Part shown: piece by piece, positions 1 through 58,411 of the stretch | Layout of the letters: each line of letters starts with the position of its first letter | Position numbering within the stretch: the first letter of the stretch is position 1 | From: a bacterium | Lineage (GTDB): Bacteria > Auribacterota > UBA3054 > JAPLST01 | Direction of reading: 5' to 3' | DNA: 58,411 bases | NCBI GenBank assembly: GCA_026417575.1 | Contig: JAOACZ010000199.1 | Coordinates: forward strand, 1 to 58,411 | The notes under the pieces: generated by a model | What the model was told of the DNA's origin: nothing | The model's database searches: none | What the model saw: the letters and a program-made list of their open reading frames with translations, nothing else | Position numbers and translations under genes: made by a program

Positions 1-794
1 CCATCTACCTAATTGTCCCGATTATATCTCTTTCGTCTCACCTTGTCAAACTACCCCAGCCGCACGCGATTCATCTATAAGTCTCATGAGACTGCCAACC
101 GTCTTTGACTCGTCACCCATGCCACGCCTGAGTTTCCGCCGTAGAGGCATGCTCTGGTATTCACTGTGAGGGCATGTGATTCCGATGGCGTGGTGAATAT
201 CGAGAGTTTGCCGTGTACTGCTATGAGATTGCCCGTCCGTAACTCTCGGTCAACGACACCAAGGCACCCACTCTTGTTGGTCGTTCACCTTGTCAGCGAA
301 GTGAGCATAGGGACACGCAACAAGCTCTTTCACGGTCCCGACGTGCGCCTGTCACTAAACTTGGCGACACACCCAAGCCAGTGCCCACAAAAGGTGCTGG
401 CAGAAGATAGACCGACATGAGCACTGCACACAACAAGAAAGAAATGGTACTTTTATCCATCCATGCGGGCTTCCTGACGACGTTGACTGAAGTTACCGCA
501 ACACAGAAAATCGCTGAGGAACACACATTGCTCCACGATGATTATTGCACTCTCGACCGAGCTCGGGAGGCACAACTACCATCGCAAAGTTCTTGCCCGT
601 ACCATGCGCCATGTGGCCTGCCCGGTCGCCTCAGGGTTTCACCCGTTGAACAGCGAACTGTCCGGATACGCTAACACCACTGGCCCCAGCGAACGGTTAT
701 GATTCCGCTCCGTAGATGCCAACAAGTCGCTTCGGCACTACTGCATGCCAACGACGTTGCGCACCGTGGAGGAGATCAGATCGCAGTCAACTCG

Positions 795-3700
795 TCACGC
801 ACCCTTTGGTACGATCATGCGTCCACACCACCCAAACACTACTGGGACACAAACTGCCCACACAGCCGGCTCGGGTATGACTGCCACCACGATCGGCGCA
901 CTGGTGACCACCCCTGCGACGTTGCTTACGACGAATATATAGGTCCCCGCATCGGTACCCTGGGCAGCACTGAAAGCGAGTGAGTAATTAGTCGCGCCAA
1001 GAAGCTCTGTACCATCTTTCAGCCACTGCGCGAACGTGGCATTCATTACTCCCACACGTGCACCGCCCGCCATGCCCAGATCAATCACAATGTTAGTCGG
1101 CTGGCGTGTGATACGCGGTAAAAGCTCGCCTGCGTAGGCCAGCTCGAGCGCCCCAGCGTCGCGCCGCCCATTTGGCGGCACCCCGCGAAAATCAGCTAGC
1201 ATTGGGCCAGCAAACTGCCAGTCATAGAGCTCTTCGATCGTCGTCACTGCGTTCGTGAGCGTACCGCGCGCAACGCGCACAAATTCAATGTCACCCGCAA
1301 AATAATCCGCTATGGGCCCCCTGCCAACAATAAATGGCGCACTGTTGGTGATCCACACACCGGGTGTGGGGAGCGTGCCGACAGTTGCCCCGTTCGCCAG
1401 CACGCCATCCACATACATGTTCAGTCGAGACGGCACCGGGCGGTGATACTCAACCAGCACATGATGCCAGTCACCGTCATTCACGCGCACGCCACTGGTA
1501 CGGGCGCACGTGTCCGTTCCACCTAGAACTATCGCAAAACGTGCGCAGCCATTCGCGTCAATGCGTAAACTATACCCGGCAGACGCCACTTTGCACGCCA
1601 GCACGCCGCCAACATGGTCAGGAACGGTGCGGAAAAACACCTCGATGATGAACCCATTTGTACCAATGTCCAGTGATTTGTTGTACGGCCCGTTGCCGTT
1701 GCCCGAGAAATACTGGTTCGTGCCATTCAGCCGCACTGCGCCATGACACCAGTCCTCGAGCGGCCCGCTAATGAAGTTGCTGTTGGTGATGTTGACTCCC
1801 GTCAGCGGAAAGGTCGTTTTCGTGCGATAGGTGCTGCGCTCCGTCCAGTCAGCCACCATGTACCACGATTCGTCAATAACAATGGCTGGTGTGTTCGTGC
1901 TGCGAACAAAGTGCCATTCGCCCACGGTGGTGAAGAGCGCCCAGGGCACAAAATGCCGCACACCGAAATTAATAGCGGGTGACGTGGCGCGCGGACGCAT
2001 GTCGCCTGTGTCGGCGTTTTCAAAGATCAACCCATTAGTAGCCACACCCACGGCGCTAGCCGTGGCCTTGCGGGCGCGCAGTGCATTAGCGAACGCCGCA
2101 AGGGTACTGTAACTTGCGCCTCCGTATTCAAAGGTGCCAAATGTGGCCGTCTGTCGCCCGACCACGTTGTAATCGAACGCGAGCGTGTCATAATTGGCGC
2201 TGCTCGAGCTCACCGTATGATCAAAGACATAGGTCGTGTTGCTGTCAAGAATATTGCCGAGGTACTTGTTACGCCCGGCATCGCCTTCCTGGCGCCGGCT
2301 CAGCATGCGAAAACGAAAAACAGAGTTGTTGGCGATCGTGTTGAGATAGCCGATGACTTCTTGAAACCCCGGCCCAGCTTCCACATACTGATTGAGCAAG
2401 TACTGACGCGCGCCCCAGGCAATGTTGTTGAAATAATAGTTCTTGAACGATCCATCCAGGTAATATGCCCCCGCAAAGCGATTAGGTGCATAGTTCATAG
2501 GCCCAATGGGATTCCACGACACATTGTTGTAGACGTAAAAGGAACCACCCTGCCACGTTTCAATCGCCCCCCAATCGTTCGCACACAGCAAGGCGTGCTT
2601 CACCTTGTTATGGTGGATCAAAATCCGCGTGAGCGGCGCATCATAAGGCACGTTCAGCGTCGTCGTACTCGACTTCCCACCAAAAATAAATAACCCGGCG
2701 CCGCCCACTTCTTCAAGTATGTTACCGGCTATTTCCGCTACGCGCGGAAACTGAATATTCACCGTGTGATGGCCATTCACCCGATACGGCCGCAACCCAG
2801 TATTCCGAATGCGGTTACGCAGAATGCGCACACTGCCAAGTGAACCCGGTTTGACCGCTTGATTATACCCCGTGCCGTCCCACACATCAATCGCACCGTG
2901 GTCGCAGTAACGAATGTCATTGTCTGCCACAGTGATCCCGTCCATGCGATCCGTTGTCTGGTAGGCCCGGAAACGTACGGCCGCCGGCACATATTCAAAG
3001 CGGCAGTTGCGCACCGACAACCCCACCCCCGTGCCTTCAAAATGAATGGCCGCACTTTGTGTCGCAGGGTAATCTTCAAACTCGCGATAATGCAACGGCC
3101 AGTAGATGTTGACGAAGCGGAAGCTCAGCCCACTAATCTCGACATAATTCATCGTGCCAAGATACTTGTAAATGATGGAGATATGGCGCGCGGCTTCAAC
3201 AGTGACATTCGTGGGCGGAATATCTCCCGGTAGACGTACGTACAGGCGCCCGCTGCTCGCTCCAGTACGTTCGAACCAAAACTCTCCTGGAGAGTCTAGA
3301 TAGTGAGGCTTGTCTTCGATCCAATAGCGCTGGTGAATGATCATGGGTTGGCCAGAATCATTCCACCACGGTCCCTGAAAGACGATTCCCTTGCGGCCAG
3401 CATCGTACGCTTCGATCGGCGCGGCATATGGAGCGCTCATCAAGTTGCCCCATTCCGTCCAGACAAGCCCGCCCGTGTAATAGTTCGGATCGGGATTATC
3501 CAACTGGCCGGAATAGCCCCAGCGCAGATGGCGATTGCCACTGCCCGTGTTGGTGATCATGTGGCCCTGCCATAACCAGCAATTTTTTAGCGGATCCAGC
3601 GGATCAGTGATCGTCCAATCCGGCTCGCGCGCAAGCGCAAGGCGAGTGACGGCACCCGTAGCGTCCACCATGCACACCATCCGGGGTAGAAACGCCAGAT

Positions 3701-4223
3701 CTGCGTACCAGACACTGCTGGGCGACGGAATGGACGGATTCACGCCCCCAGGGCCTTGCGTCCAGTTAGTTACTTGCTCCGAACCGTACAGCCACGCTTC
3801 CCCCGTGCCCCAGTTCGGATCCGACGTGAGACGAATAGGATTGGCAGACGTCCCGGAGTTGTTGGGGAGCAGTTGTCCGCGATAGATCACGCCGCGTTTG
3901 AAAACGTAGGTATGCGCACCCCCACCACTGGCAGCAACCCCGCTAGCATTCGGATCCCATGGATGATGTTTCCACGCTGTGTTGGTGCTCAACCCGTCGT
4001 TAGCATCGTCGCCGTTTTCAAAATCAATGTACCGCACGGATACGCCAGGTGTGAAGACGAACGGCAGCGGTGCCCATTCCAGATCTCCCTGCGCTAGCAC
4101 AGTCGCCTGCGCTGTGTTCCATGAATATAATCCCGCCTCTACACAGAGTCCCCCACTCAGCACGAGGCACAATCCAATCCGGCAGACCACGGAGTATGGC
4201 TTTCTGAAGTAGTTGACCGTCAT
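795..4223 (-). CDS. Secreted right-handed beta-helix protein with LamG/concanavalin-like and Ig-like regions and a C-terminal PEP-CTERM signal
   Basis: 1142 aa ORF; N-terminal signal-like hydrophobic stretch; beta-helix-like repeats (ISGLSFRFVNIYW, VADNDIRYCDHGAIDVWDG); LamG-like segment (GFIIEVFFRTVPDHVGGVLACKV); Ig-like (ITRQPTNIVIDLG...GTYIFVVSNVAG); C-terminus IPEPAVWAVCVPVVFGWCGRMIVPKGA. GAGGAGC SD upstream of ATG. Confidence 0.85.
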   Translation of the reverse strand: MTVNYFRKPYSVVCRIGLCLVLSGGLCVEAGLYSWNTAQATVLAQGDLEWAPLPFVFTPGVSVRYIDFENGDDANDGLSTNTAWKHHPWDPNASGVAASGGGAHTYVFKRGVIYRGQLLPNNSGTSANPIRLTSDPNWGTGEAWLYGSEQVTNWTQGPGGVNPSIPSPSSVWYADLAFLPRMVCMVDATGAVTRLALAREPDWTITDPLDPLKNCWLWQGHMITNTGSGNRHLRWGYSGQLDNPDPNYYTGGLVWTEWGNLMSAPYAAPIEAYDAGRKGIVFQGPWWNDSGQPMIIHQRYWIEDKPHYLDSPGEFWFERTGASSGRLYVRLPGDIPPTNVTVEAARHISIIYKYLGTMNYVEISGLSFRFVNIYWPLHYREFEDYPATQSAAIHFEGTGVGLSVRNCRFEYVPAAVRFRAYQTTDRMDGITVADNDIRYCDHGAIDVWDGTGYNQAVKPGSLGSVRILRNRIRNTGLRPYRVNGHHTVNIQFPRVAEIAGNILEEVGGAGLFIFGGKSSTTTLNVPYDAPLTRILIHHNKVKHALLCANDWGAIETWQGGSFYVYNNVSWNPIGPMNYAPNRFAGAYYLDGSFKNYYFNNIAWGARQYLLNQYVEAGPGFQEVIGYLNTIANNSVFRFRMLSRRQEGDAGRNKYLGNILDSNTTYVFDHTVSSSSANYDTLAFDYNVVGRQTATFGTFEYGGASYSTLAAFANALRARKATASAVGVATNGLIFENADTGDMRPRATSPAINFGVRHFVPWALFTTVGEWHFVRSTNTPAIVIDESWYMVADWTERSTYRTKTTFPLTGVNITNSNFISGPLEDWCHGAVRLNGTNQYFSGNGNGPYNKSLDIGTNGFIIEVFFRTVPDHVGGVLACKVASAGYSLRIDANGCARFAIVLGGTDTCARTSGVRVNDGDWHHVLVEYHRPVPSRLNMYVDGVLANGATVGTLPTPGVWITNSAPFIVGRGPIADYFAGDIEFVRVARGTLTNAVTTIEELYDWQFAGPMLADFRGVPPNGRRDAGALELAYAGELLPRITRQPTNIVIDLGMAGGARVGVMNATFAQWLKDGTELLGATNYSLAFSAAQGTDAGTYIFVVSNVAGVVTSAPIVVAVIPEPAVWAVCVPVVFGWCGRMIVPKGA

Positions 4224-4241
4224 GTGGCGCTCCTCAGGTAT

Positions 4242-4270
4242 ATCTTAATTGTACCATAATTGCCGGTCAA
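4242..4270 (-). promoter_or_regulatory. Sigma70-like promoter TTGACC-N17-TAAGAT upstream of the beta-helix PEP-CTERM gene
   Basis: Minus-strand reading TTGACC GGCAATTATGGTACAAT TAAGAT, 18 nt before the ATG at 4223. Confidence 0.5.
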
Positions 4271-4569
4271 TAAAGGAAAAAATGTGTATTTTCACGCATA
4301 AACAAGCTGTGCGTTCTGTTCATGCCCGCTTCACTATTCGAGGTGATTACTTATCACGTTCTGCACGGCACGAACCTAGGTCACTTCTCACCTGGCGTTC
4401 CCCGCCACCCGTCTGACGAATTCTTATGGTTGCCACACCAATCGAGACACGCACGGCACCACGGCACCTGTCGCACGAAGTGCAGACACGCGCTAGGTGA
4501 GGGCTGAAAGAAACCTAGTCTGCTTTGTTCTCGGACGGGAACGAAGCTGAAGAAAAGTTCACACTGAGG

Positions 4570-5094
4570 CTAGTCACGTCCACCGCAGACTACTCTCAGG
4601 TCACTTGCAGGTACCCATGCGATAACCTTGCCCTGTGCGTCACACAACTGCAGCGAACCGTCGCTAGTGGTCATAGCCGTGCCAAGGAGTGTACTCTGCT
4701 GATCGCGCAGTTCGCAGCGTGTGGGCGCGACGCGGATCAGCGAGACCGGTATGCTGCCCCCATCCTGCAGCGGTATGTGCAACACCGCGTTCGTTGGATT
4801 CAGAAGCTCAAACCCCATACCATCGCGTGTCGCTCGCCCTGAACTGGCTATCACTTGCCGTCCAGATAGGTACTCAATCGTGTTGATGATGACTCCGTCC
4901 ACAATCATGCAGGCCTGATAAACAGGGAGGATTACCAACAGCCACATGATGAGCGATTGGCCGACGCGGTGATGCGTAACCGAACCATTCCAATCGTAAA
5001 GCGTGTTCGTCAGGGGGAAGCGTCCGTAACATCCTACTAGCACAGCGCATGATATACCTATCGCACCCCATTTCCGCCAATGAAACGAACGCAT
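4570..5094 (-). CDS. DUF3332-like small lipoprotein/membrane protein
   Basis: 174 aa; CYGRFPLTNTLYDWNGSV... and IIPVYxxC-type membrane segment match the DUF3332 pattern; GGAGG SD upstream of ATG. Confidence 0.6.
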   Translation of the reverse strand: MRSFHWRKWGAIGISCAVLVGCYGRFPLTNTLYDWNGSVTHHRVGQSLIMWLLVILPVYQACMIVDGVIINTIEYLSGRQVIASSGRATRDGMGFELLNPTNAVLHIPLQDGGSIPVSLIRVAPTRCELRDQQSTLLGTAMTTSDGSLQLCDAQGKVIAWVPASDLRVVCGGRD

Positions 5095-5127
5095 AACCCC
5101 TCCTTTTTACTGTTACATGGAATTTCG

Positions 5128-8100
5128 CTATTTGCCGCAGCAATGTTTGTATTTCTTCCCGCTCCCGCACGGGCACGGCTCATTGCGCCCAACTTTCGGA
5201 CGTGTACGAATAACCGTGTGCGGACGTGCTGGCCCGCCTGCCCCGCTATACGCCACATCGGCCATGTGCAGCTGCATCTCACGCGCCGAAAGGCCACGCG
5301 CCCCCGCAATGGCCGCCTCTGCTGCCAACGCTTCTGCAGGCGTATGTGCACGACTGAGGTCGTCGTAACTATACGACGCGCGTGACAGGTCAACCAGTTG
5401 CTGCACCCGCTCGGGCACCGTCGTCAGAGCAAACACATTGCTGGCTACTTCCCCAGCCAAATTCTCCATCATTGTGGTAAAGAGAGTGTGCGCTTCCTTC
5501 TTGTACTCCAACAATGGATCGCGCTGGCCGTACGAGCGCAAATACACTGATTCCCGCAAACTATCCATCTCGTACAAATGGTCTTTCCAGTATTTATCAA
5601 TCGTAGTCAAAAATACAAAACGCTCGAGGCGGCGTACGTTTTCTGCTCCCTCGATCGCGCACTTGCGCTCGTAGGCGGCGAAAACCGCATCGCGCACATA
5701 CGCATGGAGGGCCTGCGGGTCGCGTACGCGTTGTTTGACGTCCTCGGGGTTCAGACGTACAGGGAAACGCAGCAACACTGCCGCGAGGAATTCACGCACA
5801 TCCTCTTCTGTGAAACGCTCTTTTTCGGCGCGCTGCGCCATAAAGTCATCTACAATATTGCCCGCGGTGTCATCCAAAAATTGCAACACATCGGCGTGAA
5901 TATCGTCGGCTTGCAACAAGCGGGCACGGAAATTGTAAATAATCGCGCGCTGCTTGTTCATCACGTCGTCAAACTCAAGTGTGTGTTTGCGAATGCCAAA
6001 GTTGCGCTGTTCAACCCGCTTCTGCGCGTTCTCAATCGAACGGTTGAGCAGCGGATGTTCAAGCGGCTCGCCTTCTTTCATGCCCATACGCTCCATGATG
6101 CGCGCGATGCGCTCCGAGCCAAACAAGCGCATTAAGTCATCTTCGAGCGAGACGTAAAACCGCGAAGAACCTGGATCGCCCTGCCGTCCTGCCCGCCCGC
6201 GAAGCTGTCGGTCGATCCGCCGCGATTCATGCCGCTCTGTACCGATAATGTGAAGACCACCTAACTCCGCCACCCCCGGCCCTAGCTTGATATCCGTCCC
6301 ACGCCCGGCCATGTTTGTGGCAATGGTCACCGCACCGCGTTGACCAGCTTGCGCGACGATCTCTGCCTCTCGCTCGTGATGCTTGGCGTTCAACACGCTG
6401 TGCGAAATCCCCCGGCGTTGAAGCATGCGACTTAAAATTTCCGACTGATCGACCGTAATCGTCCCCACCAAGACTGGCTGCCCACGCGCGTGACACGCCG
6501 CAATTTCTTCTATCACCGCATTGTACTTCTCGCGGCGCGTCTTGTAGATCACATCATTGTAATCTTTACGAATGCACGGCTTGTGGGTGGGAATGACTAC
6601 GCAATCCAGCTTGTAGATCTGGTGAAACTCCTCTGCCTCCGTCTCGGCCGTCCCTGTCATGCCAGCCAGTTTCTCGTACAAGCGGAAATAGTTTTGAATC
6701 GTAATGGTCGCATAGGTTTGCGTCTCCGCTTCGATCTTGACCCCTTCCTTGGCCTCGAGGGCGCTGTGCAAGCCGTCCGAGTATCGTCGACCTGGCAGAA
6801 TGCGCCCCGTAAATTCGTCCACGATCAACACCCGGTTGTCTTGCACAACGTAGTCAACATCCTTTTCAAACAAGGTGTAGGCACGCAGAAGTTGCGAGAG
6901 GTTGTGTAAACGTTCGCTGGTCTCTTGATACTTCTGCTGCAGCGAGGCTTTCAGTTGGGCCTTTTCGTTCAACGTCAACGTGTCGTCATCCTCAATTCGC
7001 TGCATCTCGCCAACAATGTCAGGGAGGACAAAGCGATCCTTGTCGCGCGGCGAAAGTTCGGCCAGACCCTTGTCCGTCAGATGCACTTCGTTGCTGCGCT
7101 CGTCCATCGCGAAATACAGATCTTCAAGTATCTGATGCATTTCGCGCCGACGCATATCCGCAATCAAATCCGCATGCACCCGGTCAATCAACTTGCGATT
7201 TCTCGGCTCCTCCAACAGCTTGAGCAGTTGCCGATGCTTCGGCATGCCTTTCTGCACAATGTACATGAGCCGACCCGCACGATACGCGTTGTCGTCGTCG
7301 CCTTTTTCCAGTAAATCACGCGCGTCACGCAGCAGATTGTTGCATAGCTGGCGTTGCTTGTCCACCAGAGACTCAACGAGCGGCTTGATCTCTAAGTATG
7401 TCTGCGCGCGGCTGTATCCCACGGGACCGGAAATAATTAACGGTGTCCGCGCCTCATCAATCAAAATCGAGTCCACTTCGTCCACAATAGCGTAGTAGTG
7501 GCCGCGCTGCACCATGTCTTCCTTCCGCATCGCCATCCCGTGATCGCGGAGGTAGTCAAACCCAAACTCGCTGTTCGTCCCGTACGTGATGTCACACGCG
7601 TATTGCGCACGCCGTTCATTCGGGCCCATCTGATTCTGAATGCACCCCACCGTCAGTCCAAGGAAGCGATACACCGGGCCATTCCACTGCGCATCACGAC
7701 GTGCCAGGTAGTCATTCACCGTTACAATGTGCGCGCCGCGCCCGAGTAGCGCGTTCAAGTACAACGGCATCACCGAAACTAAGGTCTTCCCTTCCCCTGT
7801 GGCCATCTCGGCAATCGCACCACGATGCAGCACAATCGCCCCAAGCATCTGCACGTCGTAGGGTATCATGTTCCACGTATATGGATGGCCGCAGATCTCC
7901 CATGACGCCCCACACAAGCGTCGGCACGCATTTTTTACCACCGCAAATGCCTCGACCATCAAATCGTCAAGCGTGGCACCGTGCGCCAGGCGATCACGAA
8001 ACTCCTCCGTCTTGGCTTGCAACGCGCTGTCAGATAGCTGCTGGTACTGCTCCTCGAGTGCGTTGATCTGATGCACGATGGGCCACAACCTTTTCAGTAT

Positions 8101-8148
8101 GCGTTGGTTGCGGCTCCCTATGATTTTCCGGATGATCCAGTTATACAT
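5128..8148 (-). CDS. secA: Preprotein translocase ATPase SecA
   Basis: 1006 aa; [10 protein letters not shown] Walker [46 protein letters not shown]-terminal SEC-C zinc motif [26 protein letters not shown]. Confidence 0.98.
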
Positions 8149-8181
8149 GCGTTCTCCTGCGAACCAGCTTCGTTCCCGTGG

Positions 8182-8901
8182 TTACCAACCAACAATCTCT
8201 GCCACGTGGGGTATTAATGGGCGCACTAACTGCTTGATGGCCTGTGCGTACTGCCTGATCTCCCACTGCGCACCTTCGTGGTCACGCAGTTCCAGAAAGT
8301 GCAGCAAGTTGTTGAGATCCACTGTGGCCCAAAATGTTGTCATTAAATTCTGTGGAAGAACACCTCGCGCCTGTTCGCGACACACACCCAAGGCTAACAA
8401 GCGTTGATATATCTCCAACGCGTGCCGATGCGCAGCATGCATAGCAGCACGCGCTTCCTCCTGCTTCTCCGCCGACAGTGTGTCCACCGAGGCTTGCCGA
8501 TTGTCAGCGCTCTGGGCGCGCACGTGCGGCGGTACATAAAACTCAATGTCTACCTCCGTATACCGCCGGCTGATCTCGTTGTACGACCAGGTGCGGTGCC
8601 GATGCCATTGACTACGCACAAAGAGTGGGCAGTGTACGATGAACGTGAACACCATGTGTTCAAGCGGGCTGGTGTGGCGGTGCTCGAGTAGATAGCGTAG
8701 CAAGGTCACGTCGCGCTCCGTCAAGCTACTCACCCGCTTCCCAAAAGAAACACGGGCAGCGTTCACCAATGTGGTCTCCGTGCCCAGCACATCCACCAGG
8801 CCTACCCAACCCTGCCCGCCTAGCACCTTCACATGACGCTCCGGCGGTATATTGGCGCTCGTCAACGTTCGATTTGTCTCCGTGCTCATTCGCTTCGCCA
8901 T
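8182..8901 (-). CDS. thyX: FAD-dependent thymidylate synthase ThyX
   Basis: ThyX motif RHRTWSYNEISRRYTE (RHRxxSxNExSxR) and overall 239 aa length. Confidence 0.95.
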   Translation of the reverse strand: MAKRMSTETNRTLTSANIPPERHVKVLGGQGWVGLVDVLGTETTLVNAARVSFGKRVSSLTERDVTLLRYLLEHRHTSPLEHMVFTFIVHCPLFVRSQWHRHRTWSYNEISRRYTEVDIEFYVPPHVRAQSADNRQASVDTLSAEKQEEARAAMHAAHRHALEIYQRLLALGVCREQARGVLPQNLMTTFWATVDLNNLLHFLELRDHEGAQWEIRQYAQAIKQLVRPLIPHVAEIVGW

Positions 8902-8967
8902 GTTTGATTGGCCACGCCCACCTCCCGTATACTGGCAAGTGTTGCTAGCGTGGTTAACTCGCTTAGT

Positions 8968-8996
8968 ATTGTAGCAGGAATATGCCAGGTTTGCAA
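8968..8996 (-). promoter_or_regulatory. Promoter TTGCAA-N17-TACAAT with extended -10 (TGC) upstream of thyX
   Basis: Hexamers and 17 nt spacer read on the minus strand about 65 nt before thyX. Confidence 0.5.
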
Positions 8997-9536
8997 TGTG
9001 AGAAACGTCTCAAGCCCAGCACGTCAATCGTAGCTAAGCAAGCCTCACGTGCAGCGTACTCTGCCCTAAATGGTGACCTTGACTGACCTAAGGCTGCTCG
9101 TCACACCCCAGGGGTCAATGAAATATATCCATTCCATAGTGCCAACCCTTATGAGACTACAGACGCCCGTGGCACCTTTCGACATATCCTTGTCTTTCTT
9201 ATCAGCGCCGCGCCCAAGAATAGTTGCTTGCCGTCCTTTGCGCTGCCCGCCCTCATCGGGCCAGCGTAACGTGCGTGAGAACGTCTAATGCAGACTTGGT
9301 AAGCCTACTGATGCCCTCAGGTGAGTCGAAAAAAGAACGGAAGGTCACATCTAGATCAACAACGACTGTCATTGAGCTTTAGCGGGCTGGCATTTGTTCC
9401 CTGCCGCGAGCGGCTGTTTCGACTTTACCTAGCTCAGTCACCAGCGGCGTTGTTTCTCTGGCACAGTAGGCATCATCACGTCGCGCAAGAGGATCCATTC
9501 CCCCAAACAGTTCAGCCGCTACCTTCGGTCGCTCTT

Positions 9537-10853
9537 TCAGATATACTGGTTGAGTACGTTCTCCAGCAGCTCCTGACGCCCACTGGCCAGTGCTGGTTCA
9601 CCATGTTCCAGTGTATATGCTTCCAGCGAGGCAAATGTCGCCGCTCCCGTCTCAATCTGCTTACCCAGTTCACTGTTCCACTCCGCGTAGCGTTGAGCAA
9701 TTGCCCGCTCGAACACCCCGTCCGCTAGCAGACGCGCGGCATTTTTCAGCCCGCGTGCAAACGCGTCCATCGCCCCAATATGCGCATAAAACAGATCCTC
9801 CGGATCAATGGACTGCCGCCGTACGTGCGCATCAAAGTTGAGACCGCCTGTGGTAAAGCCACCCGCTTTGAGGATCAGATACATCGCCAGTGTGGTCTCA
9901 TACAGATCCGTCGGAAACTGATCCGTGTCCCAGCCCAGTAACAAGTCCCCTCGATTCGCATCCACAGAGCCAAACATCCCGTGTGCAATCGCATACGCGA
10001 GCTCGTGATGGAAAGTGTGACCGGCGAGTGTTGCGTGGTTTGCTTCAATGTTGAATTTGAATTCCTTGACCAGCCCGTAATGCTGCAGAAATGCGTAACA
10101 CGCTGCTGCATCGGAGTCGTACTGATGCTTGGTCGGCTCCTTCGGCTTCGGCTCAATGTACAACGTCCCCTGGAAGCCGAGTTTTTTTTTGTACTCCACC
10201 GCCATATGCAGAAACCTCGCCAGGTGATCCAGCTCACGCTTCATGTCTGTATTCAAAAGCGTCTCGTACCCCTCACGTCCACCCCAAAAAACGTAGCCCT
10301 GCCCGCCGAGTTGATGCGTGATCTCCATCGCCTTCTTCACCTGTGCGGCCGCATACGCAAATACCGCCGGCGAAGGATTCGTAGCCGCGCCTGCCATGAA
10401 ACGCGGATGCGAAAATGCGTTCGTCGTGCCCCACAACAACCGCACGCCCGTGTCATTTTGCAACTTCTCCGCCAGCGCCACAATCTTGTCTAGTCGCTCG
10501 TTCGTTTCCGCTAACGTCGCCCCCTCTGGGGCAATGTCACGATCATGAAAACACCAAAAATTCACGCCAAGCTTCGTAAAAAATTCAAACGCCGCCCTGA
10601 GCGTATTCTCAGCCTGCTTCATGGGATTTTTGCTCTTCATGTACTCGCGCACAATCGTCGGCGCACCAAACATGTCAGCCCCCATCCCCTTAAACGTATG
10701 CCAGTAACATACTGCAAACCGCAAGTGCTCCGCCATCGTCTTCCCCATGATCACCTGATCTGCCTTGTAGTGGCGAAACGCAAGTGGATTATCCGACTCC
10801 GGACCTTCATAACGAATCTGCGGGATGGTGGGAAAAAATTGTTTCATGGTCAA
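9537..10853 (-). CDS. xylA: Xylose isomerase
   Basis: 438 aa; [55 protein letters not shown]. Confidence 0.97.
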
Positions 10854-10884
10854 CCTGGGCTCCTTTTGTTACCTATCGGATGTC

Positions 10885-12375
10885 TCAGGAAGCTACGCGT
10901 ATTGTAGTGTTTTCGGGTGCCGAAATCAAGAGCGAAAGGCGGTAGATCCTCCCAGGCGCGCGCACCGCATAACCGTCCGCGATCCGCCAGCCCGCCAACC
11001 ACACTACCCCCTCATCGCTTGCTACCACAGGAATACTGTCCCTTAGCACAGCGGGAATGTGTGCCGCACTGAGTAAGTCCTTTATCTTATGCCGCGGACC
11101 ATGCACCGGCTGGTAGTGTTCCCCCGGACGTCGTGCGCGCACACTTACGCGCATACCAGGCTGCAACGTCGCGTACTGCACCATGCACACTGGCCGTCCT
11201 AAGACTGCTTCGTGCCAACCTTCCCCGTTGTCTGAGCTTGCCTCACCTCGCGTTGATACTTCCTCTATGCTCATCTTCATAGATGCGAAAAGCGTTGTCG
11301 CCCCCGGCACCTCCAACTGGTGCGGATGGATCGGAGAGGGCTTCACTCCCATGAGCAAATGACCATACGCCTTCTCTGCAAACAATGGGTGAGGAAGCGG
11401 CTCCCCTAAGCTCCTGGCAGAGCCCGTCACATACTCACGCAATCTTTCAATCCTCTCAAACGACGCCGGCACCGGCTCCTCCCCAACTAGCAACGACAAA
11501 AGGTGATACACGAGCGCCCGTTGAACTGCCGGTGGAAGCATCGCAAATGCCTCCAGAGGAAACAACCACCCGAGAAAACTGCGCACCCCAAAATGACGGA
11601 ACAATTCTTCCGCACGCGCGGCAAGGTACTCTTCCGCATCTCGCGCAATTGCCGCGCTGGCACAAAGGCGCCTCACTACATCCGGGTACCGACTAGCAAG
11701 CCGCGGCAAAATTTCATGCCGCACCCAATTGCGATCCATGCGCTGATCCTTATTTGAGTGATCCACACACACTTGTAAGCTGTGCGCCACAACGTAGGCG
11801 TGAACCACATCCCGGGGGATCTCGAGCCAGGGACGGATAATCGTCACGCCCCGAAACTGCGTAATCGGACGAATACCCCCTATGCCTCGCATCCCCGCCC
11901 CGCGCAGAAGCCGTAATAATACTGTCTCGGCTTGGTCATCCGCATGATGTGCAAGTACCACGGCCGTCGCTTCGTTCGCCCGTGCGACCTCGCAAAACCA
12001 GCGAAAACGGCAACGCCGCGCTGCATCCTCGAGCGAAAGGCGCTGCGCCCGCGCATAGGCATTGACATCCGCCTCTCCGCACACATATGCTACGCGCCGC
12101 GCAGCACACCATTCCGCACAAGCCGCCGCGTCCGCGTCACTCGCTGCCCCGCGCAGATGGTGATTGAAGTGCGCTGCAATCACCCGCACCGGTACTTCCT
12201 CCGCCAGACGCATAAATACGTGGAGCAAGGCTGTCGAGTCCGGCCCCCCAGAGTAGCCCACGACGTACGTCCCCCCGGGTCGGACGTGGCGCCGCACCGC
12301 CTCAGTTAGTGTATCGTAGCTCAGCCGTTGTGTCACAACGCTACTACTTGGCACAAAACAACGCTTAAGCAGCAA
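10885..12375 (-). CDS. tilS: tRNA(Ile)-lysidine synthase TilS
   Basis: GYSGGPDSTALLH PP-loop motif, HFNHHLRG, LAHHADDQAETVLLRLLRGAG; TilS C-terminal domain present. Confidence 0.93.
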   Translation of the reverse strand: MLLKRCFVPSSSVVTQRLSYDTLTEAVRRHVRPGGTYVVGYSGGPDSTALLHVFMRLAEEVPVRVIAAHFNHHLRGAASDADAAACAEWCAARRVAYVCGEADVNAYARAQRLSLEDAARRCRFRWFCEVARANEATAVVLAHHADDQAETVLLRLLRGAGMRGIGGIRPITQFRGVTIIRPWLEIPRDVVHAYVVAHSLQVCVDHSNKDQRMDRNWVRHEILPRLASRYPDVVRRLCASAAIARDAEEYLAARAEELFRHFGVRSFLGWLFPLEAFAMLPPAVQRALVYHLLSLLVGEEPVPASFERIERLREYVTGSARSLGEPLPHPLFAEKAYGHLLMGVKPSPIHPHQLEVPGATTLFASMKMSIEEVSTRGEASSDNGEGWHEAVLGRPVCMVQYATLQPGMRVSVRARRPGEHYQPVHGPRHKIKDLLSAAHIPAVLRDSIPVVASDEGVVWLAGWRIADGYAVRAPGRIYRLSLLISAPENTTIRVAS

Positions 12376-12505
12376 TCACGCTCTGGCCGATCGTCCGCGT
12401 GTGCTACCCAAATCGCGTTTTCACCTGGCGCTGGTGGAGGATTGCTCTCTCCTCTGTGCGCGTCGCGCAAGTTATCAGCGTTCTCGTCTCGCGATCCCGC
12501 ACTAT

Positions 12506-12874
12506 TCACTGTTCGTTCAGTATCGTTTCATCCTCTGGCCGCCACGCCGGGTCCACAATGCACAGAAATACCAACTCGTCTTTTCCCGTGTTCTCAATGT
12601 GTTGCCGCGCCCCAGGGGGAATGTAAATGGCATCGCCGGGATGCACCAGCGCTTGTTCGTCGTCAATGTGCATCCGCCCCTCGCCCTGCAGCACGTAGTA
12701 GACTTCACTTGAGCGCAACACATGTGGTACCGTCGCCGCACCACATCCCACCCGCGCCCAGGCGAGCGAATATCGCAACGCCAGCGCGTCTTTTCCCGGG
12801 TGGAGCAACTCCCGTAACTGACAGCGGTCACCCGCCGTAATTTCTGCACACTTGGCCACAGAACGGACGACCAT
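12506..12874 (-). CDS. Cupin domain protein
   Basis: 122 aa; YYVLQGEGRMHIDDEQALVHPGDAIYIPPGARQHIENTG cupin pattern. Confidence 0.85.
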   Translation of the reverse strand: MVVRSVAKCAEITAGDRCQLRELLHPGKDALALRYSLAWARVGCGAATVPHVLRSSEVYYVLQGEGRMHIDDEQALVHPGDAIYIPPGARQHIENTGKDELVFLCIVDPAWRPEDETILNEQ

Positions 12875-12892
12875 AGCACCTCTTTGCTTCGA

Positions 12893-14839
12893 TTAGCGCC
12901 GACTTCGCCCCGATCCGCGGCGCGCCTTCCCTGATGTACGCCCTGGGCGCTGCACACGGCCTCGCCGCGTTCCGCGCAGCATTTCCTCAATCGGATCCAC
13001 TTCCACGTTGACATAGTCGGCTTCGTAGATGGACGTGAGAATCGAATCAAGTGATTTAACAATTGACTGCGGCGTGATATTGTGTGCGCGATTGTATGCA
13101 TCCTGACGCGCGCGCCGCCGCTCTGTTTCCGCAATGGCAGCCCGCATCGCCGGGGTAACCGTGTGTGCATACATGATCGCTGTACCGTGAATATTGCGAG
13201 CCGCTCGCCCAATCGTCTGGATCAACGAACGCTCCGAACGCAAAAAACCCTCTTGATCAGCGTCAAAGAGAGCTACCAACGACACTTCGGGCAAATCCAG
13301 TCCCTCGCGTAGCAAGTTGATGCCCACCAGCACGTCGAACTCTCCCGCACGCAGGGCGCGGATAATTTCGACACGTTCCAGCGTGTCTATGTCGCTGTGT
13401 AAGTAACGTGCACGAATGCCGGCCTCAGCCAAATACGTGCTTAAGTCCTCTGCCATCCGCTTGGTCAACACAGTGATGAGCACGCGTTCCCCGACCGCTA
13501 CGCGTCGCTTGATTTCCTCAATCACGTCTTGCACTTGATTCGCGGCATCGCGCACCTCAATGCGTGGGTCAATCAGCCCCGTCGGCCGGATCAACTGCTC
13601 CACGACAGCGGGTGTTCCGGACCTCGCTTCCTCGCGCGCACGCCTCACCTCGTATGCCCCAGGCGTGGCCGACACATAAATGATCTGATGCGTCCGCTGC
13701 TGAAATTCCTCAAAACGCAACGGACGATTGTCCAACGCCGCCGGCAAGCGAAACCCGTACTCCACGAGAATCTCCTTCCGTGAGCGATCACCCTTATACA
13801 TCCCCCCAAGTTGCGGCACACTAATGTGACTCTCGTCAATGATCAGCAGCCATCGCTCAGGGAAGTAATCTAGCAGCGTAAACGGCGGCTCTCCCGGCTG
13901 CCGCCCGTCCAGATATCGTGAGTAGTTCTCAATCCCCGAACAGTAGCCTAGCTCGCGAATCATCTCCAAATCAAACAATGTGCGTTGCTTCAGACGTTCC
14001 GCCTCGACAAGCTTGTGCGCTCGCACAAGCTCGTCGTACCGCACGGCCAGGTCGCGCTCGATCTCTTCCGCCGCCTCGCGTAGACTCGCATACGGAGCGG
14101 CGTAGTGGGTCGCTGGGTATAAAAATAACGTCTGCGTCTCTTCTCGCCCACTCCCCGTGAGCGGGTCAATAAACGCAATCCGCTCCACCGTACTCCCACA
14201 AAACCACACACGCACCGCCACATTGTCTTCGTACGCCGGAAAGACATCCACCACATCCCCACGCGCCCGAAATGTCCCCCGTGTCAAATCGTATTCATTC
14301 CGCTGGTACTGCAGTTCCACCAACTGTCGCAATAATGTGGTACGATCAAGCTGGTCACCGACCTTCAGCGTCAGCTTCATTGCCCGATACGTCTCCGGCC
14401 GCCCAATGCCATAAATGCATGACACACTCGCCACCACGATCACGTCCGGACGCGTCAAGAGCGATCGCGTCGCCGATAACCGCAGGCGGTCAATGATGTC
14501 GTTCCGCGACGCATCTTTTTCTATATACGTATCCGTCTGCGGGATGTACGCCTCCGGTTGATAGTAGTCGTAGTACGATACGAAATACTCCACCGCGTTG
14601 TGCGGAAAAAGTTGCTTGAACTCGGAAAACAACTGTGCCGCTAACGTCTTATTCGGCGCCAATACCAACACCGGCATGTTACATTGGGCAATTACATTTG
14701 CCATCGTAAACGTCTTACCTGACCCGGTCACCCCAAGCAGCACTTGATGCCGACGACCTGCTTGCACCCCACGCACAAGCTGCTCAATCGCCGCAGGCTG
14801 ATCGCCCTGCGGAGTGTATGACGTCACCAACTGAAACAT
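12893..14839 (-). CDS. uvrB: Excinuclease ABC subunit UvrB (no C-terminal UVR motif seen)
   Basis: [74 protein letters not shown]; start refined from the 14932 ORF to the internal ATG at 14839. Confidence 0.96.
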
Positions 14840-14840
14840 C

Positions 14841-15116
14841 TTACCCCGCGGCGGAAGAATCCTCAGGGGCTGGCGGTGGCAGGTCTTCCCGTTGCTCCTC
14901 TGTGAGCGTGTCCAAGGGCTGCTCGATCGCATACTCCCCTGCCAGCCACTTGTACAAATCCGCCAGCTTGCACCGCTCGGAGCAAAAGGGAAAAAAGGGA
15001 TTCCCCGTTGGGTTCTTCTGCGCTATCGTCATTGGCGCGCGACAGTACGGGCACCGCAGCCCGATGCGTGGCGCTTCCTCGCTCTCACCATCCGTTTGTG
15101 AGGGGAATGGGCACAT
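14841..15116 (-). CDS. yacG: YacG-like zinc-binding protein (DNA gyrase inhibitor family, DUF329)
   Basis: CPYCRAPM...[23 protein letters not shown]; start refined to the internal ATG at 15116; stop sits 1 nt before the uvrB ATG. Confidence 0.8.
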
Positions 15117-15125
15117 ACCTGCTCC

Positions 15126-15154
15126 ATTATAGCAGGACACGCCAGAAGTCGCAA
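15126..15154 (-). promoter_or_regulatory. Promoter TTGCGA-N17-TATAAT for yacG-uvrB
   Basis: Minus-strand hexamers with 17 nt spacer; -10 ends only 9 nt from the yacG ATG. Confidence 0.5.
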
Positions 15155-15284
15155 TCCCTACGCATCTCGCTTCGTCAGCCGCAACCCCGATCTTTACGAA
15201 GAATTTCGCCGACACAACGTGACGCTTAAGCGCGCCAAAAAAAGCTGCCTTCACAAGCCTCAGCCACTACAATCGGATGTCGCC

Positions 15285-15518
15285 CCTGAAAAACGGGGTC
15301 AGGCCTAAACTTGTAACTTAATCGTGCATCCGACTTTCAGCAACTGGGCCAGACAAACATCCCCAGCACATGTGCATAGGAGCAATTTTTGACGGGGCAC
15401 CCGCCCGGTCACGATCTAGACCCGAAACCGGGACTACAGCTCCGTGTCCCTCTGGCACAAGTTCAATCAACGCAAAATGTCATTTGCAAACAACCGAAAA
15501 CGTCGACTGAAAGCCTGT
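15285..15518 (+). repeat. Direct repeat copy 1 (~234 bp)
   Basis: About 95% identical by eye to 15559-15792, constant offset 274 bp, no indels noticed. Confidence 0.95.
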
Positions 15519-15558
15519 CCGTCCCAGCCGTCGTCGACTGTTGTGCAGAAGCATTCGT

Positions 15559-15792
15559 CCTGGAAAGCGGCGTCCGGCCTAAACTTGCAACGTAATCGTG
15601 CATCCGACTTTCAGCAACTGGGCCAGACAAACATCCCCACCACATGTGCATAGGAGCAATTTTTCACGGGCCACCCGCCCGGTCACGATCTCGACGCGAA
15701 ACCGGGACTACAGCTCCGTGTCCCTCTGGCACAAGTTCAATCAACGCAAAATGTCATTTGCAAACAACCGAAAACGTCGACTGAAAGCCTGT
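15559..15792 (+). repeat. Direct repeat copy 2 (~234 bp)
   Basis: See copy 1; e.g. identical stretch ggactacagctccgtgtccctctggcacaagttcaatcaacgcaaaatgtcatttgcaaacaaccgaaaacgtcgactgaaagcctgt. Confidence 0.95.
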
Positions 15793-16171
15793 TGGCCCCG
15801 GCAGCTCACTGCTGTACGGAGTCAGATCATCCGCACGTGCTCGTCAAAGCGTGGCGATCCGCCGTCACACGCCCGCACAGCGTATGCTTCCTGATTGGGT
15901 CTGCTTAATACGAAACGGTTTTGGTGACAAGAGCATAACATAGTTACCTGAAGGTCGCGGGACGTGTCTGTGTTCCTGCTGTCGTGAGCGAACACGCCCG
16001 GCAGTGGAGGAAGCCGTTGCGCCAGCCAGGGATCAGGCGCTCGTTCGTTGGTGCCAAGGCGCGACGGTGTCAGCTTGAGCGTGCTCCATGAGCACTACCC
16101 ACCTGCAAAACCCTGCTCCGCAACGCTAGTAGCGGGCGCGAATGTGTCGTAACGTTACGAACAATGATTGT

Positions 16172-16200
16172 TTGACTTTTTTGCGTAGCTTTGCTAACAT
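16172..16200 (+). promoter_or_regulatory. Promoter TTGACT-N17-TAACAT upstream of a PEP-CTERM gene
   Basis: Hexamers and 17 nt spacing, 36 nt before ATG 16237. Confidence 0.5.
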
Positions 16201-16236
16201 GTAGTGGCACTGGTAACACTCACCAGAGGTTCAGCT

Positions 16237-17832
16237 ATGCGTCGTTTCAGTACCTTCCTCTCGCTCACTGCCCTCGTTCTCGCTGCTCCTCTTCTCGCCG
16301 CTCCTCCCTATGCCCCCGGTTTGAACGGCGACTGGAACTTCACTTCTGCTAACGTTCTCTATCCTCAAACAGGCCTCTACGGCCCTGGTACTACTTTCTG
16401 GGCCCGCGCGTTCAGCAACATCCCCCTCGATCGTGAGTTCAAAATCACCCGCGACGCCAACTGGAACGACAACTGGGGCGGCGGTTATTGGATTTACGAC
16501 AACGCAGTCTACACTCCTCCCAAAGGTGGTAACAACATGGTTTACAAGCAGGGTACCACCGCGCCCATTTTATTCCTAAGTGTTAACAACCCCGAAGCCA
16601 ACCCTAACAACTTGCCTCTCCATGTGCAGCGCTTTTCCTCCAGCCCGGTGAGCATAACCTGGACGGCTGATAGCCTGGGAAGCTCGTATAGTGGCAACCG
16701 TCGCTACACTGCCGGCTCAAACTATGTCGTCATCTGTAGCGTTGGCGCCTCCCGCCCGTCAGAGCAAAAAATTTATTTCCGTTATACCTTTGACGCCTGG
16801 ACCAACTCGACTATTAAAGAACTCACCGGTGCAGCCAATCAAACGATGTTTACGAACACTATCGTCTTGTCGTATGGCCAAATCTTGGATTACTATCTCC
16901 TCACTTCCGCTCGCACGGCGGCAGATCTAGCCACGGATACTGACCTGAAGACCGTCACGTACGACACGCGCAACGGGTACAACTATATCGTCACTGGCTG
17001 GCTGGATTCAGCTCACGCCGCTTTCATTCCCGGGCAGTACACTGCTCCTGACCTTTGGTGGGGGTTTGGCATTTTCAACCGCTTTACGCCCACCCTCCTC
17101 TACGGTGGCCACTCGAACTACTGGGCTTGCACTATTTTCAACGTTACCAACAATCATGAGTTTAAACTTACCTTCGGGCCGGGATGGACGACGAACTGGG
17201 GCGCAAACAGCACCACCGTCAAGCTCTCCGTTGCGCCCAACGCCACAAACACTGGCTACCGTCTCGCTGGCTCAGCGAACATGGAGTTTAACAATGCCTG
17301 GGGGAACGGAGCTGTGGCCCATTTCCAGTGCTATATCCCACAGGACGGCAACAATCAGTTAGCGTTTGGTGTGCAGAAGTTCACTGCCGCACCAACACAA
17401 ATTTCCTCCGTCGCAGACGATCTTACGTCACCTCTGCGCCAGCGCCAGGCCGGTGTTGCCACCCTGGTCACCGCGCAGGTAACGCGCACCACTCTCCTCG
17501 CAGAAGAGAAGCTGTATCTGCGTTACTCTTCCAACAACTGGGCCAATCACTTCCTCGTCCCAATGACAAAAGTGGCTGATTACGTCTACGTCGCCACGTT
17601 GCCACCAATGGGCGGCTCGGAAGCGAATGTCATCACCACTGAATATTACGTGCTCAGCAGCACCCTCACGGAGGCAGAGTTGGCTGTAGGCAACAACCAG
17701 TACGTTGATCTGCTCACGGCAGCGCACAAACTGGGGCCCAACAACAAGAACTTTGTAATTTATAACGTGCCCGAACCCGCGGCGTGGCTCATCGGACTGC
17801 TCGCCGCTTTTCGCCTGGGCAAGAGAAAGTAG
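16237..17832 (+). CDS. Secreted PEP-CTERM protein of unknown function
   Basis: Signal peptide MRRFSTFLSLTALVLAAPLLAAP; C-terminus VPEPAAWLIGLLAAFRLGKRK; start refined from 16204 to 16237. Confidence 0.85.
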   Translation: MRRFSTFLSLTALVLAAPLLAAPPYAPGLNGDWNFTSANVLYPQTGLYGPGTTFWARAFSNIPLDREFKITRDANWNDNWGGGYWIYDNAVYTPPKGGNNMVYKQGTTAPILFLSVNNPEANPNNLPLHVQRFSSSPVSITWTADSLGSSYSGNRRYTAGSNYVVICSVGASRPSEQKIYFRYTFDAWTNSTIKELTGAANQTMFTNTIVLSYGQILDYYLLTSARTAADLATDTDLKTVTYDTRNGYNYIVTGWLDSAHAAFIPGQYTAPDLWWGFGIFNRFTPTLLYGGHSNYWACTIFNVTNNHEFKLTFGPGWTTNWGANSTTVKLSVAPNATNTGYRLAGSANMEFNNAWGNGAVAHFQCYIPQDGNNQLAFGVQKFTAAPTQISSVADDLTSPLRQRQAGVATLVTAQVTRTTLLAEEKLYLRYSSNNWANHFLVPMTKVADYVYVATLPPMGGSEANVITTEYYVLSSTLTEAELAVGNNQYVDLLTAAHKLGPNNKNFVIYNVPEPAAWLIGLLAAFRLGKRK

Positions 17833-17854
17833 CCCACTTACTGTCCCATAGAGC

Positions 17855-18547
17855 TTACGGCTCAAAACGCCACTGGTGGTAACAACCGTAAGCGAGGAGG
17901 GCCTTAATATCACGGGTATGTCGCGCTAACTCGGCCAAAGGCACCAACAGTACCCGGATCTGCTCATGTTCGTGAGCGAGGCCAGCCAGCTTGCCCTCCA
18001 GTGTGTGGACGTCTTCCAGAGTGACTCGAATTTCACACGCGTAGAGAGTAATACGCTCGTCGCTGCCACCCCCTGAGGGGATGAACGTGCCCAGCTCACG
18101 CAAACTTTCGCGCGTCACACGTATTCCCGTCTCCTCCTCCACTTCCCGCAGCGCCGTGCTCACGATATCACCATGGTCATCCAGCATGCCCGCGGGGATC
18201 TCAATCGATTCGAATTCCCCGGCCGGAAAGCGTGGCTGTGCTGTCAAAACACACCAGCGTTCGTTCTCCGTAACTAAGATCACCAGCACCGCCACCGCGT
18301 CTCCGCGGAGAAAGACACCGCCCGGCACTGGTTGCCCGTCCGGCCCGTACACCTCTGCTCGTAACTTGGCAAACAGCAAGCCGCCGTCGCGACGACGGTC
18401 AACTGCCTGAACTTCCATCCGTTTGATCCGAAAGCGTTCGTCCATCCGCGCCAGCCATTGCCGAAACTGAGCCGATGACGCCACTAACTCCACGTCTTCT
18501 TTTTGCCCCGTAAGTTCAAAATTGTGATGTGCCAGCGTGATCTGCAT
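17855..18547 (-). CDS. NUDIX hydrolase
   Basis: Nudix box GMLDDHGDIVSTALREVEEETGI. Confidence 0.9.
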   Translation of the reverse strand: MQITLAHHNFELTGQKEDVELVASSAQFRQWLARMDERFRIKRMEVQAVDRRRDGGLLFAKLRAEVYGPDGQPVPGGVFLRGDAVAVLVILVTENERWCVLTAQPRFPAGEFESIEIPAGMLDDHGDIVSTALREVEEETGIRVTRESLRELGTFIPSGGGSDERITLYACEIRVTLEDVHTLEGKLAGLAHEHEQIRVLLVPLAELARHTRDIKALLAYGCYHQWRFEP

Positions 18548-18558
18548 CCTGGAAGTGC

Positions 18559-19338
18559 TCAGGGTAGTTCATGAATCTGTTTTTTCATTCCCAACAGTGC
18601 GAGGTAAATACCAAACGCTGGGTAATTGCGTCGGAGGGCCTTGAGATTCTCGAGCGGTTCGTACTGCAGGTCTTCCGGTGGAAGCGCGTAGCCAACACAT
18701 TGCGCCACCAAATCGATTCGTTTGGACATCCAGGCTTCCACTACTACCGGCACGCCCACGTCCGCTAGCCAATCCACATTTTCATGACGGCGAATGACCG
18801 GCTGGGTAATGATAAACGCTGCCCCCGCGTCCAGTTTGCGCTTGAGCTTTTCACGCTCATTATGCGCTGGCTCATAATGATTGTAGGCAACCCCACACAC
18901 AAATGTATCCGGATACTCGCGATGAATGTATCTCATTAGTTCTACCGACGTCACTACCGCGGTATTAAAGCCAAGTTCGTCGGGCGTCAGGCGATGCAGA
19001 CGTTCGTTGCCATCCCCACTCACCGTCAAAAGATACCGCACACCTTTCTCTGCCATCGTGCGCAGCATGCGATCAAGGTCTTGTTTCCGATGAAAAGTAT
19101 TCAAATGAATAATGAGGCGTTCCGGGTTGATAGTAACGCCGCTTGCCTCGATTGTCTCGAGCGCCTCGAAACTAAGCATCCCAAGCGGGTTGTCCGTTAT
19201 GCAGATCACAAAGTCGCGCTGCTGTGAAAGCGTATATTTCTCCGCGAACTTGACCAGATCGGCCTCAATATCGGGACTATCTTGTTTAGGTGTAGTGACC
19301 TCGTTCAGGTAGCGCTCAGGGGCAAACCAAGGGATCAT
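18559..19338 (-). CDS. Methylenetetrahydrofolate reductase-like TIM-barrel protein
   Basis: 259 aa; KLDAGAAFIITQPVI, YLLTVSGD, VCGVAYNHYEPAHNEREKLKRKLDAGA MetF-like pattern. Confidence 0.6.
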   Translation of the reverse strand: MIPWFAPERYLNEVTTPKQDSPDIEADLVKFAEKYTLSQQRDFVICITDNPLGMLSFEALETIEASGVTINPERLIIHLNTFHRKQDLDRMLRTMAEKGVRYLLTVSGDGNERLHRLTPDELGFNTAVVTSVELMRYIHREYPDTFVCGVAYNHYEPAHNEREKLKRKLDAGAAFIITQPVIRRHENVDWLADVGVPVVVEAWMSKRIDLVAQCVGYALPPEDLQYEPLENLKALRRNYPAFGIYLALLGMKKQIHELP

Positions 19339-19667
19339 CGCTCAGCTCCACGGCGGTTTTTCCTTAGTATAGCATAATTTAACTCTGGTCATTGAGGAGG
19401 CAAGCCCTAATTAGGGATGGCAGCGCTCCTCTACGAGCGAGACCGCCTCATGATGTAGCAACAGGAACCTGCCTTCCGCGCGCAGTGCTAGGCATGCGCA
19501 ACTGTGATGACAGTCCTGACGGCACGTGTACGCGGCGTCCTGCCACGTCAGAATATTGACGCGTGCGCCACAACTCGCCATGGCCATGTTTTCTTTGCAC
19601 ATTCTTCACACAAATTTGCTGCCCAGCTTCTGATTCGCCGGGTATGCTCCTTGTAAAGTCTACGGCT

Positions 19668-19696
19668 TTGTCTTTTGTGTTGCGAAGCGGTATAAT
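19668..19696 (+). promoter_or_regulatory. Candidate promoter TTGTCT-N17-TATAAT at the head of the GspK/LTD/EEP operon
   Basis: Perfect TATAAT at 19691-19696; weak -35. Confidence 0.45.
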
Positions 19697-19713
19697 GATT
19701 GTGGAATCAGGTG

Positions 19714-22700
19714 ATGGATACAAGCCACGTCATGGCTAATCCCGCATCAGTTTTAGCGCCACCGCGATCTGTGCGTCTGAGCACCGACCGCGGTGTCGCG
19801 CTCGTCGCAGTGTTATCAGTACTGACGGTGCTGGCAGTGCTGGCGATGACCTTCGCGGTATACACAAGCATCGAACAAGCTACCGCGCGCACCGCGGCTT
19901 CTTCCCATGACGTGCGTGCGCTGGTTGACGCGGGACTCGCCCACGCCAAGGCCCTCTTGTGGATTGACGCCGTGCTTGGCGATCCGCGCTACGATGCCTA
20001 CAGTGACCTCTGGCGCACAACATTCGACGGTACGTTAGCCAACCGCCCGCCGGACGTGAATCTGAGCGGGCTCAACCGCCCCGGCCTGCGCGGCGCGGGC
20101 GGTGACGCCATCTGGCTCCCTGTTCGGAACGAACGAGGTACTCTCGTGGGCCGCTACGCCGTTTTGGTCGAGGATGAAAGCGCCAAAATAAATCTCAACA
20201 TGGCTTCTTTATTACCACCCCAGCGCGCAAATGAAGGCCTTTCACCCTACGAGATTTTGCTCGGTGACGGGGGAGTCCGTGGTTTACCGCTGCCCACGCC
20301 CGCGCTCGCCAACGTGATGCGTTTTCGCTACGGGCCCAACGGTGTTCCAGGCGCGCGTGGCGACGATAACGTCAACAATGCGACCCTCATGTCCGATGGT
20401 CTAGATAACAATGCGAATGGACTGATTGACGAGCTGGATGAGGGTGTGGACGAATTAGAAGAGTATAACGCTGCCAGACCCTATGGCGATGACCGCGCTT
20501 TTTTCTCGCTCCGGGAAGTATGGAGCGTCGCCGCACCTAATGCGCCTCTTTCCCATGCACACGTGGCCGCCCTGCGTGCCTCTGCTACGTTGCATTCAAC
20601 TGACAATAGTCTGCGTTGGGATCCAAGCACACGTAGCTGGCGCCCGCGGGACAACCTTAATGTCATTTCAGCGCGCGATATTCATCGCACTCTTGCTCAC
20701 GCCAACCAGCAGTTCAGCTTTGAAGGCAACCAGCGCCAGATGCGTCGGCTAGCTGCCACGGCTGCTGATTATCGTGATGAAAATGCGGTTCTCTCCACCG
20801 TCGCAAGTGAATACGGCATCGAAGCGGTGTGTTTCAACGAAGTGCTTGCCAATGAGGGCAGTCGATTGATGCTCCCCTACCGCATCAACGAGGTCTATGG
20901 TGACCGACGAGTGTTTACTCTCGCGTACTTTTACAGCTTCTACAATTATCGCAATACCTCCCCTGTCACCAGCGACAATCCCGCGTTGCGTGAAAAGTTC
21001 GATCGCACAACCGCGTTCGGGATTGATTTTTCATCCGTGCGTTACACCCCCAGTGGCATTTCTCTCGAACTTGGCCGCAGCCCCCTCGAAAGCGGCGGCT
21101 ACCGCAACTGGTTTGAACAGTTCAAACAGCTCCTCCGCGCACGCGGCCGCAAGTTTATCGAGCAAGACCGCGTCATCTGGCCAGAAAATCTTTGGAAAAA
21201 CAGTTACCTGTGCGTCTATCGCTCGCCCACGCCAGGAGCTCTGCCTGCCAAAGTCTTCAAAATCGAGCGGTCCACGGACCGCATCCTTTACATCAACGCC
21301 ACACAACTTGCTGCCGACGATTACATCAACTTCACGTCACGCTACTACTACGCTCAAATTCGCTCATGGATCCACGATCGGGCCTACTACGCCGAGCATC
21401 CCCAGGTATCCACCTGGACCGTCGTACCTTTCCTCCAACCCAACACTTACTACCGTGTCTACATCCAAGAGACTAACTTGCAGGTCCCAGATGATGATGC
21501 AGCCTACAGTCAGCACCTCTCTGAAAAGATGGATGTGGACGGCAGGCTGGGTCAGTATTCGGAACAAAACATCCATCGCTTGCGCTACCGCTACAAGGAT
21601 GGCGAAGCCATCCGCGCCGACCGCCAAGGATGCATAGACCTGTATCTGACAAGCTCGCGTGAGTGCAGTCCCCGCCGTCGCAACCGTTTTAATGCCGCCT
21701 ACTGCGTGCGCCCGGACATTATTGAATTGATGAACATCAGCGATCGCCCAGTCAGCTTGCGTGGGTGGTCCCTCGTCGCGAACACCGGCGCACTGGCGTA
21801 CGAGCTCGGCACAATTGACCACGCGGTCCAGTATTCGCGCCAAGACACCGGGCGAAAAGTTGAGCTCAATCCCACAATTCAACCCAACGAATACTTCTAC
21901 CTGTGCAACAACCTCGATATTTTTGACCGCGATTTCGGCGGCACACGCGATGGACTGTGGGGCACCAGCGCCGACGAACAGATGCCAGCCTATGAGATTA
22001 ATGATGATCGCTGGGGCGTGCGCTTCAAAATCAAATCACTCCGCGAAGTTTCCGCTGCGGACGGTTGGACCACGTATGTTACGTGTGAAAACGAAAACTG
22101 GCGCAAAGATCAGTTTAAAGACGAGATCGCCGAATTCCAGTCTGCTCGGCGCGACCCACGCGGCGTGGCGCGATCACCTGATGGTATCCGCTATAGCATT
22201 GACGAGAACACGCGTAACACCCTGGTCTTTAAAAACCTCAAGTTGCAAGAGTATAGCTTCGTCGAACCGGGCGACTTTGTCATGATTGTCGGCTTACCGC
22301 GCATTGGTGGCTTTGTCAGCTTGACCCTCAAAAACCAATACGAGCAAATCGCTGCCCGGGTCATCGAATACGGTAACCCGAGCTCCGACCTGCAGCGCGA
22401 CCCACGGCGCTGGCTCGGCTGGTCGGCAGAGAAGCCTGACCCCACGCGCGAAGAATGGGTCTTATGCCGCACACCTACCTTCGGGGGCACTGTTCGCCGC
22501 GCCCGTAATGCAACCGCGCTCCTGCGCGACGAAGCCATCGTCAGTGTCAAAAACGGCCAATATGCTTCACCTGGCGAACTCGCCCGCGTGCGCCGCATCG
22601 CCACCTGGCAACAAGAACGCCGTGACGCGCGCGACATTGCTGCCTCTAAATTGGTCCAAGCCGCTGTCGAATTCTTTGACACGCGCGGCATCCGCCTCGA

Positions 22701-23757
22701 CGCTGAGGAAGAAGGTGCGCACCTCAAAGGCTGGCGCCCCGCCTTCGGTGAAAATACTATTGCCGATACACGCGGCATCACTGATTATCGCGCTGTCTGG
22801 CCGGTTAACGTGTGGTCTAATCAGCTAATCCATATGCTCAGCGGTTCACGGCGTGGCGAGACTTTCGCTATCCAGGGTAACAGCCAGAATCGCCTTCGCG
22901 TCGTCGGCCGCTCGGTCCCCAGTCGCCAAACCTTCTACGCCGCAGCAGGTGATCGTTACTCGCTCGGCCCAGGCTACGCCTCATCTTTCTACTACACGCG
23001 CAGCGAAACCGATTCCGGCGAGTGGGAATGGAAAAATAAACGAATTCCTAAGGCTACCTACCGCTTGTTCATCTGCGGCTTGAACGATTCAATCCGTACT
23101 ACAGAGTTCTTGGAAGAGAATTACAATCCCCGCCTGGATATTCGCGTCTACGACTTTGAAAAAGGTGCATACGATCTGATCGCGCGCGGACGCCAGTACG
23201 ATAAGAACGACACAATTGACGTAGGTGTGATCGGACCGCGCCATATCTCTCCAAGTGGCGGATTGCGGTTGCGCCTTGATGCGAGCGGGCTTAAGCACCA
23301 GTATTGCCACGGATTCGCGTGGTTCGATTACCTTTACCTCGCGCCCGTTCCAGTCCAGGGATTGGTGAACGTGAATACCGCCTCGCCACGTATCCTCATG
23401 GCGCTCAATGGTGTAGATGCTACCCTCGCGGAAGCTATTTACAAAGGATTGAACAGTGCCGGTCAGGCTGTCCTTAAGCCGTACCGCTCGGTCGGCGACC
23501 TCCTGGCGGTCCGCGGGATGACTATTGATCGCTTGACTGGGTTGGCGAATCTCGTCACTGTGCGCAGCGACCAGTACTGCGTAAACGTCGTGGCACAACT
23601 TATTTCCGACAAGAATCGCGACGGAACCTTCGATGAACGCGCAGGCGACCGCATCGAGGCCACCGCGCATGTGCGCGCCATCCTCGACCGCAGCCCACTC
23701 CAGTCACCTGATGTGCATGAACACACTATCAAAGAACTATCTGTAACCCGAGAATAG
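19714..23757 (+). CDS. Giant GspK-like (type II secretion minor pseudopilin) protein with an internal lamin-tail-like domain
   Basis: Prepilin-like N-terminus STDRG|VALVAVLSVLTVLAVLAMTFAVY; GspK-like C-terminal region GLVNVNTASPRILMALNGVDATLAEAIYKGL...VGDLLAVRGMT; LTD-like IIELMNISDRPVSLRGWSLV; D/N-rich GLDNNANGLIDELDEG. Confidence 0.75.
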   Translation: MDTSHVMANPASVLAPPRSVRLSTDRGVALVAVLSVLTVLAVLAMTFAVYTSIEQATARTAASSHDVRALVDAGLAHAKALLWIDAVLGDPRYDAYSDLWRTTFDGTLANRPPDVNLSGLNRPGLRGAGGDAIWLPVRNERGTLVGRYAVLVEDESAKINLNMASLLPPQRANEGLSPYEILLGDGGVRGLPLPTPALANVMRFRYGPNGVPGARGDDNVNNATLMSDGLDNNANGLIDELDEGVDELEEYNAARPYGDDRAFFSLREVWSVAAPNAPLSHAHVAALRASATLHSTDNSLRWDPSTRSWRPRDNLNVISARDIHRTLAHANQQFSFEGNQRQMRRLAATAADYRDENAVLSTVASEYGIEAVCFNEVLANEGSRLMLPYRINEVYGDRRVFTLAYFYSFYNYRNTSPVTSDNPALREKFDRTTAFGIDFSSVRYTPSGISLELGRSPLESGGYRNWFEQFKQLLRARGRKFIEQDRVIWPENLWKNSYLCVYRSPTPGALPAKVFKIERSTDRILYINATQLAADDYINFTSRYYYAQIRSWIHDRAYYAEHPQVSTWTVVPFLQPNTYYRVYIQETNLQVPDDDAAYSQHLSEKMDVDGRLGQYSEQNIHRLRYRYKDGEAIRADRQGCIDLYLTSSRECSPRRRNRFNAAYCVRPDIIELMNISDRPVSLRGWSLVANTGALAYELGTIDHAVQYSRQDTGRKVELNPTIQPNEYFYLCNNLDIFDRDFGGTRDGLWGTSADEQMPAYEINDDRWGVRFKIKSLREVSAADGWTTYVTCENENWRKDQFKDEIAEFQSARRDPRGVARSPDGIRYSIDENTRNTLVFKNLKLQEYSFVEPGDFVMIVGLPRIGGFVSLTLKNQYEQIAARVIEYGNPSSDLQRDPRRWLGWSAEKPDPTREEWVLCRTPTFGGTVRRARNATALLRDEAIVSVKNGQYASPGELARVRRIATWQQERRDARDIAASKLVQAAVEFFDTRGIRLDAEEEGAHLKGWRPAFGENTIADTRGITDYRAVWPVNVWSNQLIHMLSGSRRGETFAIQGNSQNRLRVVGRSVPSRQTFYAAAGDRYSLGPGYASSFYYTRSETDSGEWEWKNKRIPKATYRLFICGLNDSIRTTEFLEENYNPRLDIRVYDFEKGAYDLIARGRQYDKNDTIDVGVIGPRHISPSGGLRLRLDASGLKHQYCHGFAWFDYLYLAPVPVQGLVNVNTASPRILMALNGVDATLAEAIYKGLNSAGQAVLKPYRSVGDLLAVRGMTIDRLTGLANLVTVRSDQYCVNVVAQLISDKNRDGTFDERAGDRIEATAHVRAILDRSPLQSPDVHEHTIKELSVTRE

Positions 23758-23764
23758 GAGTCGT

Positions 23765-25984
23765 ATGAAACAACCCAGTTTGATTTGTTTTGTGATTCTT
23801 GCCGTGAGCGCGATCATGCCAGCCCACGCACTCACCGTCGTCGAGGCGCGTGCATTGCCACCAAATACGCTGGTGGAAGTTGGCCCTGTCACAGTTACCA
23901 CCACGAATGACCTGACCGCCAGTGGCTACGCATTCACTGCCCAAGACGACACGGGAGGTATTCAGTTTTACTGGTCAAGTGCACAGCTCCCTCAAGCGAG
24001 CTCTTTCATTCAAAATAATGGCATCGTGCCCGGGAGCAGTATCACTGTGCGTGGGTCTAACGCTTGGTTCTCTGGCCTGTACCAATTGGTGAACCTGGCC
24101 TTCGTCACCAATCATGGCTTTGCAGGCGTGCCAGCTCCCACGCCGATCGCCTGGGCGAATTTGCAGCGCATCCCGCATTACACAAATTTTCTCAATTTGT
24201 ACATCATCGTCAGTAACGCCCGTTTTCGGACGTCCGGTACGTTCCAAAATGCTGTCAATTACACGATCACCAACCTAGCCGAAAACCTTGGTGCCTTCGT
24301 CCGCATTCAAGATGCCGCCGACCCCTTGGTGGGAACTCCTATTCCAAATGGCAACGTAACGATTGTTGGTATCTATGCGCACCACGCCTCGGTCGGCCCT
24401 CAGATTTTTCCTCTGCAAATTATCCCAGATATCGTCCCGGATAATCCCAATATTAATCTGGTGACCAACTTTGGCTTTGGCATTGTGCACCCCGGCCAGA
24501 CACGCACACTGAGCTTCCGTATCCAGAACAACGCCGCGCCGTCGAATCTAACCGTCTCATCTTTCGCGCCTGTCAGCGGGCAGACCAATCACTTCGTGCT
24601 TGACCTGCCACCGCTGCCGCTAGTCCTTCTACCCATGAGTAGTGCCTACATCAATGTGACCTACCTTGGCGGCGCTGCCAGCAACGTGCATCAGGCACTC
24701 TACCAGATCCTGTGCAATGATCCCTCGGATCCGACAAATCACATCACTTTCTGGGGTGGCGTCGCCTCCAACACACACTTGGCAGTGTGGATCAACGAGG
24801 TAGACTACGACACTCCTGGCTCAGCGGTAAACGAATTAAACGAGTTTGTTGAACTGTGTGGGCCAGCAGGATTGAACCTGAACGGTTGGAAGCTGGAATT
24901 CTGGTATTCCCCCGCGCCTGGCACGTTCTCCAACTACGCCACACACGTAATCGGCAGCACGAGCACGAACACTGTTTTGCCCAATGACACGAATGGGTTC
25001 GGGTACTATGTTCTAGCCTCATACGACACCCAACCAGATTTCCCTAACATCGATGAATTCGCTAACTTCAGCGAATTCCGCAACGACACCCCGAACGCCA
25101 TCCGCCTGGTCAATCCCGCCGGGGAGCCGGTGCATTTCTTGGAGTGTGAAACCTATTATGCCAATGCTTACCCGTGCGGTTGGCCAGACGACGTCACCTC
25201 GTGGCGCGATTCCAACGACCCTGAGAAATCCCTGTCCTTGATCTGCACCGGATTCGATCGCACTGCGCTCGTGTGGGGCGTGATCGGCTTCACCCCCGGC
25301 ACTCCGAACATTCCGACAACTAATCTGCCTCCCCCAGGCGTCGCTGCCCAGCTACGTGAAGACACCTACGTCCAGCTCTATCTTTCTAATCGCTACCAAG
25401 GAGGCATTGCCTACTTGAATGTAGAAGCCGATTCCTATGGCCAATACGCCGCACGAATATGGCTGAAATTTAATACCAGCAATGTGGTGGCCCATTATAA
25501 CAGCCAGTTTGGCCCGGGCCTGTGGGACGTTGACAGTGCCACGTTACGGCTTTCGGAGTACACCATTTCATGGTCACAAGCCGGGTTGATGAAAGTCTAT
25601 TATCAGCCGAATAATTCGTGGTGGGAAGGACCGACCTCGCCGCCAGCAGGTGACGTGACTGGTAGCGAATTGTGCTGGAATAACGAGCATCTCTACACCA
25701 ACGACGCCGTGCTCGTGGGAACGTACAAAAGCAAGGGAGGAAACTCCGAGAATCGGTGCAGCTTGAACGTGTCCGTACCGCCACTTGCGACGGCGTGCTA
25801 TCATGGAGCGGTAATCTCGTTCCGCATTTATGCGGAAGATGGAGCTGCTACCTATCGGTCCCAAAACTACACCAACGATGTGACCGCCCTGCCAATGTTG
25901 TTTATTTATGCCGTGCCGGAGCCTTTGGCCGGCGTCATCCTTCTTATGCTGGGCGCGCTTGCGCGCTGGCGCCACAAATTATGA
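23765..25984 (+). CDS. Secreted OB-fold-like / lamin-tail / DNRLRE-like protein with PEP-CTERM
   Basis: Signal peptide; OB-like TLVEVGPVTVTTTNDLTASGYAFTAQDDTGGIQFYW; LTD-like ELNEFVELCGPAGLNLNGWKLEFW; EDTYVQLYLSNRYQGGIAYLNVEADSYGQYAARIWLKFN; C-terminus VPEPLAGVILLMLGALARWRHKL. Confidence 0.75.
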   Translation: MKQPSLICFVILAVSAIMPAHALTVVEARALPPNTLVEVGPVTVTTTNDLTASGYAFTAQDDTGGIQFYWSSAQLPQASSFIQNNGIVPGSSITVRGSNAWFSGLYQLVNLAFVTNHGFAGVPAPTPIAWANLQRIPHYTNFLNLYIIVSNARFRTSGTFQNAVNYTITNLAENLGAFVRIQDAADPLVGTPIPNGNVTIVGIYAHHASVGPQIFPLQIIPDIVPDNPNINLVTNFGFGIVHPGQTRTLSFRIQNNAAPSNLTVSSFAPVSGQTNHFVLDLPPLPLVLLPMSSAYINVTYLGGAASNVHQALYQILCNDPSDPTNHITFWGGVASNTHLAVWINEVDYDTPGSAVNELNEFVELCGPAGLNLNGWKLEFWYSPAPGTFSNYATHVIGSTSTNTVLPNDTNGFGYYVLASYDTQPDFPNIDEFANFSEFRNDTPNAIRLVNPAGEPVHFLECETYYANAYPCGWPDDVTSWRDSNDPEKSLSLICTGFDRTALVWGVIGFTPGTPNIPTTNLPPPGVAAQLREDTYVQLYLSNRYQGGIAYLNVEADSYGQYAARIWLKFNTSNVVAHYNSQFGPGLWDVDSATLRLSEYTISWSQAGLMKVYYQPNNSWWEGPTSPPAGDVTGSELCWNNEHLYTNDAVLVGTYKSKGGNSENRCSLNVSVPPLATACYHGAVISFRIYAEDGAATYRSQNYTNDVTALPMLFIYAVPEPLAGVILLMLGALARWRHKL

Positions 25985-27576
25985 TGTTTCTTCGCTTCAC
26001 TTGCCCATCGGCGTTGTGCGTGCTCGTGTTCGCCTGTGCCGTTCCCTCTACGCAGGCTGTCACGAACCTTTCCGTGGTAACGTGGAACACGCGCAAGGCT
26101 CTGGCCGATACGGGCTCGTCGGCCTTTCACGCGGCCGGACGTATCCTGCGTTACCTCGCTGCCGACATCTACGCCTTGCAGGAAACTCCCCCTTCAAGTA
26201 GCTCAATTAGCAACCTCGTCCGGTTCCGTGACAGCTACCTAACCAACTACTACGTGGTGCGATCTGGAAACAACGATAACTACAATCGGCAGGCGGTCAT
26301 AAGCCGCTATCCCATCCGCGATTTTCGCGATGCGGTCGTGAATACCTGGACGAACAGCGGTGATGTCGTCACAGATTACACGAATAAATTCACCCGCGAA
26401 CTCTTTTACGCGGAGATTGATATTCCGGGTGCGGATCCCGTGCGGGTCTACACGGTTCACCTGAAGGCGACAACCAGTGATACAGAGGATCTCTTGCTCG
26501 CCCACCTGCGCCGCGAAGCGGAAGCTCGCCAAGTCGTCTGGCACCTCGACGGCCGCTGGTCCAACGGGCCTGCACAGCAGATCGTGCTCTGCGGTGATAT
26601 GAATACGGATATCAAGATACCAGCTCACGGTATGGCCGTGCATGTGCTGACCAACTGTGCCGTGGCCCTGCGCCTGACAGAGGCACCCGTGAATCCGCTC
26701 ACGTTGAGTGATGGGACTTATTCTAACGGCATGCTCCGCTTTGATTATCAACTTCCTTCGCCGCGCCTTACCGATGTTGCTCGCAGCGTCTTTCGCACCG
26801 ACGTCGGCACGCCACCACCAGGGCTGAATCCCGCCGATTCGGTCATTGCCAGCGATCATTTGCCGGTGTGGTATCGGTACACTCTTCCCGCGCCTCACGT
26901 GACTGCACGCGAACGAATTATCATCACTGAAGCAAATCTGTGGTGTAATAACAATTCAAACGAGTATATCGAACTTTACAACGCTGGTACCGTGCCATGT
27001 GATCTCCGTGATTGGCTCATCACCGATCTCGATTCCAGCACCGTGATTGCCACGACGACAGCTGTGGTGTATCCTGGGCATTTTGTTCTTATCCAGGTGG
27101 GTTCCCCGGCGGCGTCGGGCACGAGCTCAGCGGGCACAGGTGTCCTGCGCCTTTATGTACCCGCTTTGAGTTTTACTGGCACAGACGATCAGCTTGCTCT
27201 GCTGAACACGAACAATATCTACGTGGATTGCGTACTGTGGAACAACAATGATGCTTCTCTAGCAGCAGGTGAGGTGTCGGATTTTAACACCCTTTGCGAA
27301 TACATGTGGCGCGCCGGTGCTATCACCAACGTGGCGCAGTACAACACTACCACTGTGCGCCAAAGCGGCTCCCAATCCACTTTCGGTCAGTCACTCTATC
27401 GCCTGCCCGCCTATGACGTATATCCGGACAGCGATACAACTAATGACTGGCTAGTTACGTCGGGCACGCAGGGCACCCCGGGAGATCACAACCCTGGCTT
27501 TGTCCCAGAACCAGTGCTCAGCGTGGTCGCCTTTTTGCTTGTTCCTGCTGTGCGTCGCACAGGGATTGCCCGTTGA
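25981..27576 (+). CDS. Secreted endonuclease/exonuclease/phosphatase (EEP) protein with C-terminal lamin-tail domain and PEP-CTERM
   Basis: EEP motifs WNTRK, LQE, VHLKA, GDMNTD, ASDHLP; LTD IIITEANLWCNNNSNEYIELYNAGTVPCDLRDWLITD; FVPEPVLSVVAFLLVPAVRRTGIAR; ATGA overlap with the upstream stop; start refined from 25756. Confidence 0.85.
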   Translation: MMFLRFTCPSALCVLVFACAVPSTQAVTNLSVVTWNTRKALADTGSSAFHAAGRILRYLAADIYALQETPPSSSSISNLVRFRDSYLTNYYVVRSGNNDNYNRQAVISRYPIRDFRDAVVNTWTNSGDVVTDYTNKFTRELFYAEIDIPGADPVRVYTVHLKATTSDTEDLLLAHLRREAEARQVVWHLDGRWSNGPAQQIVLCGDMNTDIKIPAHGMAVHVLTNCAVALRLTEAPVNPLTLSDGTYSNGMLRFDYQLPSPRLTDVARSVFRTDVGTPPPGLNPADSVIASDHLPVWYRYTLPAPHVTARERIIITEANLWCNNNSNEYIELYNAGTVPCDLRDWLITDLDSSTVIATTTAVVYPGHFVLIQVGSPAASGTSSAGTGVLRLYVPALSFTGTDDQLALLNTNNIYVDCVLWNNNDASLAAGEVSDFNTLCEYMWRAGAITNVAQYNTTTVRQSGSQSTFGQSLYRLPAYDVYPDSDTTNDWLVTSGTQGTPGDHNPGFVPEPVLSVVAFLLVPAVRRTGIAR

Positions 27577-28532
27577 AATCCTCTCTTGCTATCTTCCGCT
27601 GCGGATTCTTACTGCTCGCTGTCGTCATAGTCTCACGGGCGGCATGGGCGGCCCCCCTCGCGACGCTGCGCATCGCTACCTACAACGTAGCTAACATGTT
27701 CGATCGCTACGACGACCCGTACACAGAGGATTCCGTTCCAGCGCGCGGCACCTCGCCCAAATCGGCCCGTGCCCTGTATGCACTCGCACGCGTGATTAAA
27801 GCCGTCAATGCCGACGTGCTGTTGCTCCAAGAAGTGGAGAATCGGAACTTTTTGGCCGAATTCAACGCAGCTTACCTCGACGGCTTAAACTACAAGTATG
27901 TTGTTTTGCTCGAAGGAAACAACAGCCACATCGGCGATCGCGGCATTGATGTTGCACTGCTCAGCCGCGTACCAGTATATTCCGCAACAACCTACCAATA
28001 CCAACAGCACCCCTTGCCAAATGGCACCAGTGTGCGTTTCAGTCGCGACCTGCTCCACGTGCGCATCCGCCCAGAAGGATTTCCCGAATTGCATGTGTTC
28101 ACGCTCCATGCGCCTTCCCGATTAGGCGGCGAAGCAGCCGCGGTACGGCGCATCACGGAAGCCACATTGGCTGCGAAGATTTTACGCGAAATCTTCGCCG
28201 ATAACACCAACGCATGGATTCTCGTCGGTGGCGATTTTAACGATGACGAAACGAGCGCCTCGCTGGCTGTTTTTACCAGCATTCCCGGCGTTCCTTTGCG
28301 CCGCGTCCCCGCCGTAGACGCACGCGGTGGAACGGCAACTTGGATCAGCCCCAGTTCTGGCTTTGAGCCTGCGACCTTGGACCACCTGCTGCTCAGCCCG
28401 GCAGCAGCCCGCTACCTCGTGCAAAAACACGCCGTCATTTGGAACGCTGATCCACGCCTGGCGGAAGAGGCGTCCGACCATCGCCCCGTCTATCTCGACC
28501 TGCGTCGTCCCACGCGCGTGCTTGCAAAGTGA
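27573..28532 (+). CDS. Secreted EEP-family nuclease/phosphatase
   Basis: Signal peptide; IATYNVANMFD, LLQEVEN, TLHAPSR, GGDFNDDE, ASDHRPVYLD; TTG start overlaps upstream TGA. Confidence 0.85.
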   Translation: MKSSLAIFRCGFLLLAVVIVSRAAWAAPLATLRIATYNVANMFDRYDDPYTEDSVPARGTSPKSARALYALARVIKAVNADVLLLQEVENRNFLAEFNAAYLDGLNYKYVVLLEGNNSHIGDRGIDVALLSRVPVYSATTYQYQQHPLPNGTSVRFSRDLLHVRIRPEGFPELHVFTLHAPSRLGGEAAAVRRITEATLAAKILREIFADNTNAWILVGGDFNDDETSASLAVFTSIPGVPLRRVPAVDARGGTATWISPSSGFEPATLDHLLLSPAAARYLVQKHAVIWNADPRLAEEASDHRPVYLDLRRPTRVLAK

Positions 28533-28551
28533 TGCCCGTCAACAGTATAAT
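28522..28551 (+). promoter_or_regulatory. Internal promoter TTGCAA-N18-TATAAT
   Basis: Hexamers at 28522-28527 and 28546-28551, upstream of ATG 28585. Confidence 0.45.
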
Positions 28552-28584
28552 AGTGCGCACGTTAATCCTCACGGGATACCAGCC

Positions 28585-30120
28585 ATGAACGACCTCTCAC
28601 AGCCCACTGCACAAGGGACGGTTTGCCCCAGTTGTCATCGGTTCGTCGGTGCGTATGACCGCTGTCCCTTCTGCGGTACGGGTATTCCCAAGCGCATCCC
28701 TTTGCGTGTTGTACGGTCCCTGTCACTACTGGTGGCCATCGCAGGTCTTGTCTGCCTTCATCTGATGGCCATGTATCGCGACGTACCTACCGTCTCAATT
28801 GGCGCAATTTCACCAGCGATGAATTTTGGCTACAAGCGCGTGATTGCCCGTGTCAGCCAGCCATTGCGTTATTACCGAGACGGCGACAAAATCACCGGTT
28901 GTAGTTTTTTACTCGAGGATGACACAGGTGAGCTGCGCGTGCGTGCCTTTCGCCCGGTGGCAGAAGCCTTATACCACCGAGGGTTCACCCTGCGTAAGGG
29001 TGACCGTGTCAGCGTCACCGGGACGCTCCAAGTCTTGGAGGATACGCCACGTATGCTGCTACAATCGCCTGATCAACTAGAGATACTGGAACCCGCGGAG
29101 GTTCTCGATCTGGCATTAAGCGAGCTCGGGGGAACGCCAGAGAGTAGGCCCGTGCGTGTGAAAGCCGCTGTTGAACAAATTGTTCCACCGCGCTCCGAAC
29201 GTGCACCCTATCGCATTGTGTTGCGCGACGGCACTGGCACGGCTAATTTAGTCGTCTGGCCTCCTCAATTTTCCGAGATTCCGGAAGAGCACCGCCCTCT
29301 CCCGGGCAGCATTGTCGAAGTGCGCGCCACAGTCTCCACCTATCGAGGGGCCCCGCAACTCCAGCTCGATGACCCACGCGACTTTGTTCGTTTGGCCCTG
29401 GCTTCCGCTTCGGACGTGTCTGAGGTAGGCACGGCTCCCCCACTGACTCCCCTCGCGGACATTACCAGTGCCGACATCGGTCGGACTCTCCAAATCTCCG
29501 CCACTATCACTGACGTGCGCACGCCGGCGCCCGGTTCGCGTGCGCCATACATGGTCACCCTTCAAGATGGCAGTGCGCGTCACACACTCGTGTTCTGGAA
29601 AGATACCTATGACAAGTTAGCCAACCCCTCTGCATTAGTCCCTGGCAGCCGCGTTAATGCTCAAGTACAAGTGGGCGAGTTCCGCGGGCGCGTGCAATTG
29701 CAACTGCGCGACGCAAGTAAACTCTCACTTACCCCTGAAGTAGGCACACCCCCTGCTGCGCAACCTCCCAATCCAGCACAAGATTCAGCAAGTCGCCCGC
29801 AGCAGGCGTCACCCGCTCCGCCTGCCTCGCTCGACGCCGGTGCGCTCACGACGGCTTCGCTGGGCCAGCGGCTCACGATCCAGGGCCGCGTTGTTAGCTT
29901 CGCTGCCCCTACCTCCCCGCGTTCGCCCTATCGCCTCACGCTCCGTGGCGAAATGGGTGATGCTACGGTCGTCATTTGGGCACCTACGTGGCAGCAAATT
30001 CCTCCCAGCCAGCAACCTACGACCGGCATGCTGTTGCGCGTCTCAGGCGAGGTGGCAGAGTTCAAACAACAAAAAGAGTTGCGTGTCCGCCACGCCGCCG
30101 ACCTCCAGGAGGTCCGTTGA
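28585..30120 (+). CDS. Membrane-anchored zinc-ribbon protein with multiple OB-fold-like domains
   Basis: CPSCHRFVGAYDRCPFCG zinc ribbon, one TM segment, then at least three OB-like repeats (YRIVLRDGTGTANLVVWPPQF, YMVTLQDGSARHTLVFWKDTY, YRLTLRGEMGDATVVIWAPTW); start refined from 28327. Confidence 0.75.
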   Translation: MNDLSQPTAQGTVCPSCHRFVGAYDRCPFCGTGIPKRIPLRVVRSLSLLVAIAGLVCLHLMAMYRDVPTVSIGAISPAMNFGYKRVIARVSQPLRYYRDGDKITGCSFLLEDDTGELRVRAFRPVAEALYHRGFTLRKGDRVSVTGTLQVLEDTPRMLLQSPDQLEILEPAEVLDLALSELGGTPESRPVRVKAAVEQIVPPRSERAPYRIVLRDGTGTANLVVWPPQFSEIPEEHRPLPGSIVEVRATVSTYRGAPQLQLDDPRDFVRLALASASDVSEVGTAPPLTPLADITSADIGRTLQISATITDVRTPAPGSRAPYMVTLQDGSARHTLVFWKDTYDKLANPSALVPGSRVNAQVQVGEFRGRVQLQLRDASKLSLTPEVGTPPAAQPPNPAQDSASRPQQASPAPPASLDAGALTTASLGQRLTIQGRVVSFAAPTSPRSPYRLTLRGEMGDATVVIWAPTWQQIPPSQQPTTGMLLRVSGEVAEFKQQKELRVRHAADLQEVR

Positions 30121-30121
30121 G

Positions 30122-31456
30122 GTGAGCCCGGTCATCCTCAAAGTCGCTCTTTCCGCAATTGCCGGCACACTGGCTTCTACGCTGGTTGGCTGCCTTCCTG
30201 CGCTGCACGTCTACAACGTTGCCATGCTCATGATCGTGTTTCACGAGCATGTCGCTCAGTCAGCCTGGGGGAGTGATCAATTTATCCTGATGCCGTTCTT
30301 GATGGGTTTGATCGTCGGCTGGGCTGTCCTCAACACCGTCCCCGCTGTGTTTCTCGGCGCGCCTGACGAAAGTGCGATGCTGATGGTCTTCCCAACCCAA
30401 AAGTACTTGATGCAGGGGCGTGGATACGAGGCCACAATGTTGTCCGGCCTTGGGGCACTAGGAGGTGCGATGGGCTTGCTGCTCGTGGCTCCGTTGTTGC
30501 CCACCCTTCTCCCCATCGCGCGGAACGTGCTCTCACCACACTTGTTCTGGCTTTTGGCGTTGATCATCGCCTACATGGTCATGTCCGAATTCCCGCGTGG
30601 GGGCGACCGTGGCCCTACGCCCTTGGCACGCTTTTGGGATGCATGGAAGTCCTTGCTGGCCGGCATCCTTACCCTCGTGCTCGCCGGTTGGCTCGGCTTT
30701 CTGCTCATGCGCCGCGCACCCATCGGCGTCACGTTTGAATTTTCCAAAATCATGCCCGCATTTGTCGGCCTCTTCGGCATTCCTTGGGTCTTGCAAAATA
30801 TTGCCTCGGGGACGGAAGTACCGCCGCAATACGTGCCACGCTCTGCAGACGCAACACCTTTTATTGCCTTTCGCGGGATAAGTGCGGGGTTTCTTGGTGG
30901 CTTCTTTGCCGCTTTCTTTCCCATTGTAACGGGCGGCATCGGTGGTCTCCTCGCCGGCCACGCCACTGCTCAGAATGACGAGCGCGCTTTCATAATCTCG
31001 CAAGGCGCCTCAAAATTTGTCTATTACGTAGGTGCTTTCTTGCTGTTCTTTGTGCCTGCCGCGAATTTGGCCCGTGGCGGCCTCGGCCATCTCGTGCGCA
31101 CGATGTACATTCCACGCACAATGGGCGAGTATTTGATGATTCTCGGCGCCATGGCACTCTCTAGCGGGCTGGCCTTTCTCCTTCTGGGAGTAATGGCACG
31201 GCTTATTATTTGGCTGATCCAACGGATCAACTACCGCTACCTCTCGTGGCTGACGCTTTTTATTATGCTTGGCTTAGTCTTCGCTATGACCGGTTGGGGC
31301 GGCCTGTTCATCACAGTGGTCAGTACAGCCATTGGACTTATACCAGTCGTGTTTCATGCGCGGCGAAGTCATTGTATGGGCGTACTCCTCTTACCAGTAA
31401 CGATCGAAATGGCTGGCTACGGCCCACAGCTGGCGCGCTTGATGGGTCTCACGTAA
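30122..31456 (+). CDS. TctA-like (COG1784-type) integral membrane protein
   Basis: Polytopic; LASTLVGCLPALHVYNVAML and GGIGGLLAGHATAQNDERAFIISQGASKFVYYVGAFLLFF TctA-like motifs; GTG start 1 nt after the upstream stop; start refined from 29840. Confidence 0.65.
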   Translation: MSPVILKVALSAIAGTLASTLVGCLPALHVYNVAMLMIVFHEHVAQSAWGSDQFILMPFLMGLIVGWAVLNTVPAVFLGAPDESAMLMVFPTQKYLMQGRGYEATMLSGLGALGGAMGLLLVAPLLPTLLPIARNVLSPHLFWLLALIIAYMVMSEFPRGGDRGPTPLARFWDAWKSLLAGILTLVLAGWLGFLLMRRAPIGVTFEFSKIMPAFVGLFGIPWVLQNIASGTEVPPQYVPRSADATPFIAFRGISAGFLGGFFAAFFPIVTGGIGGLLAGHATAQNDERAFIISQGASKFVYYVGAFLLFFVPAANLARGGLGHLVRTMYIPRTMGEYLMILGAMALSSGLAFLLLGVMARLIIWLIQRINYRYLSWLTLFIMLGLVFAMTGWGGLFITVVSTAIGLIPVVFHARRSHCMGVLLLPVTIEMAGYGPQLARLMGLT

Positions 31457-31457
31457 C

Positions 31458-32531
31458 ATGAAAGGTTTTACGCATTTCATCTCTGCTACTGCCGTTGCTT
31501 CGTGCGTGCCCGGGGCGGCGCAGTACGCTATAGACCATACCTCGTTTATTCTCTTGTGGGGCGGTGTGTTTGGTCTTTTGCCGGATACGCTAGATTTTAA
31601 GTTCAACCGGTTCTTTTATAAGTTTGACACGCTCTACGAGCCGGCGCAAGAGCCTGATCCAGAGGAGATTGCGGCAGTTGTGGCCCGCCACATTGAGCGA
31701 GCGCAGGCAGAAAAGCGTGTGGTCACACTGCACCTCCACACGATCAAGCTCGGCGCAGACCTTTGGCGCCAATATCAGATCGCTTTTGACACCGAGCAAC
31801 AGCAGATACATGTCGAAATTGGCCCGATCGTTAACACGGGCAAAGTGCCCATTCCCGGAAGTGAGCCGCGCGAAAAGCACAGTGCGACGACGCCTGTGGC
31901 ATGCCGTTTCACGCAAAATTATGATACCGTCACCACGGTCTCCATCTTTAGCGGTCCTAGTTTCGCTTTTGTGCCAAAGCCTGAGGGGGTGGATGTGCAG
32001 TTCCTGCCCTGGCATCGCAGCTGGACCCATAGCCTCACCCTAGGTGCTCTGTTTGGCCTGATTGCCTGGGTGATTGCGGCTCTAGCCAGCGGTCACTGGC
32101 TGTACCCAGCGTGGATGTTTGGCACAGTAGTCACCTTGGGTTACTGGACCCACGTAGTCGAAGACCAATTCGGTTTCATGGGCAGCAACCTTCTCTTCCC
32201 CCTGACAAAGGAACGTACGCCCGGGTTTCACACTATGCGAGCTATGGATCCTTTGCCAAACTTTATGACCTGTTGGTTATCCGTCGCCCTCTTATTTTGG
32301 AATCTTTCGCGGACGACTTCGTCATTTCCACAGGTGGAGCTGAGTGGCTGGGCTTACGTGCTGTACGCTGTAATCATCCCCGTGGCACTGATGTTATTTG
32401 GACGCGCGTTAATGCGGCCTGCCGAGCCACAACCAGCGGTCACTGAAGCGCGTGTGCCGATGCCTTCCCCACCCCGCGCGGGCGCCCCGGCACCTCCAGA
32501 GGAAGACGAGGAAGACGAGGAGCCTTCGTAG
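31458..32531 (+). CDS. Membrane-bound metal-dependent hydrolase (YdjM/DUF457-like)
   Basis: MKGFTHFISATAVAS...GLLPDTLDF, HRSWTHSLTLGALFGL, HVVEDQFGFMGSNLLFPL. Confidence 0.7.
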   Translation: MKGFTHFISATAVASCVPGAAQYAIDHTSFILLWGGVFGLLPDTLDFKFNRFFYKFDTLYEPAQEPDPEEIAAVVARHIERAQAEKRVVTLHLHTIKLGADLWRQYQIAFDTEQQQIHVEIGPIVNTGKVPIPGSEPREKHSATTPVACRFTQNYDTVTTVSIFSGPSFAFVPKPEGVDVQFLPWHRSWTHSLTLGALFGLIAWVIAALASGHWLYPAWMFGTVVTLGYWTHVVEDQFGFMGSNLLFPLTKERTPGFHTMRAMDPLPNFMTCWLSVALLFWNLSRTTSSFPQVELSGWAYVLYAVIIPVALMLFGRALMRPAEPQPAVTEARVPMPSPPRAGAPAPPEEDEEDEEPS

Positions 32532-32716
32532 TCGCTCTCCTTTCTCACCTTGCAGCGTAATCACGGGGGCTTTCATCAATCGTGACTTTGTCTTGATTGT
32601 TCACGGCGTAGTCCGCCGGTGAAAGTGCGTCGGTTACGTTGTGCGCTGAGAGACTCCCGGCCATGCCAACATCTCGCAGACGCTATCCATGTTCTTAGAA
32701 TCAGTGCGTCCGGTAG

Positions 32717-32881
32717 CTGCTCTACGCATCGCGCGAAGCAGCAGCGCGCCTAGCGATATCCCAGAGGTATGTGATCGCCTTCATCAAGACGGAGCTGTCG
32801 AGGTTTCAAGTGAAGTCACATGTTGACTATCTCAGCGATGCTCACACCCAGGAATCAGAAAACGAGATGCTGAACCGGTAA
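32717..32881 (+). pseudogene. Possible 3' remnant of a protein-coding gene (alpha/beta-hydrolase C-terminus-like)
   Basis: Stop-to-stop frame with no ATG: LLYASREAAARLAISQRYVIAFIKTELSRFQVKSHVDYLSDAHTQESENEMLNR*. Confidence 0.25.
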
Positions 32882-33080
32882 ATACACCGAAAGGTGTGCG
32901 GCGCAAAATTTACCCCCTCCCGCAGTGCAAACGGAATTCTATAAGAGTGACACGTAGGCACAGCGCAGGTTCAGAGTAGCTTGTCAGTGGAGCGGCCCCC
33001 ACCAGGCGCAAGGCACACGGACGCGTTTGCTATCATCGTGCTTGCATGCCGACTCCGCCACAACGCTGTAAATCACAAAC

Positions 33081-33109
33081 TGGACAGGAAATGCTTCTTT
33101 TGCTATAAT
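33081..33109 (+). promoter_or_regulatory. Promoter TGGACA-N17-TATAAT with extended -10 (TGC)
   Basis: Near-consensus hexamers, exact 17 nt spacer. Confidence 0.65.
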
Positions 33110-33161
33110 TTTTGAAATGAAACGCAGCATGCCATGCACGGGGGGACGCAGGAGGCGTGGC

Positions 33162-35099
33162 ATGAAACATGAGCCCAAGGGAAACCACATGAACCCATTG
33201 GAACGGAAAAGGAAAACATTCCTTGGCAAGCCACGCTACGCGCTGCAGGACGTCAAGGAGCCGAACTTGTACCGCGAGTACTTTAGTTATCGCGACGTAC
33301 CACGTGTTCCTTTCGACTGGCATCGCGTCCCAATGGCACTGCCGGAAGATATTTTCATCACGGATACGACGTTCCGTGATGGGCAACAGGCGCGTGAACC
33401 TTTTACGCCAAAACAGATTGCTGAGTTGTACACCTTCTTGCACAGGCTTGGCGGTCGCAAAGGGTTGATCCGGCAGTGCGAGTTTTTCCTTTACACTCCG
33501 CGCGACCGCGAAGCAGTTGAAAAATGTCGTGCACTGGGGTACGAATACCCCGAAATTACCGGCTGGATTCGCGCCAATCCAAATGACTTCAAGTTGGTGA
33601 AAGAGATGGAGCTGGACGAAACAGGCATTTTGACGTCTGTGTCTGATTACCACATTTTTCACAAGTTGAAGTGGACACGCGCGCAAGCGCTGGACAACTA
33701 CTTGGGCATTGTGAAGGCAGCGCTCGCCGCAGGGGTAACTCCTCGTTGTCATTTCGAGGATATCACCCGGGCGGACGTTTATGGGTTTGCGCTACCTTTT
33801 GCGCAGGCGCTGCGCGAATTGGCCGACGAGGCGCGCTGCAAAATCAAAATCCGTTTATGCGACACACTCGGGTTCGGCGTGCCGTATGCTGAGGCCGCCG
33901 TACCGCGCTCGGTGCCTAAATTGATCTGGTTGTTCCACAACGAAGCAGGTTTCCCTTCGGATTGGCTTGAGTGGCACGGACACAATGATTTTTACAAGGT
34001 CCATATCAATAGCGTGACGGCATGGCTCTACGGCTGTGCTGCGGTTAACTCCACCATGCTCGGCATCGGCGAGCGGACGGGTAATGCTCCTCTTGAAGCA
34101 CTAGTGATCGAATACCTCGCCTTGAAAGGACCAGATGCGAATATTGACACCACGGTAATTACCGAATATGCCGAGTACTTCAAACGCGAACTCGACATGG
34201 ATATTCCCCCGAATCAGCCGTTCGTAGGAGCTGAGTTCAATACGACGCGTGCGGGTATCCACGTGGACGGTGTGCTCAAAGATGAGGAGATCTACAACAT
34301 CTTCGACACCACGCGCCTGTTAAATCGCCCGCTCGGCGTGATCATCAGTGACAAGACCGGTGTCGCTGGCATCGCCTACTGGGTGAACAACTACCTGAAA
34401 TTAAGTGGCGAGCAGGCGGTCTCGAAGCGCCATCCGGGGATCGAAGCAATTCATCAGTGGATCATGGAGCAGTACGCACAAGGGCGCACCACCGCCATTT
34501 CCCATGAGGAGATGCTCGAACAAGCCAAACGTCACCTGCCGCAGCTGTTCCGCTCCGAGTTGGAAGAGGTCCGCGCACGCGCGCTGAAAGAATGCGAGAA
34601 GATTTTGCGCTGGGTCTCGGAAAACCGCAAAATTATCAGCATGGATCCTGAAGTGATCCAGCCGGTTATCGAAGACATTGTGCGCGAAAATCCGTTCATT
34701 CAGCGCATGTACGTGACCGATACCAAGGGAATCCAAATCACGGACAATGCCACTGATGATAGCTTGCGCAAACTTTACATCGAAGATCATGATACAAAAG
34801 GCACTGACAAGTCGGACCGTCCGTGGATTCGTAAAACAATTGCGAAGAAAAAGCTGCACATTTCAGATTTTTATACCTCGCGGATTACTCACAAGCTGTG
34901 CTTTTCGGCAGGCGTGCCGGTTCTCGATTACAAGGATAAGCTTGTCGGCGTCGTAGGTGCCGACCTCAACTTTGAAGCACTCGCACGCGACATTTTGGAT
35001 CAGAAGAGCTCCCCGGAGCCTTTGCCAGTCGTGACGCCTGTAGGTCGGCCGAAGCGTAGCTTGGGTGCGGAAGAGGCAAGAGCACGCCAGGTGAAGTGA
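33162..35099 (+). CDS. LeuA / homocitrate synthase / Re-citrate synthase-like DRE-TIM metallolyase fused to a C-terminal Cache-like sensor domain
   Basis: ITDTTFRDGQQAREP, HGHNDFYKVHINSVTAWLYGCAAVNSTMLGIGERTGNAPLE; C-terminal PFIQRMYVTDTKGIQITDN...DRPWIRKTIAKKKLHISDFYTSRITHKLCFSAGVPVLDYKDKLVGVVGADLNFEALARDI. Start chosen at 33162 because of AGGAGG 7 nt upstream. Confidence 0.8.
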   Translation: MKHEPKGNHMNPLERKRKTFLGKPRYALQDVKEPNLYREYFSYRDVPRVPFDWHRVPMALPEDIFITDTTFRDGQQAREPFTPKQIAELYTFLHRLGGRKGLIRQCEFFLYTPRDREAVEKCRALGYEYPEITGWIRANPNDFKLVKEMELDETGILTSVSDYHIFHKLKWTRAQALDNYLGIVKAALAAGVTPRCHFEDITRADVYGFALPFAQALRELADEARCKIKIRLCDTLGFGVPYAEAAVPRSVPKLIWLFHNEAGFPSDWLEWHGHNDFYKVHINSVTAWLYGCAAVNSTMLGIGERTGNAPLEALVIEYLALKGPDANIDTTVITEYAEYFKRELDMDIPPNQPFVGAEFNTTRAGIHVDGVLKDEEIYNIFDTTRLLNRPLGVIISDKTGVAGIAYWVNNYLKLSGEQAVSKRHPGIEAIHQWIMEQYAQGRTTAISHEEMLEQAKRHLPQLFRSELEEVRARALKECEKILRWVSENRKIISMDPEVIQPVIEDIVRENPFIQRMYVTDTKGIQITDNATDDSLRKLYIEDHDTKGTDKSDRPWIRKTIAKKKLHISDFYTSRITHKLCFSAGVPVLDYKDKLVGVVGADLNFEALARDILDQKSSPEPLPVVTPVGRPKRSLGAEEARARQVK

Positions 35100-36385
35100 T
35101 GGAGCGATTCGAAGCAGGCAGCCCAGCGTGGGAAGCACACGTGCGTACGCGGCGGCGCGAGGTGGCCCCGCCTGAGGTGCGCGCAACGGTGGCCGAAATC
35201 ATTGCCGCGGTGCGCGCGCGGGGAGATGAAGCTCTCTGCGAACTAACGCGGCGCTTCGATGGTTGTACACTCACGCCAGCACACTTGCGCGTAACACAAG
35301 AGGAACTAGCCGCCGTCCCAAATGACCCTACGCTCGAAGCGGCTGTGCGCACGGCGATTACCCACGTGCGTGCGTTTCATGAGCGACAACGACGACGCGA
35401 ATGGCAGTGGTCAGATGCACCAGGTGGGGCGGTAGGGGAAATTGTGCGTCCTGTATCGCGCGCCGGTGTGTATGTGCCCGGGGGTACCGCCCCGCTTCTG
35501 TCTACGGTGATCATGACGGTGGTCCCAGCACAAGTGGCGGGCGTAGAACAAATCTGTGTCGTTACGCCGCCCGGCCCAGACGGCCATGTTAATTCCGGTA
35601 TTTTAGCAGCATGCCGCGCGTGCGGCGTAGAAGAGATTTATCGTGTGGGTGGTGCACAAGCCATTGCCGCGTTAGCCTTCGGCACCGCGACGATCCCCGC
35701 GGTAGAAGTCATCGCAGGCCCGGGTAATCGCTATGTGACAGAAGCAAAACGACAGGTGTTCGGTTACGTAGGGGTCGACCTGCTCGCTGGCCCGAGTGAG
35801 AGCATGATTGTAATGGACGATACTGCCGAACCAGCTCTAGTTGCAATCGATTTGCTTTCCCAGGCTGAACATCACGACAGTACGACGTACCTGGTGGGCT
35901 TGTCCGGCTTGGCGATAGATCGCGTAGAAACCCATCTCTACGCACTAGTGGAGAATCGGTTGCGTAGCGCTTCATTACGTCAGGCAGTTCAGCAGCGCCT
36001 TTTCGCCGTGCATGTGCGTTCACTCGAACACGCCGCGGAAGTCGTCAATGCCATCGCTCCGGAGCACTTGCAGATTATTACGCGTGACAACGAAACTATT
36101 CTGCAACACGTTCGCAATGCTGGCGCAATCTTTCTCGGCCCCTGGGCGCCGGTGCCTTTGGGAGACTTTGTCGCTGGGCCAAGTCATGTGCTTCCCACAG
36201 GAGGCGCGGCGCGCTTCGCGAGTGGCTTGGGTACCGACACCTTCCTGAAGCGCATTGCGATCATGGCCTGCACCGCTGCGCAGTTCGCCCCCCTCGCTCC
36301 AGTGATCGCCACCTTTGGGGACGCTGAGCAGTTGCCCGCTCACGCACTCACTGCCACCATGCGTACGCCCCTGCTGCCCGGATGA
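35096..36385 (+). CDS. hisD: Histidinol dehydrogenase
   Basis: VYVPGGTAPLLSTVIMTVVPAQVAGV, AGPGNRYVTEAKRQVFG, LLAGPSESMIVMDDTA, GPSHVLPTGGAARFASGL; GTG/ATG start overlaps upstream stop. Confidence 0.97.
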   Translation: MMERFEAGSPAWEAHVRTRRREVAPPEVRATVAEIIAAVRARGDEALCELTRRFDGCTLTPAHLRVTQEELAAVPNDPTLEAAVRTAITHVRAFHERQRRREWQWSDAPGGAVGEIVRPVSRAGVYVPGGTAPLLSTVIMTVVPAQVAGVEQICVVTPPGPDGHVNSGILAACRACGVEEIYRVGGAQAIAALAFGTATIPAVEVIAGPGNRYVTEAKRQVFGYVGVDLLAGPSESMIVMDDTAEPALVAIDLLSQAEHHDSTTYLVGLSGLAIDRVETHLYALVENRLRSASLRQAVQQRLFAVHVRSLEHAAEVVNAIAPEHLQIITRDNETILQHVRNAGAIFLGPWAPVPLGDFVAGPSHVLPTGGAARFASGLGTDTFLKRIAIMACTAAQFAPLAPVIATFGDAEQLPAHALTATMRTPLLPG

Positions 36386-36870
36386 AGCTCACCTTACGCT
36401 ACGAGGGCGACCCTATCTTGCGCGCCAAAGCTACACCTGTGCGGGAAATTACCCCACGCGTTCGCCGTCTTGTGCAAGCAATGTTCGAAGTTATGTACGC
36501 CGCGCGTGGAATCGGCCTGGCCGCGCCACAGGTTGGGCACAGTTTGCGCATAATCGTGCTCGACTTGCAGGATAAAGGATTTCCGCCTTGTGCCCTCATC
36601 AACCCGGTGATTATTCAGCAAGAAGGAACTCAACTGAGCGAAGAAGGTTGCCTCAGTTGCCCTGGGCTTACCGCACGGGTGGAGCGGGCTGCGCGCGTGG
36701 TGGTCGAGTACCTCACGCTGGATGGCGCCACACGGCAAATTGTCGGAGAAAAACTGCTCGCGGCTGCGCTGCAGCATGAAATTGACCACCTCGATGGTAT
36801 CCTCTTCATCGACCGCCTCTCGCCAACCGAACGAGTCAAAGTCGAACGCCAGCGCCAACGCGTCTTGTAG
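36382..36870 (+). CDS. def: Peptide deformylase
   Basis: GIGLAAPQVG, EEGCLSCPG, QHEIDHLDG; ATGA overlap with hisD. Confidence 0.97.
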   Translation: MKLTLRYEGDPILRAKATPVREITPRVRRLVQAMFEVMYAARGIGLAAPQVGHSLRIIVLDLQDKGFPPCALINPVIIQQEGTQLSEEGCLSCPGLTARVERAARVVVEYLTLDGATRQIVGEKLLAAALQHEIDHLDGILFIDRLSPTERVKVERQRQRVL

Positions 36871-36938
36871 GTCATGATGTCAGCCCCGCTAGGTCTCCCT
36901 ACACCCACGACCTGCACCAGCTCTTGAAACCAAGGGTC

Positions 36939-36959
36939 CGAATACCCGAAGGGTGTTCG
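36939..36959 (+). terminator. Candidate stem-loop downstream of def (CGAATACCC-GAA-GGGTGTTCG), no T-tract
   Basis: 9 bp inverted repeat (one G-T wobble) with 3 nt loop. Confidence 0.3.
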
Positions 36960-37105
36960 AGAAAGATGATCACACCATGCAAATCTTCTTCTGGATACTA
37001 TGGTGCACGTTGATCAGACACATGGGAGGTCCGCGGCGAGCGAGTACAAATGATACAGTTGCACATCGCAGTGTCCATCCCGGCAAGCGCTCTTCATGCA
37101 GCGCA

Positions 37106-37135
37106 TTCCACTTTTATCACTAAATTTGTTATAAT
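37106..37135 (+). promoter_or_regulatory. Candidate promoter with TATAAT -10 upstream of the Gfo/Idh/MocA operon
   Basis: TATAAT at 37130-37135; weak -35 TTCCAC with 18 nt spacer. Confidence 0.4.
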
Positions 37136-37170
37136 ACGGCTCAGTTGGTAACGATTCAGTCAACGACATT

Positions 37171-38334
37171 ATGAGTATTCGCTTTGGTCTTATTGGTGTT
37201 GGGAGCATGGGCAACGTGCACTTGAGCAACCTCAAGCATGTCCCTGCTTTGCAACTCACTGCCGTGTGTGACATTGTTCCTGAGCGTGCCGACGCGGCCG
37301 CCGCCACCTACAACTGCCAGGCCTTTTATGATCATCGTGACCTGCTCCGCGCAAAAGTCTGCGATGCCGTCCTGATTGCAACTCCACACTACGACCATAC
37401 CACTATTGGCATCGCCGCTCTCAAGGCCGGTTTGCATGTGCTCGTCGAGAAACCGATCTCTGTTCACAAAGCCGACTGTGAACGCTTAATTGCTGCCCAC
37501 ACCAACAAAAAGCAAGTCTTTGCTGCGATGTTCAACCAGCGTACGGATCCCCATTACTATAAGCTGCGTGAACTCGTGAAGGCAGGTGAACTCGGGGCCT
37601 TGCAGCGCGTCGTTTGGATCATTACCAACTGGTTCCGAACGGAAGCTTACTACGCTTCCGGTGATTGGCGCGCGACCTGGAGCGGTGAAGGCGGCGGCGT
37701 CCTGCTCAATCAGTGCCCGCACAACCTCGACCTGCTGCAGTGGATCTGCGGCATGCCGCGCCGCGTCTACGGCTTCTGCAAGTTCGGCAAGTACCACAAG
37801 ATCGAAGTAGAAGATGATGTGACCGCTTATTTTGAGTACGACAACGGCGCCACCGGCGTCTTTATCAGCACCACCGGTGAAGCACCTGGCACCAACCGCT
37901 TAGAAATTACTGGCGAGCGCGGTAAAGTGGTCGTCGAACATGGTACCGTAACTTTTACCCGCACTGTTGTAAACACCCGCACTTTTTGTCGTACCTCCCC
38001 TGAGCGATTTGCCACGCCCGACGTCTGGCACATCACTATCCCCACCGACGGCTATGGCGGTCAGCACACCGAGATCTTGCGTAACTTCGCCGAGGCGATC
38101 GAAAAAGGCACACCCCTCATCGCCCCCGCGCGCGAAGGCATTCATTCGGTCGAGCTCGCCAACGCTATGCTTTACTCGACTTTCACAAAGCAACCCGTGG
38201 AGTTGCCTTTGGACGCCGCAGCCTACGAACGCTTGCTCAAAAAACTTATCGCCTCTTCAAAGCGCAAGAAGCCAGCTCGCCCCGCCACCGCGGCTCCGCT
38301 CACAGATATGTCAAAGTCATTCGCTTCACGTTAA
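37171..38334 (+). CDS. Gfo/Idh/MocA-family oxidoreductase
   Basis: N-terminal GLIGVGSMGNVHLSNL nucleotide-binding motif; HVLVEKPISVHKADCERLI. Confidence 0.92.
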   Translation: MSIRFGLIGVGSMGNVHLSNLKHVPALQLTAVCDIVPERADAAAATYNCQAFYDHRDLLRAKVCDAVLIATPHYDHTTIGIAALKAGLHVLVEKPISVHKADCERLIAAHTNKKQVFAAMFNQRTDPHYYKLRELVKAGELGALQRVVWIITNWFRTEAYYASGDWRATWSGEGGGVLLNQCPHNLDLLQWICGMPRRVYGFCKFGKYHKIEVEDDVTAYFEYDNGATGVFISTTGEAPGTNRLEITGERGKVVVEHGTVTFTRTVVNTRTFCRTSPERFATPDVWHITIPTDGYGGQHTEILRNFAEAIEKGTPLIAPAREGIHSVELANAMLYSTFTKQPVELPLDAAAYERLLKKLIASSKRKKPARPATAAPLTDMSKSFASR

Positions 38335-38354
38335 GCTATTGGACCGGAACTGTC

Positions 38355-39128
38355 ATGAAACTAGGCCAACTTGCCGCACAATGTTACACCGTTCGAGATT
38401 TCCTGAAAACACCCGCTGAGATCGCCGCTACGCTGAAAAAAATTCGCGCCATCGGCTATCCCGCCGTGCAACTCAGCGCCCTCGGCCCCATTGATGAACG
38501 CGAGCTGGCTGCCATTCTTGACGGCGAGGGCCTCGTCTGCTGCGCAACGCACGAAAGTAGTGAGAATATCCTCCAGCGCACCGACGCGGTTATCGAGCGT
38601 TTGCTGCGCTTGCGTTGCCGCATTACCGCCTACCCATATCCTGCCGGCATAGCGCTCACTACTCATGACGACGTAATCCGCTTCTCGCGCCAACTCAACG
38701 AAGCCGGCCGTAAGCTGCACGCCGCCGGCATTACCTTGTGCTACCACAACCATCACATCGAATTTCGAAAAGTCGGGGGAAAAACAATCCTGGAGATCCT
38801 TTTCGACGAAACCGATCCGCGTTACGTCCAAGGCGAGCCAGACACTTACTGGATCCAGTACGGCGGGGGCGATCCTGTGGCATGGTGCCACCGCTTACGT
38901 GGACGCTTGCCCATCATCCACCTTAAAGATTACATGATTACCGCCGAAAATACTGTGACTATGTGCGAAATCGGCACTGGAACGCTTGACTGGTCTCGCA
39001 TTCTCCCCGCCGCAGAAGCAGCCGGCTGTCAATGGTTTGTCGTCGAACAGGACACGTGCCCTGGTGACCCCTTCGAATCCCTGCGCATCAGCCTTAACTA
39101 CCTTAAGGAGCTGTCATGTGGAAGCTAG
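38355..39128 (+). CDS. Sugar phosphate isomerase/epimerase (xylose isomerase-like TIM barrel)
   Basis: 257 aa; TLCYHNHHIEFRKVGGKTILEILFDETDPRYVQGEPDTYWIQYGGGDPV...IIHLKDY...GTGTLDW. Confidence 0.85.
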   Translation: MKLGQLAAQCYTVRDFLKTPAEIAATLKKIRAIGYPAVQLSALGPIDERELAAILDGEGLVCCATHESSENILQRTDAVIERLLRLRCRITAYPYPAGIALTTHDDVIRFSRQLNEAGRKLHAAGITLCYHNHHIEFRKVGGKTILEILFDETDPRYVQGEPDTYWIQYGGGDPVAWCHRLRGRLPIIHLKDYMITAENTVTMCEIGTGTLDWSRILPAAEAAGCQWFVVEQDTCPGDPFESLRISLNYLKELSCGS

Positions 39129-39958
39129 CTGCCTTCGCCGACGAAATCTCACCTGATATTGACGTACAGATTGAACAGTGCGTGCGCCACGAGGTGAGCT
39201 TTATTGAACTACGCAGCGTGGCCGGCAAGAACGTGCTCGATTTGGATGACCCCCTCCGACGCGAAATTAAACGAAAGCTCGACGACCGCGGTCTGAGTGT
39301 CATCTCCATCGGCTCGCCCATCGGCAAAGTTCGCATCGATGAGCCCTTTGGCCCGCACTTCGATCGCTTCAAAATCGCAGTAGACATGGCTGATTTCTTC
39401 GCGGCTCCGCTCATCCGCATCTTCAGCTACTACCCGGCAGAAGGAGCCTCTCACGATGACCTCATCCTCCGCCATCGCGATGAGGTCCTGCGCCGAATGC
39501 AGGCAAAGGTGGACTACATGCGCGGCCGCACCACCGTACTCGTCCATGAGAATGAAGCCAATATCTATGGTGAGAAAGCGCTCCAATGCCTTGATATTCT
39601 CACCACCATCAACTCGCCTGCCTTGCGTGCTGCGTTTGATTTTGCTAACTTCGTCCAGGCGCGTGAGGATACCTGGCGCGCCTGGGAAATGCTGCGCCCC
39701 TACGTGGTCCACATTCATGTCAAAGACGCACTACTCAGCGACGGCCGGGTCGTTCCCGCGGGCCAAGGTGACGGCAAAATCCGTGAAATTCTGCAAGACG
39801 CAGCGCGCATCCACTACCATGGTGTGCTAAGCCTCGAGCCGCATCTCGCCCACGCTGGCCAGTTCCAAGGGTACTCCGGCCCAGAACTGTTTAAAGTCGC
39901 CGTGGATGCGCTGCGGGGCATCCTGGCGACCCTCAAACCAAACAGCGTCAGTGCTTAA
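39116..39958 (+). CDS. Sugar phosphate isomerase/epimerase (second paralogous TIM barrel)
   Basis: 280 aa; LAAFADEISPDIDVQIEQCVRHEVSFIELRSV, VLVHENEANIYG, VHIHVKDALLSDGRVVPAGQGDG; overlaps preceding gene. Confidence 0.85.
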   Translation: MWKLAAFADEISPDIDVQIEQCVRHEVSFIELRSVAGKNVLDLDDPLRREIKRKLDDRGLSVISIGSPIGKVRIDEPFGPHFDRFKIAVDMADFFAAPLIRIFSYYPAEGASHDDLILRHRDEVLRRMQAKVDYMRGRTTVLVHENEANIYGEKALQCLDILTTINSPALRAAFDFANFVQAREDTWRAWEMLRPYVVHIHVKDALLSDGRVVPAGQGDGKIREILQDAARIHYHGVLSLEPHLAHAGQFQGYSGPELFKVAVDALRGILATLKPNSVSA

Positions 39959-40352
39959 GCATGCTTGTGTGCTCATCTGCGCCGTGGCGCTCGTGACAAG
40001 CTGCGCGTCTGCGCAACGCTTCGCCCGCCGGCTTGATGATCCTCGGGCTACCACCAGCAAAGTCATAATTGGCTCAGCACACCTCCATCCCCTCCTGCGT
40101 GCTGCCGCCGTGCGCGTAGAGCGCAACGAGAATAACTTACTCGAGATCGAAGTGCACTTTCTCAATGATAGCTCCACACCACTTTCACTGCACCTCCGGC
40201 TCATTTTCCGCGATCACCGCGGTCAGCAGATCGAACAGCGCGACCAGCCGCCGATCGTGCTCCCTCCCGGTCAGCGCCATGTTTTCACCGCCACAGCCCG
40301 TTCCCTCCTCGCGCAGGATTTCATCATCGAAGTGCGCGACGCGCATGAGTAA
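39951..40352 (+). CDS. YcfL/DUF1425-like lipoprotein
   Basis: GTG start overlapping upstream stop; lipobox-like ALVTSCAS; NLLEIEVHFLNDSSTPLSLHLRLIFRD. Confidence 0.6.
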   Translation: MLKHACVLICAVALVTSCASAQRFARRLDDPRATTSKVIIGSAHLHPLLRAAAVRVERNENNLLEIEVHFLNDSSTPLSLHLRLIFRDHRGQQIEQRDQPPIVLPPGQRHVFTATARSLLAQDFIIEVRDAHE

Positions 40353-40358
40353 ATCCTC

Positions 40359-41396
40359 ATGAGCAACCCCCGCTCCAAGTACGCAGAAGCTGGCGTCGAT
40401 ATTGACACTGGCAACGCGATCGTGCGCGACATCAAAGCCGCTGTACGGGCCACCTTTTCACCTCACGTGTTAACAGACATTGGTTTATTTGGTGGCCTAT
40501 TCGATCTGCACGGGCTTCCCTACCGTCACCCCGTCCTGGTGTCCTCTATTGACGGGGTAGGCACAAAACTGCACATCGCAGCCGCACTGCGGCGCTTCCG
40601 CGGTGTCGGGCACGATATTGTCGCGCACTGCTGCAACGACATCGCCGTGCAAGGCGCACGCCCATTGTTCTTCCTCGATTACGTCGCCGCGGCGAAACTT
40701 TCCCAGGAAGCCGTCGTGGAGATCGTTCAGGGAATGGCCGAAGAATGTAGAGCAAATGGATGCGCCCTCATCGGCGGCGAAACAGCCGAAATGCCCGGCA
40801 CCTACACTGAAGGACAATTTGACGTAGTAGGTTGCATCGTCGGAGTGGTCGAGCGCGACGCAATCATTGATGGCCACGCGATCACAGTCGGCGATTGCGT
40901 GATTGGGTTGGCCTCCTCTGGCCTGCACACCAACGGCTACTCCTTAGCGCGTAAGGTCTTGCTCAACGATGCTAAACTTGCCTTAACTGCCGTGCCCGCG
41001 GGATGTGACCGTCCCCTCGGTGATATCTTGCTCGAGCCACATCGCAGTTACGCACCTTTTATCCTCACGCTGATGGCGCATGTGCCCCTGCATGGGCTGG
41101 CTCATATCACCGGTGGCGGTCTACTGGAAAACATCCCCCGCATTTTGCCCCAGAACATCGACGTTATAATCGACACCGCGACACTCCGCGTACCGCCGAT
41201 CTTTACCCTAATCCAGCGCCTCGGAGACGTTTCTCGCGAAGAAATGTTTCGCGTCTTCAACATGGGCATAGGGCTTGTCATCATCGTCGCCCCAGCACAC
41301 GTACATGACGTGCTGGAAGCGGCTTGTGCCGCAGGCTTCCCGGCAACCGTCATTGGGCATACCTGCCCGGGTCAACAAATGGTACGGTTGCAATGA
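40359..41396 (+). CDS. purM: Phosphoribosylformylglycinamidine cyclo-ligase
   Basis: YAEAGVDIDTGNAIV, SSIDGVGTKL, CCNDIAVQGARPLFFLDYVA, LIGGETAEMPG, HITGGGLLENIPR. Confidence 0.97.
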   Translation: MSNPRSKYAEAGVDIDTGNAIVRDIKAAVRATFSPHVLTDIGLFGGLFDLHGLPYRHPVLVSSIDGVGTKLHIAAALRRFRGVGHDIVAHCCNDIAVQGARPLFFLDYVAAAKLSQEAVVEIVQGMAEECRANGCALIGGETAEMPGTYTEGQFDVVGCIVGVVERDAIIDGHAITVGDCVIGLASSGLHTNGYSLARKVLLNDAKLALTAVPAGCDRPLGDILLEPHRSYAPFILTLMAHVPLHGLAHITGGGLLENIPRILPQNIDVIIDTATLRVPPIFTLIQRLGDVSREEMFRVFNMGIGLVIIVAPAHVHDVLEAACAAGFPATVIGHTCPGQQMVRLQ

Positions 41397-41764
41397 CGAT
41401 GGCGCGTTTCACACCACAGAGCGAAGACGAGCAGTTCTGTCGCGGTTGCAACATATGCTGCACGTGGGCAGGGGACGTGTTGTTCGAGCCGCGTGCCATC
41501 CCTGTTATTGCAGCCTATTTGCAGATGGACGAGCGTGCTTGCGCAGATGCCTTCTTCGATCTGCACAGCGATCGCTGGCACTTTCGCGCGAAGCCTAACG
41601 CCAGCGGTGGCTGCATTTTTGTCACGCCGAGCGGCTGCCGCATCTATCCCCATCGCCCGCGTCAGTGTCGTTCCTTCCCCTACGAATGGCAGCGCCGCGA
41701 ATACGGTTGCATGCGTCGGTGTAGACTCTATCAGGCTCTTCTTCGTCGGTCCCACCTGCACTAG
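41393..41764 (+). CDS. YkgJ-family Cys-cluster protein
   Basis: FCRGCNICCTWAG...GGCIFVTPSGCRIYPHRPRQCRSFPYEW; start refined from 41324. Confidence 0.85.
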   Translation: MTMARFTPQSEDEQFCRGCNICCTWAGDVLFEPRAIPVIAAYLQMDERACADAFFDLHSDRWHFRAKPNASGGCIFVTPSGCRIYPHRPRQCRSFPYEWQRREYGCMRRCRLYQALLRRSHLH

Positions 41765-41790
41765 GCTGTATGTACTCTTAATCTTCATCA

Positions 41791-42207
41791 ATGAAGGTCA
41801 TGGCTTCAGAACGCGAACTAGGTCCCACACTGCAACTCGATTTCGGCAAGCTAGCAAAAGTTGCTGCCTGCGGCCAGGCTCTGATCCCGGTCGCCGTGCA
41901 ACACGTTGATACCAAGGAAGTGCTCATCATCGCCTACGTGAATCAGCTCGCGCTCGAACACACTTTGCGTACCGGCAACGCCACCTTTTGGAGCACGTCC
42001 CGCAACGAACTGTGGGAGAAGGGCGCAACTTCCGGCGATGTTTTGCGCGTCATTGAAATCCGCGTGAATTGCGAGCAAAACTCCCTTCTCTACCTGGTTC
42101 GCCCACTCGGCAAGGGCGCTTGTCATGTCAAAAAACCTGATGGTACGCCTTATATGAGCTGCTTCTACCGCCGTCTGCGCAACAATGTGCTTGAGCCAGT
42201 CGAATGA
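41791..42207 (+). CDS. hisI: Phosphoribosyl-AMP cyclohydrolase
   Basis: FWSTSRNELWEKGATSGDVLRV, NCEQNSLLYLV, GACH...MSCFYRRL. Confidence 0.93.
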   Translation: MKVMASERELGPTLQLDFGKLAKVAACGQALIPVAVQHVDTKEVLIIAYVNQLALEHTLRTGNATFWSTSRNELWEKGATSGDVLRVIEIRVNCEQNSLLYLVRPLGKGACHVKKPDGTPYMSCFYRRLRNNVLEPVE

Positions 42208-43706
42208 TCACACCAGATTTCGCTACATTTACCTCGCTGGCCCGTGACGGAACGGTGATTCCTGTCTATCGCGAGTTGTTAGCCGATATGGAAACGCCGC
42301 TTGGTGTCTACGCGCGCCTCGCCGGGCACGGCCATTCTTTTCTGCTCGAATCAGTCGAGGGAGGAGAAAATGTCGCTCGTTACTCCTTCATAGGCTGTGC
42401 ACCTCGCGCGGTGTTCACCGCGCGAGGGCACCATGTGACGTTCCGCCATGGCTCTCAGGTCGAAACCTACAACGTCCCCGACTCACCAGTCGCGGAATTA
42501 CGCCGCCGGATGGCCCAGTATCGCGCTGTCTCATTGCCCGAGCTTCCTCGCTTCGTCGGCGGTGCCGTCGGCTACATCAGTTACGACGTCGTAAGATTCT
42601 TCGAGCCGCGCGTGCCTCAAACCAAGCCTGATCTCCTGCAGATCCCCGAGCTGTATTTCGTCTTCACTAACAGTGTCGTCGCGTTTGATCACGTGCGGCG
42701 GCGCCTCCTGGTCATTGCTAATGCGTTTTGCGATGGCCGCCCGCTCCGCGAGATCTATGCCGAAGCCTGTGCAACCATTCAAATACTCATCGAACAGCTT
42801 GCTCGTCCCTTGCCCTTCAAACCTGTCGAGCCTGTCAATCAAGATGCCTTGCGCGATGTCGATCAACTCATCCCGCCTTCCAATTTCACCCAAGAAGGCT
42901 TCATGGCTATGGTAGAGCGCTGCAAGGAATACATTCGCGCCGGTGATGTCATCCAAGTAGTGCCCTCCCAACGATTTTCTTTTGCTCGCCCCGCCCCACC
43001 CTACGCCATCTACCGTGCCTTACGATGCATCAACCCATCGCCCTATATGTTCTTGCTGGAATTCGACGGCGTTGCTTTGGCAGGCTCCAGCCCGGAAGTC
43101 ATGGTCCGCTCTGACCGGCACACGGTCGAGCTACGTCCCATCGCCGGTACACGCCGACGTGGCGCTACCCCCGAAGAGGATCACGCCTTGGCCCGTGAAC
43201 TCCTCGCTGATGAAAAAGAACGCGCCGAGCATGTCATGCTCGTTGATCTCGGTCGTAACGACTTGGGGCGCGTTTGTGCGTTCAATACCGTGCACGTCTC
43301 CGAACTGATGGTGATAGAACGCTACTCCCACGTCATGCACATCGTCTCGCACGTGAGGGGGACTCTCTTGCCCGGCTTCGACGCGTTCGACGTACTCGCT
43401 GCAACCTTCCCCGCCGGAACTGTCACCGGCGCACCAAAAATCCGCGCTATGGAGATCATTGACGAAATAGAGCCGTGTCGCCGCGGGCCCTACGCCGGCA
43501 CCGTCTGCTACCTTGGCTATGACGGTCGTCTCGACTCCTGCATTACCATTCGTACGGTGGTCATTTGTGGCGATAGAGCGTACGTGCAGGCCGGAGCGGG
43601 TATTGTCGCCGATTCCCTTCCCGAGCGGGAATTTTCAGAGACCGTCTTCAAAGCCCGCGGCATGATGAAAGCTTTACGTTTGGCAGAGCAGTTTCGGACT
43701 GATTGA
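42204..43706 (+). CDS. trpE: Anthranilate synthase component I
   Basis: PSPYMFLLEFDGVALAGSSPEVMVR, PIAGTRRRGATPEEDHALARELLADEKERAEHVMLVDLGRNDLGRV, GAPKIRAMEIIDEIEP. Confidence 0.97.
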   Translation: MITPDFATFTSLARDGTVIPVYRELLADMETPLGVYARLAGHGHSFLLESVEGGENVARYSFIGCAPRAVFTARGHHVTFRHGSQVETYNVPDSPVAELRRRMAQYRAVSLPELPRFVGGAVGYISYDVVRFFEPRVPQTKPDLLQIPELYFVFTNSVVAFDHVRRRLLVIANAFCDGRPLREIYAEACATIQILIEQLARPLPFKPVEPVNQDALRDVDQLIPPSNFTQEGFMAMVERCKEYIRAGDVIQVVPSQRFSFARPAPPYAIYRALRCINPSPYMFLLEFDGVALAGSSPEVMVRSDRHTVELRPIAGTRRRGATPEEDHALARELLADEKERAEHVMLVDLGRNDLGRVCAFNTVHVSELMVIERYSHVMHIVSHVRGTLLPGFDAFDVLAATFPAGTVTGAPKIRAMEIIDEIEPCRRGPYAGTVCYLGYDGRLDSCITIRTVVICGDRAYVQAGAGIVADSLPEREFSETVFKARGMMKALRLAEQFRTD

Positions 43707-43958
43707 AGCATACGCCTGTTATGTGTGTTGCGCTGCTCAGTTACTCGCGTGAGCATGCCCTAGGTCGAAGAATAAGGCTGCTACCAGCGGTCTTAACGTC
43801 CCCGCGTATTCCTTGCCAACCTACTCCGCTTGCTCACCTCGCCCCGCTTGCCGCACTTGCTCAGCGCCACAGGCCCATACTGCACGGTATGTGGACAACC
43901 CGCCCCGGTATCTCGTGCGAATTCATGTGCTTCTCTTCATCTTCGCTCTTCTCGTGCC

Positions 43959-44522
43959 ATGATTATCTTGCTCGATAACTACGACTCGTTCACCTACAAC
44001 TTATACCAATACTTCGGGGAACTTGGTGCGGACGTCAAAGTCGTTCGCAATGACAAGATCACCCTTGAAGAGCTCGACGCCCTCAAACCAGAAAAACTTG
44101 TGATCTCCCCCGGGCCGTGTACCCCAAGCGAAGCGGGCATTTCCTGCCCCGCCATCGCACATTTCGCTGGGCGCATTCCCATCCTCGGTGTGTGCCTCGG
44201 CCATCAAGCTATTGGACAAGTCTTCGGAGGCAAGATCGTGCGCGCACGCCGGCTTATGCACGGCAAGATTTCCCCGATTCGTCACACCGGTACCGGCATC
44301 TTCGCTGGCCTGCCTAACCCGTTTGATGCTACGCGCTACCATTCCCTGCTGATCGATGTAGCAACCTGCCCAGCTTGCCTCGAAATCACTGCCTGGGCAG
44401 ATGAGGATGAGATCATGGGGGTGCAGCATCGTACCTTGCCTATCGTTGGTGTCCAATTCCATCCTGAATCGATCATGACCCAGCACGGTAAACGCTTGCT
44501 CGAGAATTTTTTGCACTTGTAA
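43959..44522 (+). CDS. trpG: Anthranilate synthase component II (glutamine amidotransferase)
   Basis: [62 protein letters not shown]; start refined from 43830. Confidence 0.95.
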
Positions 44523-44534
44523 CGCAGCTGTGCT

Positions 44535-46340
44535 ATGCCCCTCGCCCGCCGCCCGCACCACTACCTCCGCGACTTCTGGACCTTCGTAAAACCGTATCGT
44601 AAACCATTGCGCGAAGTGTACCTCCTCTACTTTCTTAATTCCGTCCTCAACTTGCTCCCTCCGCTTAGTGTGCGTTATTACATTGATCTGCTGTTCCACA
44701 ATGCCGCGGTCACCGTGTGCGGAATCACCCTGCCTTCCCTGGCACAACGTTCTCTTTCAGCCAAACTCCTGTTTACAGCCGTGTTCGTGGGTACCATGAT
44801 CGCCCTGATAATAGTGGCCAACACTATCGGCGTGATCATGTGGCGTCGTGGTACGCGCAGCGTCGAACGCATGGTCATGGATATCAAACTGAAGATTCAT
44901 CATCACATCAACAAGCTCTCGCTCGGCTACTTCAACTCGGAGCGCATCGGCACTATCATGACAAAAGCCGTCGGCGATGTGCAAAACATCAGCCAGCTCC
45001 TGCGCAACAGTTTCAATTTGACCTATGCTGTCATTCAGTTCTTGCTCGCTCCCATCTTGATTGCCATGCTCTCCCCGCTCCTCCTCGTAATTGTTCTCAT
45101 TCCAGCACCTCTGATTGGCTATGCGTTCTATGCGATGCGTACGCGCCTTCGCCCCATGTATCGTGTGCAACGCGAGCACGAGTCCGCGATCGCCTCCCAA
45201 ATTCAGGAAGTGATCAGCGGCATCCGCGAGATTAAAGCATTTAACATGGAGGAACGTTCGCATAGCCAGTATCGCGACATCAATCGCCGTTACTACCGCA
45301 TGCAAAACGAGATCATGCGTGTTTTCAGCTTCAACCATCAGCTCCAATATGGCGCGCGCGATCTCGGGGTGATCCTCGTCGCGGCGCTTGGTGGCGTCTG
45401 CGCTTTGCTCGACTGGAGTAACATCACCGTCGGCAAGATTACTGCATGCATCGCGCTCTCTTCGTATCTCTACAACCCGATTAGTCAATTTCTCAGCTTC
45501 TATGACACTGTTCAACGCGGCATGGTGTCCCTCGAGCGTGTTATTGACTTCCTTAACGAAGAGCCCGATGTGCGCGATGACCGCCATGCCCTCACCCTCG
45601 ACGTGCGCGCCACCCGCGGCGCCGTCTCGTTCCGCGACGTCTCGTTCTCCTACGATGGTCGTTCACTGGTGCTCAAAAACATTACCTTCGATGTTGCGCC
45701 GGGTGAGCGGATCGCTATCGTCGGCCCATCCGGCAGCGGTAAAAGCACTCTCATCTCGTTGTTGCTCCGTTTTTACGATGTTTCTACCGGGCAGATCCTC
45801 CTTGACGGCCGCGACATCCGCACGTTTACCCAGGTTTCCTTGCGCATGGCAGCAGGGATTGTCTTTCAAGAGACTTTTCTCTTCTATGGCACCATCCGCG
45901 ATAATCTCCTCTTCGTCAACCCAACCAAGACCGAGGCTGACATGTATGAAGCCTGCAAGGCGGCGAATATTCATGACTTTATTCTCACTTTGCCGCGCCG
46001 CTATGACACCGTCGTGGGCGAACGCGGTGTGACACTCTCAGGCGGCCAAAAGCAACGCCTTGCCCTGGCGCGTGTATTCCTGAAAGACCCCCCGATTGTT
46101 ATCCTCGACGAAGCTACCAGCGCGGTCGACACAAAAACCGAGCAGTTGATTCAAGAAGGCATCGAACGCATGCTCAAAAATCGCACCGCCTTTATCATCG
46201 CCCATCGCCTCAGTACCATCAAACATTGCGATCGTATCATCGTGCTAAGCCACGGCACACTCGCCGAAATGGGCACGCATGACCAACTGTACGCACAACG
46301 TGGGATTTATTTTGACTTGTGTGAACATAACAAATTATAA
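44535..46340 (+). CDS. ABC exporter, fused permease/ATPase (MsbA-like)
   Basis: TM N-terminal half; GPSGSGKST Walker A, LSGGQKQRLALARVFLKDPPIVILDEATSAVD. Confidence 0.95.
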   Translation: MPLARRPHHYLRDFWTFVKPYRKPLREVYLLYFLNSVLNLLPPLSVRYYIDLLFHNAAVTVCGITLPSLAQRSLSAKLLFTAVFVGTMIALIIVANTIGVIMWRRGTRSVERMVMDIKLKIHHHINKLSLGYFNSERIGTIMTKAVGDVQNISQLLRNSFNLTYAVIQFLLAPILIAMLSPLLLVIVLIPAPLIGYAFYAMRTRLRPMYRVQREHESAIASQIQEVISGIREIKAFNMEERSHSQYRDINRRYYRMQNEIMRVFSFNHQLQYGARDLGVILVAALGGVCALLDWSNITVGKITACIALSSYLYNPISQFLSFYDTVQRGMVSLERVIDFLNEEPDVRDDRHALTLDVRATRGAVSFRDVSFSYDGRSLVLKNITFDVAPGERIAIVGPSGSGKSTLISLLLRFYDVSTGQILLDGRDIRTFTQVSLRMAAGIVFQETFLFYGTIRDNLLFVNPTKTEADMYEACKAANIHDFILTLPRRYDTVVGERGVTLSGGQKQRLALARVFLKDPPIVILDEATSAVDTKTEQLIQEGIERMLKNRTAFIIAHRLSTIKHCDRIIVLSHGTLAEMGTHDQLYAQRGIYFDLCEHNKL

Positions 46341-46512
46341 GCGGTGTGCGCGGACGTTACGCGAATGGGGTGGCGTCTACCACGGCTATCAGTTACCCCC
46401 ACCACCCGCGCGAATGGCGCCTGCCTGTAGACAGCATACTTTTCCGACGAGACGAGACAGTTCGTCGCAAACGACCTTGGCCTCTCTCACGCCAAAAGCC
46501 CATACCTGGGCA

Positions 46513-46541
46513 TTGACGGATAAGTTGAGATATGCGATAAT
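46513..46541 (+). promoter_or_regulatory. Promoter TTGACG-N17-GATAAT upstream of the sulfotransferase gene
   Basis: Near-consensus hexamers, 17 nt spacer. Confidence 0.6.
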
Positions 46542-46553
46542 AGGGCTCAGCAG

Positions 46554-47336
46554 GTGAGTATGCCACACATTACCCCACGCGTGAACTTCCTGATCGCAGG
46601 AACCCAGAAAGGGGGCACCACAGCACTGGCACATTTTCTCGCGCAACATCCGCATGTGTTCATCTCGCGCCAGAAGGAACTCCATTTTTTTGATCGTGAT
46701 AAATACTTTCGCGCCCGCACTCCTAATTATACGTGGTACCACCAACACTTTCAGGGCTGCGACGGCTATCGTGCCGTAGGCGAAGCCACACCTATCTACA
46801 TGTTTTGGCCTGCAGCCGCACCGCGTATTCACGCCTACAATCCGGCTATGAAGTTAATCCTCTTGCTCCGCAACCCCATTGAGCGTGCCTACTCTGATTA
46901 CATCATGGAGCGACGGCGCGGGTTTGAACTCCTTCCGTTCCGCTGGGCTATACGCGTTGAGCCGCTCCGTCGCAGATGGCTGCCTTCCCTGCTCGCTCGG
47001 CACTATCTCTACACAAGTCGGGGCTTCTATTCCCAACAAATTCAACATTTGCTGCACTACTTTCCGCGTGAACAGATGTTGATCCTCAAGACTGAAGAGC
47101 TCCGCGAAGATCATTACGGCACCCTGCAGCGTGTTTGCGCGTTTCTTGGTGTGGATCCCTTCCCTGCGATTAAGCAGGAAATAGTTTTCTCGAATGAGTA
47201 CGCACCAATGTCTCTAGACGATTGGCAGCTGCTTCAACGCATCTTTGCGCAGGAAATCGACACGCTTGAAGCACTGCTCGGGTGGGACTGCTCGTCCTGG
47301 CGCCGCCCTCCGTCACCTTCACGGACGATGTCGTGA
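46554..47336 (+). CDS. PAPS-dependent sulfotransferase
   Basis: 5'-PSB-like loop AGTQKGGTTALAHFLAQHP, LLLRNPIERAYSDYIM; ATG alternative at 46560. Confidence 0.85.
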   Translation: MSMPHITPRVNFLIAGTQKGGTTALAHFLAQHPHVFISRQKELHFFDRDKYFRARTPNYTWYHQHFQGCDGYRAVGEATPIYMFWPAAAPRIHAYNPAMKLILLLRNPIERAYSDYIMERRRGFELLPFRWAIRVEPLRRRWLPSLLARHYLYTSRGFYSQQIQHLLHYFPREQMLILKTEELREDHYGTLQRVCAFLGVDPFPAIKQEIVFSNEYAPMSLDDWQLLQRIFAQEIDTLEALLGWDCSSWRRPPSPSRTMS

Positions 47337-47430
47337 ACTGTTGCTCACATACTCTGTCTCGTTTGCTTCAAACGCGTGTTGCGGCACCAACGCCCAACAT
47401 GCTCATCTCCTAACACCTCTCCTCACTCCT

Positions 47431-47634
47431 ATGGCGAAAGGCACAGTCAAATGGTACAGTCGTAAAAAGGGCTACGGCTTCATTGTCCAGGAAGATGGTA
47501 CAGAATTGTTTGTCCATCATTCGGCACTGGGAAACCAACGCTTGAACGAAGGCGCCACGGTGGAATACACTGTTGGTCAAGGCCCGAAGGGCCCCTGTGC
47601 CAAAGATGTCAAGGTGATCGAGCCGAAGCAGTAG
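47431..47634 (+). CDS. Cold-shock domain protein
   Basis: MAKGTVKWYSRKKGYGFIVQEDGTELFVHHSAL CSD motif; start refined from 47245. Confidence 0.95.
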   Translation: MAKGTVKWYSRKKGYGFIVQEDGTELFVHHSALGNQRLNEGATVEYTVGQGPKGPCAKDVKVIEPKQ

Positions 47635-47653
47635 CACCTTAGCGGCAAGGTGC
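47634..47653 (+). terminator. Candidate stem-loop after csp (GCACCTT-AGCGGC-AAGGTGC)
   Basis: 7 bp perfect inverted repeat with 6 nt loop directly after the stop; no clear T-tract. Confidence 0.35.
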
Positions 47654-47896
47654 GCTTAGCCGGTTACTCCCACTAATGTCCACCCCCTACATACCTAGGG
47701 TGCCGCTTCTAATCTTGAGGTGGACTAACCGCGCCGCTTTCACTCTTTCTCGCCGGACATCCTTTTGACACCGCGCTGCTCACACAGGATGCGGAGCGAG
47801 GCTTACGTTCGCACCCGCACGCCCACAACCGCTGAAGGGTGTATGCGTGTCGTGTGCGCATCCGCCTGCAGCGGCTGCTCGGCCTCAACCTTTTTT

Positions 47897-50800
47897 TCAG
47901 GGCCGCCGCATCCACCACGTACCGGCCAGTACGAATCCCGTAATTCTTGTCGGTTCGGGGATAATACTTAGTTCCGCCGCCTTGCTCGTCGCCGTGCCGT
48001 AAAAATTGCTAACCACCAGATGGTACATCCCGGTGTGCGACTGTTGCACGTTGGCGATGTTTAGCACGGCTGCCGTCACATCGGCAATCGGCGCTCCCTG
48101 GTGATACCACCGGTAGAAGTAGGGCGTGACGCCATCATTGGCGACGCTGAAGGACGCGGACGTGCCGAGTTGCATCAGCTGATTGTGCGGTGGTCGTAGA
48201 TGTATGGCACGCGCGGCTGCATCTCGCGGCGCACCACTAGGTCCACCACGTTATCACCTAGTTTGCCAATCCCCGTGCCAAACCACGTGCCCGGCGGTGA
48301 GCGCGACGGGGGCGAGGAACGGATAACGATAGGTCGCCGCTGCGTTCTGATAAAAATCGGTTCCCGGATCCATCACAAATTCCTACTCGGTCAGGACCAT
48401 GCCGGAAGGATAGAGATTGGTCACTACATTGTCCGTCGAAGTGGGCGCGGCACAGGGCGTGCCGCCGTCGGCGGAGACGGCCGTGCCGGCGAGCACTTCC
48501 GCGCGCACGATCCCTCCGCGTTTCGTCCCGCTCACAGCCACAGTGTAAATGATGTTGGCGCTGCCAGGCCTCGGCGTGATCACCGTTGTCTGCGCCTCGG
48601 CCGAGCCGTCCAGCACAATGGACACCGCGCTGCTTGTGAAGCCCGTCACCGGCTGGTCAAACACCACCGTGAAATAATTAATGGGGTTGACACTGCCGCC
48701 ATGAGGATCGGCTTGCGTCATGGCTTGGTTGATCGTCACTTGGGGGCCGCTCTGCAACGTGTCCTCCGTGACGTTGTCAAACACGTATAAGAACACCGCG
48801 CCGACGGGCAGGCCGCCATTCCTACCGCCCGTGTACTGGTCAATAATAAAATTCTTCGCGAAATACGCGACAGGAATATCCAGGGTTGCAATCGGGATGT
48901 TCATTTGCTGCCGGTTCGTCAGGCGTGGATCGCTGCTGAGTTTATACAGCGTGATTTTCCTGGGAGTGGTAAACGACAGACGCAGTGCCAGGGGCACCGT
49001 GCCGTTGCCGAAGTTTTGCCCGTTATGCACGCAATCCACTTTCTTGTTCAACACCACGCCGCCGTAGGAGTTCCCCTGCTTGAAGGCATACGCGGCGGCA
49101 AACGTGGCATTGGTGACCAGCACCGCGCCAATGGGTGTCGAACAACGAGCCGAAGGAGAGCAGATCCACCGCCGTCACCAGCATGCGGCCCCCACCGATG
49201 ATCTTGTCCGCGATCTGCAGGCCTTGCCACGAGAGATGCGGCCGCCAGCCTTGATGCATCTAGGTATGCGATGCCCACAGACCTTTTTCCTCAATAAACG
49301 ATAAGAAGCCCTGCTCTTTCACGCCGTGCAGCATGCCATACAGCCAGAAATCCGAGGTGCCAATGCCCGCCGGCAGCGGCGCCAATAGTTGCGCGACGCT
49401 TCCTGCTCTTCCGGCGTCAGAGTGACATTATTCAGCCCGCTCGTCAAATGACTCGACCAGCCTTCATAACGTACAAGTTCAAACGGCAGGCCGCACTGGG
49501 CCATGGCGGTTTGCAGGGCAACAATATCGTTTGCCCAGTTCTTGCCGCAGTGATCCACGTACGTGGTCCACATTTGTACGCCGTCGTCACTCCAAACCGT
49601 ACCGCCAACTTTGCCGCCTTGGCCGGCCGCCCAGCAGCCCAGCAGCACTTCAATCGAATTCGTCCAATACACAGTGTTGGAGGAGACATAATCCCAGATG
49701 TACTGGCACTTGCGGCCGTAGGGGCCCGGATTGCGCCCAGGCCTCGCCGCGAAACGCGAAGAAGTAGCCGCTGTTCCACGGCTTATTGCCCATTTCAATG
49801 AATGTAAATGGCGCGAAACTCATTGGCCCGTGGCGTCACGTTGCCGCGCTGAGCCGCGCGCACGGCCCCGTACCCGTCGTCGAAGGCGCCGCGAGAAACT
49901 CTATCAATTTCACATAGTCATCTTCTTTCCACTCCAAACTGGCCGTGATCTACAGAATGGGGCGTGCAGCCGGGGTGGCGCCGCTCTCGCAGGCGGCCTG
50001 CACCATGCTGGGCAAGTGCATGGGCTGGCAGGCACGCGTACTCAGATTCACGTCCCAGCGCCGCGCGCTCATCACGCCGGACTGCACCATGTACTCAAAG
50101 GGATCATCCAACCAGCAATAGCGCAGCACGCCTTTATTCACGGTAGTGCTGGCGCCCACATAGTGCCGCCAGATGCCATGCACTGGCTTGTAAAAATGAC
50201 ATGCTGTGCCGCCGTCGGTGACGTTGTAAAGCACGGCGTTGTCAGCGTAGACCGTGCCGGGCCCGGTGAATAAAAAGGAGGGCCCGTTCACGCCCATGCT
50301 GCTCGTCAGCCAGTTGGTAACGGTAAACTGCGCGGACAATTTCACCCACGCGCCGTTGACGATCCCCGCGACACGCCAGTCAAAATATGGCGTTGCGCGA
50401 TAGCGTATGTTCGCGTCGGTCGGCAGCAGGCCTTCGCCGTGCACCCCGCATTCCATGCGGTACGTGCGCCCGGTCGCCAGCATTGTTGCGCCCCACCAGG
50501 TGTCTTTCGTCCAACTGTAGCCGTAGGTCGACATGCCGAACTCGGCGGCGCTGGGACAGGTAATCCGCAGACAACCCGTGCCACAGTTCTCCGCCAGCAT
50601 TTGCGCCGAGATCGGCCTGGGAATGGTCACGATGGTTTGTCTGCTAGGATTGTTCCAATCGCCATCGCGGGTCCAGAGCGCGCCCCAGCCCTGCAGGCCA
50701 ATGATCTGCGTGCTCATAGTCTCCGGCGGCGGCACGTCAATTTCCTTTTTTTTCCACGAACACCAAGTCGCCATTTTGCGGAACCGGCGCCTGTGCCCAG

Positions 50801-51824
50801 ATAAATGCACTCGCAGTGTGCGCTGGCCGGAAAACGCGGACAATACACGTAATACTCTGTCACATCGCTGTTGGTCGAGGCATTCCACATGATGTAGGCG
50901 TAGCCTCTGAGAGCCCGCACGCGCACATTGGTGGCCGGCGCGGGCTTGCCAGGGAACGCGGCCGGCGCGCTGCCAAAGATACGGAATGGACGCGCGTTCG
51001 TGCGCGACGACGCGTCCTGTACCCGAATGGTCACGTTGGTTTCCACCGCTGCCGAACAGATCCCGATGATGCTGCCGTCAGACAGCAACACCAAATTGGG
51101 CGGCAACGATCCAGCGGTGATGCTCCACGTCAGCGGCGTCGTACCGCCCACCGCGCTCATCGTCCCCAGTGGCGAGCCGACGGTGTAGTTCTCCCCGATG
51201 ATGGATTGGGGATTTGCGTGTCATGATGCGCGGATCGTTGTTCCTCAGCGAATGCGGCGTGGCCGGCTCAATCGGCGCCGATAAATCTGACAGATTGCCA
51301 TCTACGTCCCGCGCCGCACGACATAGCAGTACGACTGGCCGTTGACGATGTGGAAGGTGTCCACCACGTCCGTGGCAGAAACAACCGCCCTCAAGCCATC
51401 CACGTCTATCTGCTCATACCCCGCGGCCACGTAGCCGCCGGCCGGGATCGTGCCTTCGCGCAATTTGTGAATCCAGCCCGCGCTCGACGCATTCGTCACT
51501 TCGCGATACAGCCGATTCTGTCCGCCATCCAGAAAGCCGGATGATAGCGTGTCGCAATAGCGCGTATTGCACACGGCGTACGTGCCGGTGGCGTCGCTGC
51601 CGCCCCCGTCAATTCACAATAGCGCTTAATCACCAGCGGCTCAAAGGCGGGATTAGAGTCCCAGTTGTGACGCGCAGTTCCATGTCATTCTGTGCGCAGA
51701 AAGCCGGCGGATTGGAGTGGGTGATGGTCTGGCCAACGACAAACACCGCGGGATTGCTCACCGACGCCGCCAGTGGCAGCGCCAGCAGCGCGCACACGTT
51801 GCATATCGCAGTCTCAGATTTCAT
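47897..51824 (-). pseudogene. Decayed large secreted PEP-CTERM protein gene (multiple frameshifts and in-frame stops)
   Basis: Signal peptide MKSETAICNVCALLALPLAASVS at 51824; coding-like fragments in different minus frames (51302-51574, 50714-51160, 49950-50888, 49319-49798, 48383-49123); C-terminal Ig-like + IPEPTRITGFVLAGTWWMRRP ending at 47897. Confidence 0.8.
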
Positions 51825-52246
51825 GGTCCTCTTCTTGCGGAAGAACGAGTGGAAGCATGGAACGATGGATGAAAGCGCTTCATTCGACATTTTGTGTGAT
51901 CTGCAAGTGACATTTTTCGTCGATAGAACTTCTTAGCATCCATCACGGCTGATAAGCGCGGCTGCATTCCGCTTTTTTCTTCTTCCCTCTGGTCTCTGCA
52001 CTCTGACTTCCCAACGTGGATCACCCTTGTGGCAGATTTCGGCCATACCTCCACCGGGCTCTCAAAGCCCGGCCACATTACTATGGTCAGCGTTAGGGCC
52101 GATTGATGTGATTCATCCGCCTGCCTGGGAGCTGCACTGCCTCGAGCAACGCGGCAGCTGCGCTGCCGCGCTCCATCTGTCGCTCCTGCGGGTGGAACAG
52201 GCCGCGCGGTTGCCCACGCCGCCCTACCCAACCACCCAACCACACC

Positions 52247-53074
52247 TTACTTCCGCCGCAGTGCCAGCAGCCCCAGCGTCGCCAAACCTATCGCGCCCGG
52301 CTCCGGCACAATCCCCATCACACTCAGATTCTCAATCCAAACGTAGTTGGCGGCGTTGTTGGCGATTACATCCAACGCCAGCACGGCGTAATTGCCCTGC
52401 GCATACGACACGTCCACCATGGCGTTGACCGACTGAATCAACTGCGTTTGGTCTGCCGTGTGTGGAATCTAAAAATTGCTTATGGGAGTGAACGTCATGG
52501 TGTCCGGGTCCGTTTGGTTATTCAACGTGTAGCGGTAGTTGAAGGTGCAGTAACTGGTATCGTTGCCAGTGTCCCAACCGCAGACGTCAAAGGCAAACAC
52601 CAGCCTGCCCAATGTATCGCCTGCGTTGTTGCGGATGCGGAAGCGGCATGCGCACTTTCCCACGATCCTTGCTCGGCCAGGAACGCCGTATAGTTGCCGT
52701 TGCCAAAATGGTTTAACTCCACCTGCGGCGGCACAGGTACGGCTATCTCATCACTAGTGTCACCATCGCCGTTCGCGAGCTGCCAAACAACGTGGAAACA
52801 TTGTTTCCTCGATCTCCCAAATCACGATTATTGTTGCGTTTTGAAAACCCCTTCCGGATGAAAGTCTGGTGACACGTTGTAAACGCGTCGCCAATTATCC
52901 GGCTCAAGAAGGTCGGTTATCGCCGGAGGCGATTGTCAGAATACCCGTGATGGTGGAGTTGAAGTCAACCGCCACGGGTGTGCCGAGCGCGGGGAGGACG
53001 ATTTCCGTGCGGGCGGACACGCCGGTTAGCACGACTGCCAGCGCGGCTGCAAGAAGAATCAGTGTGTGTTTCAT
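52247..53074 (-). pseudogene. Second decayed secreted PEP-CTERM gene
   Basis: N-terminus MKHTLILLAAALAVVLTGVSARTEIVLPALGTPVAVDFNSTITGI... at 53074; middle fragments at 52522-52734 and 52469-52663; C-terminus YVWIENLSVMGIVPEPGAIGLATLGLLALRRK at 52247. Confidence 0.75.
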
Positions 53075-53779
53075 CTTTCGGTCTCCTCTCGTCGTGGTTA
53101 GTTATATGCCGCGTGGCGTGCTACCTTCCGCAGGCAGCCTGGCGCAGGCACAGGTTACCGTTTACTTTTATCTCTATCACATCGCTTGGATATCCTTACA
53201 TCGTCCCTCACGGCCGCACAAAACGCCTCTTTTCAGTCCTGTTTGCTGTCGTGGCGAGCGTGTTGTTGCCATCGACATTCGTCCTCATTGCGGGCAGTCT
53301 AACATATGAAAACGCAAAAGGAAACGACCGAAACGAGTAAGTGTAGATCTGGTTTCCACGTGCACCGCAGATTTTTATACTGTTCCACACGTGCGCACAT
53401 TCAGAAGTCTTCGCACCTGAACTATACTGGTGAAGGAAACGGTTCCCCGTTCGTGATCGCTCGCGCCGTTTCGAGACGCTTCTCGCCTTGCATAGAACAC
53501 AAAGAACTAGCTCTGGACCGTAGTAGGAGAGCTACGCATTTTTCGAGCAAAAGCGCAGGCCCACGACACTCACATCCGCGCTCGTACGCCCGCCTCAGAC
53601 CCGGAACGTGAGGAGAAACCTCCCGACCCCAGTATAGCTGGTTCAAAAGAAGTAACACTTGTCTACGATCAATCCGTGCCACTACCGTGCGCCCCACATG
53701 ACGCCTTTGCTCTGCTAATTCGGGTGTAACTCCAAGGTTTGCATACAAAATTGACGCTCACTTTGCTATACTAGTCGCA

Positions 53780-54775
53780 ATGACTGACACTACCGAGACT
53801 CCCATTGCCGTTTCTCGCATTCTGCATCCTAGCGATTATCATGTGCAGCATCCAAATGTGTACTTTCCTGATACGGCACGTGAGGGGTATTTTTTACCAG
53901 CAAAAGCTCGACGGAATCTGAGTCGGCCACCAGACGAGTATTACAGCCTGCCGCGGCTTGGTCCACACTCGGGTTTACTTTTTAATGTCTTGCACGCCGG
54001 TACTTCGCACTGGGAGTACGGTGACCGTTATACGCGCGTGAGATCCAGTGGGTTTGCAATTGAACTCGTCACGCACGGGCGTGGGGAACTGCGTGTGGGA
54101 CGGTACAAGCGATATATCTTGCGCCCGGGTGACGTGTTTATCCTCCATCCCGATGAGCGCCACTCCTACCGCGCATGCTCACGTTCGCCGTTCCAAAAAA
54201 TGTACGTTACGCTTGCCATTGACTCACCAATGCATCGGGCCATTTTGGCAGCGACACCTTTGTGGGAGCAGTCATACCTGCCCTTACCGCCCCCCGGCGC
54301 GGGGCGTGCTCAGGCGCTGATTGAGCGGGTCATCGCTATTGTCCGCGCAGGTGGCGCCGACGCGGCACTGCAAGCCTCCCTGACGGTCTGTGAGCTGATC
54401 ACGCTGCTGCTTCAGGAAGTGCACACCCATTCAGAGGCGCCTTCGCTCGACCCGCGGCTCCATGCTGTCATGACACACGCCATTGACCACTTGCATGAAC
54501 GGCTGAGCATGACCGACCTGGCCAAAGTGGCGGGCGTGAGTGCAGGCCACCTTAATCGCCTCTTTATGAAGGACGTTGGCATGCGCGCGCACGAGTGGCT
54601 GCTCAAATTGCGCATGCGTTACGCCTCCGAGCTCCTGCATAAAACGCATCTGCCTATTCATCACATCGCCGAACAAGTCGGTTATGATAATGCCTACACC
54701 TTCTCGCGCGCCTTTAAGCATGTGGCCGGCATGGCACCTGTTACGTACCGCCGGCGGGTGTGGCAAGCCCGGTGA
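53780..54775 (+). CDS. AraC-family transcriptional regulator
   Basis: N-terminal cupin-like sensing domain; C-terminal HTH LSMTDLAKVAGVSAGHLNRLFMKDVGMRAHEWLLKLRMRYASELL...IAEQVGYDNAYTFSRAFKHVAGMAPVTYRR. Confidence 0.93.
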   Translation: MTDTTETPIAVSRILHPSDYHVQHPNVYFPDTAREGYFLPAKARRNLSRPPDEYYSLPRLGPHSGLLFNVLHAGTSHWEYGDRYTRVRSSGFAIELVTHGRGELRVGRYKRYILRPGDVFILHPDERHSYRACSRSPFQKMYVTLAIDSPMHRAILAATPLWEQSYLPLPPPGAGRAQALIERVIAIVRAGGADAALQASLTVCELITLLLQEVHTHSEAPSLDPRLHAVMTHAIDHLHERLSMTDLAKVAGVSAGHLNRLFMKDVGMRAHEWLLKLRMRYASELLHKTHLPIHHIAEQVGYDNAYTFSRAFKHVAGMAPVTYRRRVWQAR

Positions 54776-55950
54776 CCAACGGCGTACCGATTCAACTACG
54801 TTTCAGCACCGTCTTCTATTGTTCACGTACCAGACCACACCCGGAGATAACAACCATCAACTTTGACTCTGCTCGTAGCAATATCTGCTGTGACCATGCC
54901 ACGCCCGACGCGCAATAATGCTACCAACTGAGAAATGTTGGGCATCGCAGTTGGTTTCACGCCAAAAATAGGCCGTGACTATCCCGAGGCAAGCGCTTGT
55001 CATTGAACAGAACGCAAGTGTCAAGAATAGTCACGGGCGTAGCGCTCTGATATAGTGGAGGATGCTGGGTCAGGTCGATTACATCTTACTGACCGACCGC
55101 CTTGTGCCAGCGACCTGCCCCAGCACCCCGCCCTCTGCCGCCTGCACCCATTCAATTGCCATATGAAGAAGACAGCAGGGCCGCCAACGGCACGACTAAC
55201 ATTGCTAGCGTCACCAAAGATCCGGCCCTCGGCACCCTGAGCAGCAGCGGTTTCATTTCCACTCTGTCAACGAGGATAACCGCGTTTCGTACACTGTCGC
55301 GCGGCGTGACGAATTTGTTGTCGACAACAACTTAATCAGCTCATCGCGGCCCACACCGCACGCAGCGCGGCTGGGCTTGCTCACCAGGGCGAGCTCTCGA
55401 TTACCTAAGCCTACAAGCCCATCACATACCTCAGCGCTCCTCTGTAGCAACCAAGCGCCCACCACGCTCGGCGAAAAGAGTCATGTACCCTTTAGACTCC
55501 TGTGCAGATACCTGAACATTACGCGCTCCGCAGACCCACTTGGCGAGTCCCTTCGACCGACATCGGCAATCGAATGATAAATGCCGGGTGTGATTTCTCT
55601 TTCTCACACGTATGCAGACGGGCAGGGGCGCGTGATAGTCTCCCGCCCCAGCAGCTCAATGGCATTGTATCCACCGCGTGGCCGAAGTTACTAAGGCGCT
55701 GCCAACTGGGTGCTTCAGGTCAAGGGCGATCGGCAATGTCTCCTAACGACGGCTGTTCCGGCCACTGTGGGGTTGTCATTTTTCACGGCGCTAGCATCAG
55801 TCTCTGCCAGAACCAAGCCCTTGCACGCATATTAAACATTCATCGTCTCACATTACCGAGATACGACTGCCACGTCAGCCTCTATACCACACCACGCAGC
55901 AAATCTCCGTGTAACTATCACCCACAACTCTGCCGCTTGCAGCAAACCAT

Positions 55951-58392
55951 TTAATTGCTGCGTCCCTCCATCGCAGCACGTTCGGCCCGGCGCCTGCGCA
56001 GCACCTCTTTTATCTCCTCCACCCGTTCGCGCGTCAGTGGATACCTCCACAGGACAAGTAGACAGCCCAACGTCAAAATGCCCGGCACAAAGCTGTTCAT
56101 GATACGCATGCGCATGATCGTTGCCGGAGTTTGATTGTACTCAAGTACAGGATCAAAACCAGACAGCACGAGCACAATTCCCGGAAGAACTGCGGAGATT
56201 GCGTTCACAATCTTGATAATAAAAGCGTTAATCGCTCCAAACATTCCCTCACGCCGAAATCCCGTCACGAGCTCGTCATGGTCGGTCACGTCTGCCATCA
56301 TTGTCGCCAGAACCATGTAGTACGACGCAATGCCCACCGAGTAGAAAATCGGCACGATGAACTGATATTCGGGGTGACCTTTCCTCAAACAAAAGAAATT
56401 TAATATCGTGCCAATCGACATAAGTATGACGGCCCACCGCATGACTACATGCTTCTGGAACTTCTCACACGCCCATTTCAGCGCAGGCAAGTTGATCAGA
56501 CCCAATACCCAGCAAAACGTCCCCACGTACGCTGCAATGCGCGCACCTGCACCAGCCGACCCCATCACCCAATAAATGTTCAGATATCCTCCCAATGGCA
56601 GGAACATCCCTTGCACTAACCCTAAAAAATTGTACAAGAAAATGATGCGCAGGAAGTTGGGGTTCTTGCACAGACTTATAAACGACTGGATGATGCCCAT
56701 GTGATGCTCTAACTGCCGCTTGGAGATCACCGTGCTCATCCGTTCCTTGACAAATACAACCATCAGTATTGTGGCAGGAATCCCCAGTGAACACGCCAAG
56801 AGCGCTACGTAAAAGAGTCCGTCCAGCGCTGTACGGAAGTACAGCAAAAAGCAAAACACCGGTACATACGGCGCGATCACACCCACCACGTGATCCACAA
56901 TCGAACGATACATGACCACGCGCGTGCGCCCGTCATAACTCGGGCACAGCTCTATTCCCAAGGCATAATATGGCACAGACTGGATAGTCGTGAACGTGGT
57001 AAACAAGAGCAGACCCACCAACACGTACAAAGTAACGCTGCGCGTGTCACGGTTATCTGGATCCCAAAAAATGCGCCACGCATCGATAAGTTCCTGCAAT
57101 GTGCTCTTACCACTCGTCTCCTGAGACATCGGGCCTACATAGCCGGTGAGGAGGGCCTCCACTTGCCCTCGCATCCGCTCCGTGTTAAGCCGGCCCTCGC
57201 GGTACTGGTGGAGCAGTGACGCTGCTGCGCGCTGCGCGCTCGCCTGCGCAGCAACGCTGCACAGGTTTGTCAGAGCTGCCAGCCGTTCCTGCGCATAAAC
57301 AAGCCGGCCACGCGCGATCCCAGCCTCAAGCACGTCACTGGCGTTCGTGTACACGAGCGACTGCCGTACCGCCTCCTCAGCAGCAACAACCAGCTCATTG
57401 AGTCGCGTTGCATTCGTGGCAAAGAACACCTCTGCACTTGCAGACTCCTTCATGGCGGTCAGCGCAGCCTGCCAGGCCGCTTCTGAGGACCTGCAACCTT
57501 CCCCGCGTGCGGCGAGCCTCGCAACCAACAGCAGTGTCTGACCAGCTCTACGCACACTCTGCGCTGCAGCGCTTAGGTCATCAGGAACACCCTCACCTCC
57601 AATCGCCCGCAGAATACCTGGCACGAACGCGACCGCGTCGCTTCCCGCCCTCCTCCCCGCGCGCACCACGTCTACCTGCACCAGCAGCTCCTCACTCGCC
57701 TTCGCAACTGCCATTGCCTTGTCCAAACGTGTGATTACCTGTCGCGCGTTGTTGACCATCGTCTGCGCATGCTCGCAGTTCAGCTTCTTTGTGGATAGCA
57801 GCTTCGCATCGCCAAAAGCCATGGCATTCGAGAACGATTGTTCCATACGCGCCAGACGTTCTTGACGCTTATGAAAATCGGCAAGAATGTCAGGCATCAA
57901 CCTACCATACATGTTCGTAATCTTGCGATAGTCGCGTCGGAGAGCATCCAGGTCCTTCTCCAGCACCACGTCGCTGCACACACTAGATCGCGCTAACAAC
58001 GCTAGATAATTCGTAAGCGTCGTCGTCGCTCGTTCAGCGCGTGCCAGCAGCGTGATGGACTGTTTGTCACCTTCCAGGACTCGGTTGGAAGATATGCTGT
58101 GCACTTTGGGAAACCAAATGATGAGCACTGCCACAAGGGCGCTGCGACCTATCCCACCTACGAGAATAAACGGCCGCCGCCGCCCCCAGCGGCTTTTAAA
58201 ATTGTCCGTGATCTGCGCCATCACCGGATCGGTCACCGCATCCCAAAATGTCTTGATTCCCAGCACCACCCCCAGGATAAGCGGATTAATCCGCATGGCA
58301 ACGACCATCACAGTCTGCAGAATGCTAAAAAACTGATTCGAGATGCTGCTTTCTATATTGCCGAAAGCGTATAACAGCACCTCTTTCGTCGG
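55951..58392 (-). CDS. GPH/MelB-type MFS transporter with ~350-aa insertion between predicted TM3 and TM4; 5'-truncated at contig end
   Basis: LGIKTFWDAVTDPVMAQITDNFKSRWGRRRPFILVGG and SVPYYALGIELCPSYDGRTRVVMYR are GPH-family hallmarks; the 'MYKRQ' start of the supplied ORF is adapter sequence. Confidence 0.88.
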   Translation of the reverse strand, partial: PTKEVLLYAFGNIESSISNQFFSILQTVMVVAMRINPLILGVVLGIKTFWDAVTDPVMAQITDNFKSRWGRRRPFILVGGIGRSALVAVLIIWFPKVHSISSNRVLEGDKQSITLLARAERATTTLTNYLALLARSSVCSDVVLEKDLDALRRDYRKITNMYGRLMPDILADFHKRQERLARMEQSFSNAMAFGDAKLLSTKKLNCEHAQTMVNNARQVITRLDKAMAVAKASEELLVQVDVVRAGRRAGSDAVAFVPGILRAIGGEGVPDDLSAAAQSVRRAGQTLLLVARLAARGEGCRSSEAAWQAALTAMKESASAEVFFATNATRLNELVVAAEEAVRQSLVYTNASDVLEAGIARGRLVYAQERLAALTNLCSVAAQASAQRAAASLLHQYREGRLNTERMRGQVEALLTGYVGPMSQETSGKSTLQELIDAWRIFWDPDNRDTRSVTLYVLVGLLLFTTFTTIQSVPYYALGIELCPSYDGRTRVVMYRSIVDHVVGVIAPYVPVFCFLLYFRTALDGLFYVALLACSLGIPATILMVVFVKERMSTVISKRQLEHHMGIIQSFISLCKNPNFLRIIFLYNFLGLVQGMFLPLGGYLNIYWVMGSAGAGARIAAYVGTFCWVLGLINLPALKWACEKFQKHVVMRWAVILMSIGTILNFFCLRKGHPEYQFIVPIFYSVGIASYYMVLATMMADVTDHDELVTGFRREGMFGAINAFIIKIVNAISAVLPGIVLVLSGFDPVLEYNQTPATIMRMRIMNSFVPGILTLGCLLVLWRYPLTRERVEEIKEVLRRRRAERAAMEGRSN

Positions 58393-58411
58393 CTGTCTCT
58401 TATACACATCT
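58393..58411. other. Residual Nextera transposase mosaic-end adapter (CTGTCTCTTATACACATCT)
   Basis: Exact 19-nt match to the known Nextera adapter at the contig terminus. Confidence 0.97.

Follow-up and report, generated by a model that had tools for sequence, protein, structure and literature searches.

Transformation and transport systems resembling the locus

How DNA crosses the membrane of archaea, which do not have ComEC, is still an open problem, and one study points to a pair formed by an OB-fold protein and a TctA-like protein. In Methanococcus maripaludis, MMJJ_13020, which has an OB fold and one transmembrane helix, adjoins the TctA-like MMJJ_13030, and each of them is essential for natural transformation (PMC10133366). 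A TctA-like homologue of MMJJ_13030 is also needed in Methanoculleus thermophilus. A predicted thermonuclease was also hit in M. maripaludis, where a nuclease matters for transformation too (PMC10133366). Since archaea lack ComEC, the TctA-like protein has been proposed as the archaeal DNA transporter (PMC10133366).

The locus described here resembles this pair in that a single-helix OB-fold protein is encoded beside a TctA-like protein, a likeness of family and architecture. The bacterial version differs from the archaeal one in its zinc ribbon, its several OB repeats, a third, YdjM-like gene and the presence of ComEC in the genome. With the ComEC/ComEA machinery it shares the logic of an OB domain, a polytopic membrane protein and a nuclease, and in two genomes ComEA-like and metallo-beta-lactamase/HHH proteins are encoded beside it; however, it has no Competence domain, its membrane protein belongs to the TctA family and ComEC is encoded separately. 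The TctABC tripartite tricarboxylate transporters also have a TctA family membrane protein, but that of the present locus is shorter (~445 residues), has a low PF01970 score and comes without TctB or TctC, with a tethered OB protein in the place of the binding protein.

Organisation of the gene run

The window, that is, the whole stretch of DNA analysed, comprises 58,411 nucleotides from an assembly of 2.7 Mb in 239 contigs. At 19714-32531 it contains seven genes on the plus strand, whose gaps and overlaps agree with those described in an earlier note. The run and its surroundings are as follows.

16204-17832: protein with a CBM53 domain and a PEP-CTERM-like end, encoded 5' of the run
18559-19338, minus strand: short MTHFR-like protein, 259 aa, with a partial match to the family profile; a NUDIX gene adjoins
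19668-19696: promoter-like site TTGTCT-17-TATAAT, upstream of gene 1
19714-23757, plus strand: gene 1, giant GspK-like pseudopilin with an LTD-like region inside an insert of ~1000 residues
23765-25984, plus strand: gene 2, 7 nt after gene 1; PEP-CTERM-like surface protein
25981-27576, plus strand: gene 3, overlapping gene 2 by ATGA; secreted protein with EEP and LTD domains and a PEP-CTERM-like end
27573-28532, plus strand: gene 4, overlapping gene 3 by TTGA; secreted EEP-family nuclease/phosphatase
28522-28551, plus strand: promoter-like site TTGCAA-18-TATAAT, between the EEP gene and ZnOB; 10 of 12 matches, by consensus only
28585-30120, plus strand: gene 5 (ZnOB), 52 nt after gene 4; zinc ribbon, transmembrane helix and four OB folds
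30122-31456, plus strand: gene 6 (TctA-like), 1 nt after ZnOB; membrane protein of 444 aa
31458-32531, plus strand: gene 7 (YdjM-like), 1 nt after the TctA-like gene; membrane protein, putative hydrolase

The promoter-like site before ZnOB argues for two transcription units. Promoter-like sites are mildly enriched in the region, with 14 found and 9.0 +/- 2.8 expected by chance. The conserved unit within the run is the three-gene cassette at 28585-32531, formed by ZnOB, the TctA-like permease and the YdjM-like putative hydrolase.

Conservation of the cassette

Scanning a genome collection with the N-terminus of ZnOB yielded 67 named loci, 66 of them with a callable ZnOB. Where 1.4 kb or more of downstream sequence is available (57 loci), a TctA-like gene lies 3' of ZnOB in 54 (within 200 bp in 52), and where 2.6 kb or more is available (50 loci), both the TctA-like and the YdjM-like gene come after ZnOB, in the same order and on the same strand, in 41. 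The neighbours are unbiased by the search, because the loci were found through ZnOB.

The ZnOB-TctA-YdjM order spans about ten phyla as grouped by record titles, many of them uncultured. Complete cassettes are found in the Kiritimatiellota/Verrucomicrobiota (11/11) and in Riflebacteria-type genomes (9/9), and the cassette is also present in Muiribacteriota, Elusimicrobiota, Spirochaetes, UBP18 and Auribacterota-type genomes. With regard to the Chloroflexota, the TctA-like gene is present at 13 of the 20 loci and the cassette is complete at 6; several of these loci end at contig ends, and most are devoid of a detected YdjM-like gene. Relatives of genes 1-4 are not recognisable at the cassette loci of any other phylum seen. 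A plasmid search for the cassette TctA and ZnOB gave no match, so that plasmids offered no comparator from archaea, and scans of viral contigs yielded no relatives.

The association also holds at the level of whole genomes, most of those examined being MAGs. Among 145 genomes, ZnOB is encoded in 24 and the cassette-type TctA in 22, with both in 21 (Fisher p 4e-21, in a test which ignores shared ancestry, the 145 genomes representing many families). The YdjM type is found in 20 of the 145, all within the set that carries the cassette-type TctA, while classical TctA and ZnOB never coincide.

Replacement of ComEC by the cassette was predicted and the prediction failed: every one of the 24 genomes with ZnOB also encodes ComEC (PF03772), which means that the cassette does not simply stand in for ComEC. 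Several ZnOB carriers (L142-L148) encode a second, giant ComEC-like protein with DUF4131 and Competence domains, of 1096-1299 aa in those scanned; a pyrimidine-nucleoside phosphorylase-like gene adjoins it in L145-L147, and L147 also has a stand-alone metallo-beta-lactamase protein.

In two MAGs, a metallo-beta-lactamase+HHH+OB+HHH protein and a ComEA-like double-HHH protein are encoded upstream of the cassette (L150 11828-15497, L125 6116-9617). Nuclease or ComEA-like neighbours appear in few lineages only and are replaced elsewhere by unrelated genes, such as Amidase_3 in Riflebacteria. A scan beyond the cassette for a nucleic acid theme gave the same picture, with HHH and metallo-beta-lactamase support in a minority and most neighbours lacking a DNA theme. 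Six Riflebacteria-type loci (L106, L112, L115, L124, L129 and L132) share a homologous N-acetylmuramoyl-L-alanine amidase-like gene directly upstream of ZnOB. No TctB or TctC partner turned up in the scan of flanking genes in the window or in the Pfam families most frequent among neighbours elsewhere.

Proteins of the cassette

ZnOB begins with a zinc ribbon (CPSC..CPFC in the window, CPSC..CPxC generally), which is followed by one transmembrane helix at about residues 40-64 and by OB folds at 82-169, 188-269, 300-383 and 428-509 (PF01336, 95.5 bits over 4 stretches, above the Pfam cut-off). An AlphaFold2 model built from 30 sequences presents the four OB folds with a pLDDT of 88.9. The OB part probably faces the periplasm, because positive residues precede the helix (positive-inside rule). 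In the window this part is electrically neutral, and in the Chloroflexota it is acidic. In a profile search of the PDB with the OB repeats, archaeal RPA ranked first, and the top Foldseek matches of the model were tandem-OB DNA binders, namely HIN-200, RPA, Teb1, telomere end-binding proteins and POT1. The repeats resemble RPA-type DNA-binding proteins most closely. The length of ZnOB varies across phyla from fewer than 300 to about 700 residues, and therefore the number of repeats probably varies as well. In Candidatus Muiribacterium halophilum (L101 9977-11782) ZnOB is split into a zinc-ribbon/OB protein of 174 aa and an OB protein of 413 aa, either a real arrangement or a frameshift.

Conservation within the cassette is highest for the TctA-like protein, which has 36-68% identity to the window copy across phyla. 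The window copy matches PF01970 with 124.8 bits, against a family cut-off of 28.9. Matches to this family fall into two classes, the classical one with whole-length scores of 400-547 bits and about 500 aa or more, and the cassette type with 56-137 bits and ~445 aa; PF01970 matches were also present in the M. jannaschii, M. acetivorans and H. volcanii controls. A crude hydropathy scan gives nine transmembrane helices, which does not confirm the eleven reported for the archaeal protein. A profile search of PDB sequences with the TctA-like protein gave no match. Erginobacteria-type genomes have a second, divergent TctA-like gene after the YdjM-like one (L136 5413-6732; L139 13768-15087).

The YdjM-like protein matches PF04307 with 58.9 bits, the gathering score being 29, and its putative metal ligands H6, D43, D46, H186, H191, H232 and D236 are invariant in 30 aligned sequences. 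It contains a conserved beta-rich insert (AlphaFold2 pLDDT 87.5). Foldseek returned no significant match for the model and no PDB match for the insert, and a sequence profile search of the PDB gave chance-level matches only.

The upstream genes and their arrangement in relatives

The earlier note had ascribed the whole run to one ExeM/NucH-type nuclease system, spread over an operon headed by the GspK-like gene. ExeM/NucH nucleases combine LTD, OB and EEP domains in one chain, whereas in the window comparable domains are spread over separate secreted proteins that miss the NCBIfam cut-offs. Nearly all of the domain calls were borne out by the domain search and the scan of homologues, with EEP and LTD in the 25981 product, EEP in the 27573 product and four OB stretches in the 28585 product. 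Both the EEP (PF03372, 51.3 bits) and the LTD (PF00932, 40.4 bits) of 25981-27576, as well as the EEP of 27573-28532 (PF19580, 86.6 bits), score above the Pfam cut-offs. Orthologues of the latter retain the catalytic motifs, and a sequence-profile search of the PDB with it found no match. Membership of the ExeM/NucH type itself did not stand: NF033681 scores 30.7 bits for 27573-28529, with a cut-off of 300, and the 25981 product has no match.

The 23765-25984 product itself has no Pfam match at E 0.01 or better. Its homologues contain LTD in 4 of 10 (best 2e-35), DUF5689 in 4 and OB in 1, through which OB/DUF5689-like, Ig-like, LTD-like and DNRLRE/CBM96-like regions can be assigned to it. In L053, this single protein corresponds to two adjacent proteins.

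In relatives, the run is broken into pieces. ZnOB-TctA-YdjM is kept together, but the GspK, LTD/OB PEP-CTERM and EEP-LTD genes are mostly at other loci. In most genomes of the order that carry it, the secreted EEP gene immediately precedes ZnOB, as in G004, G005, G007 and G009, and it adjoins ZnOB in loci L075-L078; in G001 it is found away from ZnOB, near the OB/LTD protein and GspK instead. GspK is followed by the OB/LTD homologue in G002 and not in G005, and EEP-LTD has a different location in G001, G005 and G009. This broken synteny rules out a strict single-operon model, so the idea of a single ExeM-like operon is only partly supported: its domains and the connection with extracellular DNA stand, while the single unit does not. 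The run is a composite, in which the EEP+LTD gene at 25981-27576 is a neighbour outside the conserved cassette.

A possible role in nucleic acid uptake

The reading that we favour, to which we would assign a probability of about 0.48, is that the cassette at 28585-32531 and the secreted EEP protein (27573-28532) form a nucleic acid uptake module, serving transformation or nutrition. The EEP nuclease would cut DNA outside the cell, the RPA-like OB repeats, tethered to the membrane as part of ZnOB, would hold the strand in the periplasm and the TctA-like protein would pass it through the inner membrane, where the YdjM-like putative metal hydrolase may act on the strand as it enters or on products derived from it. 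Uptake is favoured because of the archaeal-like OB/TctA pair, the HHH/metallo-beta-lactamase neighbours in two MAGs and the upstream EEP gene. The analysis establishes the domain architecture, the synteny, the co-occurrence and a fold resembling that of DNA binders; the cargo, the direction of transport and the identity of the bacterial and archaeal pairs as one system are what we infer. The three-gene cassette is probably a counterpart, in bacteria, of the OB/TctA pair that serves transformation in archaea. Several observations count against uptake, namely the presence of ComEC in all carriers, the acidic OB parts, the restriction of DNA-theme neighbours to few lineages, the lack of a detected YdjM-like gene in most Chloroflexota and the EEP gene that stands apart from ZnOB in G001.

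Other explanations were considered. The cassette could serve nutritional scavenging without a role in transformation, importing nucleotides or short oligonucleotides for phosphate, nitrogen or carbon after nucleases have degraded extracellular DNA. The two secreted EEP enzymes of the window, the giant second ComEC-like protein beside a pyrimidine-nucleoside phosphorylase in several Auribacterota and the availability of ComEC for transformation in every carrier would all suit such a role, which we nonetheless consider unlikely, as the tie between EEP and cassette is limited to the order of the window, nucleotide-salvage genes are not recurrent beside the cassette and transformation itself depends on the counterpart in archaea (PMC10133366). 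The cargo might also be no nucleic acid at all: the TctA-like protein would then move an organic anion or an envelope precursor, with the OB repeats as an oligosaccharide or peptide receptor and the YdjM-like protein as an envelope hydrolase. TctA family proteins carry organic acids, OB folds also bind oligosaccharides, and both the acidic OB part in the Chloroflexota and the cell-wall amidase upstream in Riflebacteria point the same way. However, no TctB/TctC partner was found near the cassette, its TctA class is sharply apart from the classical one and the closest OB relatives are of the RPA type, all of which make this option about equally unlikely.

The model of the earlier note, in which all genes together make up an extracellular nuclease system that is sorted to the cell surface by PEP-CTERM signals and delivered or displayed there through a T2SS-like pseudopilus, appears very unlikely. 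The short gaps or overlapping start and stop codons of the first four genes, the presence of LTD, OB and EEP domains, the exosortase and T2SSF encoded in the genome and the proximity of the OB/LTD gene to GspK in G002, and of both to EEP in G001, are in its favour. Against these stand the dispersal of EEP-LTD and GspK to other loci in most relatives, the promoter-like site 5' of ZnOB and the other phyla seen, in each of which the last three genes occur with no recognisable counterparts of the first four. The import of nucleic acid across the inner membrane is likelier than surface display of a nuclease.

If the bacterial cassette is indeed a counterpart of the archaeal pair, it would provide a comparative handle on archaeal DNA import, name a third component and add a new candidate uptake route in uncultured bacteria. 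It is also a warning that, for many genes annotated as encoding tricarboxylate transporters, the cargo may be something else. A wider proposal, doubtful but worth stating, is that a second inner-membrane route of DNA import, relying on TctA-like and tethered RPA-like OB proteins and not on ComEC, is common to archaea and about ten bacterial phyla, operating beside ComEC in bacteria.

The GspK-like protein family

The giant GspK-like protein is a member of a separate, expanded family of GspK-LTD paralogues of the order, found in all 15 genomes of the order searched with several loci per genome. It resembles GspK and the Verru_Chthon cassette protein A in its pilin-like N-terminus, GspK-like C-terminus and very large insert. 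Its matches to NF037980 (T2SS GspK; 41.8 bits) and TIGR02600 (Verru_Chthon cassette protein A; 24.4 bits) are below the cut-offs of 130 and 332, and its LTD alone is weak (20.6 bits against 34.3). Among 22 family members, GspK is detected in 20 and LTD and HHH_3 in 19 each; NF037980 matches 20 at E 0.01 or better and TIGR02600 matches 16 weakly. Thermus ComZ is a GspK-like DNA receptor of the pilus tip that also has a large insert (PMC6561018). It may be regarded as an interesting analogue of the giant protein and not as a demonstrated relative. The insert of the giant protein has LTD-like sequence and not a beta-solenoid.

Giant GspK-like proteins of about 1000-1450 aa with LTD-like inserts are encoded at 19714-23757 of the window and in L056, L058-L060 and L064-L073, and a PEP-CTERM-type protein directly follows several of the genes (for instance L069 11647-13776 and L071 7563-9686). 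One GspK-like copy, on contig C7 of G011, has GspE-like and T2SSF genes within ~10 kb.
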